Part shown: piece by piece, positions 1-53,067 of the stretch | How the letters are laid out: each line of letters begins with the position of its first letter | How positions within the stretch are numbered: the first letter of the stretch is position 1 | Source of the DNA: Candidatus Avelusimicrobium excrementipullorum | GTDB taxonomy: Bacteria > Elusimicrobiota > Elusimicrobia > Elusimicrobiales > Elusimicrobiaceae | Length of the DNA stretch: 53,067 bases | Direction of reading: 5' to 3' | Assembly (NCBI GenBank): GCA_019120455.1 | Contig: DWVB01000067.1 | Coordinates: 1-53,067 of the forward strand | The notes under the pieces: model-generated | Databases searched by the model: none | What the model was told of the DNA's origin: nothing | Seen by the model: the letters and a program-made list of their open reading frames with translations, nothing else | Made by a program: the position numbers and the translations under genes

Positions 1-6
1 TTTTGC

Positions 7-540
7 ATGAATATAAAGAAAAACGCCGCATTTACGCTAATAGAGCTGTTAGTGGTTGTTTTAATTATCGGTATACTGGCCGCCGTGGCCCTGCCGCAGT
101 ATCAAAAAGCGGTGGAAAAATCCCGCGCGTCCCAGGCACTGGCCATTATTAAAAGTTTTTTAAACGCCCAACATTTGTATTATATGGCCAACGGTGAATA
201 TACCAATTCGCTGGAAGACCTGGATATTTCCATGCCCTGGACCGGCACGGAAAAATGGTACAGCGGCCGTCCGGCCGTGTCCAACGGGGAATGGAGCCTG
301 CAAACCAATCCCGACTACAAGGCCGTATATGTCGGGCGCATCAGCGGCCCGTATAAAGGGGCGGGGTATATGGCGGCTTATCAGGCGGGCACACTGCCTA
401 CGGCCAATGATATTTACTGCATAGAAAGAACGGCTTCCGGAGTTACCTTTGAAGGAGAGGACGGTTCTTATTGCCGTGAAGTTATGGGAGCGACTTTTTC
501 CCGTAATATCGGTAATGGACGGGCCTATTTAATGCCCTGA
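7..540 (+). CDS. type IV pilin-like / pseudopilin protein
   Basis: This 177-residue protein begins with a short basic leader (MNIKKNAA) followed by FTLIELLVVVLIIGILAAV, the hydrophobic helix and Glu5 of type IV pilins and type II secretion pseudopilins. The residue before the cleavage point is Ala rather than the usual Gly, which prepilin peptidase tolerates less well. After the helix come a charged stretch and a globular domain with two Cys near the C-terminus (residues about 139 and 158) that could form the usual pilin disulfide loop. No pilus assembly genes are in the window, so it is probably one of several scattered pilin-like genes. The second such gene is at 47651-48208. Only six bases precede the ATG, so its promoter cannot be judged. 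The fold is confident; whether it builds a pilus or a secretion pseudopilus is unknown. Confidence 0.85.
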   Translation: MNIKKNAAFTLIELLVVVLIIGILAAVALPQYQKAVEKSRASQALAIIKSFLNAQHLYYMANGEYTNSLEDLDISMPWTGTEKWYSGRPAVSNGEWSLQTNPDYKAVYVGRISGPYKGAGYMAAYQAGTLPTANDIYCIERTASGVTFEGEDGSYCREVMGATFSRNIGNGRAYLMP

Positions 541-555
541 TTTTTCCGCCGATGT

Positions 556-584
556 AAAAAACCCGCGCTGAAAGCGTGGGTTTT
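556..584. terminator. bidirectional intrinsic terminator
   Basis: A 9-bp stem (ACCCGCGCT / AGCGTGGGT, one G-T) with a GAA loop is flanked by A-rich and T-rich runs. It lies between two convergent genes and can serve both strands. Confidence 0.8.
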
Positions 585-599
585 GTGTTTCGGATAACT

Positions 600-1046
600 T
601 TATTTTCCCAGATTTTTCCAGGCGTTCAGCTCCGCTTTGGCGGCGGCTTTGGCGTCACTGACCTTTTGTTTGGCGGCGGCTTTTTTGGCTTCCGCTTCTT
701 CTTCCTTAGCTTCCTGTTCGGCTTTGGCGGCCTCTTGTTTGGCCTGGGCCTGTGCTTTCAGTTCGCTCAATTTGCTTTTGGCGTTGGTTTTGGCCGCGGC
801 GGCTTTTTCCTGGGCAGAGGTTTTGGCAGCTTCCAATTTGGCTTTGGCAGCCTCTTTGGCATCTTCGGAAGAAGCTTCCCTGGCGGCCTGCTTTTCAGCG
901 GCTTGGTCTTTGGCGCTTTGCACTTTGCTGCGCGCACAGCTGCTCAAACAGACCAAATCGCCTTTTTCACAGTTGCAGCTGTCAGAGGCGAAGGCAACTC
1001 CGCCCAGCGCCAGCAGGGCGGTTAATACGAATGCGGTTTTTTTCAT
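600..1046 (-). CDS. secreted Cys-cluster, Ala/Lys/Glu-rich helical protein
   Basis: 148 residues. A clear signal peptide (residues 1-20, ending GGVAFA) precedes a short segment with four Cys in the pattern C-x-C-x7-C-x3-C (residues about 23-37). The rest, about residues 38-140, is almost only Ala, Lys, Glu, Gln and Ser, and should be one long helix or coiled coil. I do not recognise a family. The start has a good ribosome site (AGGAG, 7 bp) and a TGTTAGAAT extended -10. It is monocistronic, convergent with the pilin-like gene. It could be a periplasmic or outer-membrane-spanning structural protein, with the Cys cluster as a disulfide knot or metal site; that is a guess. Low-complexity composition makes homology searches unreliable. 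Confidence 0.75.
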   Translation of the reverse strand: MKKTAFVLTALLALGGVAFASDSCNCEKGDLVCLSSCARSKVQSAKDQAAEKQAAREASSEDAKEAAKAKLEAAKTSAQEKAAAAKTNAKSKLSELKAQAQAKQEAAKAEQEAKEEEAEAKKAAAKQKVSDAKAAAKAELNAWKNLGK

Positions 1047-1076
1047 GGTTTGCTCCTTTTTTATACGAATAAAACC

Positions 1077-1085
1077 ATTCTAACA
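1077..1085 (-). promoter_or_regulatory. extended -10 promoter TGT-TAGAAT
   Basis: On the minus strand TGT-TAGAAT lies about 30 bp before the start of the Cys-cluster protein gene. The same TTTGTTAGAAT string precedes lptF at 27968-27976. Confidence 0.6.
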
Positions 1086-1171
1086 AAATAAAAAGAGCCG
1101 TGCTCGGAGCGGTGTAACGGGCCTAAAGCGATGTAATCGCTTTTTTCAGGCGGATAAGAATGCCTTTTTTG

Positions 1172-1177
1172 TAAAAT
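1172..1177 (+). promoter_or_regulatory. -10 box TAAAAT, leaderless arrangement
   Basis: TAAAAT is followed by exactly 6 bp and then the ATG at 1184. No Shine-Dalgarno can fit, so the transcript probably starts at or next to the start codon. Confidence 0.6.
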
Positions 1178-1183
1178 AATTTT

Positions 1184-2233
1184 ATGGAGATTTCTTTGCT
1201 TGCCAAAATTCTGCTGGGGCTGGTGGTGCTGAACCTGCTGGTCTGGCCGCTGAAATCCAAATGGGTGGAAAACCATTTGGAGATTTTTCTGCTTATGGTC
1301 GGTGCGGCGGCTGTTACCATCAGCGGAATGTGGAGCAAAGAGTTTATATATGACGCGCTCAATTCTCCCGTCAACGTGGCTTTTATCGTGCTGGTGGTCA
1401 GTATTATTTTCAATTATTATTCCCGTTATATTTTCCGCGTTTTGTTTGTATTGTTCCGTTTTTTTGAGCCGAAATACAGCTTTGCGATTTTGGTGTTCCT
1501 GCTGGGGATTACCTCCAGCGTGTTCAGCGTAACGGTGGCCGCGCTGGTATTGGCCGAGGTATTGCAGGTTGTCAATCTGGAGCGTGAACAGACCGTCAAA
1601 GTAACGGTATACGCCTGTTACGCCATCGGGCTGGGGGCGGTGCTGCTGCCGCTGGCCGAGCCGCTGGGGCTGGTTATTTATAAAGAACTGGCCGCCGGCC
1701 CGCACCAGGCGGATTTTTTCTTTGTGCTGAAACATTTCTTCTGGTGGATTATGCCCGCTATTTCGCTGATGGCTTTGGCGGCCGGTTATACCGTGCGCAA
1801 CGCCAATGCGCAGGTGGAGCTGCATATACGCGAAGATAAAGAAGATACGCGTTCCATGCTGCGTCGCACCTGGCATATTTATCTGTTCGTGGCGGCGCTG
1901 ACTTTAATCAGCACGGGCCTGCGCCCGTTTGCCGACGCAACCATCGCGCGTTTAAGCGGCAAAATTTTATTCTGGGCCAATTCCGTATCCGTCATTATAG
2001 ACAACGCCACGCTGGCCGCCATTGAAATTACGCCGGACGTGACCATTCCCAACCTGATGTATATGGTCATCGGGCTGGCGGCTTTTGGCAGCATGCTGAT
2101 CCAGGGCAATCTGCCCAATATCGTGGCCGCAGAAAAGCTGGGCATTAAAAGCCGCGAATGGGCGCGTGTGGCCGTACCGACGGGACTGGTGCTGATGAGC
2201 GGCTATTTTGTCGCGCTGTGGATTGTGTTGTAA
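1184..2233 (+). CDS. DUF1646 family membrane protein, putative cation transporter
   Basis: 349 residues with about ten hydrophobic segments. The run VTISGMWS near the N-terminus, the segment with LVLAEVL and IGLGAVLLPLAEPLG around residues 120-160, and the C-terminal GNLPNIVAAEKLGIKSREW region agree with what I know of DUF1646, a small family of predicted ion transporters distantly related to ArsB/NhaD-type permeases. The substrate is not known. It stands alone, with a leaderless-type promoter, and the hydrogenase operon starts 270 bp downstream with its own promoter. The family assignment is fairly sure; the transport direction and ion are not. Confidence 0.75.
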   Translation: MEISLLAKILLGLVVLNLLVWPLKSKWVENHLEIFLLMVGAAAVTISGMWSKEFIYDALNSPVNVAFIVLVVSIIFNYYSRYIFRVLFVLFRFFEPKYSFAILVFLLGITSSVFSVTVAALVLAEVLQVVNLEREQTVKVTVYACYAIGLGAVLLPLAEPLGLVIYKELAAGPHQADFFFVLKHFFWWIMPAISLMALAAGYTVRNANAQVELHIREDKEDTRSMLRRTWHIYLFVAALTLISTGLRPFADATIARLSGKILFWANSVSVIIDNATLAAIEITPDVTIPNLMYMVIGLAAFGSMLIQGNLPNIVAAEKLGIKSREWARVAVPTGLVLMSGYFVALWIVL

Positions 2234-2343
2234 ACTGACCTTTTTTTATTTCTTTTCCTAATTACTTTTCTTTTGTTTGTGTGGGGCTTTCGGCCCGTGT
2301 TTTTGCGCCGGAAGGACTTATATTTATATACGGGCAAGCGTGT

Positions 2344-2357
2344 TTACCGTACGGTAA
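2344..2357. promoter_or_regulatory. 14-bp perfect palindrome, candidate operator of hydCBA
   Basis: TTACCGTACGGTAA is a perfect palindrome ending 9 bp upstream of the -35 box of the hydrogenase promoter, a suitable site for a dimeric regulator. It does not resemble the Rex operator. The core TACCG-n2-CGGTA recurs at 13800-13811. Confidence 0.45.
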
Positions 2358-2366
2358 TTTAATTCG

Positions 2367-2395
2367 TTGACAGTCCGCGCCGCTCTTACTATAAT
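2367..2395 (+). promoter_or_regulatory. perfect sigma-70-type promoter of hydCBA
   Basis: TTGACA (2367-2372), a 17-bp spacer, and TATAAT (2390-2395) match the housekeeping consensus at all twelve positions. Transcription would start near 2402, leaving a leader of about 100 nt before hydC. No other promoter in the window matches this well. Confidence 0.8.
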
Positions 2396-2503
2396 AAGGG
2401 AGTAAGCCGTCCTACGTTTCATTTTTACCGCAGTAAAGGCTACGCGCTTCCCCGCGTGCGGCCCGTCGCACAGTTTTTGGCAGTTACTCAAACAGGAGAA
2501 ACC

Positions 2504-2986
2504 ATGACAGAAAAGTTCGCCCCCGTGGACAAAATACTTAAAGAACACGGCTGTGATCCGGCACAGCTTATCCCCATTCTGCAGCAAGTGCAGGATTTAT
2601 ACCGCTATTTGCCCGAAGACGTAATGCGTCATATTGCCGACAAACTGGAAATATCGCCCGCCCGCGTATTCGGCGTGGCGACGTTTTTTGCGCATTTCGC
2701 CATTACGCCCAAAGGCAAACACATTATCCGCGTGTGCAACGGCACGGCCTGCCACGTGAAGGGCTCCTCTTTTGTCATTAACACCGTCAAAGACAAGCTC
2801 AAACTTAAAGACGGACAGGACACCACCGAGGACGGTCTGTTTACGCTGGAATGCGTTTCGTGCCTGGGTGCGTGCGGGCTGGCGCCCGTGATGGTTATTG
2901 ACGAAACGGTGCACGGGCAGATTACCCCCGCGCAGGCCGTAAAACTGATTGACGATATTGCCGCCGCGGAGGCCAAAAATGCCTAA
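2504..2986 (+). CDS. hydC: [FeFe] hydrogenase subunit HydC (NuoE-like 2Fe-2S protein)
   Basis: 160 residues, the usual size of NuoE/HydC thioredoxin-like ferredoxins. An N-terminal helical bundle (1-70) is followed by the 2Fe-2S fold with ligands Cys78, Cys83 (CNGTAC) and Cys120, Cys124 (CLGAC). In trimeric electron-bifurcating hydrogenases this subunit sits beside the NADH/FMN subunit. The ATG at 2504 follows AGGAG; a frame-open start 48 bp upstream lacks a site and is not conserved. The stop overlaps the start of hydB by 8 bp, consistent with translational coupling. Confidence 0.93.
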   Translation: MTEKFAPVDKILKEHGCDPAQLIPILQQVQDLYRYLPEDVMRHIADKLEISPARVFGVATFFAHFAITPKGKHIIRVCNGTACHVKGSSFVINTVKDKLKLKDGQDTTEDGLFTLECVSCLGACGLAPVMVIDETVHGQITPAQAVKLIDDIAAAEAKNA

Positions 2987-4859
2987 AACCATTGAACAAA
3001 TTTCCAAAGAATATAACGACGCATATAAAAAAGTGACCGGCCGCGTTACCATTTGCGGCGGCACGGGCTGCATAGCCGGCGGCAGTATGAAAGTGTATGA
3101 CGCTTTCCAAAAAGAACTGGAAAAGCGCAAAATCGGCTATTGCCTCAACATTACCAAAGGCTGCCATGAAAATTACATCAGCATCAGCGGCTGCCGCGGC
3201 TTCTGCGCCGCCGGTCCGCTGGTCAGCGTCAATGATATTTTTTATACGCACGTCAAACCCGAAGACGTGCCCGAAATTGTGGAAAAAACGATTATGAAAG
3301 GAGAGCCGGTGGAACGTTTGCTGTATGTGGATCCAAACTCCCACAAGCATTGCAAAACCACGGCCGAAATCCCTTTTTATTCCAAGCAGGAACGCATTTT
3401 GCTGCATGACTGCGGCCGCATCAACCCCGAGGATATCAACGAATACATCGCCCACGGCGGTTATGCCCAGGCCAAGCGCGCCTATACGCAAATGACCGAT
3501 GAAGAAGTCTGCAAAGAAATTATGGAGTCCGGCCTGCGCGGGCGCGGCGGCGGCGGTTTCCCCACCGGCAAAAAGTGGGATTTGACGCGCATTGAAAAAG
3601 GACCCAAAAAATACGTCATCTGCAACGCCGACGAAGGCGACCCGGGCGCATTTATGGACCGCAGCGTCATGGAAGGCAACCCCAACGCCGTGATTGAAGG
3701 CATGATGATTGCCGCGCGCGCCATCGGCGCCGACGAAGGGTATATCTATGTGCGTATGGAATACCCGCTGGCGGTACAGCGCATGCGTACCGCCATTAAG
3801 CAGGCCGAAGAACTGGGCCTGCTGGGCAAAAATCTGTTCGGCTCCGGCAAGGATTTTGACATTCACGTCATGGAAGGCGCGGGCGCTTTCGTGTGCGGCG
3901 AGGAAACCGCGCTGATCGCTTCCGTGGAAGGCAAACGCGGCATGCCCAATGTCAAGCCGCCCTTCCCCAGCCAGAAAGGCTTGTTTGGCAAACCCACCGT
4001 CATTAACAATGTGGAAACCCTGGCCACCGTGGCTAAAATTATGGAAATGGGCGCCAAAGAGTTTAAGAAAATCGGCACGCTGACCAGCCCCGGCACCAAG
4101 ACGTTTGCTGTGACGGGACACATCGCCAATACGGGCCTGGTGGAAGTGCCCATGGGCACTACGCTGCGCCAGGTGATTGACGACGTGGCCGGCGGCACCA
4201 CCAACGACGACGGCACGGTAAACAAGGCCGCTTTTAAAGCTGCGCAAATCGGCGGGCCTTCGGGCGGCTGTCTGACCAGAGAACATTTGGATATTCCGCT
4301 GGATTTTGATTCGCTCAAATCCGTGGGGGCCATGGTCGGCTCCGGCGGTTTGGTGGTAATGAACGACAAAACCTGTATGGTCAATGTGGCGCGCTTCTTC
4401 CTGGAATTTACGCAGCGCGAATCCTGCGGCAAATGCGTGCCGTGCCGCGAAGGCACGGAGCAGATGCTGACTATGCTCAACGATATTGTGGAAGGCCGCG
4501 CGACGCTTAAAACGCTGGAAAACCTGGAAGACCTGGCAAAAGCCGTGCAGAAGGCTTCCCTCTGCGCGCTGGGCAAAACCGCGCCCAATCCGGTGCTGTC
4601 CACGCTCAAGCACTTTAAAGACGAATACTTGGCCCACGTGGTGGAAAAACGCTGTCCCGCCGGCGTGTGCAAGGCGCTGGCGCGCTTTGAAATCGTGGCC
4701 GACAAGTGCAAAGGCTGCGGCATGTGCAAACGCGCCTGCCCCGTGCAGGCCATCTCGGGCGAGGTGGGCAAACCCCATCATATTGACCCCAAAAAATGTA
4801 TCAAATGCGGCGGCTGCAAGAGCACCTGCAAATTCGGCGCGGTCATTACCGGCGCATAA
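2979..4859 (+). CDS. hydB: [FeFe] hydrogenase subunit HydB (NuoF-like, NADH/FMN binding)
   Basis: 626 residues. Domains in order: an N-terminal thioredoxin-like 2Fe-2S domain (about 22-110; CGGTGC and later GC-x3-C motifs), the NuoF core with the glycine-rich FMN/NADH site GRGGGGFPTGKKW near residue 190 and GEETALI near 310, an SLBB segment, a 4Fe-4S site (CGKCVPC, about 485), and a C-terminal 2[4Fe-4S] ferredoxin (CKGCGMCKRACP and CIKCGGCKSTC). This is the organisation of HydB of trimeric hydrogenases, where FMN couples NADH to ferredoxin and the H-cluster. Starts at ATG 2979 inside the end of hydC and is followed 12 bp later by hydA. Confidence 0.95.
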   Translation: MPKTIEQISKEYNDAYKKVTGRVTICGGTGCIAGGSMKVYDAFQKELEKRKIGYCLNITKGCHENYISISGCRGFCAAGPLVSVNDIFYTHVKPEDVPEIVEKTIMKGEPVERLLYVDPNSHKHCKTTAEIPFYSKQERILLHDCGRINPEDINEYIAHGGYAQAKRAYTQMTDEEVCKEIMESGLRGRGGGGFPTGKKWDLTRIEKGPKKYVICNADEGDPGAFMDRSVMEGNPNAVIEGMMIAARAIGADEGYIYVRMEYPLAVQRMRTAIKQAEELGLLGKNLFGSGKDFDIHVMEGAGAFVCGEETALIASVEGKRGMPNVKPPFPSQKGLFGKPTVINNVETLATVAKIMEMGAKEFKKIGTLTSPGTKTFAVTGHIANTGLVEVPMGTTLRQVIDDVAGGTTNDDGTVNKAAFKAAQIGGPSGGCLTREHLDIPLDFDSLKSVGAMVGSGGLVVMNDKTCMVNVARFFLEFTQRESCGKCVPCREGTEQMLTMLNDIVEGRATLKTLENLEDLAKAVQKASLCALGKTAPNPVLSTLKHFKDEYLAHVVEKRCPAGVCKALARFEIVADKCKGCGMCKRACPVQAISGEVGKPHHIDPKKCIKCGGCKSTCKFGAVITGA

Positions 4860-4871
4860 GGGGAGCATGTT

Positions 4872-6605
4872 ATGGAAAATAAAGAACAAGGTTTTGTTAC
4901 GATTGAAGGAAAAAGAGTACCCATACAGGGAGAGAAAAACCTGCTGGAGTTGGTGCGCAAGGCAGGATATAATATTGTTACGTTCTGTTACCATCCGGAG
5001 CTGGCCGTATACGGCGCCTGCCGCCTGTGCCTGGTGGAAATTGAAGGCATGGGCATCTTGGCTTCCTGCACCGTTACGCCCAAGGACGGCATGAAAGTGC
5101 GCGTAAACAGCGACGAAATCCGCCATTTGCGCCGCATTAACCTGGAGCTGCTGCTTTCTTCGGGTAACCATGACTGCACGCTGTGCAGCAAATCCAACAA
5201 CTGCAAATTGCAGAAGCTGGCCAAGGATATGGACGTAACGGAAATCCGTTTTAAATCCAAAAAGCTGGACAGCCACAAAGACGCCACCTCTCCCGCCCTG
5301 GTGCGCGACCACAGCAAATGCATCCTGTGCGGCAACTGCGTGCGCATCTGCAACGAGGTGCAGGGCATCGGCGCCATTGATTTTGCATTCCGCGGGTTTA
5401 AGTCCAAAATCGCCACCGCGTTTAACAAAGAACTGGGCGAAAGCCACGAATGTGTGGCGTGCGGCCAGTGCGCGCGCGTATGCCCCACGGGGGCTTTGAT
5501 GCCGAACTCTTCGGAAATTGAAGAAGTGTTTAAAGCCATCAACGACCCCAAGAAAAAAGTGGCCGTGCACATCGCGCCGGCCGTGCGTGTGGGGCTGGGC
5601 GAAATTTTCGGTCTTCCTCCCGGAGAGCCCATTGACGGTAAAATCGCCACCGCATTGCGCATGCTGGGCTTTGACTATGTGTATGACACGGCTTTCGCGG
5701 CGGATTTGACCATTGTGGAAGAAGCGACGGAATTTTTGGAGCGTTTCAAAAAAGGCACCAACCTGCCGCAGCTGACCAGCTGCTGCCCCGCGTGGGTTAA
5801 TTATGTGGAAAAATTCGCGCCCGAATTTATCCCCAACCTCTCCACCGCGCGTTCGCCCATGCAGATGATGGGCCCCGTGCTGAAAGCGGACTTTGAGGAA
5901 AGAGGCGGCAAACGCGAAGACCTGGTGGTGGTGGCCGTTATGCCGTGCTCGGCCAAGAAGGCCGAAGCCAAACGCGGCGAATTTTACGTCAACGGCAATC
6001 CGGACACCGACTATGTGGTAACCACCGTCGGTCTGGCGCGCATGATTAAAGAAGCAGGCATTGATTTTGTCAACCTGGAGAACGAATGGTTTGACATGCC
6101 CTTCGGCACCAAGACCGGCGCGGGCGTAATCTTTGGCGCGTCCGGCGGCGTGATGGAGGCCGCCCTGCGCTACGCCGTGGCGGAGCTGGACCCCGAAAAT
6201 GCGCGCAGCGTCAAGTTTTCCAGTCTGCGCGAAAGCAAAGTGTTTAAAGAAAAAACCGTGGTCATCGGCGACAAGAAAATACGCTGCGCCGTGGTCAGCG
6301 GGCTGAAAAACGCGCGCAAGTTGTTGGACGACATCAAAGCCGGCAAGGACAATTACGACTTTATTGAAGTCATGTCCTGCCAGGGCGGCTGTGTGGCCGG
6401 TGCGGGCCAGCCGCAGTTTGAAGGCTGGGCCCTGCGCAAAACGCGCGCCGAAGGCCTGTATAAAGAAGATACGGAGCTGGCCTATAAGTCGCAGGACAAC
6501 AGCGGCGTACAGGCGCTGTACGGGCGCATTTTGGACAAAATAGGCGGCCCTGTGGCGCACAAACTGCTGCACACGCATTACAAGTCCAAAAAATACCAGG
6601 ATTAA
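4872..6605 (+). CDS. hydA: [FeFe] hydrogenase catalytic subunit HydA
   Basis: 577 residues. The N-terminal plant-type 2Fe-2S domain has Cys39, 50, 53 and 66; a His/Cys 4Fe-4S site follows (HDCTLCSKSNNC, about 100-114), then a two-cluster ferredoxin (CILCGNCVRIC and CVACGQCARVCP). The H-cluster motifs are L1 TSCCPAW (about 302), L2 MPCSAKKAEAKR (about 357) and L3 EVMSCQGGCVAGAGQP (about 500). L3 departs slightly from the common form: Q for P and A for G. With hydC and hydB this makes the NADH- and ferredoxin-dependent bifurcating type (group A3 by neighbourhood), producing H2 in the cytoplasm. The maturases HydE, HydF and HydG are not in the window. GGGGAG precedes the ATG. Confidence 0.96.
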   Translation: MENKEQGFVTIEGKRVPIQGEKNLLELVRKAGYNIVTFCYHPELAVYGACRLCLVEIEGMGILASCTVTPKDGMKVRVNSDEIRHLRRINLELLLSSGNHDCTLCSKSNNCKLQKLAKDMDVTEIRFKSKKLDSHKDATSPALVRDHSKCILCGNCVRICNEVQGIGAIDFAFRGFKSKIATAFNKELGESHECVACGQCARVCPTGALMPNSSEIEEVFKAINDPKKKVAVHIAPAVRVGLGEIFGLPPGEPIDGKIATALRMLGFDYVYDTAFAADLTIVEEATEFLERFKKGTNLPQLTSCCPAWVNYVEKFAPEFIPNLSTARSPMQMMGPVLKADFEERGGKREDLVVVAVMPCSAKKAEAKRGEFYVNGNPDTDYVVTTVGLARMIKEAGIDFVNLENEWFDMPFGTKTGAGVIFGASGGVMEAALRYAVAELDPENARSVKFSSLRESKVFKEKTVVIGDKKIRCAVVSGLKNARKLLDDIKAGKDNYDFIEVMSCQGGCVAGAGQPQFEGWALRKTRAEGLYKEDTELAYKSQDNSGVQALYGRILDKIGGPVAHKLLHTHYKSKKYQD

Positions 6606-6621
6606 TGTTTGTTTATACAAC

Positions 6622-6649
6622 AAAAACCCCGCTTTACAGCGGGGTTTTT
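6622..6649 (+). terminator. terminator of hydCBA
   Basis: AACCCCGC / GCGGGGTT stem with a short loop, followed by a T run, 17 bp after the hydA stop. Confidence 0.85.
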
Positions 6650-6666
6650 AAGTTGGCAAAAGGCTT

Positions 6667-6675
6667 TGTTATAAT
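6667..6675 (+). promoter_or_regulatory. extended -10 TGT-TATAAT, leaderless arrangement
   Basis: TGT-TATAAT ends exactly 6 bp before the ATG at 6682, with no ribosome site. TTGGCA lies only 11 bp upstream of the TATAAT and is too close to be a -35. Confidence 0.65.
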
Positions 6676-6681
6676 TTACAT

Positions 6682-8733
6682 ATGAAGAAACTTGTGACGG
6701 TGTTAACCGGTATGGCTATGACGCCCGCCCTGTTCGGCGGCGCCTATGACAAACTGTTTGAGAACGGTTTGCTGCGTTTTAATTATACGCCGGCGGAACT
6801 GGCCGCCCTGGAAGAACAGGCCCGCGCGGAGCTGGAAGAAAATCTCGCCGCTGTTGCGGCCGTGCCGCCTGCGGAACGAAACTTTGAAAACACGGCGCTG
6901 GCGGTGGAAAACGCCTACACCAATTATTGGTTTGTGCCCAAGGCCCTGTCCCTGCTGGCTTATTTCCATGAGGACGCCGGCGTCCGCGCCGCCGCGGCGG
7001 AACTGGAGAGTAAAGGCAGCCGCGTCAAAACGGATTTTTTCACCCGCCGCGACATATACCGCGCGTTGAAGGAATATGCGGACGCAAAACCGGCCCTGGA
7101 CGAAGAACAACAGCGCATGCTGAACAAATGGCTGGTAAAGTTTGAACGCAACGGCATGGGACTTTCGGACAAGGAACTGAAAAAATTCGTCAAACTCAAT
7201 GCCGAACGTTTGGATAAAATTACGCGCTATAACGTAAATTTAAACAATTATCAGGACCAGCTGGAGCTGACGCGCCGGGAGCTGGACGGCATGGAAGAAA
7301 CCTATATCAGCCGCCTGGCCCGCACAAAGGACGGCAACTATGTGGTAACGTTAAAATACCCCGATTATAACCCGTTTATGGCCAATGCCACAAGCGAATC
7401 CGCCCGAAAGGCCCTGCAAAGCAAATTTGCCCGCCGCGGCGGCAAAGAAAACGTCAAGCTGCTGGAAGACACGCTGCTGTTGCGTTCCAAAACCGCGCGT
7501 CTGATGGGCTATGAAAAATACCCCGATTATGTGCTGCCCGCGCGCATGGCCCAAAATTATGAAAATTTGGAAGCGTTTTTAAAAGATTTGGAAAAACAAA
7601 TCCGTCCGCTGGCCGATGCGGAAATGAAAGAATACCTGGCGTTGAAAAAAGAAATGACGGGCGAAGAAAGCCAAACCCTGAACGCTTGGGAAACGGCCTA
7701 CTGGGCCAACCAGTACAAAAAGCGGAAATATGCCGTGGACGACGAGAAAATCAAAGAGTATTTCCCGGCGGACAAAGTCATAAACGGAATGTTTGACACA
7801 TTCGGCCCGCTGTTCGGACTGACGTTTGAGCCTGCCGCACTGCCCGCCTGGCACAAAGACGTGCAGACGTATATCATCAAAGATAAAAAAAGCGGGGAAA
7901 TGATTTCCTATTTTTATTTGGACGCTTACCCACGTGACGGCAAATATACCCACGCCGCCACGTGGAGTTTTGTGGACCGTTTCCAAAAGCCGGACGGCTC
8001 TTATCAAATCCCGTCCGTTGTCATCGCGGCCAATTTTACGCCTGCCGGCGGCGGACTGCCCGCCCTGCTGACGCACAGTGACGTGGAAACGCTGTTCCAC
8101 GAGTTCGGGCATGTGCTGCAAATGTCTTTGGCAACGTCGCGTTATGCCAGTCTGACCGGGGACAATGTGGCCTGGGATTATATAGAAACCCATTCCCAGC
8201 TGCTGGAAAACTGGGCCTGGCAGCCGCAGGTGCTTAAAAATATTTCCGCCCATTATCAGACGGGGGAGCCGCTGCCGGATGATTTGATTGCCGCGCTGGT
8301 GCGTTCCCGCCGCGCGGGGGAAGCGACGGCTTTTCTGCGCCAAAACTTTTTGGGCCAGTTTGACGTAGATGCCCATACGGCCAACAAACGCGTAAACACC
8401 ACCAAACTCTATGGCCGGCTGATGGAGCAGATAACAGGCACGCCACTGACCAAAGGCACCTATCCGCAGGCCAGCTTTGGCCACATTATGAGCCTGACCG
8501 ACCCGTATGATGTGGGGTATTATGTGTATGCGTGGTCTTTGGTTATTGCGGAGGATATCTTTGCCCGGTTTGAGCAGCAGGGGCTGTTTAACGAAGAGTT
8601 GGGTGCCAAACTGCGTGAGTATATCTACACGCCCGGTACGGCCAAAGACGAAAATGAAATGGTGCAAGCCTTTTTGGGGCGGCCATATAATAATAAAGCG
8701 TTTTTAAAAAGCTTGGGAGTACCCGAACGCTGA
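6682..8733 (+). CDS. secreted M3-family zinc oligopeptidase
   Basis: 683 residues, the usual length of M3 metallopeptidases (thimet oligopeptidase / Dcp type). The zinc site is TLFHEFGHVLQ (HExxH, around residue 473), with the third ligand expected in the downstream ENWAW region. The N-terminus (residues 1-20, hydrophobic, then GGAYD) looks like a signal peptide, suggesting a periplasmic peptidase that trims peptides taken up as fermentation substrates. Dcp from enterobacteria is cytoplasmic or periplasmic and cleaves C-terminal dipeptides; which specificity applies here cannot be read. The gene is monocistronic between two terminators. Confidence 0.9.
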   Translation: MKKLVTVLTGMAMTPALFGGAYDKLFENGLLRFNYTPAELAALEEQARAELEENLAAVAAVPPAERNFENTALAVENAYTNYWFVPKALSLLAYFHEDAGVRAAAAELESKGSRVKTDFFTRRDIYRALKEYADAKPALDEEQQRMLNKWLVKFERNGMGLSDKELKKFVKLNAERLDKITRYNVNLNNYQDQLELTRRELDGMEETYISRLARTKDGNYVVTLKYPDYNPFMANATSESARKALQSKFARRGGKENVKLLEDTLLLRSKTARLMGYEKYPDYVLPARMAQNYENLEAFLKDLEKQIRPLADAEMKEYLALKKEMTGEESQTLNAWETAYWANQYKKRKYAVDDEKIKEYFPADKVINGMFDTFGPLFGLTFEPAALPAWHKDVQTYIIKDKKSGEMISYFYLDAYPRDGKYTHAATWSFVDRFQKPDGSYQIPSVVIAANFTPAGGGLPALLTHSDVETLFHEFGHVLQMSLATSRYASLTGDNVAWDYIETHSQLLENWAWQPQVLKNISAHYQTGEPLPDDLIAALVRSRRAGEATAFLRQNFLGQFDVDAHTANKRVNTTKLYGRLMEQITGTPLTKGTYPQASFGHIMSLTDPYDVGYYVYAWSLVIAEDIFARFEQQGLFNEELGAKLREYIYTPGTAKDENEMVQAFLGRPYNNKAFLKSLGVPER

Positions 8734-8737
8734 AAAA

Positions 8738-8760
8738 CCCCCGCCGAAAGGCGGGGGTTT
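8738..8760 (+). terminator. terminator after M3 peptidase
   Basis: CCCCCGCC / GGCGGGGG stem with a GAAA tetraloop and a short T run. The T run is reused as part of the TTTGTTATAAT promoter of the next gene. Confidence 0.85.
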
Positions 8761-16685: not shown

Positions 16686-18233
16686 ATGGTAAGTCCTTTG
16701 GCCGGAACGCTGACAAAAGAACGCATTGACACGGAAAAACTGCGCAAACTGTTTTGGGAGCCGGACGGTGAAGCCGCGCCGGTGAAATTTGGCACTTCGG
16801 GGCACCGCGGGGCGCTGGGGCGCGGGTTTTGCGCCGCGCACGCACGCGCGATTGCGCAGGCCGTGGCGCGCATTCATTTGGAGGACGGCGTAACGGGCCC
16901 CGTGCTGTGCGGGGGGGATACCCGTTTGATGTCACACGATACGGCGCGGCTGTGCGCCGAAGTGCTGGCGGGCAACGGACTGCATGTGATTTTACCCGAT
17001 ATGCCGCTTCCCACACCGGTGTTCTCTTTTGAAATTATCAGCGGGCGTGCGGCAGCGTCTTTAAACGGTACGGCCAGCCACAATCCGCCCCAGGATATGG
17101 GGCTGAAATATAATCCCTCCCACGGCGGCCCCGCCGGCAGCGAACTGACGGGCCGTATTGAAAAATACGCCAATGAATATTTGCAAAACCCTTCTTTAAT
17201 TAAGAGCCTGCCGCTGGAGCAGGCGCGCGAAAAAGGCCTGGTCACTGCGGCCGATGTTGTTACGCCCTATGTGAGCGCGCTGGGGCGCATGGTGGATTTT
17301 GAAGCCATTAAAAAAGCCGGCCTCAAAGCGGCCATTCATCCGCTGGGAGGCAGCAGTTTGGCTTTTTACCGCGCAATTAAAGAAAAATACGGGCTGGACA
17401 ATTTACATATTGCCGATGAAACCATAGACCCGACTTTTTATTTTATTCCCATAGACCACGACGGCAAAATCCGCATGGATCCCTCATCGGTGTATCCGAT
17501 GAAACCGCTGATTGAGCTGGTGCAAAGCGGCGAGTATGACTTTGCCGGCGCCAGCGATCCGGACGCGGACCGTTTCGGCTGTGCCACCAAAGCCGGCGGG
17601 CTGATTCCGCCCAATCATGCGCTGTGCGTGGCGGCGGATTATTTAATCCGCACCCGCAGACCGCGCAAAGGCATGCTGATAGGCCGCACGCTGGGCACGA
17701 CGGCGTTGTTGGACCGCATTGCCGCCGGCGCGGGATACGGGATAGATGAGGTCAACGTCGGCTTTAAGTATTTCGTCAACGGCATTGTGGACGGGAAATA
17801 TATTTTGGCCGGAGAAGAAAGCGCGGGTATGAGCATGAGCGGCTGGACGCCGGAAAAAGACGGTATTTTGGCCGTGTGCCTGCTGCTGGAAATTGCGTCC
17901 AAAGAGGGCGACATCGCCGCGCTGTATGACGGTCTGACGCAAAAATACGGCAAGCCGTATTATACGCGCGTGGACGTGCCGACCGATGAAGCGGCCAAAA
18001 ATAAAGTCAAAGCCTTTAAGAAAGAGGACTTGAAAGACCTCTCCACCGTGGCCGGCGAAAAGGTAACGGACGTGCGGGACACGGACGGCATCAAAGTGTA
18101 TTTGCAAAGTTCGTGGTTTCTGGTGCGCCCGTCCGGCACGGAAAACATTTTGAAGTTTTACGCCGAAACCTTTATCAGTGAGGAGCATTTGCAGCATATT
18201 ATAGAGGAAGGCCGTAAATATTTCGGCGTGTAA
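16686..18233 (+). CDS. pgm: phosphoglucomutase (alpha-D-hexose phosphomutase family)
   Basis: 515 residues. Active-site phosphoserine loop TASHNPPQD (about 128), Mg2+ loop DPDADRFG (about 290), sugar-binding GEESAGMSMSG (about 375) and the phosphate-binding loop RPSGTEN (about 480) are all intact. The N-terminal KFGTSGHRG is typical of the family. It interconverts glucose-1-phosphate and glucose-6-phosphate, linking the galactose operon (48-52 kb) and the GH57 branching enzyme (37 kb) to glycolysis. The ATG follows a perfect AGGAGG site. Confidence 0.93.
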   Translation: MVSPLAGTLTKERIDTEKLRKLFWEPDGEAAPVKFGTSGHRGALGRGFCAAHARAIAQAVARIHLEDGVTGPVLCGGDTRLMSHDTARLCAEVLAGNGLHVILPDMPLPTPVFSFEIISGRAAASLNGTASHNPPQDMGLKYNPSHGGPAGSELTGRIEKYANEYLQNPSLIKSLPLEQAREKGLVTAADVVTPYVSALGRMVDFEAIKKAGLKAAIHPLGGSSLAFYRAIKEKYGLDNLHIADETIDPTFYFIPIDHDGKIRMDPSSVYPMKPLIELVQSGEYDFAGASDPDADRFGCATKAGGLIPPNHALCVAADYLIRTRRPRKGMLIGRTLGTTALLDRIAAGAGYGIDEVNVGFKYFVNGIVDGKYILAGEESAGMSMSGWTPEKDGILAVCLLLEIASKEGDIAALYDGLTQKYGKPYYTRVDVPTDEAAKNKVKAFKKEDLKDLSTVAGEKVTDVRDTDGIKVYLQSSWFLVRPSGTENILKFYAETFISEEHLQHIIEEGRKYFGV

Positions 18234-18247
18234 ATACTTCAACAGAT

Positions 18248-18278
18248 AAAAACCCCCTGCCACAAGCAGGGGGTTTTT
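18248..18278. terminator. bidirectional terminator
   Basis: AAAAACCCCCTGC / GCAGGGGGTTTTT perfect 13-bp stem between convergent pgm and the REC-GGDEF gene. Confidence 0.88.
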
Positions 18279-18284
18279 ATGAAA

Positions 18285-19211
18285 TTAACTTCTTCTGTCC
18301 ACCGCATAGTAACTGCCTTCATGTTGTTTGGCCAGGCATTTGAGTTCACTGCCGATACTGCTTACCTGGGCAAACGAAGTCAGTTCTTTGAGGCTGTTGT
18401 GCACGATGCCGATGCCGATGGAAAGGAAACCAAATTTTTCCTGTTCGCCTTTGCGGTTGGTGGAGAGCATATATCCCTGTGCGCGGTCCGAATCATTATA
18501 AAAAGAAGGAGCCATGCGCGTCATGCCTTCCACGATTTGCTGGGCAATGGGCTCGGCTTTGTCCAAGGCGCAGACAATAATAAAGTCGTCGCCCCCCACA
18601 TGCCCCACGAAAGAAGCCGGATCCTGCTGGGCGGCCTGCGTTAGCAGGCGGGAGGTGGCCAGCAGCACTTTGTCCCCTTCGCCGAAACCGTAGCGGTCGT
18701 TGAACGCTTTAAAATTGTTTAAATCGCAGTACAAAACGGCGAATTTGTGTCCGGCGGAGATTTCCCGCTCAATACGCGCCTGAATGGAGGGGTTGCCCGG
18801 CAGGCGGGTCAGCGGGTTGGAGTCCATTTTCTGGCGGCTGCGTTTGAGCAGCAGTTTTACGCGCGCGACCACTTCGTCCGCGTCGGCGGGTTTGGTTAGG
18901 TAATCGTCAATGTCCAGGCCCAGGCCTTCCAGCTTGGTGCCCTTGTCCGTCACGGCGGTAAAAATAATAATCGGAGTGTTTAAATATCCCGTGTGGCTGC
19001 GTACGTCCTGCACCACTTCAAACCCCGTTTTGCGGGGCATTTCATAATCCAGAATCAGCAGGTCCGGGTTGGTTTTATAGATTTTGTCCAGCGCGTCCTG
19101 TCCGTCTTCGGCGGTGATAACGTCAAACCCCGCGTCGGTCAAAATTTCGGATATCAGCGCGCGTATGGCGGCGCTGTCGTCGGCCAGCAGAATTTTCGCT
19201 TTGTGTTCCAT
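18285..19211 (-). CDS. response regulator with GGDEF domain (putative diguanylate cyclase)
   Basis: 308 residues. A receiver domain (4-120) has the acidic pair DDS, phospho-acceptor Asp in LLILDYEMP (about 55), the switch Thr in IIFTA and Lys in YLTKPAD. A linker leads to a GGDEF domain (about 130-305) with metal Asp in LYCDLNNFKAFNDRYG and signature GGDDF, an acceptable active variant. It would make cyclic di-GMP when phosphorylated. No histidine kinase or PilZ protein is adjacent. TTTAAT lies 8 bp before the ATG and there is no ribosome site. Confidence 0.92.
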   Translation of the reverse strand: MEHKAKILLADDSAAIRALISEILTDAGFDVITAEDGQDALDKIYKTNPDLLILDYEMPRKTGFEVVQDVRSHTGYLNTPIIIFTAVTDKGTKLEGLGLDIDDYLTKPADADEVVARVKLLLKRSRQKMDSNPLTRLPGNPSIQARIEREISAGHKFAVLYCDLNNFKAFNDRYGFGEGDKVLLATSRLLTQAAQQDPASFVGHVGGDDFIIVCALDKAEPIAQQIVEGMTRMAPSFYNDSDRAQGYMLSTNRKGEQEKFGFLSIGIGIVHNSLKELTSFAQVSSIGSELKCLAKQHEGSYYAVDRRS

Positions 19212-19283
19212 ATTTTCTTATTAAACGAAATACGGCTTCGTAAAGCAAGAGGGGGGCCGCGGCGGAAGAAAAAATACATTTTA

Positions 19284-19289
19284 TATAAT
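19284..19289 (+). promoter_or_regulatory. -10 TATAAT, near-leaderless arrangement
   Basis: TATAAT ends 7 bp before the ATG at 19297, with no ribosome site between. Confidence 0.55.
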
Positions 19290-19296
19290 ATATGCT

Positions 19297-20595
19297 ATGA
19301 CGGCGGCCATTCTGTTTATCGGTATTATTTTGTTTTTGGGACAGGTGTTTTCTTCTTTATTTGAGAAAACGCGCCTGCCCGACGTGTTGCCCCTGATGAT
19401 ACTGGGCATGATTTTGGGCCCCGTAACCGGCCTGGTCCGGCCGGAAATGTTTGGTGATGCCGGACAGATTTTTACCACACTGGCCCTTATTGTGGTGCTT
19501 TTTCAGAGCGGCATGGAGTTTAAAATCCTTTCGCTGCGCGGCGCCATAGGCCCCGGTTTTTTGCTGACGACGGTGGCTTTTGGGCTGATTATGCTGGTCA
19601 TTTCCTGGCTTTCGCATATACTGCTGCGGATACCGCAAATTTACGCCTTGATTATAGGTTCCATCATAGCGAGCAATTCCACCGCCGTCATTACACCGCT
19701 GCTGGCTAAACTGAATATTTCCGCCAAAAGCAAAACTATTTTGTTTTTGGAGGCCAACATAACGGGGGGATACTCCATCGTTATTGCGCTGGCCCTGTTG
19801 GGCGTAGCCGTGAAAGGCGGGGATTTTTCGGCGCAGAAAGTAGGGGCGGAAATTTTGCTTTCGTTCGGCCTCGGGCTTCTGTTAAGCGTGGTGGCGGGGC
19901 TTTTTTGGATGCGTATTTTAAACCGCGTGCGCGGGCTGGAAAATGCGGTGTCTTTGACTTTTGCTTTTGTGCTTTTGGTGTACAGTATCAGCGAATACGC
20001 CGGCGGGGACGGGGCAATCGCCACGCTGGTTTTCGGCGTGGTGGTGGGCAATATGCGTTTGATTAAGCGGCTGTGGCTGAAAAAGCTGAATTTTCAAACG
20101 TTAACTTTTAACGAAGGGGAAAAGGGCTTTTTTGAAGAAGTGGAATTTATTTTTAAGACGTTGTTCTTTGTGTTTATGGGTATTTCCATGCGTGTGGGGG
20201 AAATTCATCTGGTCCTGCTGGGGCTGTTTTTGGTGCTGGTTAAATTTTTGGTGCGTATGCCGTGCGTGAACTGGTGTACGGGCCCGTCCACGGACCGCAA
20301 TGACTGCGCTGTCATGCTGGCCATGTGCCCCAACGGGCTGGTCAGCGCGGTGCTGGCGGCCATGATTGCCCAGGAGCTGGGGGAACAGGGACGCGTCATT
20401 CCGGACGTTATTTACTCCGTCATTTTCTTTGGCGTTATTTTATCCAGTCTGATGTCTTTCCGTATAGAAAAAGGCGGTTTGCAATGGATAGGCAGCCGGT
20501 TTTTTGCCCGCCACCGTGAGCCCGCCGCTCCCGCGCCGGCGCAGCCGTCCGCCGCGGCGGGAGAGACGCCGGACGGCCAGAATCAGGGTTTATAA
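19297..20595 (+). CDS. cation:proton antiporter-fold membrane protein
   Basis: 432 residues, about 12 membrane segments, with the start LPLMILGMILGPVTGLV and the general pattern of NhaP/Kef-type (CPA) antiporters. The two unwound-helix regions that usually carry ion-binding Asp read GSIIASNSTAVITPLL (about 125) and LEANITGGYSIVIAL (about 152): the usual TD/SP and ND/SD acidic residues are replaced by NS and TG. The C-terminal 30 residues are a Pro/Ala-rich cytoplasmic tail. The last 13 bp overlap the convergent pgeF gene. Antiporter fold is likely; normal ion exchange is uncertain. Confidence 0.75.
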   Translation: MTAAILFIGIILFLGQVFSSLFEKTRLPDVLPLMILGMILGPVTGLVRPEMFGDAGQIFTTLALIVVLFQSGMEFKILSLRGAIGPGFLLTTVAFGLIMLVISWLSHILLRIPQIYALIIGSIIASNSTAVITPLLAKLNISAKSKTILFLEANITGGYSIVIALALLGVAVKGGDFSAQKVGAEILLSFGLGLLLSVVAGLFWMRILNRVRGLENAVSLTFAFVLLVYSISEYAGGDGAIATLVFGVVVGNMRLIKRLWLKKLNFQTLTFNEGEKGFFEEVEFIFKTLFFVFMGISMRVGEIHLVLLGLFLVLVKFLVRMPCVNWCTGPSTDRNDCAVMLAMCPNGLVSAVLAAMIAQELGEQGRVIPDVIYSVIFFGVILSSLMSFRIEKGGLQWIGSRFFARHREPAAPAPAQPSAAAGETPDGQNQGL

Positions 20596-21272
20596 ACAAA
20601 AGTCAGCAGGGCGTCTTTGGTGTGGTCTCGGCGGTAGGAAAAGAACTTTTCTTTGTCGCCGCAGGTGCAGTAATAAGGCAGGCGTATATTTTCTTCTTTC
20701 AGTCCGGCGGCGGTCAGCTGCCGGACGATTTCTTTATTTAAATCCACATACAACTTGCCGTTTTTGTGCAATACGCAGTCCGGAAATTGCTCCGCCACGT
20801 CCTGCTGTACTTCAAAACAGCAGCTTTGTATATGCGGTCCGGCCCAGGCCGACAGGGGGCCTTTTGCGCCGCCTTGCATCACCGCGCGGGCCGTTTTGCC
20901 CGGCAATCCCGCCGCCACGCCGCGCCAGCCGCAGTGCGACAGCCCGACCACGTTTGCTTTTTCGTCCCAAATAATCAGCGGGACGCAGTCCGCCGTCAGT
21001 ATGGCCGCGCCGTAGCCGCGTCCGGACAGTACCCAGCCGTCGGCTTCCTGTAAAGGACGGTTTTGCAGGGTTTGGGCTTCTTCGGCGGAAGAAACGCAAA
21101 CCAATTTGTCCGAATGGATTTGTTTAAAGCGCAAAATACGGCTTTCCGGCACGGCCAGCGCTGCAAACAGGGCGCGCATATTTTCCGCCAGGCGCATATT
21201 GCCCGCGGCGCGGTCGGGCGTGCCGTGTATGACGCCGAGGGAAAGCAGGCGGGGGTCGGAATAAATTTTCAT
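20583..21272 (-). CDS. pgeF: PgeF/YfiH (LACC1-type) peptidoglycan editing / purine nucleoside phosphorylase family
   Basis: 229 residues. The metal and catalytic motifs are KQIHSDK (about 50), LTADCVPLII (about 94) and SHCGWRGVAAG (about 112), the H/C/H set of the family once called polyphenol oxidase or laccase domain. Members act as purine nucleoside phosphorylase/adenosine deaminase, and in E. coli YfiH (PgeF) edits muropeptides. Here it overlaps the stop of murI by one base (TGATG), so the peptidoglycan role fits the context. Confidence 0.9.
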   Translation of the reverse strand: MKIYSDPRLLSLGVIHGTPDRAAGNMRLAENMRALFAALAVPESRILRFKQIHSDKLVCVSSAEEAQTLQNRPLQEADGWVLSGRGYGAAILTADCVPLIIWDEKANVVGLSHCGWRGVAAGLPGKTARAVMQGGAKGPLSAWAGPHIQSCCFEVQQDVAEQFPDCVLHKNGKLYVDLNKEIVRQLTAAGLKEENIRLPYYCTCGDKEKFFSYRRDHTKDALLTFVYKP

Positions 21273-22069
21273 CAGTTTAATTTTTTAAGGTATACGCGTT
21301 TGAGTTCGCGTCCCAGAATATTTTTGGCCAGGCGTTTAAAACGCGCGGGCGCGTCGCTGGCGTAAATTTTCATGCTTCCGCGGCCGGAAGGATTGAGCCG
21401 GTCCGTTTGGGTCAGGCGGGTTTTGACTTCTTCGGCCAGCACTTCGGCGGAATCTACGAGTTTGACCTTTTTGCCCAGCAGGGCCGCCATGCGTTTTTTG
21501 ATAACGGGATAATGGGTGCAGCCCAAGATGACGGTGTCGGCCCCGCTTTTGGTTACGGCGGACAAATAGTCTTTAATAATATATTCCCCGCCTTTGGCGT
21601 GTACCCAGCCTTCTTCTATCAGCGGTACCAAAACGGGGCAGGCCCGCTGTACGGCGCGTATGCGTTTGTCCAGCCGTTTTAAAGCGCGCGGATACGCCTT
21701 GCTCTGCACGGTGGCTTCCGTGGCCAGCACGGCTACTTTGCCGTTTTTGGTGCACTGGGCGGCTTTCATGGCCCCGGGCAAAATAACGCCGATAACGGGT
21801 ACGGTCATTTGCTTTTGCAGTTCCGGCAGCGCCAGCGCGGAGGCCGTATTGCAGGCCACGACGATCAGTTTAACGTTTTGTTTTTGCAGAAAGCGGGCGA
21901 TGTCCAAGGAAAAGCGCGTCACCGCCGCCTTGGATTTAGAGCCGTACGGTACGTTGACGGTGTCGCCGAAATAAATCAGTTTTTCTTTGGGCAGTGTGCG
22001 GGAGAGGGTCTTTAAAATGGTCAGCCCTCCCAGCCCCGAGTCAAAAACACCTATGGGACGCGTATCCAT
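21272..22069 (-). CDS. murI: glutamate racemase MurI
   Basis: 265 residues from ATG 22069. Catalytic motifs FDSGLGGLT (start), ACNTASA with Cys (about 74) and GCTHYP with Cys (about 184) are intact; the protein supplies D-glutamate for peptidoglycan. Two in-frame ATGs exist, at 22075 and 22069. TATAAT abuts the first and lies exactly 6 bp before the second, and the second gives the usual family start MDTRPIGVFDSG. The divergent kinase gene shows the same ATG-AAT-ATG arrangement. Longer upstream reading is unsupported. Confidence 0.94.
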   Translation of the reverse strand: MDTRPIGVFDSGLGGLTILKTLSRTLPKEKLIYFGDTVNVPYGSKSKAAVTRFSLDIARFLQKQNVKLIVVACNTASALALPELQKQMTVPVIGVILPGAMKAAQCTKNGKVAVLATEATVQSKAYPRALKRLDKRIRAVQRACPVLVPLIEEGWVHAKGGEYIIKDYLSAVTKSGADTVILGCTHYPVIKKRMAALLGKKVKLVDSAEVLAEEVKTRLTQTDRLNPSGRGSMKIYASDAPARFKRLAKNILGRELKRVYLKKLN

Positions 22070-22075
22070 ATTCAT

Positions 22076-22081
22076 ATTATA
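22076..22081 (-). promoter_or_regulatory. -10 TATAAT of murI, leaderless arrangement
   Basis: Minus-strand TATAAT followed by 6 bp and ATG 22069, with no ribosome site. Confidence 0.6.
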
Positions 22082-22164
22082 GTAATTCGGGGGGAGCGGC
22101 GCACGCGGCGGCACTGCTGAAGCGGGTTTGTTCTAACAAATGTAGGTTAGTTCGCGCCAGAATG

Positions 22165-22173
22165 TGCTAGAAT
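22165..22173 (+). promoter_or_regulatory. extended -10 TGC-TAGAAT, leaderless arrangement
   Basis: TGC-TAGAAT lies exactly 6 bp before ATG 22180. An alternative ATG at 22174 abuts the box directly and could not be included in an mRNA started at the usual distance. Confidence 0.6.
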
Positions 22174-22179
22174 ATGAAT

Positions 22180-23682
22180 ATGTTTAAGAGGGTCGCACTT
22201 TCCGCATTGTTGCTTTTGACGGGAGCGGTGGCGTTTGCCGCGCCCGCGCAAAGCGGCGCCCCGCTGACTGTGGGCGGCAGCTTTTCCAGTAAGGTCACCA
22301 ATAATCAGACCGTGGTGTTTGACCAGCAGACGCGGGAAGCGGAAATTGCCGCGCTGAATGCGCGGCTGAAGAACAAAGATTTTGCCGGCACCGTCCGCCG
22401 TATCAATGAACTGACGGCGCGGAATTTTTTGGACCAGCGGTTTTATCTGCTGCTGGCGATTGCCTATGACGGGCTGCACCAGTATGAGGACGTAATTTAT
22501 TCTGCCGGAGAAGCCATTGCCGTCGCCCCGCAGGATCCGCGCCCGTATATTATGCGCGCGCAGGCCTATCTGCGGACCGGAGATTATGAACGCAGCCGTA
22601 TTGATGTGGAAAAGGCGTTGCGTTTAAATCCGCAGTCCCAGCTGGCTTTAAGAGTAAAAAAAGAACTGGACGGCAAAACGCGTGCGAAAACTCCGGCCCG
22701 TCCGGTTTCCGCCGGGGCAGGCGTCCGCCAAAACAGTGAGCAAACCCCGCAGTGGCTGATTTTGTATTTTGTGGTCATTGTGCTGGCTATTGCCATTTTT
22801 GTTTATCTGCGTTATGAAGATGTGTTCCGGCGCGGCCCCAAAACCGCTTTCAACCGCAAAGAAGTGGAAGTAAAAGAGCAATATGATTTCCTGCGCCAAA
22901 TCGGGGAAGGCGGCATGGGGAAGGTGTATGAAGCCTATGACCGCGTGCTGAAACGCAAAGTAGCCATTAAACGCGTTCGTCCGGAGCTGGTGCGCAGCGC
23001 GTATGTGCGCGAGCAGTTTTTGGCCGAGGCGCGCATGGTGGCGCTATTGCGCCATCCGTGCATTGTGGAAATTTACACGGTTATTGAATCGGAAAGCAGC
23101 CTTTACCTGGTGTTTGAATATGTGGACGGGCAGACGCTGGAAACGCGGCTGGACATAGACGGGCGCATTCCCTTTTCCGAAGCCAAACGCATTTTTGATT
23201 ATGTATGCCGCGGCCTGCATTATGCCCATTCGCAGGACATTATTCACTGCGATTTAAAACCCGGCAATATTATGATTAAAGAGGACGGCACCGCCAAAGT
23301 GATGGATTTCGGCGTGGCCAAAAGAGCCATGGACGGCAATACCGGCGCGCGCACCGTGGCCGGTACGCCGGCTTATATGGCGCCGGAACAGCAAAAAGGC
23401 TTTATGCGCAAACAGTCCGACGTATATTCGCTGGCTCTGTGTTTGTATGAGGCGTTGGTCGGTCAGGTGCCCTGGAGCGTGAAAGGCTTTGATATCGCCA
23501 CCAAACGCGTATATCCTCCTTCCCGCCTGGCGCCCGGTATTCCAAAAGAGGTGGATAAATTGTTGGAGGACGCTTTGCGCGAGGACCCGCGCGAACGCAT
23601 ACAGAGCATAGATGAATTCTGGTCCCGCTTAAATGCCATACAGCCGCTGCCGGAGGAAAACCTGGAACAGACGCATTATTAA
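22180..23682 (+). CDS. membrane Ser/Thr protein kinase with N-terminal secreted TPR region
   Basis: 500 residues from the preferred ATG (502 from 22174). A signal-like helix (1-22) is followed by about 150 residues with two TPR-like repeats (about 85-165), a transmembrane helix (WLILYFVVIVLAIAIFVYLRY, about 202-220) and a complete Hanks-type kinase domain (about 236-495): GEGGMGKVYEA loop, VAIKR Lys, catalytic HCDLKPGN, DFGVAKR, and AYMAPEQ. The catalytic loop has Cys instead of Arg before the Asp, making it a non-RD kinase. The topology (sensor outside, kinase inside at the C-terminus) is the reverse of PknB-like proteins. Ends at a strong terminator. Substrates are unknown. Confidence 0.9.
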   Translation: MFKRVALSALLLLTGAVAFAAPAQSGAPLTVGGSFSSKVTNNQTVVFDQQTREAEIAALNARLKNKDFAGTVRRINELTARNFLDQRFYLLLAIAYDGLHQYEDVIYSAGEAIAVAPQDPRPYIMRAQAYLRTGDYERSRIDVEKALRLNPQSQLALRVKKELDGKTRAKTPARPVSAGAGVRQNSEQTPQWLILYFVVIVLAIAIFVYLRYEDVFRRGPKTAFNRKEVEVKEQYDFLRQIGEGGMGKVYEAYDRVLKRKVAIKRVRPELVRSAYVREQFLAEARMVALLRHPCIVEIYTVIESESSLYLVFEYVDGQTLETRLDIDGRIPFSEAKRIFDYVCRGLHYAHSQDIIHCDLKPGNIMIKEDGTAKVMDFGVAKRAMDGNTGARTVAGTPAYMAPEQQKGFMRKQSDVYSLALCLYEALVGQVPWSVKGFDIATKRVYPPSRLAPGIPKEVDKLLEDALREDPRERIQSIDEFWSRLNAIQPLPEENLEQTHY

Positions 23683-23716
23683 TTGACGGTTTTTCGTTTG
23701 CCTGAATTTATGCACA

Positions 23717-23757
23717 AAGCGCAAGACTTGCCTTTTACGTCTTGCGCTTCTTTTTTT
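23717..23757 (+). terminator. terminator after the kinase gene
   Basis: AAGCGCAAGAC / GTCTTGCGCTT perfect 11-bp stem, followed by nine T. The remaining 135 bp to corA hold no gene that I can see. Confidence 0.88.
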
Positions 23758-23892
23758 GCAAAGGATAAAAATAGAGTCATTATACGGTATATCTTGAAAT
23801 GCCACAGACCGAGCGTATACTGTAAAAGGCCGGAGGCCGAGGTATCCGAAGGAGCGAGAACGAAGTTTTGGCTTAAAAGACGAAGTAAATAT

Positions 23893-24807
23893 TTACCAGT
23901 TCTTGTGCCGCCAGTATAACATCACCAGCCACACGGATATCAGCCCCAGGCCCATTAAAACCCAGAAAGCGTCCGGATGGTGTTCCATAGGTAGGGCCAC
24001 GTTCATGCCGTATACGCTGGCAATCAGCGTGGGCATCATGAGGGAGATGGTAATAATATTTAATTTTTTAATAAGCAGGTTCAGGTTGTTGTTGACAATG
24101 CTGGCGCGTGCGTCTAACATTTGCGCCAAAATGTTGGAATAAATATCGGCCTGGGTTTTGCACTGAAGGTTTTCCACGATGATATCGTCCAGCATTTCGT
24201 CGTCGTTGTCATCAAAACCGATGCGGGCGGAAAGGTTGCGCATTTTTTCAAACACGAATCCGTTGGCCGTAATGGCTTCGGCATAGTACACCAAGCTTTT
24301 TACCAGGCTGAACAAATTGAGCAGGTACGTGTTGTCCATGGATTCATTGAGTTTGTCCTCAATTTCTTCCGAAATCAAATGAATAATGCGCAGGTGTTCT
24401 ATATAATGGGAAATGGCGTTGTAAATCAGTTTCAAAAATACGTTTTTAATGGAAGAAACCGTCTGAAAACGTTTACCCACAAAAAGCGGAATATCTTCGG
24501 CCAGGACAACGACCAGTTTATCCTCAAACAAAAACATGCCGACGGAAGCGACCTTGAACTCCAGCTGGTCTTTGCCGGAGTAATTTTTGGGCCGCTTATA
24601 AATCATGACGATATGTTCGGGTTCAAATTCCAGGCGGGGCAATTCGTCGGGGTCCATGGTGGAGGCCAGCGTGTGTTCGTCAATTTCAAAGTCCGTCACC
24701 AGCGTACGCTGCTCTTCCACCGACGGGTTGGTAAAGACATACACCTGTGCTTTTTCATCGTCCGTCTGCGTGAGTTTGCGCTCCACGATATTGTATTTGG
24801 TCAGCAT
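23893..24807 (-). CDS. corA: CorA-family Mg2+ transporter
   Basis: 304 residues. A cytoplasmic alpha/beta N-domain and long helices (to about 240) are followed by two transmembrane helices with the signature YGMNVALP (about 265) and a basic tail RHKNW. This matches CorA channels for Mg2+ (or Co2+/Ni2+). The start MLTKYNIVERK at 24807 is chosen because AGGCGG lies 6 bp upstream and TGT-TATCAT lies 30 bp upstream; the open frame extends much further without similarity to the family. Confidence 0.9.
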   Translation of the reverse strand: MLTKYNIVERKLTQTDDEKAQVYVFTNPSVEEQRTLVTDFEIDEHTLASTMDPDELPRLEFEPEHIVMIYKRPKNYSGKDQLEFKVASVGMFLFEDKLVVVLAEDIPLFVGKRFQTVSSIKNVFLKLIYNAISHYIEHLRIIHLISEEIEDKLNESMDNTYLLNLFSLVKSLVYYAEAITANGFVFEKMRNLSARIGFDDNDDEMLDDIIVENLQCKTQADIYSNILAQMLDARASIVNNNLNLLIKKLNIITISLMMPTLIASVYGMNVALPMEHHPDAFWVLMGLGLISVWLVMLYWRHKNW

Positions 24808-24836
24808 GATACACCGCCTGATAGAGTTCTTTTTAT

Positions 24837-24845
24837 ATGATAACA
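24837..24845 (-). promoter_or_regulatory. extended -10 TGT-TATCAT of corA
   Basis: Minus-strand TGT-TATCAT giving a leader of about 23 nt with AGGCGG. Confidence 0.5.
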
Positions 24846-24903
24846 CCTCGGGGGCCGGTTGTAAAGTTTTTTCGGCGGATATTCGTCGGGTGCGTGCCGT
24901 TTT

Positions 24904-24912
24904 TGCTATAGT
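24904..24912 (+). promoter_or_regulatory. extended -10 TGC-TATAGT
   Basis: TGC-TATAGT about 31 bp before the nucleoside phosphorylase start; a second AT-rich box follows at once. Confidence 0.45.
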
Positions 24913-24943
24913 ATAAATATCTTGATAGGACAGGTGGCGCGTG

Positions 24944-25696
24944 ATGACCCTTCTTTTTCCTAAAAAACGCAAGGCCGGACTGAAAGAACTTTCCGGCGCA
25001 AAAATGTATTTAAAACACTTGCACTGCAAGTTGAAATTGCCCAAAAAGGCGGTCATTTGTCCGCTTTCTTCATTGACCAAATACGCTTTAAGCCAGGGCA
25101 AATTTAAACATTATAACTGCGAAGCCGACATTTATGCCGAAGAACAAAAAGGTTTTTGCTATGTGACGGGCTTTGGGGTAGGGGCCCCTGCTTTGGCCAT
25201 GGCGCTGGAGGTGCTTATCGGGCTGGGCGTCAAAGAATTTGTGTTTGTCGGACTGGCGGGCTCTTTGCAGCCGGAGGTGTTGGCCGGCGATATTGTATTA
25301 TGCGACGGAGCCCTGGCCGATGAAGGCGTGTCGGCGCATTATGTGCCGCAGGAGTTTTTGCGTCCCTGCGCCGCGCTGACCAAAAAACTGGCCGGCGTGC
25401 TGCAAAAGGCCAATCTGCCCCACCATACGGGACCGAACTGGACCACCGACGCCATGTTCCGCGAAACGGCGGAAGAGGTGGCACATTATCAAAAGAAAAA
25501 TATCTTAACAGTGGAAATGGAGGCTTCCGCCTTTTTTGCCATTTGCACGCAGAAAAAAGTAAAGGGAGCTGCGGCGTTTGTGGTCAGCGATGAACTGTAC
25601 CGCCTGAAATGGGAGCCGCATTTTGGGGAAAAAGCCATTTTCCAAAACCTGCATGCGCTTTATCAGGCGGCGGTGAAAACCCTGACCGGAAAATAA
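24944..25696 (+). CDS. nucleoside phosphorylase family protein (PNP/UDP type)
   Basis: 250 residues. The phosphorylase-1 fold is shown by GFGVGAPALAMALEVLI (about 75), the FVFVGLAGSLQPEVLAGDIVL strand-turn (about 100-120) and TVEMEASAFFAI (about 186), the purine/uridine ribose-binding signature. It cleaves a nucleoside with phosphate for salvage; uridine phosphorylase is the nearest style but the base is not certain. ATG 24944 has AGGTGG upstream; a GTG just before it is possible. A strong terminator follows. Confidence 0.85.
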   Translation: MTLLFPKKRKAGLKELSGAKMYLKHLHCKLKLPKKAVICPLSSLTKYALSQGKFKHYNCEADIYAEEQKGFCYVTGFGVGAPALAMALEVLIGLGVKEFVFVGLAGSLQPEVLAGDIVLCDGALADEGVSAHYVPQEFLRPCAALTKKLAGVLQKANLPHHTGPNWTTDAMFRETAEEVAHYQKKNILTVEMEASAFFAICTQKKVKGAAAFVVSDELYRLKWEPHFGEKAIFQNLHALYQAAVKTLTGK

Positions 25697-25704
25697 AAAG
25701 ACCT

Positions 25705-25742
25705 ATATACAAAAGCCCCGCATCAGCGGGGCTTTTGTATAT
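25705..25742. terminator. long bidirectional terminator
   Basis: A perfect 17-bp stem (ATATACAAAAGCCCCGC and its complement) with an ATCA loop between convergent genes. Confidence 0.88.
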
Positions 25743-25769
25743 GTAACCAAAATACTTCTGGGTTTTGGC

Positions 25770-26855
25770 TTACAGCTTCAGCCATTTGAATTCAAAAAAT
25801 ACCACCGCGCCGAAAAACAGCACCGGGCCCCAGCCGGCCAGATAAGGATTGATATAGCCGTTTTCCCCAATAGAGGTAATCATGCTGATCAGCCACCAAA
25901 ACGTGAAGGCGATAACCATGGAAGCGATAATATTTAAAATTTTGCTTTTCCGGCGCAGACTGATGGCAAAGGGCATGCCCAGCAGGCACATAATCAGCGT
26001 TACAAACGGCGTGGCCAGCTTGGCCTGGCGTTCTGTTTCGGCGGCGTACGAGGCCAGCCCCGTGCGTTTAAAAAAGTTAATCCGTTTGGTCAGCGCGCGT
26101 ATGCTTAACAGTTTGTTTTCCGTACGGTTGACAGACATGTCCTGCGGCTGCATTTCCACGGGGCTGCCGGTATGTTCAAAATGTTCGTCTTCCGTATCCA
26201 GTTCGTCTACAAAGGTGCGGTAGGTGCCTTGTTCAAACACCCAGCTGCGGCTGTTTTCATCCCACACCATGCGTTTGGCCACATATTGCGAGGCAATATT
26301 CCACAGGCTGTCATAAGTATCCAAAGATACATTTTCCATGACGCCGCTGCTCAAATCCACCCGCTTGGCGTAAAGCATTTGGTTGTCCGATATTTTCATA
26401 GCCACATCTGTTTCGGCGTTGAGGTTGAAATTTTTGTCGGGGCTGATCTTGGTGTAATACCAGCTTTCAGCTTTAATGTTCAGCGGCGGGACGATAAATT
26501 CCTGCACGGCCATGGTCAGCAGTGTAACCAAAATAATGCACATAATGACGGGTTTAAACAACTGTCTGGGGGAAAAGCCGCTTGCCACGCAGGCGGTCCA
26601 TTCGCCGGAAGACACCATTTCCGATATCACGGATATGGCCCCCAGCAGACAGGCCACCGGCATAATGGTGGTCAGCCAGCTGGGAAACGTCAGCAGGGAA
26701 TAGGTCAATATGGCGCTTAATGTGGAATAGCCGTTGCTTAAGGTTTTGAGCTTTTCAAAGGTATCCCCCAACACCACCAGCGCGGCAAATACGCCCATGG
26801 CAAAAAAGAAGGGGCCCCAAAATTTTTTGGCGATATAGCGGAACAGGCGGCTCAT
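25770..26855 (-). CDS. lptG: LPS export permease LptG
   Basis: 361 residues, LptF/LptG (YjgP/YjgQ) fold: three N-terminal membrane helices, a periplasmic beta-jellyroll (about 125-265) and three C-terminal helices. LptG with LptF and the ATPase LptB extracts LPS from the inner membrane. The start MSRLFRYIAKKFWGPFF at 26855 overlaps the upstream stop as TGATG; longer frames are not family-like. Order (second gene, shorter jellyroll) suggests LptG, but F and G are hard to tell apart by eye. Confidence 0.85.
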   Translation of the reverse strand: MSRLFRYIAKKFWGPFFFAMGVFAALVVLGDTFEKLKTLSNGYSTLSAILTYSLLTFPSWLTTIMPVACLLGAISVISEMVSSGEWTACVASGFSPRQLFKPVIMCIILVTLLTMAVQEFIVPPLNIKAESWYYTKISPDKNFNLNAETDVAMKISDNQMLYAKRVDLSSGVMENVSLDTYDSLWNIASQYVAKRMVWDENSRSWVFEQGTYRTFVDELDTEDEHFEHTGSPVEMQPQDMSVNRTENKLLSIRALTKRINFFKRTGLASYAAETERQAKLATPFVTLIMCLLGMPFAISLRRKSKILNIIASMVIAFTFWWLISMITSIGENGYINPYLAGWGPVLFFGAVVFFEFKWLKL

Positions 26856-27958
26856 CAGATATTTAACCTCTTTTTCCATAAGTACCAGGCCGCTGCGGCT
26901 CCCGTCACAATAGGCAGCCACGGAGCGGGATAGGCCAGGAATCCGTATTTCTTGCCTATGCTCAAACCCAGCGTCATCAGCAGATAAAACGCAAAAATGA
27001 TGATAATGCTAAACAGCATGCCCCAGCCTTTGTTGCTGCGTTTACCCAAAGAAAATCCCAGCGGACAGCTGATAAAGAGCAAAACAATCGGGGCGAAGGC
27101 CATCACGTTGCGCACGCTGACTTCGGTGCGGTATTCGGCTTTTTCTTCCGGGGACAACCCGCCTCCGCGCAGCAGACGCAGAATTTTGGTGCTGGTCAGC
27201 TCTCCCACGCGCAGGCGGCGGTGGTAATCCCGCGTCAGGGAAATGCTCATGGTGTAATTGTCAAAATTGGCGGCTATAATGGCCGCTGGGTCTTTGGCGT
27301 CTATGCGCTGCATCTGGCCGTCCTGCAGCTGCAGGCCGATGGCCTTGTCGGTTAAAATGACTTTGCCGGATGTGGCGTTTACCTTGGTGCTTAAAGCGCC
27401 GTCATCTTTTTTGCGGATTAAATGAATCATTTGGGCCACGTCGGTGTCTTCGTCCAGTTCCTCCAAATACAGGTCCCATTCGCCCAGGTTTAAAAAAGTT
27501 TTGGGTTCCAGGGTGACTTTGGTAATTTTCTGTCTGGCTTCTTCCCTCCGGTCCAGCAGGCGTTTGTAGCTGCGCGGCGTGATCCAGTTGGACAGGAAAA
27601 ACAACAGTACCGTCAGCGCCACGGCACAAAAAGCCAGCGGCCGCACGATTTCTTTAAAAGAAAACCCCGCCGCGCGCAAAGCAATCAGCTCGCCGTGTTC
27701 GCTCATATTGGTCAGCGCCAGCAGAACGGAAATTTGGAAAGCCATGGGGGCGGCCATGGTAAATACATCCGGCATTACATTAAGCAGGGAGGAGGCAATC
27801 CAGCCCCAGCTGGTGCCGTAGCTCATGGCCATGTTCATGATACGGATGAACTGGTTCATGAAAATCACAAACATCAAAATGCCCACCACGCCGCAGAAAA
27901 ACGTGATCAGGCTTTTGGCAATATATCTGGTAAAAATAGCCGGCCGTGTGATTCTCAT
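26855..27958 (-). CDS. lptF: LPS export permease LptF
   Basis: 367 residues with the same architecture as its neighbour: N-terminal helices with FTRYIAKSLITFF, a periplasmic domain (about 125-260) and C-terminal helices ending in a basic WKKRLNI. Marks include SEHGELIALRAAGFSF, the conserved cytoplasmic loop of YjgP/YjgQ proteins. It is the first gene of a two-gene unit with lptG. TGT-TAGAAT lies 9 bp before the ATG, without a ribosome site. Confidence 0.88.
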   Translation of the reverse strand: MRITRPAIFTRYIAKSLITFFCGVVGILMFVIFMNQFIRIMNMAMSYGTSWGWIASSLLNVMPDVFTMAAPMAFQISVLLALTNMSEHGELIALRAAGFSFKEIVRPLAFCAVALTVLLFFLSNWITPRSYKRLLDRREEARQKITKVTLEPKTFLNLGEWDLYLEELDEDTDVAQMIHLIRKKDDGALSTKVNATSGKVILTDKAIGLQLQDGQMQRIDAKDPAAIIAANFDNYTMSISLTRDYHRRLRVGELTSTKILRLLRGGGLSPEEKAEYRTEVSVRNVMAFAPIVLLFISCPLGFSLGKRSNKGWGMLFSIIIIFAFYLLMTLGLSIGKKYGFLAYPAPWLPIVTGAAAAWYLWKKRLNI

Positions 27959-27967
27959 AGTTATTTT

Positions 27968-27976
27968 ATTCTAACA
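27968..27976 (-). promoter_or_regulatory. extended -10 TGT-TAGAAT of lptFG
   Basis: Minus-strand TGT-TAGAAT; 9 bp to the ATG, so a very short leader. Confidence 0.55.
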
Positions 27977-28107
27977 AATATCGCGCGCGTTCGTGCGGCT
28001 TTGCTGATTTGGGCCGGAGCAGAGGGAAAGAAAACATCGTCCGCGTTTTTAAAATACATACTGTTGTGCGGAGTATGATTATGTCTTGGAAAAACGGGTA
28101 AATATTA

Positions 28108-28113
28108 TACAAT
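28108..28113 (+). promoter_or_regulatory. -10 box TACAAT of the SprA-like gene
   Basis: TACAAT about 26 bp before the ATG at 28140, giving a leader near 20 nt with a GAGG at rather long spacing. Confidence 0.4.
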
Positions 28114-28139
28114 GAGAGAATGAGGTTTTTTACCGTCTT

Positions 28140-31100
28140 ATGAAAACCGCACGGCTGGTTTTGTGCCTTTTTCTAATCCTCCAGTTGCTTTTCGGTCCGT
28201 ATTTACAGGCCGAAACGCTGCCGTATCAGCTGGTGGACAGAGACAAGTATGACCTGTTTGAAGAGGACCGAAAAGCCGCCGAAGAAAAAGAACTGATTAT
28301 TGAGGATGCGCCCGATGACGCGCAGCTGCTGAAATATACCAATGAATTTTGGCGTCAGGCCGTTACCGCCGTGGAAGGGGATTATACCCTGGATAAAGGC
28401 CCCGAGCCCATACCGGACCTGACACTGTTAAACCCCACCCTTTCTTTGCCGTTGTACGGCACCAATTTGGCGTTGACCGGACGGTATGTTATCGGTTTTC
28501 GGCTGGACGCCATGCGTTATACCCAGGACACCAATAATACCGTTGAGGACCGCAATACCCGCAGTTTTGAAATGCAGCAGGAAATGCAGCTGAAAATGCA
28601 GGGTAAAATTTTGGACCGCATTTTTGTGGACATTGACTATGACGACCAGAGAGAGGAAGAAAAGACGATTTCCGTGGCGTACCGCGGCAAACCCGGGGAA
28701 CTGGTGCAGCTGGCTGAATTTGGCGACATTAACCTCTCCCTTCCGCAGACGGAATTTATTGCGTATGAAAAGCAACTTTTCGGCGCCAAGGTGCATTTGC
28801 AGCATAAGAATTTGGACCTGAATATTATCGGCAGCCAAACCAAAGGCACCAACAAGCAGAAACAGTTTGTGGGCAGCAGCGTGTTTGAAATCGTGACGAT
28901 TGCCGATACCGATTATGTGCGCCGCACCTATTATGACATGACTTTCGGTTCCAATACCCCTGTGGGGACCAACGTAAAATGGTCCACCACCATCGGTAAT
29001 ATCGCCGCCGGTACGGAAGAAGTGTATGTGGATACCAATACCATTCGCGGCGACTATGTGCCCGTATCCCTGCAGGTGCGTGATTACGGAACAGACAGCG
29101 TGGTGTATTCCGGCACGTTTAAGCAGTTGCAGCGCGGCACGGACTATACGGTGGATTACAGTCGGGGTATCATTGAATTTTCCAGCGCGCAAACGGCTGC
29201 CAGTATTATTGCGATTAACTACCAAAACAGCGCCGGTACCTGGCTCAGCCCCAACCAACTGCAGCCTTATGTCATCAAAACCTCCAATGATAAATATATT
29301 CTGTCTTCCGATGAGCTGGGCTATCAGATGGAAATGAAAACCTTTTACAATGTCGGTGCACAGCAGATTACGCGCGACAACGGAAAAGGGAACTTCTTGC
29401 TTAATCTGTTGGACGCCAACGGGCAGGACGTCGGGGCCAGCGCCAGCCCGCAGCAGGTGTATCCCTCTACCATTGATATGGATTTTGACAAAGGCGTGTT
29501 TGAACTCAGAAGCCGCATGACCGATGACCTGGGGTTATATAACGCCACGCCCGTATCCTCCAAAAACCGCAAATTTCAGGTGGAGTATACCTCTACCGTC
29601 AAAACATATTTTGTGGAAGCGGGCATTGTGGTGGAGTCTGAAAGCGTCAAATTAAACGGCGTACAGCTGCAGCGCAATAATGACTATTACATAGATTATG
29701 CGTCCGGTTATTTAACCATTTATGACGGAGACCGTATTACGGAAGATTCCGTTATAGACATTACATATGACACCTCCGACGGCTCCAGCTCCAACAATTC
29801 CCTTATCGGCGGACGGTTGGATTATCAGCTTTTTGACAAAATCAAATTGGGCGCGACGGTGTTAAAAGAAGGGTTGGAGAAACAGGACACCGTGCCGCAG
29901 GTGGGCAATTATGCACAGGACCTGCTGGTATACGGCGCCGATGTCCGCGCGCAGGATTTAAAAGTTACCGATTCCCTGTCGGTGGATTTGGCGGCGGAAG
30001 TGGCCCAAAGCGAAAAAAATGAAAACTCTTTTGGCTATGCCATGGTGGACAGTATGAACGAAGTGAGCATACAAACCGGCGGCAGCAATGTTTTTTATGA
30101 CTGGACCATCGCCGCCAACCCCAATGGCTATCCGTCCTTCCTGGACTCCGTAAGCTGGGATACGCAGGATTTGCCCGCCCTGCAAATTAACCCCAACTCC
30201 GCAGCCTCTTACAGCGAGCAGCAGCAGGTGTTGGTAATCAATTATGACTTTACCAAAGCGATGACGCAGGGGTACAGCGACCATGATGAAATTTCCATTG
30301 TTTATCCTTTAAGCAACAGCGGGCTGGACCTGTCTACCAAAACATCTTTTGAACTGACTATGTTGGGGGAAGGCAGCCGGGAAAGCGGCGCCCCGCAGAT
30401 TGATATTACCTTTGGTAACATCAGCGAGCGTTCCGACTCGGCCAACCCGATGTCCGTGCCGGACGGCCTGGTGCCCGGGCAGCAGGGTATGTACACCAGC
30501 TGCAGCCCCTCCACCGCCGTGCCGAAAACGGAGGACGTGAACTGTCTGGAAACGCTGGCTCCGAATGAAGACCAGGGCTGGTGGTTTGCCAATCCGGACG
30601 GCACTTTGCAGCGTTTTAATCCGTTTGTCAACAATGCCTATAACCGCGAAAGCCAGCCCAACGGCCGCATAGACACCCAGGATTTGAACAACAACGGCCG
30701 TTATGATGAGGAAGACTCCTCCGTGGGCGGCCACTTCGGGTATAACGGTATTGCCATTGAGGGACTGACAGACAGCAGCCTGGCTTATGACGGCTGGCGC
30801 ACATTCACCGCGCCGCTGAATATTGCCGACGGGGATAAAGACAACTGGACGGCCGTGCGCCACCTGCGCATTACGCTGAAATATAACGGCAAACTGCGCG
30901 GTACCGTCAAAATAGCCAATGTTTCTCTGTCCGGTACGGCCTGGAACCCGCAGGAGAATATCAACCCTGACCAGTTTGCCGTATCCGGTATTAATAATGT
31001 AGACAACACCAATTATGTGCCCATTTTTGCTGAAAATAACGGAGACGGAACGGAAGTGTTCCGCTATTTATACGGTTCCGTAGCCGATTATAGAGAGCAG

Positions 31101-33521
31101 AACGATACGGCCAATGTCATGGACCAGGCTTTAAATCTGACCTTTGACACCACGCAGGTATATGACGACAGTTTATATGCCAACCGTAATTTTTCGGAAA
31201 TGGATTTCACCCAGCACAAAGAGTTTCGCTTCCTGCTCTACAGCGATCCGTCCAATGCCGGCAGCGAATTTTTCATGAAAGTGGGTACGGACGAAAACTA
31301 TGATAAAGTAACCGTGCCCCTGGATTTCGGCACCGCCCAGTGGCGGCTGATTTCACTGCGCATGGTGGACAGCGACGGCGACGGCATAGCGGACAGTTTT
31401 GAAAACGCCTCTGATGAGCAATACGGCGTGCGTGTTTCTCATGTGCGTACCGCTGCGGGCATTATGAACTTCCAGCAGGTCAGTATGATTATGGCCGGTG
31501 TGGAAAAGGAAACTGACGATGACGGTAATTATGTCGGTACGGGCAGCAGCGGCTCTGTGTGGCTCAATGTAATTCACCTGGCCGAATCCGTTACCACCAC
31601 AGGCACGGCATATATGGGGGAAACGGTGGTGCGTCTGGACGGCTGGGGCAGCGCGGGGGCGAAATACAAGCATCGGGACGGCACCTTTGAAACGCCGCTG
31701 GCCGTAGCCACCAACCAGGAAGTGACGGAGGAAGAATATTTCCTGAAAGTGGATAAAATCAAAGAGTTCCCCATGGAGGCCACCTTTAACCGCAGCACTA
31801 CGGTTACTCCGTATGTAACAAGTTCTGATGACTACAATACCGTCAGTTCTTTGGATAAAGGCAGTGTGGAACGCCAGCAGGCTACGGTAAAGGGCGATTT
31901 TATTAAGGGCAATTTACCCAAAGTCAGCCTGCAGTACACCTTAAACCAGGTGGAATACGATTTAATGCAGCGCAAAGACAAAGAACAAACCTATGCGCTG
32001 ACCGTGACGCATACTTCCCAGGGATCGCTGAAAAGTTTGAACGCCGGCTATTCCTATACCAATACCAGCATTGATTACGGCAAAGACAAACACCTGGAGT
32101 CGGAGAGTTATTACAACACCGACGAAGATACCCAGCGCATGAACGTGAAGTTTAATTACGAGCCGGTCAGCAATTTCAGCATTACGCCCAGTTATTCGCT
32201 GACGCAAAGCACCGAAGAACGCCTGCAATATACTTCGCAGGATACGGCCGACAGCCGTCACTATCCCAAAGGCATGAACCAAAGCGCGGGCTTCAACAGC
32301 ACCTGGCGTATTGCCAAATGGCTGGCTCCTTCCGTCAGCTATAACATCGCCACCACGGAAAGCAACAGCTTGGTATCACGCACTTTTAACGCCAATACGG
32401 ACGAAGAAAAAACATTCGGCCCCGGGGAACTCAAAAGCCTCAACCGCAGCTCGGACGGAGGCATATCGCTGACGCTCAACGGCAATGAAATCATGCCCAA
32501 GAGCAAACTGTTTAAGAGCCTGGTGATTTCGTCCAGCTACCGCCTGCAGGACGCCGATTCGTGGAATTATGTGGACGAAGATTTTGATTCGCGCAGCAAA
32601 CTGTGGATACGTTCCTCCCTTTCCGGCACCGGCGACTATTCCAGCCGCCAGAGTCTGGTGCTGCGCGATACGGTGACTTCTTCCCAGCGCTGGAGTCCGT
32701 TTTCCGAGTATAACCTGGGCGGCATGCTGGCCCCGCTTAAAACCATATCTCTTTTAAATAACTTTACCCAAAGCGTACAGCAAAACAACCAAACCGGCAC
32801 GGAATACGAGTCCAAAAGCATGACGCTGCCGGACCTGGTGTTTTCCATATCCGACGTGGAAAAATTCTTTAACGGCGGGCGCTGGATTAACTCCGTTAAC
32901 GTAAAACTGCGCTACAGCGAAATAGAAAGCACCACCGTGGACAGCAGCGAGGAGCTTACGCGCCAATACGGCGGGGACCTGCGCTTTTTGCTTTTCAATA
33001 AATTTGACACGGTGCTGGTCTATGACCGCAGCACCTCCAACGAAGACGATTTGCGCGCACACCAAAGCCTGAGCAGTTCCGTGGAAGAAGAATTTTCCGC
33101 CCAGACTTCTTTTTACCTGGGCAACTGGCGTTTTACGCCCAAAATTACGCGCAGTATTTATGAAAACCGCCTGGTCAACGGCCAGCTCAGCGAAAGCAGC
33201 AAAGAAATTACCCCCAGCCTGACCGCCCGCCTGGATTTCAATTTGCCGCGCGGCATCAAACTGCCTTTTATCAACCGTATGTATAATGCCACCAACCGCG
33301 TGATTTGGAATACGACCGTCGCTTATACCACGCGCGAATCGCCCGTGGAAGTCAACGACAACTACGATTTACTGGATATTACTTCCTCGCTGGATTATGA
33401 GCTGTCCCAAAACCTGCGCCTGAATCTGGCGGGGTCGGTGCAGTGGCTGACGCATGCTTATGTGGAAACCGAAGATTATATGGCCTACAGCCTGGCGGCC
33501 AATCTTACTATCCAATTCTAA
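28140..33521 (+). CDS. SprA/Sov-like giant outer-membrane beta-barrel protein
   Basis: 1793 residues. A signal peptide (1-24, ending YLQAE) is followed by a region (about 100-250) with VDIDYDDQREEEKTISVAY, ELVQLAEFGDINLSLP and KQLFGAKVHLQHKNLDL, which corresponds in order and wording to the N-terminal part of SprA/Sov, the type IX secretion translocon. Two repeats of the form GTDYTVDYSRGIIEFSS (about 340) and NNDYYIDYASGYLTIYD (about 520) follow, then Asp-rich calcium-type loops DLNNNGRYDEED (about 845) and DSDGDGIADSFEN (about 1080). The last 600 residues are alternating strands ending in LAANLTIQF, a barrel end. Bacteroidota SprA is longer (about 2400). No other T9SS gene is in the window. 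It is followed by comF, with overlap. Confidence 0.7.
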   Translation: MKTARLVLCLFLILQLLFGPYLQAETLPYQLVDRDKYDLFEEDRKAAEEKELIIEDAPDDAQLLKYTNEFWRQAVTAVEGDYTLDKGPEPIPDLTLLNPTLSLPLYGTNLALTGRYVIGFRLDAMRYTQDTNNTVEDRNTRSFEMQQEMQLKMQGKILDRIFVDIDYDDQREEEKTISVAYRGKPGELVQLAEFGDINLSLPQTEFIAYEKQLFGAKVHLQHKNLDLNIIGSQTKGTNKQKQFVGSSVFEIVTIADTDYVRRTYYDMTFGSNTPVGTNVKWSTTIGNIAAGTEEVYVDTNTIRGDYVPVSLQVRDYGTDSVVYSGTFKQLQRGTDYTVDYSRGIIEFSSAQTAASIIAINYQNSAGTWLSPNQLQPYVIKTSNDKYILSSDELGYQMEMKTFYNVGAQQITRDNGKGNFLLNLLDANGQDVGASASPQQVYPSTIDMDFDKGVFELRSRMTDDLGLYNATPVSSKNRKFQVEYTSTVKTYFVEAGIVVESESVKLNGVQLQRNNDYYIDYASGYLTIYDGDRITEDSVIDITYDTSDGSSSNNSLIGGRLDYQLFDKIKLGATVLKEGLEKQDTVPQVGNYAQDLLVYGADVRAQDLKVTDSLSVDLAAEVAQSEKNENSFGYAMVDSMNEVSIQTGGSNVFYDWTIAANPNGYPSFLDSVSWDTQDLPALQINPNSAASYSEQQQVLVINYDFTKAMTQGYSDHDEISIVYPLSNSGLDLSTKTSFELTMLGEGSRESGAPQIDITFGNISERSDSANPMSVPDGLVPGQQGMYTSCSPSTAVPKTEDVNCLETLAPNEDQGWWFANPDGTLQRFNPFVNNAYNRESQPNGRIDTQDLNNNGRYDEEDSSVGGHFGYNGIAIEGLTDSSLAYDGWRTFTAPLNIADGDKDNWTAVRHLRITLKYNGKLRGTVKIANVSLSGTAWNPQENINPDQFAVSGINNVDNTNYVPIFAENNGDGTEVFRYLYGSVADYREQNDTANVMDQALNLTFDTTQVYDDSLYANRNFSEMDFTQHKEFRFLLYSDPSNAGSEFFMKVGTDENYDKVTVPLDFGTAQWRLISLRMVDSDGDGIADSFENASDEQYGVRVSHVRTAAGIMNFQQVSMIMAGVEKETDDDGNYVGTGSSGSVWLNVIHLAESVTTTGTAYMGETVVRLDGWGSAGAKYKHRDGTFETPLAVATNQEVTEEEYFLKVDKIKEFPMEATFNRSTTVTPYVTSSDDYNTVSSLDKGSVERQQATVKGDFIKGNLPKVSLQYTLNQVEYDLMQRKDKEQTYALTVTHTSQGSLKSLNAGYSYTNTSIDYGKDKHLESESYYNTDEDTQRMNVKFNYEPVSNFSITPSYSLTQSTEERLQYTSQDTADSRHYPKGMNQSAGFNSTWRIAKWLAPSVSYNIATTESNSLVSRTFNANTDEEKTFGPGELKSLNRSSDGGISLTLNGNEIMPKSKLFKSLVISSSYRLQDADSWNYVDEDFDSRSKLWIRSSLSGTGDYSSRQSLVLRDTVTSSQRWSPFSEYNLGGMLAPLKTISLLNNFTQSVQQNNQTGTEYESKSMTLPDLVFSISDVEKFFNGGRWINSVNVKLRYSEIESTTVDSSEELTRQYGGDLRFLLFNKFDTVLVYDRSTSNEDDLRAHQSLSSSVEEEFSAQTSFYLGNWRFTPKITRSIYENRLVNGQLSESSKEITPSLTARLDFNLPRGIKLPFINRMYNATNRVIWNTTVAYTTRESPVEVNDNYDLLDITSSLDYELSQNLRLNLAGSVQWLTHAYVETEDYMAYSLAANLTIQF

Positions 33522-34239
33522 ACGGCTCTGGCGCGGCATACTGCATGTGCTGCTTCCGCGCACCTGTTACGCCTGCCGCCGCGATGTGCCGTTTGGCTGG
33601 GAGCGGCCGTTGTGCGCGGCGTGCGAAGCGCTGGTATGCACGCCGGGCCCGCTGTACTGCCAACGCTGCGGCAAACCGCTGCCGGACGGCGGCGCGCACT
33701 GCTACCAGTGCCGCGGAAGCAAAGCTCGTTCCTTTTCCTGCAAAATTATACGTTCCGCCGTATTGTTTAATCCGCCGGTGCGTGCGCTGGTGCATGCGTT
33801 TAAATATGCCGACAGGGCGCAGCTGTCGGGTTATTTGGCACAGTATATGGTGCGGCAGTGGCCCCGCTATCCGCAGCTGCATGAGGCGCAGCTGATTATT
33901 CCGGTGCCGCTTCACGCCAAAAAATTAAAACGGCGCGGCTATAACCAGTCCGCCCTGCTGGCGCGGGCTTTGGCGCGGCAGCTGCATTTGCCGCAGGCCG
34001 AAGATGTGTTGCTGCGCGTGCGCAATACGCCCAGCCAGACAGGGTTTGGGCGCGAAGGCCGCCTGCGGAATATGCACGGGGCTTTTGCCTGTGTGCGGCC
34101 CGGGTGCGTGAAAGGAAAGATTATTTTGCTGATAGACGATGTGGCCACCACCGGCGCCACGCTGGAAGGCTGCGCCGCGGCGCTGAAAGAAGCGGGCGCC
34201 AAAAAAGTGATGGCTTACACGCTGGCACGGGAGGTATAA
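33454..34239 (+). CDS. comF: ComF-family phosphoribosyltransferase-like protein
   Basis: Up to 261 residues. An N-terminal zinc ribbon (CYAC, CAAC, CQRCG, CYQC) precedes a phosphoribosyltransferase domain with the PRPP loop LLIDDVATTGATL (about 225-237) and the preceding RGYNQSALLARALA. ComF proteins take part in DNA uptake and processing or are of unknown activity. The start is uncertain: the ATG at 33454 (or 33460) lies inside the end of the SprA-like gene, with 68 bp overlap; a GTG at 33547 would remove part of the conserved amphipathic N-terminus. No good ribosome site is seen for any of them. Confidence 0.85.
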   Translation: MLMWKPKIIWPTAWRPILLSNSKRLWRGILHVLLPRTCYACRRDVPFGWERPLCAACEALVCTPGPLYCQRCGKPLPDGGAHCYQCRGSKARSFSCKIIRSAVLFNPPVRALVHAFKYADRAQLSGYLAQYMVRQWPRYPQLHEAQLIIPVPLHAKKLKRRGYNQSALLARALARQLHLPQAEDVLLRVRNTPSQTGFGREGRLRNMHGAFACVRPGCVKGKIILLIDDVATTGATLEGCAAALKEAGAKKVMAYTLAREV

Positions 34240-34371
34240 CGCCAGCAACCGCCGGAGGAGCGTGCGGTTTAAACGGGTGTCTTCCGCGGGCGGGCGGCTT
34301 TTGCCCAGGCAGGTCGGCGCCGTGCATACGTCAATTTCTTTTCTCTTTGCCGGAACGGCAGGCAAAATTAT

Positions 34372-34377
34372 TATAAT
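34372..34377 (+). promoter_or_regulatory. -10 TATAAT of kdtA, near-leaderless
   Basis: TATAAT ends 7 bp before ATG 34385; another ATG at 34376 overlaps the box and is unlikely to be used from this promoter. The 145 bp between comF and kdtA hold no gene. Confidence 0.5.
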
Positions 34378-34384
34378 GACATAT

Positions 34385-35665
34385 ATGGGTAACTTTTTGT
34401 TGTTTATTACCAATTTGGCTTTTCCGTTCGCCGCGCTGGGGGTGCTGCTGGGCTTTGTGTTTTCTCCGCGCCGGCGCGTACTGAAAACCCTGAAACAGGA
34501 ACTTAAAGAACGCTTTGCCCTGGAAGATCCGTCCCTTATCCCGCAGGGGGCCCTGTGGGTGCACTGCGCCAGCGTGGGGGAGGTAAAATCCGTCGCCGGC
34601 CTGCTCAAGCGGCTCAAGACGTTTTACGGCAAAGAACTGCTGGTCACCACCAGTACGGCCGCCGGCAAGGCCGAAGCCGAAAAAAACCCCGATATTGCCA
34701 AAGCCCTGCTGGTGCCGCTGGATTTTTATCCCAATGCGCGCCGCTTTCTGCGCGCGGCCAAACCGTACCGCCTGTTTATTGTGGAGCGTGAAATTTGGCC
34801 CAATATGATTGCCGCCGCTGAAAATGAAGGCGTGCCCGTTATTTTGCTCAATGCGCGCATTTCCCGCAAAAGCACCAAGGCCTATGCTTATGTGCGGCCT
34901 TTGTTTAAAATGCTGTTCGGCCGCGTGGCGCTGGCCTGTATGCAGGATGCGGACGCCGCCGCGCGCTATAAGACCCTGGGCCTGCCGCGCGAGCGCATGC
35001 GCATATGCGGCAACGTGAAATATGATACGCTAAATGATACGCCCGCCAAATTAAAAGAAGCGCAGGCGCTGCTGAAACAGCTGGGCTGGGAGAAAGCCCC
35101 CGTGCTGGTGTGCGGCAGCACGCACCCGTTGGAGGAAGAACTGATTTTAAAAGCCGCGCCGAAATGGGCCGAAGAAGGCATCAAAATCATTTTTGCGCCG
35201 CGGCATTTGGAGCGGAAGGAAGAAATCAAAGCCGCGCTGTCTGTGCAGCCGCTGGCCTATGCCTTGGTAAGTGAGAAAAAACGCCCGAAAAACTGCGTGC
35301 TGCTGTGTGCGGACGTGATGGGGTTGCTGCAGTCTTTGTATGCGGTGGGGCGGCTGGCCTTTGTGGGCGGCAGCATTGCCCCGCGCGGGGCGCATAATTT
35401 GCTGGAGCCCGCCATACTGGGCAAAACGGTTTTGTTCGGCAAGAGCTTCCACCACACGCCGGACGTGGCGCATGCGCTGCTGTCTGCCGGCGGGGGGGTA
35501 TTGGTGGATGAAGAAAATTTGGAGCGGACGGTGCTGCGTTTGTTTAAAGATCCGGCCGCGCTGGAAAATATGGCCGCCAAAGCGCGGCTGACGGCTCTGA
35601 AATTTAAGGGAGCCACCCAAAAAACCATGGAAGCGGTGGAGAATTATGAGCGAAAATCAGCCTAA
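34385..35665 (+). CDS. kdtA: 3-deoxy-D-manno-octulosonic acid (Kdo) transferase
   Basis: 426 residues. The N-terminal membrane anchor (about 1-22) is followed by the KdtA/WaaA GT30 fold with HCASVGEVKSVAGL (about 61; the Glu is the catalytic base), the TTSTAAGKAEAEK segment, FIVEREIWPNM (about 130) and the C-terminal GGSIAPRGAHNLLEPA (about 330). It attaches Kdo to lipid A precursor, so the organism makes a Kdo-type LPS. The frame is open for another 123 bp upstream but that part is not family-like. Overlaps the next gene by 20 bp. Confidence 0.93.
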   Translation: MGNFLLFITNLAFPFAALGVLLGFVFSPRRRVLKTLKQELKERFALEDPSLIPQGALWVHCASVGEVKSVAGLLKRLKTFYGKELLVTTSTAAGKAEAEKNPDIAKALLVPLDFYPNARRFLRAAKPYRLFIVEREIWPNMIAAAENEGVPVILLNARISRKSTKAYAYVRPLFKMLFGRVALACMQDADAAARYKTLGLPRERMRICGNVKYDTLNDTPAKLKEAQALLKQLGWEKAPVLVCGSTHPLEEELILKAAPKWAEEGIKIIFAPRHLERKEEIKAALSVQPLAYALVSEKKRPKNCVLLCADVMGLLQSLYAVGRLAFVGGSIAPRGAHNLLEPAILGKTVLFGKSFHHTPDVAHALLSAGGGVLVDEENLERTVLRLFKDPAALENMAAKARLTALKFKGATQKTMEAVENYERKSA

Positions 35666-37178
35666 AATTCTGGTCGTTCGTCTGTCCTCGCTGGGTGATA
35701 TTGTGCTGTCGTCACCGGTGTATAAAAATCTAAAAGCCAAATGGCCCCAAAGCCACATTACCCTGCTGGTCAAACCCCAGTTTGCCCAGGTGTTAGCCGG
35801 TCACCCCGATATTGATGAAATTATGGTGGCCAAAAAGGGCCTGTGGGGCAATATCCGCCAGGTGCGCGCGGGGCATTTTACCCATTACCTGGATTTGCAT
35901 TCCAATTTAAAAAGCATTTTAATCGGCTTTTTCAGCCGTATTCCCCATAAACTGCGCTACAGCAAAAACCCCGTGGCGCGCCGTCTATACGTCAAATTTA
36001 AAAAGAACTCTCCCGTGCTGGAAAAGCACACGCTGGAGCGGTATTTGGAAACCCTGAAAGGCTGGGACGTGCCCGTGCTGTATAAAAACCCCGAGCTGGG
36101 GGACTGGGCCTACAAGCATGCCAATCTGGACGGTAAAAAAATAAACAAAATCGGCATTTTCCAAACTTCGTTTATCGGCGACAGTGTGCTGACCACCCCG
36201 CTGATACAAAAAACGGCCAAGCTGTTCCCCGACGCCAAAATCGTGGTGATTACCCGCCCGCAGACGGAAGATATTTTCCGTCCTATGCGCGAAGTGGACC
36301 AGATTATTTTAAACGACAAGCGCGGCTGGAACAAGATTTTCGGCGTGTGGAAAACCGCCAAAGCCATCAAGCAGGCCGGCATAGATATTCTGCTGGTGCC
36401 GCACCGCAGCTTCAGAAGCGCGCTGATTGCCTGGCTTTCGCGCGTGCCCATACGCATCGGCTTTACGTCCAGCGAAGGGTGGTTTCTGTATACCAAGACC
36501 ATTCCGTTTAACTGGATGATACATGACGCGGAGCGCAATTTGTCTTTGCTGCACGGCATTGTGAAGGAAAATTTTAAAGCCGAAAAACTGAATATGCGCT
36601 ATGCCCCTTCGGCCGAAGAAAATGTGGCGCGCCTGATGAAGGATTATAACCTGGAAGGCAAAACGCTGGTGGGCATTCACCCGGGTTCCGCCTGGCCGAC
36701 CAAGTGCTGGCCCTTTGAAAACTTTGCCGAACTTATCAGCCGCCTGGAAACGCAGCTGCATGTGCAGACCGTGATTGTGGGCGGCGGCAAAAAAGATGCG
36801 GACCTGGGCGAAAAACTCTGCCAAATCTCACAGGGACACTGCGCCAATCTGTGCGGCAAAACCAGCCTGGCCGATTTAATGGCGCTGATGCCGCATTTTA
36901 AACTGTTTATTACCAACGATTCCGGCCCCATGCATATTGCGACGGCGTTTAATGTGCCGACGCTGGCCATTTTCGGGCCGACCACGCGCGAGCTTGGGTT
37001 CTTCCCGTACGGGCACGGCCACCGCGTGCTGGAGGTCAAAGGCCTGCCCTGCCGGCCCTGTGCGCTGCACGGCGGCAAAAAATGCCCGTGCGGGCATTTT
37101 AAATGCATGCGTTTGATTACGGTGGACGACGTATTTAAAAACGCCAAAGAGATGCTGCAGGAAAACCATGTGATTTAA
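35646..37178 (+). CDS. GT9 heptosyltransferase-like protein with duplicated N-terminal domain
   Basis: 510 residues against about 340-350 for the family. Residues 6-160 form one GT9 N-terminal Rossmann domain (ILVVRLSSLGDIVLSSP ... TLLVKPQFAQVLAGHPDID ... HYLDLHSNLKS). From about 165 a second, complete GT9 protein follows (IGIFQTSFIGDSVLTTPLIQ ... VVITRPQTEDIF ... IGFTSSEG), with the nucleotide-sugar site VGIHPGSAWPTKCWP (about 340) and TNDSGPMHIATAFNVPTLAIFGPT (about 420). The C-terminal Cys-rich stretch (CRPCALHGGKKCPCGHFKC) is as in heptosyltransferases. Downstream of kdtA, it should act on the LPS core; donor and acceptor are not known. Confidence 0.9.
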   Translation: MSENQPKILVVRLSSLGDIVLSSPVYKNLKAKWPQSHITLLVKPQFAQVLAGHPDIDEIMVAKKGLWGNIRQVRAGHFTHYLDLHSNLKSILIGFFSRIPHKLRYSKNPVARRLYVKFKKNSPVLEKHTLERYLETLKGWDVPVLYKNPELGDWAYKHANLDGKKINKIGIFQTSFIGDSVLTTPLIQKTAKLFPDAKIVVITRPQTEDIFRPMREVDQIILNDKRGWNKIFGVWKTAKAIKQAGIDILLVPHRSFRSALIAWLSRVPIRIGFTSSEGWFLYTKTIPFNWMIHDAERNLSLLHGIVKENFKAEKLNMRYAPSAEENVARLMKDYNLEGKTLVGIHPGSAWPTKCWPFENFAELISRLETQLHVQTVIVGGGKKDADLGEKLCQISQGHCANLCGKTSLADLMALMPHFKLFITNDSGPMHIATAFNVPTLAIFGPTTRELGFFPYGHGHRVLEVKGLPCRPCALHGGKKCPCGHFKCMRLITVDDVFKNAKEMLQENHVI

Positions 37179-37195
37179 AAACTGGATTGAACAAG

Positions 37196-37227
37196 AACGG
37201 GCGGAACAATTTGGTTCCGCCCGTTTT
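37196..37227 (+). terminator. terminator of the kdtA-GT9 unit
   Basis: AACGGGCGGAAC / GTTCCGCCCGTT stem with a 6-nt loop and a T run. Confidence 0.85.
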
Positions 37228-37232
37228 ATGTT

Positions 37233-37264
37233 AAAAACCCCCGCTCTGATGAGCGGGGGTTTTT
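37233..37264. terminator. terminator of the GH57-DUF4912 unit
   Basis: AAAAACCCCCGCTC perfect 14-bp stem with a TGAT loop, just downstream of the minus-strand GH57 gene; nearly the same stem as at 9161-9192. Confidence 0.88.
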
Positions 37265-37276
37265 GCGTTAGATTTA

Positions 37277-38902
37277 TTATTTGTATTGGTTAAGCACCTG
37301 ATCTTTGGCCGCCGACGAATAGACATTGTAATCTATCTGCTGAAAAATGGAATCGCTGTTTTCCAGCCCGTAGACATAGCCTTCGTCAATGCGGTTGTGC
37401 TTAATCTGCTCATAGAGCTCGTTGAAGCGTTTGATGTGATCTTTGGTCCGCTTGGTGGAATATTCCTTGGCGGTGCCCGTCGTCATCAAGAACGCCCAGT
37501 CCGAAGACTGCATCAGCAGCAGCTCGCGCGCCAGCTGGTTGAGCGCCCGTTTGAGCAGGCCGTCGGCATTAGGGTACTGGTTGGCCATCTCGGTCATGCG
37601 CTGAGCGGCTTTAATGAGGTGGCGGTAAATCCAGTCATTGCCGGCATTAAGCCACACGTCATGATAGCCTTTGTCGCCCCAGGAGGACATGGACGGCTGC
37701 ACCGTCTGATTGACGGGATACATATCCAGGTATTCCATGGGGGTCACCAGTTTAATGTCCGTCTGGTCATAATAGATTTTCTTAAACAAAAATTCCAGGA
37801 AATCTATGCCTTCGTACCACCAGTGACCGTACAGCTCCGCGTCGTACATGGACACCACCAGCGGCTTGCGGTCCATCAGCGTGGAGAGGTATTCAATCTG
37901 TTTCTGGCGGTTGAACATAAAGTTGCCGGCGTGTACGGCGGCCACGTCGCGCGCTTCCTGCGGGTTGTAGGGAGCCTTTTCATTCAAAGGCACTTTGCCC
38001 GTGATTTTGCAGTATTTCATGCCGATGTTGCGGCGTACGCCGTCGCTGTGCAGGTAGGGCTTGATGTAGTCGTAGTCCAAATCGTAGCCCAAATCGCGGT
38101 AAAATTCACGGTAGCGGCCGTCGCCGGGATAGCCGGAGTCGGCGCTCCACACCTGCTGGGCCGATTCCATATCGCGCGCAAAGGCGGCCACGCCGGTCTG
38201 CGGGCAGTACACGGGCGCGTAAATGCCGTATTTCGGTCGCGGCGTACCGTGCAGAATGCCGTGCGATTCCAGGAAGAAAAAGCGTATGCCTTCATCGCGC
38301 AGGAATTTATCGTCGCCCGGGTTATAGGCGCATTCGCCCAGCCAAATGCCGCGCGGGCTTTTGCCAAAGCGCAGGCGGTAGTCGGCCGCCGCCACTTTGA
38401 CCTGGGCATTGACGCTTTCTTTGTGCACCATCAGCGGCAGATAGCCGTGTGTGGCGCCGCAGGTGATGATTTCCAGTTTGCCCATGTCCTGGAATTTTTT
38501 AAACCCTTCCAGAATATTGGAATGATAGACATTTTCAAACAGGTCTTTGAAGCGGCGGAATTTGTCATAGTACATATGCGCCACGGCTTCAAATTCGGTG
38601 CCTTTGGTGCGTTCAATTTCTTTGCCCGAAAGCTCCACCCGCTGGTTTAAATAATGTTTGAAACGGTCAATAAGCAGCGGGTCGCTCATCATGTTGCACA
38701 GAGGCGGCGTAACGGACATGGTCAGACGGAAGTCCACGCCTTCTGCGGTGAGTTTTTCAAAGACGTTCAGAAGCGGCAGGTAGGTTTCCACCATGGCTTC
38801 ATAAAACCAGTCCTCTTCCAGAAAGTCGGGATATTCCGGGTGTTTGATAAACGGCAGATGCGCGTGCAGTACCAGCGCGAGGTAGCCTTTTTCCTGTCCC
38901 AT
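37277..38902 (-). CDS. GH57 family 1,4-alpha-glucan branching enzyme
   Basis: 541 residues. GH57 motifs in order: HAHLPF (about 13), GATHGYLP (about 150), the nucleophile Glu in GIWLGECAY (about 186) and the acid Asp in SMYDAELYGHWWYEG (about 348), then a C-terminal DUF1957-type helical domain with SDWAFLMTTGT. This set belongs to the GH57 branching enzymes of thermophiles and many anaerobes. It introduces alpha-1,6 branches into glycogen-like polymer. It starts 3 bp after the DUF4912 gene ends and is co-transcribed with it. Confidence 0.9.
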   Translation of the reverse strand: MGQEKGYLALVLHAHLPFIKHPEYPDFLEEDWFYEAMVETYLPLLNVFEKLTAEGVDFRLTMSVTPPLCNMMSDPLLIDRFKHYLNQRVELSGKEIERTKGTEFEAVAHMYYDKFRRFKDLFENVYHSNILEGFKKFQDMGKLEIITCGATHGYLPLMVHKESVNAQVKVAAADYRLRFGKSPRGIWLGECAYNPGDDKFLRDEGIRFFFLESHGILHGTPRPKYGIYAPVYCPQTGVAAFARDMESAQQVWSADSGYPGDGRYREFYRDLGYDLDYDYIKPYLHSDGVRRNIGMKYCKITGKVPLNEKAPYNPQEARDVAAVHAGNFMFNRQKQIEYLSTLMDRKPLVVSMYDAELYGHWWYEGIDFLEFLFKKIYYDQTDIKLVTPMEYLDMYPVNQTVQPSMSSWGDKGYHDVWLNAGNDWIYRHLIKAAQRMTEMANQYPNADGLLKRALNQLARELLLMQSSDWAFLMTTGTAKEYSTKRTKDHIKRFNELYEQIKHNRIDEGYVYGLENSDSIFQQIDYNVYSSAAKDQVLNQYK

Positions 38903-38905
38903 GTG

Positions 38906-39799
38906 TTATTTCCCCTGTTCGCGCAGGGCTTTGATGTGCACCTGGCGGGTCTTGTCGCCTGTTTTGTTGCTGGCTTTAATGGGCAAATCCAATACCGCAC
39001 CGGCGGGCAGCGCCTGGCGCAGGGAAAATTTGCCGTTTTGCAATTTGATTTCTTTGCCGTTAATCGTCACAAAAGCGTTGGGCGAAGCGGAACCGTAAAC
39101 GATAATTTCACAGTCGGCCTGCAGCCAGATGTCCTCATCGCCTTGCGGCGCGGGAGCCGGCACGGTGTGCAGGGCAAAAGAAGTCCAGGACGAGCGGGCC
39201 GAAGAGGGGGCGTTGCCCGCGCCGGCCAGTTCGGTCAGCCGCCAGCGCTGGTCCACCACCTGCATCAGTTCGCTGGCGCCCATGCCGATGCGGTCGGCGC
39301 CCGAGAGCTGCAACAGTTTAATAAAGTCGCCTTCCACGCTCATCCATTTGTCGTCAATGACGTCTGACACTTTGCCCGGCGGGAGCGTAATCATATTGCT
39401 GCGGGTCAGCAAAATAAACTGGCCCTGCGGCGTGATAAAACCCAGGTCCGCCACATAGCCGCGTCCGGCCTGCGGGGCGTGTATATACCAGCTTTTGGCG
39501 TCAAAAATGACGGGCATGTCATAGTAAGCGTTGGCGTTGGTGCCGTCAAAATAGTCTTTGCCTGTGACGTCGTATAAACGAATGACCGTGCGGCTGTGGT
39601 CCAGTACGTCCGAGCCGTACTGGCCGCGCACGTAATCAAACGTTTCGTTGGTGATTTCCCAGAACAGGAACATCCAGGCCGGATCTTTGGGAAGCAAGTA
39701 GCTTTCGGTGGTGCCGTAACCGGAAGGAATATCTCCCTGATCCTGGGGCACCGGAGGCCGCGTTTGCTGAAACACGGCGGAAGATAAATTTTTCTCCAT
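38906..39799 (-). CDS. DUF4912 domain protein
   Basis: 297 residues. The central part (about 30-150: SYLLPKDPAWMFLFWEITNE, VIRLYDVT, SWYIHAPQAGRGYVADLG) matches the DUF4912 pattern, a domain of unknown function often found beside GH57 genes. A long linker is followed by a C-terminal beta domain (about 210-297) with ITVYGSASPNAFVTINGKE-type strands, probably carbohydrate- or protein-binding. ATG 39799 with GTGAGG is preferred over an upstream GTG. The context suggests an accessory part in alpha-glucan metabolism. Confidence 0.8.
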   Translation of the reverse strand: MEKNLSSAVFQQTRPPVPQDQGDIPSGYGTTESYLLPKDPAWMFLFWEITNETFDYVRGQYGSDVLDHSRTVIRLYDVTGKDYFDGTNANAYYDMPVIFDAKSWYIHAPQAGRGYVADLGFITPQGQFILLTRSNMITLPPGKVSDVIDDKWMSVEGDFIKLLQLSGADRIGMGASELMQVVDQRWRLTELAGAGNAPSSARSSWTSFALHTVPAPAPQGDEDIWLQADCEIIVYGSASPNAFVTINGKEIKLQNGKFSLRQALPAGAVLDLPIKASNKTGDKTRQVHIKALREQGK

Positions 39800-39955
39800 A
39801 TAAAACCTCACCCTTTTTTAGAACTGAAACCGACTCCATTTTATTTTAGCATTTTTATTACTAAAAACAGGGGGCTGTTTACCTGCGGGCCCCGTTACAA
39901 AAACGGAAAATTAATGTAGAATGGAAACAGCGGCCCGGTTCGGGCAGGAGGACAT

Positions 39956-40993
39956 ATGAAAGCGCTCTGTAAAACCAAACCCGCCAAAGGCGCGGAATAT
40001 ATAGACACCGACGTTCCCCAAATTAAAAAAGACGAGCTTCTCGTTAAAATTTACAAAACTTCCATTTGCGGCAGCGACATACCGGTATATAACTATACCG
40101 GCTGGGCTCCGCAGCGCATTCCTATCCCGTTTATTTTCGGCCATGAGCTTTGCGGCACCGTGGTGGAAGTGGGGGAAGAGGCCTACGGTTTTGAAAAAGG
40201 CGATTTTATTTCCATAGAGTCCCATGTTTGGTGCGGCAAATGTTATGAGTGCCGCAACAACCACCGCGACGTATGCGCGCATAACCAGACCATCGGGCTG
40301 GACCGTCAGGGCGGTTTTGCCGAATATGCGGCCATTCCCGCGCGCTGCGGCTGGAAGCATAAAGACGACAGTTTGAAAGACATCGGTTCCATTATGGAGC
40401 CTTTGGGCAATGCCGTTTACGCCACGCTGGCCAATGACATCGCGGGCAAAGTGGTGTTAGTCAACGGAATGGGCGCGCAGGGGCTGTTTGCCGCCAATGT
40501 GGCCAAAGCCTGCGGCGCGGCCAAAGTGATTGCCACGGAAATGTCGGCTTTCCGCAAAAAACTGGCCGAACGCATGGGTGCGGATGTGATTATAGACCCG
40601 TCCGAATCCGGCGCACTGGAAAAAATCATTAAAGCGTCCGGCGATGAAAAAGGCGTAGACGTGGTGATAGAAATGTCCGGCCACCCCGCCGGCATAGATT
40701 TGGCCCTGCGCGCCATTAAACCCGCGGGGCATTTTGTGGCCTTCGGCCTGCCCGGCGGCCCGATTACGCTGGACTATGCCAATTTGATTGTATTTAAAGG
40801 CGTACAGGTGCAGGGACTGACCGGCCGCAAAATTTATGAAAGCTGGTATACCATGGACGCGCTGCTGCGCAGCGGCAAAATAGACCCGCGCCCCGTCATT
40901 ACGCATGAGTTTGAAATGAAAGATTTTGAAAAAGCCTTTGCCGCCATGACCGACCCCGAACACAAATGCGGCAAAGTCATTATGGTGCCGTAA
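39956..40993 (+). CDS. tdh: L-threonine 3-dehydrogenase
   Basis: 345 residues, zinc-dependent MDR family. Catalytic zinc Cys38 in TSICGSD, GHELCG (about 62), the structural zinc Cys set CGKCYECRNNHRDVC (about 90-105), and the NAD site VLVNGMGAQGLFAANVA (about 165). YNYTGW and the ECRN segment resemble Tdh specifically. It oxidises threonine to 2-amino-3-ketobutyrate, consumed by the next gene's product. An AGGAGG site is present; TAGAAT lies at 39916-39921. Confidence 0.9.
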   Translation: MKALCKTKPAKGAEYIDTDVPQIKKDELLVKIYKTSICGSDIPVYNYTGWAPQRIPIPFIFGHELCGTVVEVGEEAYGFEKGDFISIESHVWCGKCYECRNNHRDVCAHNQTIGLDRQGGFAEYAAIPARCGWKHKDDSLKDIGSIMEPLGNAVYATLANDIAGKVVLVNGMGAQGLFAANVAKACGAAKVIATEMSAFRKKLAERMGADVIIDPSESGALEKIIKASGDEKGVDVVIEMSGHPAGIDLALRAIKPAGHFVAFGLPGGPITLDYANLIVFKGVQVQGLTGRKIYESWYTMDALLRSGKIDPRPVITHEFEMKDFEKAFAAMTDPEHKCGKVIMVP

Positions 40994-41002
40994 GGAGAGC
41001 GT

Positions 41003-42193
41003 ATGAATCATAAATTTGATTTTCTGGATGAAGAAATCAGCCAGTTAAAAGCGGAAAACCGCTTTATCACGCTGCATATTTTGCAGTCGGCCCAAAGCCC
41101 CGTGGCGGTTATTGACGGCAAAAAGGTGGTCAATTTGACTTCCAACAATTACTTAAATTTAACCACGCATCCCAAGGTCAAAGCCGCCGCGGTCAAAGCG
41201 GTGGAAGAATACGGCATCGGCACCGCCGCCGTGCGTACCATTATCGGTACGATGACCATGCATGAAGAACTGGAAAAACGCCTGGCCGCGTTTAAAGGGG
41301 CCGAAGCCGCCATTCTGACGCAGTCCGGCTTTACGGCCAACACGGCCACCTGCCAGTGCCTGATGACATCGCCCGAAGACGTGCTGATTTCCGATGAGCT
41401 TAACCACGCCAGCATTATTGACGGCGGCCGCCTGGCCAAAGCCAAGAAAAAAGTGTACCGCCACAGCGACATGGCGCATTTAAAAGAAATTTTGGAAAGC
41501 GACGACGTCAAAAACGCCCGCCGCAAACTGCTGGTGACCGACGGCGTGTTCAGCATGGACGGGGACATTTGCAATCTGCCCGACATTGTGGAACTGTGCG
41601 ACAAGCACGGTGTGATTACCATGATTGACGACGCGCACGCTTCCGGCGTGCTGGGCGAACACGGCCACGGCACCGTGGAACATTTCCATATGCAGGGGAA
41701 AGTGGATATACAAATCGGCACGCTGTCCAAGGCCTTTGCCGCCGTGGGCGGCTATGTGGCCGGCCCGCAGAAACTGCGCGACTATATGGTGTCCACCGCG
41801 CGCCCGTTCCTGTTCTCCAGCTCCCAGCCGCCTTCTGTGATTGCCACCTGCCTGGCGGGGCTGGACGTGATTGAAAACGAACCCGAACGCCTGAAAAAAC
41901 TCTGGGACAATACGCATTATTTTAAAGAGGCCCTGCAAAAGGCCGGCTTTGACACGGGCCACAGCCAAACGCCCGTCACTCCCGTGATGGTGCCCGGCAG
42001 CGCCGAGGCGCAACAATTCAGCAAACGTCTGTTTGAAGAAGGCGTGTTTGCGCTGGCCATTGTGTTTCCCACCGTGCCGCGCGGCAAAGAACGCCTGCGC
42101 ACCATCGTTACGGCGGGCCATGAACGCAAAGACCTGGAGTTTGCCGCGGAGAAATTTATCAAAGTGGGCAAGGAACTGGGAGTCATCAAATAA
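41003..42193 (+). CDS. kbl: glycine C-acetyltransferase (2-amino-3-ketobutyrate CoA ligase)
   Basis: 396 residues, PLP alpha-oxoamine synthase family. NYLNLTTHPKVKAAA at the start, TDGVFSMDGDICNLPDIV (about 175), DDAHASGVLGEHGHGT (about 213) and PLP Lys in IGTLSKAFAAVGGYVAG (about 243). Coupled with Tdh 9 bp upstream it turns threonine into glycine and acetyl-CoA. KAPA synthase (BioF) is similar, but the tdh neighbour decides for Kbl. Confidence 0.93.
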   Translation: MNHKFDFLDEEISQLKAENRFITLHILQSAQSPVAVIDGKKVVNLTSNNYLNLTTHPKVKAAAVKAVEEYGIGTAAVRTIIGTMTMHEELEKRLAAFKGAEAAILTQSGFTANTATCQCLMTSPEDVLISDELNHASIIDGGRLAKAKKKVYRHSDMAHLKEILESDDVKNARRKLLVTDGVFSMDGDICNLPDIVELCDKHGVITMIDDAHASGVLGEHGHGTVEHFHMQGKVDIQIGTLSKAFAAVGGYVAGPQKLRDYMVSTARPFLFSSSQPPSVIATCLAGLDVIENEPERLKKLWDNTHYFKEALQKAGFDTGHSQTPVTPVMVPGSAEAQQFSKRLFEEGVFALAIVFPTVPRGKERLRTIVTAGHERKDLEFAAEKFIKVGKELGVIK

Positions 42194-42215
42194 GCGCAGG
42201 GCGGCTGTTTTGTAC

Positions 42216-42250
42216 GGGCGGGACAAAGTAGGTTTGTCCCGCCCATTTTT
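42216..42250 (+). terminator. terminator of tdh-kbl
   Basis: GGGCGGGACAAA / TTTGTCCCGCCC perfect 12-bp stem with a 5-nt loop, then T-rich. Confidence 0.85.
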
Positions 42251-42287
42251 TGTATTCAGGAATTTTTGATTGGAAAATTTTAAACAT

Positions 42288-42319
42288 AAAAAGACCCCTT
42301 TAAAAACAGGGGTCTTTTT
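42288..42319 (-). terminator. terminator of the RNase P RNA gene
   Basis: AAAAAGACCCCT / AGGGGTCTTTTT perfect 12-bp stem at the 3' end of rnpB. Confidence 0.85.
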
Positions 42320-42321
42320 AT

Positions 42322-42655
42322 AGATGACGGCCCATACCCCGGATTCTGTCGGGCCTAAAGACCCGTGAGAACCATTACTCTAAGCGGCCTACTCTGCCTC
42401 TGGCGCGGGACACGCATGGGCATATTTGGCCTTGCTCCGCGCGGGGTTTGCCCTGCCGCACGCATTGCTTTGTGCGCGGTGCGCTCTTACCGCACCTTTT
42501 CACCCTTGCCCGAAGGCGGTATGTTTTCTGTGGCACTTTCCGTCCGTGCGGATTTTGGCCCGCACGGCCCTTGCTTTCGCAAGGCGCGCTTCCCTGTGGA
42601 GTCCGGAAGTTCCTCCCCCGGCAATTAAGCCGGAGGCGGCTCTCTGGACCGTCAA
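42322..42655 (-). ncRNA. rnpB: RNase P RNA (bacterial class A)
   Basis: On the minus strand, helix P1 forms from TGACGGTCC (42654-42646) and GGGCCGTCA (42333-42325). The conserved blocks GAAAAGGTGCGGTAAGAGCG, AACATACCGCC and GACAGAATCCGG follow in the right order, so this is certainly the catalytic RNA that cuts tRNA leaders. The 5' conserved block reads GAGGAACTTCCGGACTCC where GAGGAAAGTCCGGGCTCC is usual, and the 3' block reads CCGGGGTAT where CCGGCTTAT is usual; these changes pair with each other in helix P4. Ends are estimated within a few bases. It lies just downstream of the RNase HI gene. Confidence 0.95.
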
Positions 42656-42700
42656 ATTTTTATTCTGCAAAAACAGCCTGCTGCCTTTATGCGCGCACTT

Positions 42701-43270
42701 TTAAAACCCGTCAAATAAAGAGGGCTGGACCGCTTTTTTATTTTTGGTCGGTTTGTTCTTTGCGGCCGCCGGCGCGGGCTCTCTTTTTACCGGTTCCACC
42801 GGCACGCCGTTGACGATATTGTCCGGCGTTTTGGGGGCGGGGTTTAAATTTTTTATCGGATTAAACCCCACGGACTGTCTTAAATCCATGGCCTTGTTGG
42901 CCAGCGCATCGGGCTCTTTGTTTAAATGGCGCAGTACATGGCGTATGGAAATGTGAAACGGCGCGGCCAGGGCGCGTATTTCAGCCATGCGCGCGGCCAA
43001 ATCCGGATGTTTGATTTTATATTCGCCCAAATATTGTTTGACCAAAAGCAGGGAATCCGAAATAATATCCAGTTCTTTGGCCCCCAGTTCCGCGGCCTTG
43101 ATTAAAGCCAGCTTTAAGGCGGTATATTCGGCCTGGTTATTGGTGCAGTGGGCGATAAAATGCCCTTCCTGCGCCAGGATTTTGCCGTTTGCGTCTTTGA
43201 TGACGTAAGCCGAAGCCCCCGGCCCGGGGTTGCCGCGGCTGCCGCCGTCTATATTAATGGTTACGCGCAT
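42701..43270 (-). CDS. rnhA: RNase HI-like ribonuclease with C-terminal tail
   Basis: 189 residues. The RNase H fold (1-128) has the acidic set: Asp8 in NIDGGSRGNPGPGA, Glu48 in NNQAEYTALKLAL, Asp71 in DIISDSLLLV and a late Asp in NKEPDALANKAM. It cuts RNA in RNA-DNA hybrids. A Pro/Lys/Ala-rich unstructured tail (about 130-182) ends in QPSLFDGF, which resembles the beta-clamp-binding pentapeptide QLSLF. TGC-TAAAAT lies exactly 6 bp before the ATG and there is no ribosome site. rnpB follows on the same strand. Confidence 0.9.
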   Translation of the reverse strand: MRVTINIDGGSRGNPGPGASAYVIKDANGKILAQEGHFIAHCTNNQAEYTALKLALIKAAELGAKELDIISDSLLLVKQYLGEYKIKHPDLAARMAEIRALAAPFHISIRHVLRHLNKEPDALANKAMDLRQSVGFNPIKNLNPAPKTPDNIVNGVPVEPVKREPAPAAAKNKPTKNKKAVQPSLFDGF

Positions 43271-43276
43271 ATATGT

Positions 43277-43285
43277 ATTTTAGCA
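43277..43285 (-). promoter_or_regulatory. extended -10 TGC-TAAAAT of rnhA, leaderless
   Basis: Minus-strand TGC-TAAAAT, then 6 bp, then ATG 43270. Confidence 0.6.
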
Positions 43286-43312
43286 AATACATCGGCCGGA
43301 TACGGTTTTACT

Positions 43313-43321
43313 TGCTATAAT
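43313..43321 (+). promoter_or_regulatory. extended -10 TGC-TATAAT of the DAACS gene
   Basis: TGC-TATAAT 28 bp before the GTG start at 43349, leader about 20 nt with GGAGG. Confidence 0.6.
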
Positions 43322-43348
43322 AAAACAAACTCGGTGCGGAGGTGCGTT

Positions 43349-44518
43349 GTGCTGAAAAAAATATTTGGCTGGGGCCTGCTGCCGTGGGTGGCGGCGGCTA
43401 TTATGGCGGGCATTGTGTGCGGTTTGTTTTTTCCGGACTGGCTGGTGCGGCTGTTTTTGACGTTTAACGGCTTGTTCGGGCAGTTTCTGGGTTTTATTGT
43501 GCCGCTGCTGATTTTGGGGCTGATTGCCCCAGGTATTGCCGAGCTGGGCAAAGACGCCGGCAAACTGCTGGTGTTTACGGTCATTTTGGCGTACGGCTTT
43601 ACGCTGTTTGCCGGGTTTTTCACCTATGGCGCAGCGGCTTTGACGTATCCGTGGGTGTTGGACGTGACGGCCTCGCTGGCTTCTTTTACGCAGGCGCCGG
43701 AACTGACGGCCTATTTTACCCTGCCCATCCCGCCGTTTATGGACGTTACGTCGGCCATTATTTTTGCCTTTGTGCTGGGCCTGGGCATGGCGTTTATAGA
43801 AGGGGATACCCTCAAAAAGGCCATGTATGATTTCCGCGCCATTATTTACAAGGTCATCTCTGCGGTAATTATCCCGCTGCTTCCGCTGTATATTTTCGGC
43901 ATTTTCTTAAATATGACCTCCGCCGGACAGGTGGCGGCGGTGCTGGCGGTGTTTGCCAAAATTATCATTCTGATTTTTATCATCACGCTGGTGGTATTGC
44001 TGATACAGTTCGGCATTGCGGGGGCGGTGTCCGGCCAAAACCCGCTGAAAATGCTGGGCACCATGCTGCCGGCGTATTTTACCGCGCTGGGCACTTCTTC
44101 CTCCGCTGCCACGATTCCCGTAACGTATAAACAGGTGCAGGCGTTGGGCGTGCGGGAAGATATAGCCGGTTTTACCGTGCCGCTGTGCGCCAATATTCAC
44201 ATGTCCGGCAGTACCATTAAAATTACGGCCTGCGCCATGGCCATTGTCCTGCTGACCGGCGGGGAACTGCATTTCTGGCAGTTTACGGGTTTTATCTGCA
44301 TGCTGGGCATTTCCATTATGGCCGGCCCAGGTGTGCCGGGCGGTGCGGTGATGGCTTCGCTGGGTGTACTGCAGAAAATGCTGGGCTTTAACGAAGAAAT
44401 GCTGGGGCTGATGATTGCGCTGTATATTGCCATGGACTCCTTCGGCACGGCCTGCAATGTAACCGGCGACGGCGCGGTGTCCGTGATTGTCAATAAGATA
44501 TATGACAAGACAAAATAG
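43349..44518 (+). CDS. dicarboxylate/amino acid:cation symporter (DAACS family)
   Basis: 389 residues from a GTG start with GGAGG 6 bp upstream. The glutamate-transporter fold is shown by the HP1 serine motif TSSSAATIPVT (about 250), PLCANIHMSGST in TM7 (about 278) where NMDGT is usual, the HP2 segment MAGPGVPGGAV (about 325) and the TM8 segment SFGTACNVTGDG (about 372). It imports an amino acid or C4-dicarboxylate with Na+ or H+. The NIHMSGS form marks a branch of uncharacterised bacterial members. Substrate cannot be read; glutamate would suit the nearby gdhA. Confidence 0.88.
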   Translation: MLKKIFGWGLLPWVAAAIMAGIVCGLFFPDWLVRLFLTFNGLFGQFLGFIVPLLILGLIAPGIAELGKDAGKLLVFTVILAYGFTLFAGFFTYGAAALTYPWVLDVTASLASFTQAPELTAYFTLPIPPFMDVTSAIIFAFVLGLGMAFIEGDTLKKAMYDFRAIIYKVISAVIIPLLPLYIFGIFLNMTSAGQVAAVLAVFAKIIILIFIITLVVLLIQFGIAGAVSGQNPLKMLGTMLPAYFTALGTSSSAATIPVTYKQVQALGVREDIAGFTVPLCANIHMSGSTIKITACAMAIVLLTGGELHFWQFTGFICMLGISIMAGPGVPGGAVMASLGVLQKMLGFNEEMLGLMIALYIAMDSFGTACNVTGDGAVSVIVNKIYDKTK

Positions 44519-44538
44519 TTTTTGTCTTTTAGGTGTTT

Positions 44539-44812
44539 AAAAATATCCGTTTCCGGGAAATGCCGTACAATATTCCGATATGGAAACGTCTATAAAAAAT
44601 CACTTTTGCGGCTGCGGCGTGTGTCGTTGTCGCCGATGATAGAAGTGCTAAAAAATATCCGTTTTCGGGAAATACTGTTTTGTATGTTTGAGCGAAGCGA
44701 GTTTACAAAACAGCCCGAAAACGGATATTTTTACTTCTTCAATCGGCTAGCCTTTTTGTTTACTTTTTCTGCAATGAGAAAAAGTAAACGGGGCCCAGGG
44801 GCAGAGCCCCTG
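44539..44812. repeat. cluster of inverted repeats, MITE-like
   Basis: The gap between the symporter and gdhA holds: (a) a partial copy of AAAAATATCCGTTTYCGGGAAAT at 44539-44561; (b) a full inverted repeat, with left arm 44650-44668 and right arm 44713-44731 (19 bp, perfect), plus inner arms CTGTTTTGTA and TACAAAACAG at about 44674-44683 and 44703-44712; (c) a perfect 13-bp stem, GTTTACTTTTTCT (44758-44770) with its complement at 44777-44789; (d) CAGGGGC-AGA-GCCCCTG at 44796-44812, touching the gdhA stop. No coding sequence is evident. Part (d) and (c) could end gdhA transcription; (a) and (b) look like a small mobile or regulatory repeat. Confidence 0.75.
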
Positions 44813-46162
44813 TTATACAAGCCCTTGGTCAATCATGGCATCGGCCACTTTGATAAATCCGGCAATGTTGGCCCCCGCCATATAATCTCCTTTCACGCCG
44901 TACTGCTCGGCCGCGGCCAGGCAGCTGTCGTGAATATTGTGCATAATGCGCTGCAGGTACTGGTCCACTTCCTCACGCGTCCAGTAAATGCGCATACTGT
45001 TTTGCGTCATTTCCAGGCCGGACACGGCCACGCCGCCGGCGTTGGAGGCCTTGCCCGGAGAGTACAAGATACCCGCCTTTTGGAATACGTCAATGGCGCC
45101 CGGGGTACAGGGCATGTTGGAGCCTTCCGTCAGGCAGATGCAGCCGTTTTTAACCAGCGTCTTGGCGTCCTCGGTATGCAGTTCGTTTTCGCAGGCGGTC
45201 GGACAGGCGATTTGGCATGGAATATCCCAGGTTTTTTGGCCTGGGCGGAACTGGGCGTGTTTGAATTTTTGGCCGTATTCTTTCAGGCTCCCGCGCCGTA
45301 CAAACACCAGGTCTTTGAGGAAGGCCAGTTTTTCTTCGTCCACGCCGTCTTTGTCATAAATGCTGCCGTCGTAGTCCATGAATCCGACTACCTTGGCCCC
45401 CAGCTGGGTCAGTTTTTCTATGGTATAAATGCCCACATTTCCCGTACCGGACACAATGGACGTTTTCCCTTTGATTTCATCTTTGCGCGTGGCCAGCATG
45501 TTTTGCGTAAAATATGCCACGCCGTAGCCCGTCGCCTCGGGGCGCAGCAGGCTGCCGCCCCAGTTGGGTTTTTTGCCGGTGAAGGCACCCGTAAAATCAT
45601 TGGTCAGCTTTTTATACTGGCCGAACATATAGCCTATTTCGCGCGCGCCGCAGCCCAAATCTCCGGCGGGAATATCGGTGTGATAGCCGATGTGATGGTA
45701 GAGCTCATTGATAAACGAGTGGCAGAAGCGCATGACTTCGTCGTCGCTTTTGCCGCGCGTGTCAAAGTCAGAGCCGCCTTTTCCGCCGCCCAGCGGCAGC
45801 GTGGTTAAAGAATTTTTGAAAGTTTGCTCAAAAGCCAGGAATTTCAGCGCGTCCTGGTTGACGGTTTCGTGAAATCGCATGCCGCCTTTGTAAGGCCCCA
45901 GCGCGCTGTTATACTGAATGCGGAAGCCGCGGTTGACGTGGATATTGCCTTTGTCGTCTTTCCAGGGAACGCGGAAAATAATCATGCGTTCCGGCTCCAA
46001 AATGCGGTCCAAAATGCTTTCTTTAATATATTTGGGATTTTGTTCCAGTACGGGGGCCAAACTGCCCACCACTTCATGTACGGCCTGTTGGAACACCTTT
46101 TGCGCGGGGTCGCGCTTGGCCAGACGGCCCAGAAAGTCTGCGGTATATTGTTTAATATCCAT
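44813..46162 (-). CDS. gdhA: NADP-type glutamate dehydrogenase
   Basis: 449 residues, the length of hexameric bacterial NADP(H) enzymes. Substrate and catalytic motifs: KGGMRFHETVNQD (about 92), PLGGGKGGSDFD (about 120), DIPAGDLGCGAREIGYMFGQ (about 163) and the Rossmann GTGNVGIYTIEKL (about 240). It links 2-oxoglutarate, ammonia and glutamate; in amino-acid fermenters it serves either assimilation or transamination-driven catabolism. Ribosome site AAGGAGA; promoter TGC-TATAAT. Confidence 0.97.
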   Translation of the reverse strand: MDIKQYTADFLGRLAKRDPAQKVFQQAVHEVVGSLAPVLEQNPKYIKESILDRILEPERMIIFRVPWKDDKGNIHVNRGFRIQYNSALGPYKGGMRFHETVNQDALKFLAFEQTFKNSLTTLPLGGGKGGSDFDTRGKSDDEVMRFCHSFINELYHHIGYHTDIPAGDLGCGAREIGYMFGQYKKLTNDFTGAFTGKKPNWGGSLLRPEATGYGVAYFTQNMLATRKDEIKGKTSIVSGTGNVGIYTIEKLTQLGAKVVGFMDYDGSIYDKDGVDEEKLAFLKDLVFVRRGSLKEYGQKFKHAQFRPGQKTWDIPCQIACPTACENELHTEDAKTLVKNGCICLTEGSNMPCTPGAIDVFQKAGILYSPGKASNAGGVAVSGLEMTQNSMRIYWTREEVDQYLQRIMHNIHDSCLAAAEQYGVKGDYMAGANIAGFIKVADAMIDQGLV

Positions 46163-46191
46163 AGAGTCTCCTTTAGGTACGGCCTACCACT

Positions 46192-46200
46192 ATTATAGCA
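46192..46200 (-). promoter_or_regulatory. extended -10 TGC-TATAAT of gdhA
   Basis: Minus-strand TGC-TATAAT about 30 bp before the ATG; TTGCTT lies 16 bp further upstream as a possible -35. Confidence 0.6.
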
Positions 46201-46268
46201 ACAAATCACGCGAAAGCAAGCCCCCTGTCTCCGACGGAAAATTATATTCCACAAAATGCCGTGAATAA

Positions 46269-46303
46269 TGTTATGATATAACTTAAATTTAGTTTAACTT
46301 AAT
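46269..46303 (+). promoter_or_regulatory. promoter and candidate operator of the DtxR-type gene
   Basis: TGT-TATGAT (46269-46277) is followed at once by two direct AACTTAA copies, starting at 46280 and 46296, around TTAAATTTAGTTTAA with inverted TTAAA/TTTAA arms. The position over the transcription start suits autorepression. Confidence 0.45.
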
Positions 46304-46315
46304 TCGGGGGCGTAT

Positions 46316-46732
46316 ATGGGCAAACATTTAAGCTCCAATATGGAAGATTACCTGGAAGCCATTTCCCTGGCCGCCAATGAGGACGGCCTGGCCCGCGTGA
46401 CCGACGTGCGGGATTTGCTGGGCGTCAAAACCCCCAGCGTAACGGGCGCACTGCGCGTGCTGGCGGAAGGGGGGTACCTGAAACATGAGCCTTACCGCGG
46501 GGTGACGCTGACGGCCAAAGGCCGCCGCGCCGCCGAAGACGTGCGCCGCCGCCACGGCATTTTGAGCAGTTTTCTTTCCGAGGTATTGGGGGTAAACGCC
46601 AAAACGGCCAATATAGACGCCTGCAAAATGGAGCACGTCATCAGCCGCGAAACGCTGGAAAAATTGCATGATTTTCTGCATAAATACACCGGCCGGCCGC
46701 GCCATCATACGCCGGATAAAAAAGGAAAATGA
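46316..46732 (+). CDS. DtxR/MntR-family metal-dependent regulator
   Basis: 138 residues. The N-terminal winged helix (MEDYLEAISLAANEDGLARVTDVRDLLGVKTPSVTGALRVLAEGGYLKHE pattern, about 8-60) and the dimerisation part with a metal-ligand-like FLSEVLGV and KMEHVISRETLEKLHDFL segment are those of MntR/DtxR proteins without the SH3 domain. It would repress metal uptake genes when Mn2+ or Fe2+ is abundant; no target transporter is adjacent. GGGGG 5 bp before the ATG. Divergent from gdhA. Confidence 0.88.
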   Translation: MGKHLSSNMEDYLEAISLAANEDGLARVTDVRDLLGVKTPSVTGALRVLAEGGYLKHEPYRGVTLTAKGRRAAEDVRRRHGILSSFLSEVLGVNAKTANIDACKMEHVISRETLEKLHDFLHKYTGRPRHHTPDKKGK

Positions 46733-46751
46733 ATTTTGTTATCAGACGGCT

Positions 46752-46776
46752 CCCCGCGCTTTGGCGCGGGGTTTTT
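46752..46776 (+). terminator. terminator after the DtxR-type gene
   Basis: CCCCGCGC / GCGCGGGG stem with a 4-nt loop, then five T. Confidence 0.85.
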
Positions 46777-46866
46777 GTTTGTAACATTTCCCTGCCGCAG
46801 GGGAGTGCCTGCATGCACAAGGGCGGCGCATAAAGCACCGTTTCAAACCTGCCGTATAATAAAACG

Positions 46867-46925
46867 GGGGCTCCCGCGTAGGAGCCCCTTGAGGTTACGA
46901 CTAATTACCCCGTGTTTGAGCGGGG
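46867..46925 (-). terminator. two stem-loops after the LexA-like gene
   Basis: CCCCG/CGGGG directly at the stop codon, and GGGGCTCC/GGAGCCCC (46867-46888) with a 6-nt loop followed on the minus strand by CGTTTT. The second is the likely terminator. The 90 bp further left hold no gene that I see. Confidence 0.6.
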
Positions 46926-47528
46926 CTAAAAATTGCGTTTGATAATGCTGCGCACGATGCCTTCCACATGGAAGCTGTGCGGGTCGGCCACGATGGGGGA
47001 ATATTTTTTGTTCTGCGATTCCAAAATCACGTTTTCCCCGTCGCGGCTGAACCGTTTGACCATCACTTCGCCTTTGTTGACGCAAACCACGATATCGCGG
47101 TTTTTGGGGGTATGGCTTTGCTCCACAATCAGCCAGTCGCGCGGGGCGATGATATTTTCCATGGAGTCGCCTTTTGCTTCCACCATGAAGCCTTTGCAGG
47201 CCGGAAAATAAATCATGCTCGGGTCCACCGGCACCACGCGCGTGGGTACCCCGCTGAGCAGCGTGCCTTCGGGGCCGCATTTGGCGCAGCCGTACATATT
47301 CAGGTACACCACATTGCGTTCGGGGTCTTTTAAAATAATATAGTCGCGCGGGTTTTCGGGGTTGCGTTTGAGGTAGCCTTTCTTCTCCAGCTGTTTAATG
47401 TGGTGGTGGGCCACGCTTTTGCCGCTGACGCCCAGGCGTGCGGCCAGTTCATCCAACGTCAGCGGGTCGGAAATATTGTTCTTCAGGATTTCCAGCAGTT
47501 CTTTTTGTTTGGGGTGCAGTTGTTTCAT
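46926..47528 (-). CDS. lexA: LexA-like S24 repressor
   Basis: 200 residues. The winged helix (8-60: LTLDELAARLGVSGKSVAHHHIKQLEKKGYL) is LexA-like. The C-terminal S24 domain has the nucleophile Ser in AKGDSMENIIAPRD (about 123) and the general base Lys in EVMVKRF (about 158). At the self-cleavage position, where LexA has Ala-Gly, the sequence is YGCAKCGPEGT (about 79-89): a Cys-Gly pair as in UmuD, with a second Cys three residues before. It probably controls a DNA-damage or stress regulon. Direct GTTCTATAA repeats lie just upstream. Confidence 0.82.
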   Translation of the reverse strand: MKQLHPKQKELLEILKNNISDPLTLDELAARLGVSGKSVAHHHIKQLEKKGYLKRNPENPRDYIILKDPERNVVYLNMYGCAKCGPEGTLLSGVPTRVVPVDPSMIYFPACKGFMVEAKGDSMENIIAPRDWLIVEQSHTPKNRDIVVCVNKGEVMVKRFSRDGENVILESQNKKYSPIVADPHSFHVEGIVRSIIKRNF

Positions 47529-47549
47529 ATTATTTACCCGTGTTTAAAA

Positions 47550-47570
47550 GTTCTATAATTCGTTCTATAA
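47550..47570. promoter_or_regulatory. direct repeat GTTCTATAA x2, candidate LexA-like operator
   Basis: Two identical 9-mers with a 12-bp period, 22-42 bp upstream of the lexA start; on the minus strand they read TTATAGAAC and overlap its likely -10 region. Confidence 0.45.
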
Positions 47571-47615
47571 ATTTTTAAGGCCTTTGTAAAGCCCTTCCAA
47601 GACCGTTTTAAAAGC

Positions 47616-47644
47616 TTGTGTAAATTTTATTTTTTTGATAGATT
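47616..47644 (+). promoter_or_regulatory. promoter of the second pilin-like gene, leaderless
   Basis: TTGTGT, 17-bp spacer, TAGATT preceded by TGA, then 6 bp and ATG 47651. Confidence 0.5.
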
Positions 47645-47650
47645 TAATAT

Positions 47651-48208
47651 ATGAATAAAATTTACCCGAACACCTGTTTATGCAGGACAACATATAGTCA
47701 GTGCTCCTTATCCGGTTTTACGCTGATAGAGTTGTTAGTGGTGGTTTTAATTATAGGTATTTTGTCTGCTATTGCTTTGCCGCAATATACCAAGGCGGTG
47801 GAACGCAGCCGCATAGCCGAGGCTCGGTTGATATTGGACAGTATGTACAAAGCTTACCGGCTGTGTGTCCTGGCAAACGGAGAAAATGCCGCCGAGTGTA
47901 AAGGAGAAAATGCAGACAGCAATTTGTTCGTCAATTCCGGTATTTCTCTTCCGGGAGCCGTGTTGTCCAGCGGCTGTTCCGGTAACGGCGTGTGCGTCAA
48001 AACAAAAGACTGGGAATACAGTACCAGCGGTTCTATGTTGTATGCCACCCGTCTGGAGGGAGGAAGCGCAGGCGATTCCCCGTATTGGCTGCAAACAAAT
48101 GGGAGCGATGCAAACAGGATCCTATATTGTATGGATAATCATCAGGCGTATGCCTGTTCTAAATTAGCCCCGTGTGTATCCAAAACGGAAGACGGCTGTC
48201 GTTTATAG
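47651..48208 (+). CDS. type IV pilin-like / pseudopilin protein
   Basis: 185 residues. A 22-residue leader ends in SG, followed by FTLIELLVVVLIIGILSAI, so prepilin peptidase would cut between Gly22 and Phe23. The leader is long and contains three Cys, unlike the eight-residue leader of the pilin at 7-540, yet the core helix is nearly identical. The globular domain has about eight Cys, including a C-terminal cluster, suggesting several disulfides. No assembly genes nearby. It is a second scattered pilin-like gene. Confidence 0.85.
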   Translation: MNKIYPNTCLCRTTYSQCSLSGFTLIELLVVVLIIGILSAIALPQYTKAVERSRIAEARLILDSMYKAYRLCVLANGENAAECKGENADSNLFVNSGISLPGAVLSSGCSGNGVCVKTKDWEYSTSGSMLYATRLEGGSAGDSPYWLQTNGSDANRILYCMDNHQAYACSKLAPCVSKTEDGCRL

Positions 48209-48217
48209 TTTGTAACA

Positions 48218-48243
48218 AACCCCGCCGGAAAGCGGGGTTTTTA
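48218..48243. terminator. bidirectional terminator
   Basis: AACCCCGC / GCGGGGTT stem between the pilin-like gene and convergent galT. Confidence 0.8.
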
Positions 48244-48246
48244 TAT

Positions 48247-49758
48247 TTACAGCCTTTTTAAAAACCGATCAAACGCTTTCCGTCCCTGCGGCGTGCGTTT
48301 ATATACGCCGGCGTATTCCAGCACTTTGGCAAAGACGGAGCCGACTTCTTTTTGCAAAATGCTTTTGGCGTTTTTGGCAGTAAACTTATATTTTGCCAGC
48401 AGTTCTTCCGCCCAGGCGGCGTGTTTGTTTAGGGCGGGGTCTTTTTGTATGGCTTTCAGGTCCCGCTGGATCAGCGGTTTTTCCAGCGCGGCCAGTTCCG
48501 CCGCCAGCCGCGCGGGCAGTACGGCCAGGCCCATGACTTCAATCAGCCCGATATTTTCCTTTTTGATATGATGCACTTCCGCATGCGGGTGGAAGATGCC
48601 CAGCGGGAATTGCTCCGTCGTGCGGTTGTTGCGCAGGACGAGGTCTATTTCAAAATTTTTCCCGCGCCGGCGCGCGATGGGCGTAATGGTATTGTGCGGG
48701 GTTTTGCCGCTGAAAGCCAGAATATCGGCCTGCGGGTCGCTGTAGGCGCGCCATTTTTTAAGGATATAGTCCGACGCTTCTGTTAACTCTTTTTTGCTTC
48801 CGTTTAAGCGGATCACGCTCATGGGCCAGCGTACCACGCCGGCTTTGACGCGGGGGAATTTTTTAAGCGTAAACCGCTTTTCCACGGGGGCTTTTTCCAT
48901 GGCAAAGGTGTACCGTCCGCCCTGGAAATGGTCGTGGGTTAAAATGGAGCCGCCCACAATGGGCAAGTCCGCATTGGAGCCGATGAAATAATGCGGCAAA
49001 AGTTCCACAAAACCCAAAAGACGCGCAAAACTTTTTTTGGTCAGTTTCATGGGCTCGTGCGCGCCGGAGAGGCAAATGCAGTGCTCGTTGTAATATACAT
49101 ACGGAGAGTATTGTAAATACCACGGTTTGCCGTCTCCCAGCAAATCCAGCGGGATCAGCCGCAGGTTTTGCCGCGCGGGGTGGGCCGCATGGCCGGCGTA
49201 GCCTTCGTTTTCTTTGCACAGTAGGCAGGCCGGATAGCCGGAGGTTTTCACCTGCAGTGCGGCGGCAATATCTTTGGGGTCCTTTTCGGGTTTGGACATG
49301 TTAATGGTAATGTCCAGCTCTCCGTAGGGCGTGGCGGCCTTCCAAACGCGGTTTTTGGCCACGCGGTCGGTGCGTATATAATTGAGCGCCCGGGCATCGC
49401 GGTAAAATTTATCCGTGGCGGCACGGGGACCGCGTGTTTTATAGAGAAGGGCAAACTCGCTGATGACTTCCGAAGGGCGCGCGGCAAACACATTCATCAG
49501 GCGCGTATCAAACAAATCCCGTTGGGTGACGGTGTCGGGGGATATCAGGCCGTGCGCGGCGGCCCAGTCGCACATGGGGGTTAAAATTTCCGCGGCGGTT
49601 TTGGGTGTTTTTACTTTGGCGGAGGAAGGTTTATAATCCGTCAGGCCCAGCACGGCCAGCAGTTCGTTGCGTGCCCAGATTTGGTCCTCTTTTTCTATCA
49701 GTTCATTTGCCAAAGCGTAGGCAACCAGTTGGTCAGTCAAGCGGTAAATGTCAGCCAT
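48247..49758 (-). CDS. galT: UDP-glucose-hexose-1-phosphate uridylyltransferase, type 2
   Basis: 503 residues, the length of class II GalT of Firmicutes rather than the 350-residue E. coli type. Motifs LTHDHFQGG (about 270), IFHPHAEVHHIKKENIGLIEVMGLAVLP (about 385-412) and YNEHCICLSGAHEPM (about 220) fit. It exchanges UMP between UDP-glucose and galactose-1-phosphate in the Leloir pathway. Last gene of galM-galK-galT, 10 bp after galK, with a GGAGG site. galE is not in the window. Confidence 0.93.
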   Translation of the reverse strand: MADIYRLTDQLVAYALANELIEKEDQIWARNELLAVLGLTDYKPSSAKVKTPKTAAEILTPMCDWAAAHGLISPDTVTQRDLFDTRLMNVFAARPSEVISEFALLYKTRGPRAATDKFYRDARALNYIRTDRVAKNRVWKAATPYGELDITINMSKPEKDPKDIAAALQVKTSGYPACLLCKENEGYAGHAAHPARQNLRLIPLDLLGDGKPWYLQYSPYVYYNEHCICLSGAHEPMKLTKKSFARLLGFVELLPHYFIGSNADLPIVGGSILTHDHFQGGRYTFAMEKAPVEKRFTLKKFPRVKAGVVRWPMSVIRLNGSKKELTEASDYILKKWRAYSDPQADILAFSGKTPHNTITPIARRRGKNFEIDLVLRNNRTTEQFPLGIFHPHAEVHHIKKENIGLIEVMGLAVLPARLAAELAALEKPLIQRDLKAIQKDPALNKHAAWAEELLAKYKFTAKNAKSILQKEVGSVFAKVLEYAGVYKRTPQGRKAFDRFLKRL

Positions 49759-49768
49759 AATTCCTCCG

Positions 49769-50941
49769 TCAGTCCTTCAGTTCCCGTGCGCCGTCTCCGG
49801 CCGATGCGGCGTAAAAGTCCGGCCGGTAGCCCGTGGCGGCTTGATAGAGGCGGGCGACGTTTTGTTTGAAATTTTCCACATGTTCATTTTTTACCAGCGC
49901 CACCACACAGCCGCCGAAACCGCCGCCCGTCATGCGCGCGCCCAGTACGCCTTCCTGCTGCCAGGCGGCCTCTGCCATGGCGTCCAGTTCTTTGCCGGTT
50001 ACTTCATAATCATCGCGCAAAGATATGTGCGACGCATTCATCAGCTTGCCAAACGCTTCCAAATCCCCCTGCGCCAGTTTTTGCGCGGCCAGCAGGGTGC
50101 GGCGGTTTTCGTATACGGCGTGTTTGGCGCGTTTGCGCTCCACGGGGTCGGTAATAAGTTCTTTATTCTGTTCAAATGCTTCTTCGGTCAGTTCTCCCAG
50201 CGCGTTTATGTTCAGTTTGCTTTGCAGCTGTTTCAGCGCGTGTTCGCTTTGGGCGCGGCGTTCATTGTATTTGGATTCAATGAGGTTGTGCGGCTTGTTG
50301 GTGTTGCAAATTAAAATGGAAACGCCCTGTAAATCCAGCGGGGCGTATTCATAATGCAGGGTGTTGCAGTCCAGCAAAATGGCGTGGTCTTTTTTGCCCA
50401 TGGCGGAGGCAAACTGGTCCATAATGCCGCAGTTCATGCCCACAAATTTATTTTCCGCTTCCTGGCCGATTTTCGCCAGTTCCGTCTGCGGCAGGCCAAA
50501 GCCAAACAGTGTGTTCAGCGCCACGGCCGCGGCCAGCTCAATAGAGGCCGAAGAGGACAGGCCCGCTCCCAGCGGCACATCGCCCCAAAACAGCATATCC
50601 GCCCCGCCGTCAAAAGACAGTCCGCGCCGTTGCATGGCCCAAAAAACGCCCAGCGGGTAATTGGCCCAGTCCTGCTTTGGGTCATGAGCCAGGTGATTTA
50701 TGTCCGCCTCCACCAGGCCCGTTTTTTCAAAATTCAACGAATAAAGGCGTATTTTCCCGTCCGTGCGTTTGGCCGCTGCCACATAGGTGTTAAACGTCAG
50801 CGCGCAGGGGAATACATGGCCGCCGTTATAATCGGTATGTTCCCCGATCAGGTTTACGCGTGCGGGTGCGCAGAAAAGGCGCGGGGCCTGTGCCGCAGGA
50901 AAAATTTCATTAAATTTTTGTTTCAGTTCCGGGTGTTTCAT
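49769..50941 (-). CDS. galK: galactokinase
   Basis: 390 residues, GHMP kinase family. Galactokinase signature RVNLIGEHTDYNGG (about 28-41), ATP loop GDVPLGAGLSSSASIE (about 120), and the C-terminal GARMTGGGFGGCVVAL (about 340). It phosphorylates galactose at C1. Start ATG 50941 overlaps the galM stop as ATGA and has GGAGA; an earlier in-frame start is not family-like. Confidence 0.96.
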   Translation of the reverse strand: MKHPELKQKFNEIFPAAQAPRLFCAPARVNLIGEHTDYNGGHVFPCALTFNTYVAAAKRTDGKIRLYSLNFEKTGLVEADINHLAHDPKQDWANYPLGVFWAMQRRGLSFDGGADMLFWGDVPLGAGLSSSASIELAAAVALNTLFGFGLPQTELAKIGQEAENKFVGMNCGIMDQFASAMGKKDHAILLDCNTLHYEYAPLDLQGVSILICNTNKPHNLIESKYNERRAQSEHALKQLQSKLNINALGELTEEAFEQNKELITDPVERKRAKHAVYENRRTLLAAQKLAQGDLEAFGKLMNASHISLRDDYEVTGKELDAMAEAAWQQEGVLGARMTGGGFGGCVVALVKNEHVENFKQNVARLYQAATGYRPDFYAASAGDGARELKD

Positions 50942-51888
50942 AGATTCTCCTGTCCGACGGTCATGGTAAAATTCCATTCGTATTTGTCTTTCGGCGCGCA
51001 CACCGCCGCGCGGCGTATTTTGTGCGCCACATACAAATCGTCATATACGCCCGTGCAGGGCTCCAGCGCGATATTGTAATCGCCGCGGTAGCCGCCCTGC
51101 GTTTTCCACACGCCCAGATAAGGCACTTTGTCCGCGTCGTAGCGGTAGGTCAGGGTGTCGCCGTTGTCGGTGTGTTTGACGGCGCACCAACCCTGTGTAT
51201 TTTTTTGCGTGAAATAAAATTTTTCGCAGGATTTATCCGAAGCCGGCCGCGTTTGCGACATATCCACGGGTTTGCCCTGCGGCGTTTGGGTCCGCGGATA
51301 CGGGTGGCGCGTGCCCCACGGCCCCAGCGTGCGCGTGGAATGCTCCACCGTTATAATTTCGGTTAAATTATCCGGCAATACCAGTACGGTATGCGGCGAA
51401 CAGTTAAGCAGGCAGTGCGGCGTCCAAATAAATTCAAAAGGCTCATCCGATAAGTTTTCCAACGTATAATGCAGGCGGATGTCATGGCCGGACAATATCA
51501 GTTCGCGCGTAAAGCGGTAGGGCAGCTTGGGGCTTTGCACGCGGGCCGTCAGGCCGTTGCCGTCTGCGTGCACAGTGTGTTCCCACGGCAGGGCCCACAC
51601 TTCGCCGTGATCCGGCACCGGCGTGCCCAGGTACGTCCCGCACGGGTACGGGCAGGCGTCTATGGAAGGCAGCACCTCGTCAAAGCCGCTGCTGTCGTAG
51701 TCCGAAAAAGCCGCGCCGTACGGCGGCGGAGTCAGGACGTCACGTGCGCTTTGAAATAAAAATTCACGTCCGGTGTCTTTTTTAAACAGACTGGCCATTT
51801 TGCAGGCATAATCCGGCAAAAAAGTCAGGGCAAGATATTCATTTTCCAGCCGCAGGGCATGCAGCCCTTTGTATCGGATTTGTTCCAC
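50938..51888 (-). CDS. galM: aldose 1-epimerase-like mutarotase
   Basis: 316 residues, galactose mutarotase-like beta-sandwich. Evidence: FDEVLPSIDACPYP (about 70), PDHGEVWALPWE (about 91), FIWTPHCLLNC with the His expected for catalysis (about 153) and NIALEPCTGVYDD (about 270) with the Glu base. The start is GTG after GGGGG. It lies at the head of galK and galT, so galactose anomer conversion is the natural role, although it is a divergent member of the family. Confidence 0.8.
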   Translation of the reverse strand: MEQIRYKGLHALRLENEYLALTFLPDYACKMASLFKKDTGREFLFQSARDVLTPPPYGAAFSDYDSSGFDEVLPSIDACPYPCGTYLGTPVPDHGEVWALPWEHTVHADGNGLTARVQSPKLPYRFTRELILSGHDIRLHYTLENLSDEPFEFIWTPHCLLNCSPHTVLVLPDNLTEIITVEHSTRTLGPWGTRHPYPRTQTPQGKPVDMSQTRPASDKSCEKFYFTQKNTQGWCAVKHTDNGDTLTYRYDADKVPYLGVWKTQGGYRGDYNIALEPCTGVYDDLYVAHKIRRAAVCAPKDKYEWNFTMTVGQENL

Positions 51889-51905
51889 GGAACCCCCGCA
51901 TAAAA

Positions 51906-51925
51906 AAGCGCGGCACGCCGCGCTT
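51906..51925 (-). terminator. terminator after cdd
   Basis: AAGCGCGGC / GCCGCGCTT stem followed on the minus strand by six T; it separates cdd from the gal operon. Confidence 0.8.
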
Positions 51926-51931
51926 ATAAAA

Positions 51932-52366
51932 TTATTCCCCGGGTTTTAAAAACGGGAAAGGAATCAGGTCTTTGAGTTTCTTTTTGCAGATTTTGCGCGC
52001 ACCTTTTTTGGTAACGGCCACCAATAAAATGGGCGCGTTTAAGTCCATAAATTCCGTCATGACCTGGCGGCAGGCCCCGCAGGGCGTGCCGAAAGCGTCG
52101 CCTTCCACGGGGTCGGTGCAGACGGCCAGCGCGACAAATTTGCGCTGTCCCTCGCACACGCCTCTGAACATGGCGTTGCGCTCCGCGCATACGGTCAGGC
52201 CGTAAGATGCGTTTTCAATATTGGTGCCTGCATAAATTTGTCCGTCCTCTGCCAGCACCGCGGCCCCCACTTTAAAACGCGAATACGGCGAATAGGAGTT
52301 TTTTTTGACTTCCACGGCGGCGTCTGCCAGCGCGCGCAGCGTTTTGTCAGATATTTTTTTGCTCAT
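51932..52366 (-). CDS. cdd: cytidine deaminase
   Basis: 144 residues, tetrameric-type CDA. Zinc and catalytic residues in CAERNAMF (about 61; Cys and Glu) and PCGACRQVMTEF (about 91; two Cys), and the N-terminal YSPYSRFKVGAAV. It converts cytidine and deoxycytidine to uridines for salvage. TAGAAT lies exactly 6 bp before the ATG and there is no ribosome site. Confidence 0.95.
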   Translation of the reverse strand: MSKKISDKTLRALADAAVEVKKNSYSPYSRFKVGAAVLAEDGQIYAGTNIENASYGLTVCAERNAMFRGVCEGQRKFVALAVCTDPVEGDAFGTPCGACRQVMTEFMDLNAPILLVAVTKKGARKICKKKLKDLIPFPFLKPGE

Positions 52367-52372
52367 ACTTTT

Positions 52373-52378
52373 ATTCTA
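52373..52378 (-). promoter_or_regulatory. -10 TAGAAT of cdd, leaderless arrangement
   Basis: Minus-strand TAGAAT, 6 bp, ATG 52366. Confidence 0.6.
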
Positions 52379-52441
52379 ACTTTATGGCCGGAAAAGTCAA
52401 GCCCTTTCCCGACGGAAAGGCTTTGTTCTCACCGTGTGTTT

Positions 52442-52450
52442 TGATACAAT
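52442..52450 (+). promoter_or_regulatory. extended -10 TGA-TACAAT, leaderless arrangement
   Basis: TGA-TACAAT, 6 bp, ATG 52457, no ribosome site. Divergent from cdd within 90 bp. Confidence 0.6.
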
Positions 52451-52456
52451 AAACAC

Positions 52457-53059
52457 ATGAAAAAAATATTGATTCTTGTTTTAATATTGGCAGGCGTATA
52501 TTGGCTGTGGGGGCGGGAAAAACCGGAAATTAAAAATGCCGGAAAAACCGGCGCCACCATCGTGGCGTTTGGCGACAGCCTGACCTACGGCAAAGGCGCG
52601 CCGCGGGAGCAAACGTATCCGGCGGTGCTGGCGGAACTGACAGGGAAGAATATTGTTAATCTCGGGCTGAACGGGGATACGGGGGCCGCGGCGCCGCGCC
52701 GCCTGCCGCAGGTGCTGGAACACCGCCCGTATATGGTGCTGATTGAATTCGGCGGCAATGATTTTATGCGCGGGGCGGCGTTTGAGCAGACGCTGGCCTC
52801 GGTGTCACAAATTATAGACGAGGTGCAGGCCGCCGGCGCGGTGGCCGTTGTGGTGGATACGGGCGGCTATTACGCGATGGAAAAGTATAGCAAAGCCTAT
52901 AAAAAACTGGCGCGGGAAAAGGGGGCGGTGTTTGTACCAGGGATTTTGGACGGGATATTCGGCAAAAAGGATTTAATGTCGGACCAAATTCATCCCAATG
53001 CCGCGGGATATAAAATCGTGGCGGAAAGGGTGTATAAGGAAATCAAAGATTATTTGTAG
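52457..53059 (+). CDS. SGNH/GDSL-family esterase (TesA-like), membrane-anchored
   Basis: 200 residues. An N-terminal hydrophobic helix (3-18) without lipobox could be a signal or an anchor. Blocks of the SGNH fold are FGDSLTYG with nucleophile Ser41, NLGLNGDT (about 72), the FGGNDF block (about 98) and DQIHPNAAGY with the catalytic Asp and His (about 175). It is close to TesA/arylesterase proteins, which hydrolyse lysophospholipids, acyl-CoA or arylesters in the periplasm. The natural substrate is unknown. It ends 8 bp before the window does. Confidence 0.9.
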   Translation: MKKILILVLILAGVYWLWGREKPEIKNAGKTGATIVAFGDSLTYGKGAPREQTYPAVLAELTGKNIVNLGLNGDTGAAAPRRLPQVLEHRPYMVLIEFGGNDFMRGAAFEQTLASVSQIIDEVQAAGAVAVVVDTGGYYAMEKYSKAYKKLAREKGAVFVPGILDGIFGKKDLMSDQIHPNAAGYKIVAERVYKEIKDYL

Positions 53060-53067
53060 CTTAAAAA

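What the first reader, a model, noticed from the sequence alone, without database searches (positions are those of the whole stretch)
28140..33521. SprA/Sov-like translocon-type giant barrel outside Bacteroidota
The N-terminal 250 residues match the order of conserved SprA/Sov segments, followed by TDYxxDY repeats, Ca-type Asp loops and a barrel end. SprA is the type IX secretion translocon of Bacteroidota. At 1793 residues it is shorter, and it lies beside lptFG and LPS genes, with none of PorV, GldKLMN or PorU in view. It may be a reduced T9SS or a distinct single-protein export channel.
Basis: inference. Interest (0 to 1): 0.68.

Follow-up and report, generated by a model that had tools for sequence, protein, structure and literature searches.

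The report
SprA-type protein exporter in Elusimicrobiota
The gene encodes the giant outer-membrane channel of a type IX protein secretion system, in a bacterial phylum where that system has not been described, together with carrier and cargo genes elsewhere in the genome but without any recognisable motor.

Summary
[quoted passage not shown] A 46-sequence profile hits only F. johnsoniae SprA in the PDB (E 1.5e-36), in the same order along both proteins. AlphaFold2 models of two overlapping 1200-residue parts match SprA structures with E 9e-51 and 6e-34; the next fold is 25 or more orders of magnitude weaker. The organism is a gut Elusimicrobiaceae (phylum Elusimicrobiota). The gene is near-universal there (165 of 199 genomes), follows the species tree broadly, and usually sits between lptF/lptG and comF. 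The same genome does hold one PorV-family carrier, 19 bases behind a 1615-residue protein with a T9SS-type C-terminal domain, at the head of a Tad pilus operon. Relatives from aquifers carry 7-47 PorV-like and 5-42 cargo genes, mostly as adjacent pairs. GldM and GldN were not found, nor the PorU peptidase in the own genome; these negatives lack a positive control. Best reading: a T9SS core of translocon, cognate carrier and CTD cargo, powered by something not yet identified. No published description was found. All of this is sequence inference.

The parts
28140..33521 (+). SprA/Sov-like outer-membrane translocon barrel, 1793 aa
   Evidence: TIGR04189 E 1.2e-31; PDB profile hit only to SprA, E 1.5e-36; folds match SprA with E 9e-51 and 6e-34
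28140..28211 (+). signal peptide, residues 1-24
   Evidence: sequence itself; not tested with a signal-peptide predictor
28512..28931 (+). N-terminal SprA block, residues 125-264
   Evidence: best TIGR04189 stretch; aligns to SprA 150-267 in the PDB profile search
29136..29159 (+). first DYxxDY motif, TDYTVDY region, residues 333-340
   Evidence: sequence; TIGR04189 stretch 29121-29216; D335, Y336 and Y340 at least 90% conserved and D339 invariant over the phylum
29553..29954 (+). second SprA block with the NDYYIDY motif, residues 472-605
   Evidence: TIGR04189 E 4e-12; part of the profile-to-SprA 700-781 alignment
30660..30722 (+). Asp/Asn-rich (calcium-type) loop NGRIDTQDLNNNGRYDEEDSS, residues 841-861
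   Evidence: conserved columns N841, G842, D845, D848; aligned with the DVEDINRDNT segment of SprA; calcium binding not tested
31368..31409 (+). TSP3-like Asp loop, residues 1077-1090
   Evidence: Pfam PF18884 E 0.11, below cut-off
31548..33518 (+). C-terminal run of about 28 long predicted strands ending in a terminal Phe
   Evidence: AlphaFold2 model, mean pLDDT 87.5
26855..27958 (-). LptF/LptG-family permease, divergent neighbour
   Evidence: PF03739 E 1e-66; neighbour conserved in most families sampled
25770..26921 (-). LptF/LptG-family permease
   Evidence: PF03739 E 4e-71
33454..34239 (+). ComF-like phosphoribosyltransferase, conserved downstream neighbour
   Evidence: PF00156 and PF18912; neighbour conserved

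Best explanation
The protein is the outer-membrane translocon of a type IX-like secretion system. Cargo crosses the inner membrane by its signal peptide. Its C-terminal Ig-like domain (CTD) enters the SprA-like barrel and is caught by a cognate PorV-family carrier, and cargo plus carrier leave sideways onto the cell surface. In this gut genome the detected repertoire is one PorV and one 1615-residue FlgD-Ig-repeat cargo, encoded as a pair at the head of a Tad pilus operon. Free-living relatives have many such pairs. Shown by computation: homology and fold of SprA, presence of PorV and CTD families, their pairing, and their occurrence in the same genome. Inferred: that they work together, the direction of transport, and the surface location. 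Open: the energy source, since no GldM or GldN was found.
For: The SprA profile has SprA as its only PDB match, colinear (145-259 to 150-267; 510-591 to 700-781; 753-1179 to 1028-1598). Both structure models have SprA as their top four fold hits. The own genome has PorV at C71:5971-6930 with E 5.7e-45 and NF033709 PorV_fam at 92.6 bits, above the cut-off of 90. The CTD hit is at the end of the upstream ORF. The profile of the phylum PorV hits PorV chain 6h3i_F with E 5e-38; that of the CTDs hits PorZ, PorU and a translocon-bound cargo CTD. Own-family PorV and CTD profiles match the phylum profiles with 100% and 98.6% probability. Cargo-PorV adjacency was found in 17 of 25, 7 of 8, 16 of 20 and 7 of 8 loci. 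The mechanism is that of F. johnsoniae SprA/PorV (PMC10994853).
Against: TIGR04189 is below its equivalog cut-off. Own-family PorV and CTD are diverged: the Pfam models miss them, and their small own-family profiles find nothing in the PDB. The own-genome CTD matches are weak (E 1.8e-6 and 1.6e-3), and FlgD-Ig repeats resemble CTDs. No GldM, GldN or own PorU was found, whereas F. johnsoniae needs the motor to release cargo. No experiment exists.
Confidence: 0.77

Rival explanations
1. A complete T9SS whose motor and ring proteins (GldKLMN) have diverged beyond the Pfam models.
For: Pfam PorV and CTD models missed the own-genome members that phylum-built profiles found (versus 46, 47), so negatives with Pfam models are weak. 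No control genome rang above the cut-off for GldM or GldN.
Against: GldM: 0 of 100 genomes above the cut-off. GldN: 0 of 42 genomes with any match. Yet PorV and CTD are detected in over half of a phylum sample with models of the same kind.
Confidence: 0.25
2. The barrel exports lipopolysaccharide, standing in for LptD, as its place beside lptF/lptG suggests.
For: Divergent lptF/lptG neighbours conserved in most families sampled. LptD is reported absent from Endomicrobiaceae that keep LPS genes (PMC11257099).
Against: Fold and profile searches give SprA, with LptD only at the level of any barrel (E 5e-5 against 6e-34). PorV and CTD partners exist. No LptD family match in Pfam. LptD in the own genome was not searched.
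Confidence: 0.06
3. A stand-alone export channel, unrelated in function to the PorV-like and FlgD-Ig proteins.
For: No partner lies in view in the window; PorV and cargo are on another contig.
Against: In Flavobacterium too the substrates are scattered and many pair with their own shuttles (PMC12618676). All three families occur in one genome, and the pairs recur through the phylum.
Confidence: 0.1

Closest known systems
SprA/Sov of the type IX secretion system (F. johnsoniae, PDB 6h3i, 6h3j, 8gl6, 8gl8)
   Same: Homologous and colinear over much of the length; same giant-barrel fold with roughly 36 long strands by my count; PorV-family carrier and CTD cargo in the same genome
   Different: About 610 residues shorter, spread over loops; 11-14% identity in structural alignment; phylum Elusimicrobiota; no GldM/GldN found; next to lptF/lptG
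PorV/PorQ family carriers
   Same: Own protein passes the NF033709 cut-off; the phylum profile hits PorV of the solved translocon
   Different: Up to tens of copies in relatives, often paired with type A-like CTD cargo; in F. johnsoniae one PorV serves all type A cargo (PMC12618676)
Type B CTD with PorP/SprF shuttle pairs of Flavobacterium
   Same: Cargo gene followed directly by its own carrier gene
   Different: Here the carrier is PorV-family and the CTD resembles type A
LptD
   Same: Outer-membrane barrel; lptF/lptG neighbours
   Different: Only generic barrel similarity

Membership tests
SprA/Sov translocon | Sequence homology to SprA over most of the protein | tested here: met
   Only PDB hits, E 1.5e-36, colinear; TIGR04189 E 1.2e-31 but below its cut-off of 200 bits
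SprA/Sov translocon | Giant 36-strand barrel fold | tested here: met
   Top four fold hits are SprA, E 9e-51 and 6e-34. Two overlapping parts only, TM 0.43-0.50 on the query; strand count by eye about 36
SprA/Sov translocon | Lateral gate bound by PorV, or by Plug | not testable with these tools
   No complex prediction available
Type IX secretion system | PorV carrier in the same genome | tested here: met
   G000:C71:5971-6930, E 5.7e-45; NF033709 92.6 bits over cut-off 90
Type IX secretion system | Cargo with a type A C-terminal domain | tested here: met
   Own genome weak but at the C terminus next to PorV; family profile to phylum CTD 98.6%; phylum CTD profile to PorZ/PorU/cargo CTD
Type IX secretion system | GldM/PorM motor arm | tested here: inconclusive
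   0 of 100 genomes above the cut-off; no positive control above the cut-off
Type IX secretion system | GldN/PorN ring | tested here: inconclusive
   0 of 42; nothing rang in the controls either
Type IX secretion system | PorU C25 sortase (attachment branch) | tested here: inconclusive
   None in the own genome; 1 of 42 genomes has C25; no control genome rang, so absence is likely but not shown. PorU is needed only for the attachment branch
Type IX secretion system | GldK, GldL, SprE, SkpA, Plug | not tested
LptD | LptD barrel with N-terminal jellyroll | tested here: not met
   No LptD Pfam match; fold hits to LptD only at generic-barrel level

The most novel reading that the evidence does not exclude
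Elusimicrobiota run an ancient T9SS without the GldKLMN rotary motor. The translocon and PorV-CTD pairs form a self-sufficient or differently powered exporter, so the SprA-PorV-CTD core is older and more widely spread than the motor that defines the Bacteroidota system.
Probability: 0.45. Interest if true: 0.82.

Novelty: new variant of a known kind. Interest (0 to 1): 0.64.

Why it matters
Papers in the held library place T9SS in the Fibrobacteres-Bacteroidetes-Chlorobi group and call its genes absent elsewhere (PMC11285876, PMC11205867). A phylum-wide SprA-PorV-CTD set in Elusimicrobiota extends its range. It also makes a question testable: in Flavobacterium the motor is needed to pull loaded carriers out of SprA (PMC10994853), so what does that job here? 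The gut lineage, with one carrier and one cargo detected in this genome, would be a minimal natural version, and its link to a Tad pilus operon hints at a role in surface attachment.

Tried and rejected
Pfam on the protein: no family. NF052337 tail-tube match: taken as chance. Single-sequence PDB search: nothing useful. LptD replacement: considered and ranked low. Pfam PorV and CTD models at first suggested the own family lacks both; profiles built from the phylum overturned this. PDB searches with the small own-family PorV and CTD alignments found nothing. Literature: no paper found in the held library describes SprA or T9SS in Elusimicrobiota; most hits shared only unrelated words.

Full report
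What is there. The ORF at 28140-33521 (+) encodes 1793 residues with a signal peptide and a terminal Phe. NCBIfam TIGR04189 (Sov/SprA) matches at E 1.2e-31 in four stretches, below its equivalog cut-off. The same model finds this gene and nothing else in the 1.41 Mb genome.

Which organism. The named relatives in genome contigs whose titles give a phylum are all Elusimicrobiota, the nearest being gut Elusimicrobiales and Elusimicrobiaceae MAGs. The taxonomy lists Elusimicrobiota as a phylum of its own. In a phylum sample 165 of 199 genomes have the gene. A tree of 46 sequences broadly follows the taxonomy: 5 changes for four kinship groups against a shuffled mean of 24. The order lptG-lptF, sprA-like, comF recurs in most families sampled, with exceptions. 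So the gene is an old resident of the phylum, not a recent import into this genome.

It is SprA. A profile of 46 relatives searched against all PDB sequences returns only SprA, E 1.5e-36, with matched segments in the same order from the N-terminal block to residue 1598. The missing 610 residues relative to F. johnsoniae SprA are spread over the gaps between these segments rather than lost as one block. AlphaFold2 models of residues 92-1291 (pLDDT 78.9) and 594-1793 (pLDDT 87.5) each have SprA structures as their four best fold matches. E-values are 9e-51 and 6e-34, against 9e-5 and 3e-6 for the next protein. TM-scores are moderate (0.43-0.50), as expected for parts of a barrel. Counting long strands by eye gives about 28 in the last 660 residues and about eight before, close to the 36 of SprA.

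Partners. With Pfam models, PorV and the T9SS C-terminal domain are found in 23 and 25 of 41 phylum genomes, in up to 22 and 31 copies, but not in the own family. Profiles built from those phylum members match PorV of the solved translocon (E 5e-38) and the CTDs of PorZ, PorU and a translocon-bound cargo. With them, all 51 genomes of the order have PorV-like hits and 46 have CTD-like hits at the loose threshold used, E 0.1. In the own genome the PorV-like gene is at C71:5971-6930 (E 5.7e-45) and passes the NCBIfam PorV/PorQ family cut-off. It begins 19 bases after a 1615-residue ORF with FlgD-Ig repeats and a terminal CTD-like domain. Own-family and phylum profiles agree: PorV 100%, CTD 98.6% probability.

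Pairing. Among loci fetched for their best PorV or CTD hit, a same-strand neighbour of the other kind was present in 17 of 25 and 16 of 20 (order), and in 7 of 8 and 7 of 8 (phylum). These are undercounts, because the ORF caller drops genes opposite longer shadow ORFs (the own-genome PorV was one) and some loci end at contig edges. In six of the 16, PorV precedes the CTD gene. With some 20 CTD genes in 2.5 Mb, chance would put one in a 3 kb stretch about 2% of the time (my estimate).

Link to pili. Downstream of the own pair lie TadE, RcpC/CpaB, a secretin and a TadA-type ATPase. In relative L245 the same row continues with two T2SSF proteins (TadB and TadC) and a TPR protein. The ORF order looks the same in the seven own-family loci read; Pfam was run only on two of them.

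What is missing. GldM is above cut-off in 0 of 100 genomes, GldN in 0 of 42, and C25 peptidase in 1 of 42, not the own. No control genome rang above cut-off for these, and Pfam models had already missed the own PorV, so absence of the motor is likely but not shown. GldK, GldL, SprE, SkpA and Plug were not searched.

Mechanism. By the F. johnsoniae model, the CTD binds the loops of PorV inside the SprA pore and energy from the motor then pulls the loaded carrier out through the lateral gate (PMC10994853). The parts here fit the loading steps. Which energy source, if any, performs release is open; another inner-membrane transducer, a diverged motor, or release driven by cargo folding are all possible and untested.

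Known or new. Papers in the held library place T9SS in the FCB superphylum and call its genes absent from other phyla (PMC11285876; PMC11205867). No paper on T9SS in Elusimicrobiota was found, but only open-licence papers were searched, and automatic annotation of such proteins may exist in public databases. I call it a new variant of a known kind.

Noticed in passing
L243 (G000:C71:1-13746), 1131-6930 and 6950-11794: Tad (type IVc) pilus operon whose first two genes are the CTD cargo and the PorV-family carrier; a GGDEF protein lies upstream. The same ORF order appears in six other own-family loci (L244-L249).
   Followed up: partly
(family f2, same order): Relatives carry 7-47 PorV-like and 5-42 CTD-like genes each, a large expansion of cargo-carrier pairs.
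   Followed up: partly
control genome Thermus composti: The SprA model TIGR04189 rings below cut-off in Thermus composti; a distant SprA-like protein outside both phyla may exist.
   Followed up: no
window 12472-13764 (-): A 430-aa protein with one POTRA domain over the Pfam cut-off, possibly a short Omp85-family barrel.
   Followed up: no
window 15893-16621 (-): Small outer-membrane beta-barrel protein (OMP_b-brl) just after murB.
   Followed up: no
window 2922-6623 (-): A 1233-aa open frame opposite the NADH-dehydrogenase-like and [FeFe]-hydrogenase genes; it looks like a shadow ORF, not a gene.
   Followed up: no
L091 and L092 (G006:C83, G006:C55): The only C25 (gingipain/PorU-type) peptidase matches in the phylum sample: two pieces on different contigs, one in a 980-aa frame that also has a CTD hit.
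   Followed up: no
family f10 genus g30: Many small-genome members lack the SprA-like gene, consistent with loss in reduced symbionts.
   Followed up: no
window 42320-42655 (-): RNase P RNA, class A (RF00010).
   Followed up: no

Follow-up and report, generated by a model that had tools for sequence, protein, structure and literature searches.

A LexA-type repressor of Elusimicrobiaceae with a putative Cys-Gly cleavage bond and a conserved direct repeat in front of its own gene

The protein that we describe here is very likely an SOS repressor of the LexA type, from a lineage whose cleavage region reads A-x-C-G. It would repress its own gene by binding a GAAC-N8-GAAC direct repeat and would undergo RecA-promoted self-cleavage between Cys84 and Gly85. 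The gene lies in a 53,067-nucleotide stretch of Candidatus Avelusimicrobium excrementipullorum DNA (hereafter the window), one contig of a 1.41-Mb draft genome whose closest named relatives are metagenome-assembled genomes of uncultured gut Elusimicrobiaceae and Elusimicrobiales. Our reading builds on the domains, the predicted fold, an invariant catalytic dyad and P1-P1' pair, and a repeat that is conserved and recurs at recA of relatives; operator binding, RecA-induced cleavage and repression we infer from homology. The features are as follows, all on the minus strand.

47585..47590 (-), possible -35 element TTTACA, found by eye, with 15 nt between it and the TATAGA in the first half-site (47564-47569); column identity 0.89 and 0.78 for the TT at this spacing
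47550..47569 (-), putative LexA operator TATAGAAC-N4-TATAGAAC (GAAC-N8-GAAC, 12-bp direct repeat), from sequence and conservation
46926..47528 (-), lexA, open reading frame of 200 aa with a winged-helix DNA-binding domain (residues 1-61) and a Peptidase_S24 domain (79-192)
47286..47288 (-), codon of Cys81 (P4, first Cys of C-x2-C), variable: of the 53 genus loci, 37 have Met, 13 have Cys and 3 have Gln
47274..47279 (-), codons for the putative scissile pair Cys84-Gly85 (P1-P1'), from the translation; Cys84 and Gly85 in 53/53 genus loci
47163..47165 (-), codon of the putative catalytic Ser122, Ser in 53/53 genus loci; role by homology to LexA Ser119
47055..47057 (-), codon of the putative catalytic Lys158, Lys in 53/53 genus loci; role by homology to LexA Lys156
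46867..46888 (-), intrinsic-terminator-like hairpin 3' of lexA, from a terminator scan

Both domains score above their Pfam cut-offs (PF01726, LexA_DNA_bind, 42.6 bits against 23.7; PF00717, Peptidase_S24, 74.7 against 23.3). The NCBIfam lexA equivalog model TIGR00498 gives 108.3 bits, narrowly below its cut-off of 110.95, and of ten relatives two exceed this cut-off (113.2 and 117.9) while eight score 77.3-108.8. The UmuD model NF007621 stays at 66.8 bits, under its cut-off of 110. UmuD lacks a DNA-binding domain, whereas the window protein has one. Sequence comparison with solved structures matched LexA chains (best E-value 2.4e-15). An AlphaFold2 model (mean pLDDT 86.4, pTM 0.66) has chain B of Thermotoga maritima LexA (3k2z_B) as its best Foldseek match, with an E-value of 5.5e-15 and a TM-score of 0.56 over the whole predicted chain; for the C-terminal domain, TM-scores normalized by target length reach 0.84-0.85. 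Domains, fold and conservation thus agree with the suggestion of an earlier note on this DNA, made from the letters alone, that the gene encodes a LexA-like repressor with a Cys-Gly pair.

The lexA gene is flanked by a small regulator gene on one side (46316-46732, plus strand) and a pilin-like gene on the other. The stretch contains four terminator-like sites where shuffled sequence gives 1.9 (sd 1.2), and the hairpin 3' of lexA suggests a transcript that carries lexA alone. The neighbour on the other side is a type IV pilin-like open reading frame (47651-48208, plus strand), divergent from lexA. A link between it and the upstream site was considered and rejected: among 75 loci, 26 have a pilin match somewhere in the flanking DNA fetched, with no fixed position, and since this frame is not a constant neighbour of lexA, the site is assigned to lexA.

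The putative cleavage region, YGCAKCGPEG (residues 79-88), contains Cys81 as well as Cys84-Gly85, and the latter aligns with the Ala-Gly pair of LexA. The Cys-Gly pair reported in the earlier note, its C-x2-C and the upstream repeat of 12-bp period all reappear in the translation and the upstream sequence. Cys-Gly is also present in all 18 more distant loci (L219-L236), where the fourth residue before Gly is Ala throughout; Ala-Gly replaces it in two matches that are more distant still (L241 and L242). As far as these alignments can tell, the P1 Cys is a trait of the whole lineage and the extra Cys81 an accident of one sub-clade.

In front of lexA, GTTCTATAA occurs on the plus strand at 47550-47558 and 47562-47570, with a period of 12, so that the lexA strand reads TATAGAAC-N4-TATAGAAC. 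Taken alone, such a repeat in one promoter is only mildly unusual and is weak evidence: when the 120 nt upstream are shuffled, 116 of 5000 sequences contain an exact 9-mer repeat with a period of 9-30, and over the whole window the scan returns 29 such pairs, which overlap. What makes the repeat significant is its conservation across the genus. Among 52 distinct upstream sequences from 53 genus loci, mean column identity is 0.92 within the 20-bp site, against 0.43 in the 36 columns upstream and 0.47 in the 16 columns downstream. The earlier note had held that absence of the repeat upstream of orthologues would speak against its reading; GAAC-N8-GAAC precedes lexA in 52/53 genus loci, the exception (L210) being GAAT-N8-GAAC. 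A first set of 30 orthologue loci, which overlaps with the set of 53, has it in 29, with the same GAAT record as the single exception. Beyond the genus, the repeat is found upstream of lexA in 7/7 loci of other family genera (L244-L250, 56-63% identity), in L251 but not in L252, the two loci that represent further families of the class, and in nine of the 15 loci that are 40-51% identical and come from Patescibacteria, Margulisbacteria and Elusimicrobia (L219-L233). The exact repeat is absent upstream in the other six of these (L221, L222, L224, L226, L232 and L233) and in all three loci at 30-34% identity (L234-L236). Three of the nine distant copies (L223, L230 and L231) are oriented opposite to lexA. 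By eye, many distant lexA promoters also show a further inverted GTTC adjoining a TTGACA-like element.

The same site stands before recA in two sister-genus genomes, starting 77 nt ahead of the gene in G094, where it overlaps a TATAAT, and 132 nt ahead in G260. In a third genome (G261), recA and lexA are divergent with one site in between. The identity of RecA was confirmed in all three, in the first two above the model cut-off. Presence at recA in relatives ties the predicted site to SOS control, and together with conservation at lexA it bears out the direct-repeat operator, still a putative one, of the earlier note. A loose pattern searched in the genomes of ten relatives is not enriched as such (27 matches against 34 in the control), and the case there rests on position: lexA accounts for six of the 27 matches, and two more immediately precede recA. 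The exact site is absent at recA of G042, G298, G299 and G303, in which recA does not closely follow a Clp-type open reading frame. One of these, Candidatus Termititenax persephonae (G298, the genome of L225), carries a site before a radical SAM gene of the TIGR03916 type, putatively for DNA repair, which is truncated where the locus ends (260.3 bits over 148 aa). TIGR03916 finds nothing above cut-off in 60 family genomes, where it returns three weak matches.

Could the repeat or the cysteines be explained differently? It might be argued that the tandem repeat is promoter architecture, namely two overlapping -10-like TATAGA elements, and no repressor operator. TATAGA does resemble a -10 element, and the -35-like TTTACA lies 15 nt away. 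However, both copies are conserved through GAAC, the repeat is reversed relative to lexA in the three distant loci named above, G261 has a single copy between divergent recA and lexA, and a standard promoter consensus scan (requiring a spacer of 16-18 nt) found no promoter at the repeat upstream of lexA. On these grounds, tandem -10 elements are disfavoured, and we regard them as very unlikely. Less probable again is that the repeat serves as the operator of another regulator acting on lexA and, in sister genera, on recA. Such a regulator would accommodate a strong site in G074 (L285:1501-1519, plus strand), where the near-perfect operator TTAGAACAGGATATAGAAC lies amid phage-like genes and adjoins neither lexA nor recA. 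Against it, the site is absent from the three genus genomes without window-type LexA that were searched (G004, G007 and G018), it tracks lexA orthologues over several phyla, and LexA autoregulation is the rule.

A different proposal concerns the protein itself: the C-x2-C, which the earlier note thought might respond to redox or metal, would be a redox or zinc switch, with bound metal or disulfide formation in the cleavage loop governing self-cleavage. Both Cys81 and Cys84 are present in the window protein, and 13/53 genus loci have both. Yet the first Cys, the one whose variation the earlier note had named as telling against its reading, is Met or Gln in 40/53 genus loci, where the operator and the P1 Cys (53/53) remain. 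Moreover, Cys111 is missing in two of the 13 C-x2-C loci, so that these loci do not share one fixed set of four Cys ligands. We rejected the redox or metal switch because Cys81 varies, and consider it the least probable of these explanations. A self-cleaving LexA that acts on its own operator stays the preferred reading.

As regards the G074 site, GTTCTATAA recurs about 120 nt beyond TTAGAACAGGATATAGAAC, and the phage-like region perhaps contains a prophage promoter under host LexA control.

We also looked at how far the control site extends within the genus. The scan that the earlier note had proposed, for paired GTTCTATAA at 12-bp period, recovered the lexA site and nothing else: the 1.41-Mb genome has a single exact GTTCTATAA-N3-GTTCTATAA, and the reversed control has none. 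Allowing up to three mismatches gives 11 matches, of which only the one at lexA is perfect and ten have three mismatches, against 15 in the control. In 41 genus genomes with at most one mismatch, 37 matches lie at lexA and 17 elsewhere, against 45 matches of the reversed-pattern control; for exact WWRGAAC-N5-WWRGAAC in eight genus genomes, the numbers are 8 at lexA and 7 elsewhere against 20. In the genus, the site exceeds background at lexA only. A position weight matrix run over 30 recA and 11 Y-family polymerase loci of the genus detected no site, the best score being 8.6, compared with 26.9 for the lowest lexA site and up to 14.0 for shuffled loci.

RecA itself is widespread (36/37 genus genomes). 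In all 30 genus loci fetched, recA starts 10-27 nt behind a long open reading frame on the same strand, and none has the site. In the window genome, and in G094 of a sister genus, the frame before recA was identified as that of a Clp-family ATPase (best model ClpB, with the frame partial and the score below cut-off); G094 has a 112-nt gap between the Clp-type frame and recA, with the site inside the gap. A neighbour genus (g12) contains both arrangements: recA lies 8-26 nt behind a long frame and has no site in G067, G071, G074, G107, G077 and G101, and it is free-standing and has the site in G260. Y-family polymerases were found in 11/37 genus genomes, with no site at the 11 loci. In the window's genus, transcription of recA appears to arrive by read-through from the Clp gene. 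The SOS circuit seems to have shrunk there, with lexA itself as the only visible target. One may go further and tentatively speculate that the genus keeps a cleavable LexA and a near-invariant operator at lexA only, recA having escaped behind the Clp-ATPase gene, Y-family polymerases being devoid of sites and lexA being lost in some species, so that the SOS circuit is collapsing to a bare self-repressing loop. We give this collapse somewhat less than even weight; the simplest alternative is that there are undetected targets with different or strongly degenerate operators.

Mechanistically, a LexA dimer would lie across the lexA promoter, covering the two GAAC half-sites, which are spaced by about one helical turn, and, bound to the direct repeat, would repress lexA itself. 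RecA on single-stranded or damaged DNA would promote self-cleavage by Ser122 and Lys158 at Cys84-Gly85. Cleavage would lift repression, leaving lexA derepressed until new LexA builds up. In relatives, recA would be under the same switch, whereas in the window's genus the switch would be left with itself as the only visible target.

With canonical LexA (Escherichia coli; T. maritima, 3k2z), the window protein shares the winged-helix and S24 domains, the Ser-Lys dyad, an x-Gly cleavage region and an autoregulatory site. It differs in having Cys-Gly instead of Ala-Gly, direct-repeat GAAC-N8-GAAC instead of an inverted box, and no site at recA in its genus. The layout is, as the earlier note stated, unlike the boxes of E. 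coli or Bacillus; it is not unlike every known LexA box, since direct repeats occur in Caulobacter and Balneolaeota. The alphaproteobacterial (Caulobacter) box is the direct repeat GTTCN7GTTC (PMC9578287), which has the same GTTC/GAAC half-site with a period of 11 rather than 12, and the half-sites here are of the extended TATAGAAC type. A GTTC box with a 7-nt spacer does not fit the genus, where the spacer is 8 nt in 52/53 loci. The Balneolaeota LexA motif is TTACACATATTTTWTACATA (PMC7739468), also a direct repeat and also from an under-studied phylum, with lexA, recA and a radical SAM protein among the targets; a full SOS regulon was bound in vitro there, and the half-site differs from that of the window genus. 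The radical SAM target there parallels the site before the radical SAM gene in G298. Cys-Gly is a documented cleavage alternative in UmuD (PMC8565304, PMC10020695), which also shares the Ser-Lys dyad and the RecA-linked S24 fold. Patescibacteria LexA (Sanchez-Osuna et al. 2017) is cited in PMC7739468 among LexAs that evolved to direct-repeat recognition; several of the relatives found here are Patescibacteria, and the motif of that LexA network may equal GAAC-N8-GAAC.

Direct-repeat LexA boxes and Cys-Gly cleavage are thus each already known elsewhere, separately. As far as the literature examined shows, what may be new is the spacer of 8 nt, the half-site extended to TATAGAAC and a regulon of one gene; no description of an Elusimicrobiota LexA box was found in the literature searched, and LexA studies of Patescibacteria and Verrucomicrobia may overlap. 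For a LexA lineage common to Elusimicrobiota, Margulisbacteria and Patescibacteria, this work provides a candidate box, GAAC-N8-GAAC, that can be tested. It also offers a natural series, with the box at recA present or absent and the box at lexA always kept in the genus, in which one can ask what LexA does once its regulon has shrunk.

The distribution of LexA itself is uneven. Window-type LexA is absent (E-value threshold 1e-30) in 5/58 genus genomes, of which G021 has a fragment at a contig end, and outside the genus it is found in 7/21 family genomes; with draft completeness of 72-99%, an isolated absence carries little weight. G018 and G087 (95% and 98% complete) are two genus genomes without window-type LexA. 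Both retain recA behind a long same-strand frame, and G018 has no Peptidase_S24 match whatsoever. G007 has a second LexA-like S24 protein and no window-type LexA. This second protein, about 31% identical and with an FAQCG cleavage region, was seen in three loci (L125 in G030, L134 in G017 and L126 in G007), and by eye a TTTCTATTTTTAATAGAAA-like inverted repeat lies upstream of its gene in L125 and L134. Another LexA-like group of the order, about 26% identical (L129 in G050, L130 in G046 and L138 in G040), has an ANCG or ASCG cleavage region and a long insert, and AGTATTAAGGAGATATTG is common to the upstream regions of all three loci.
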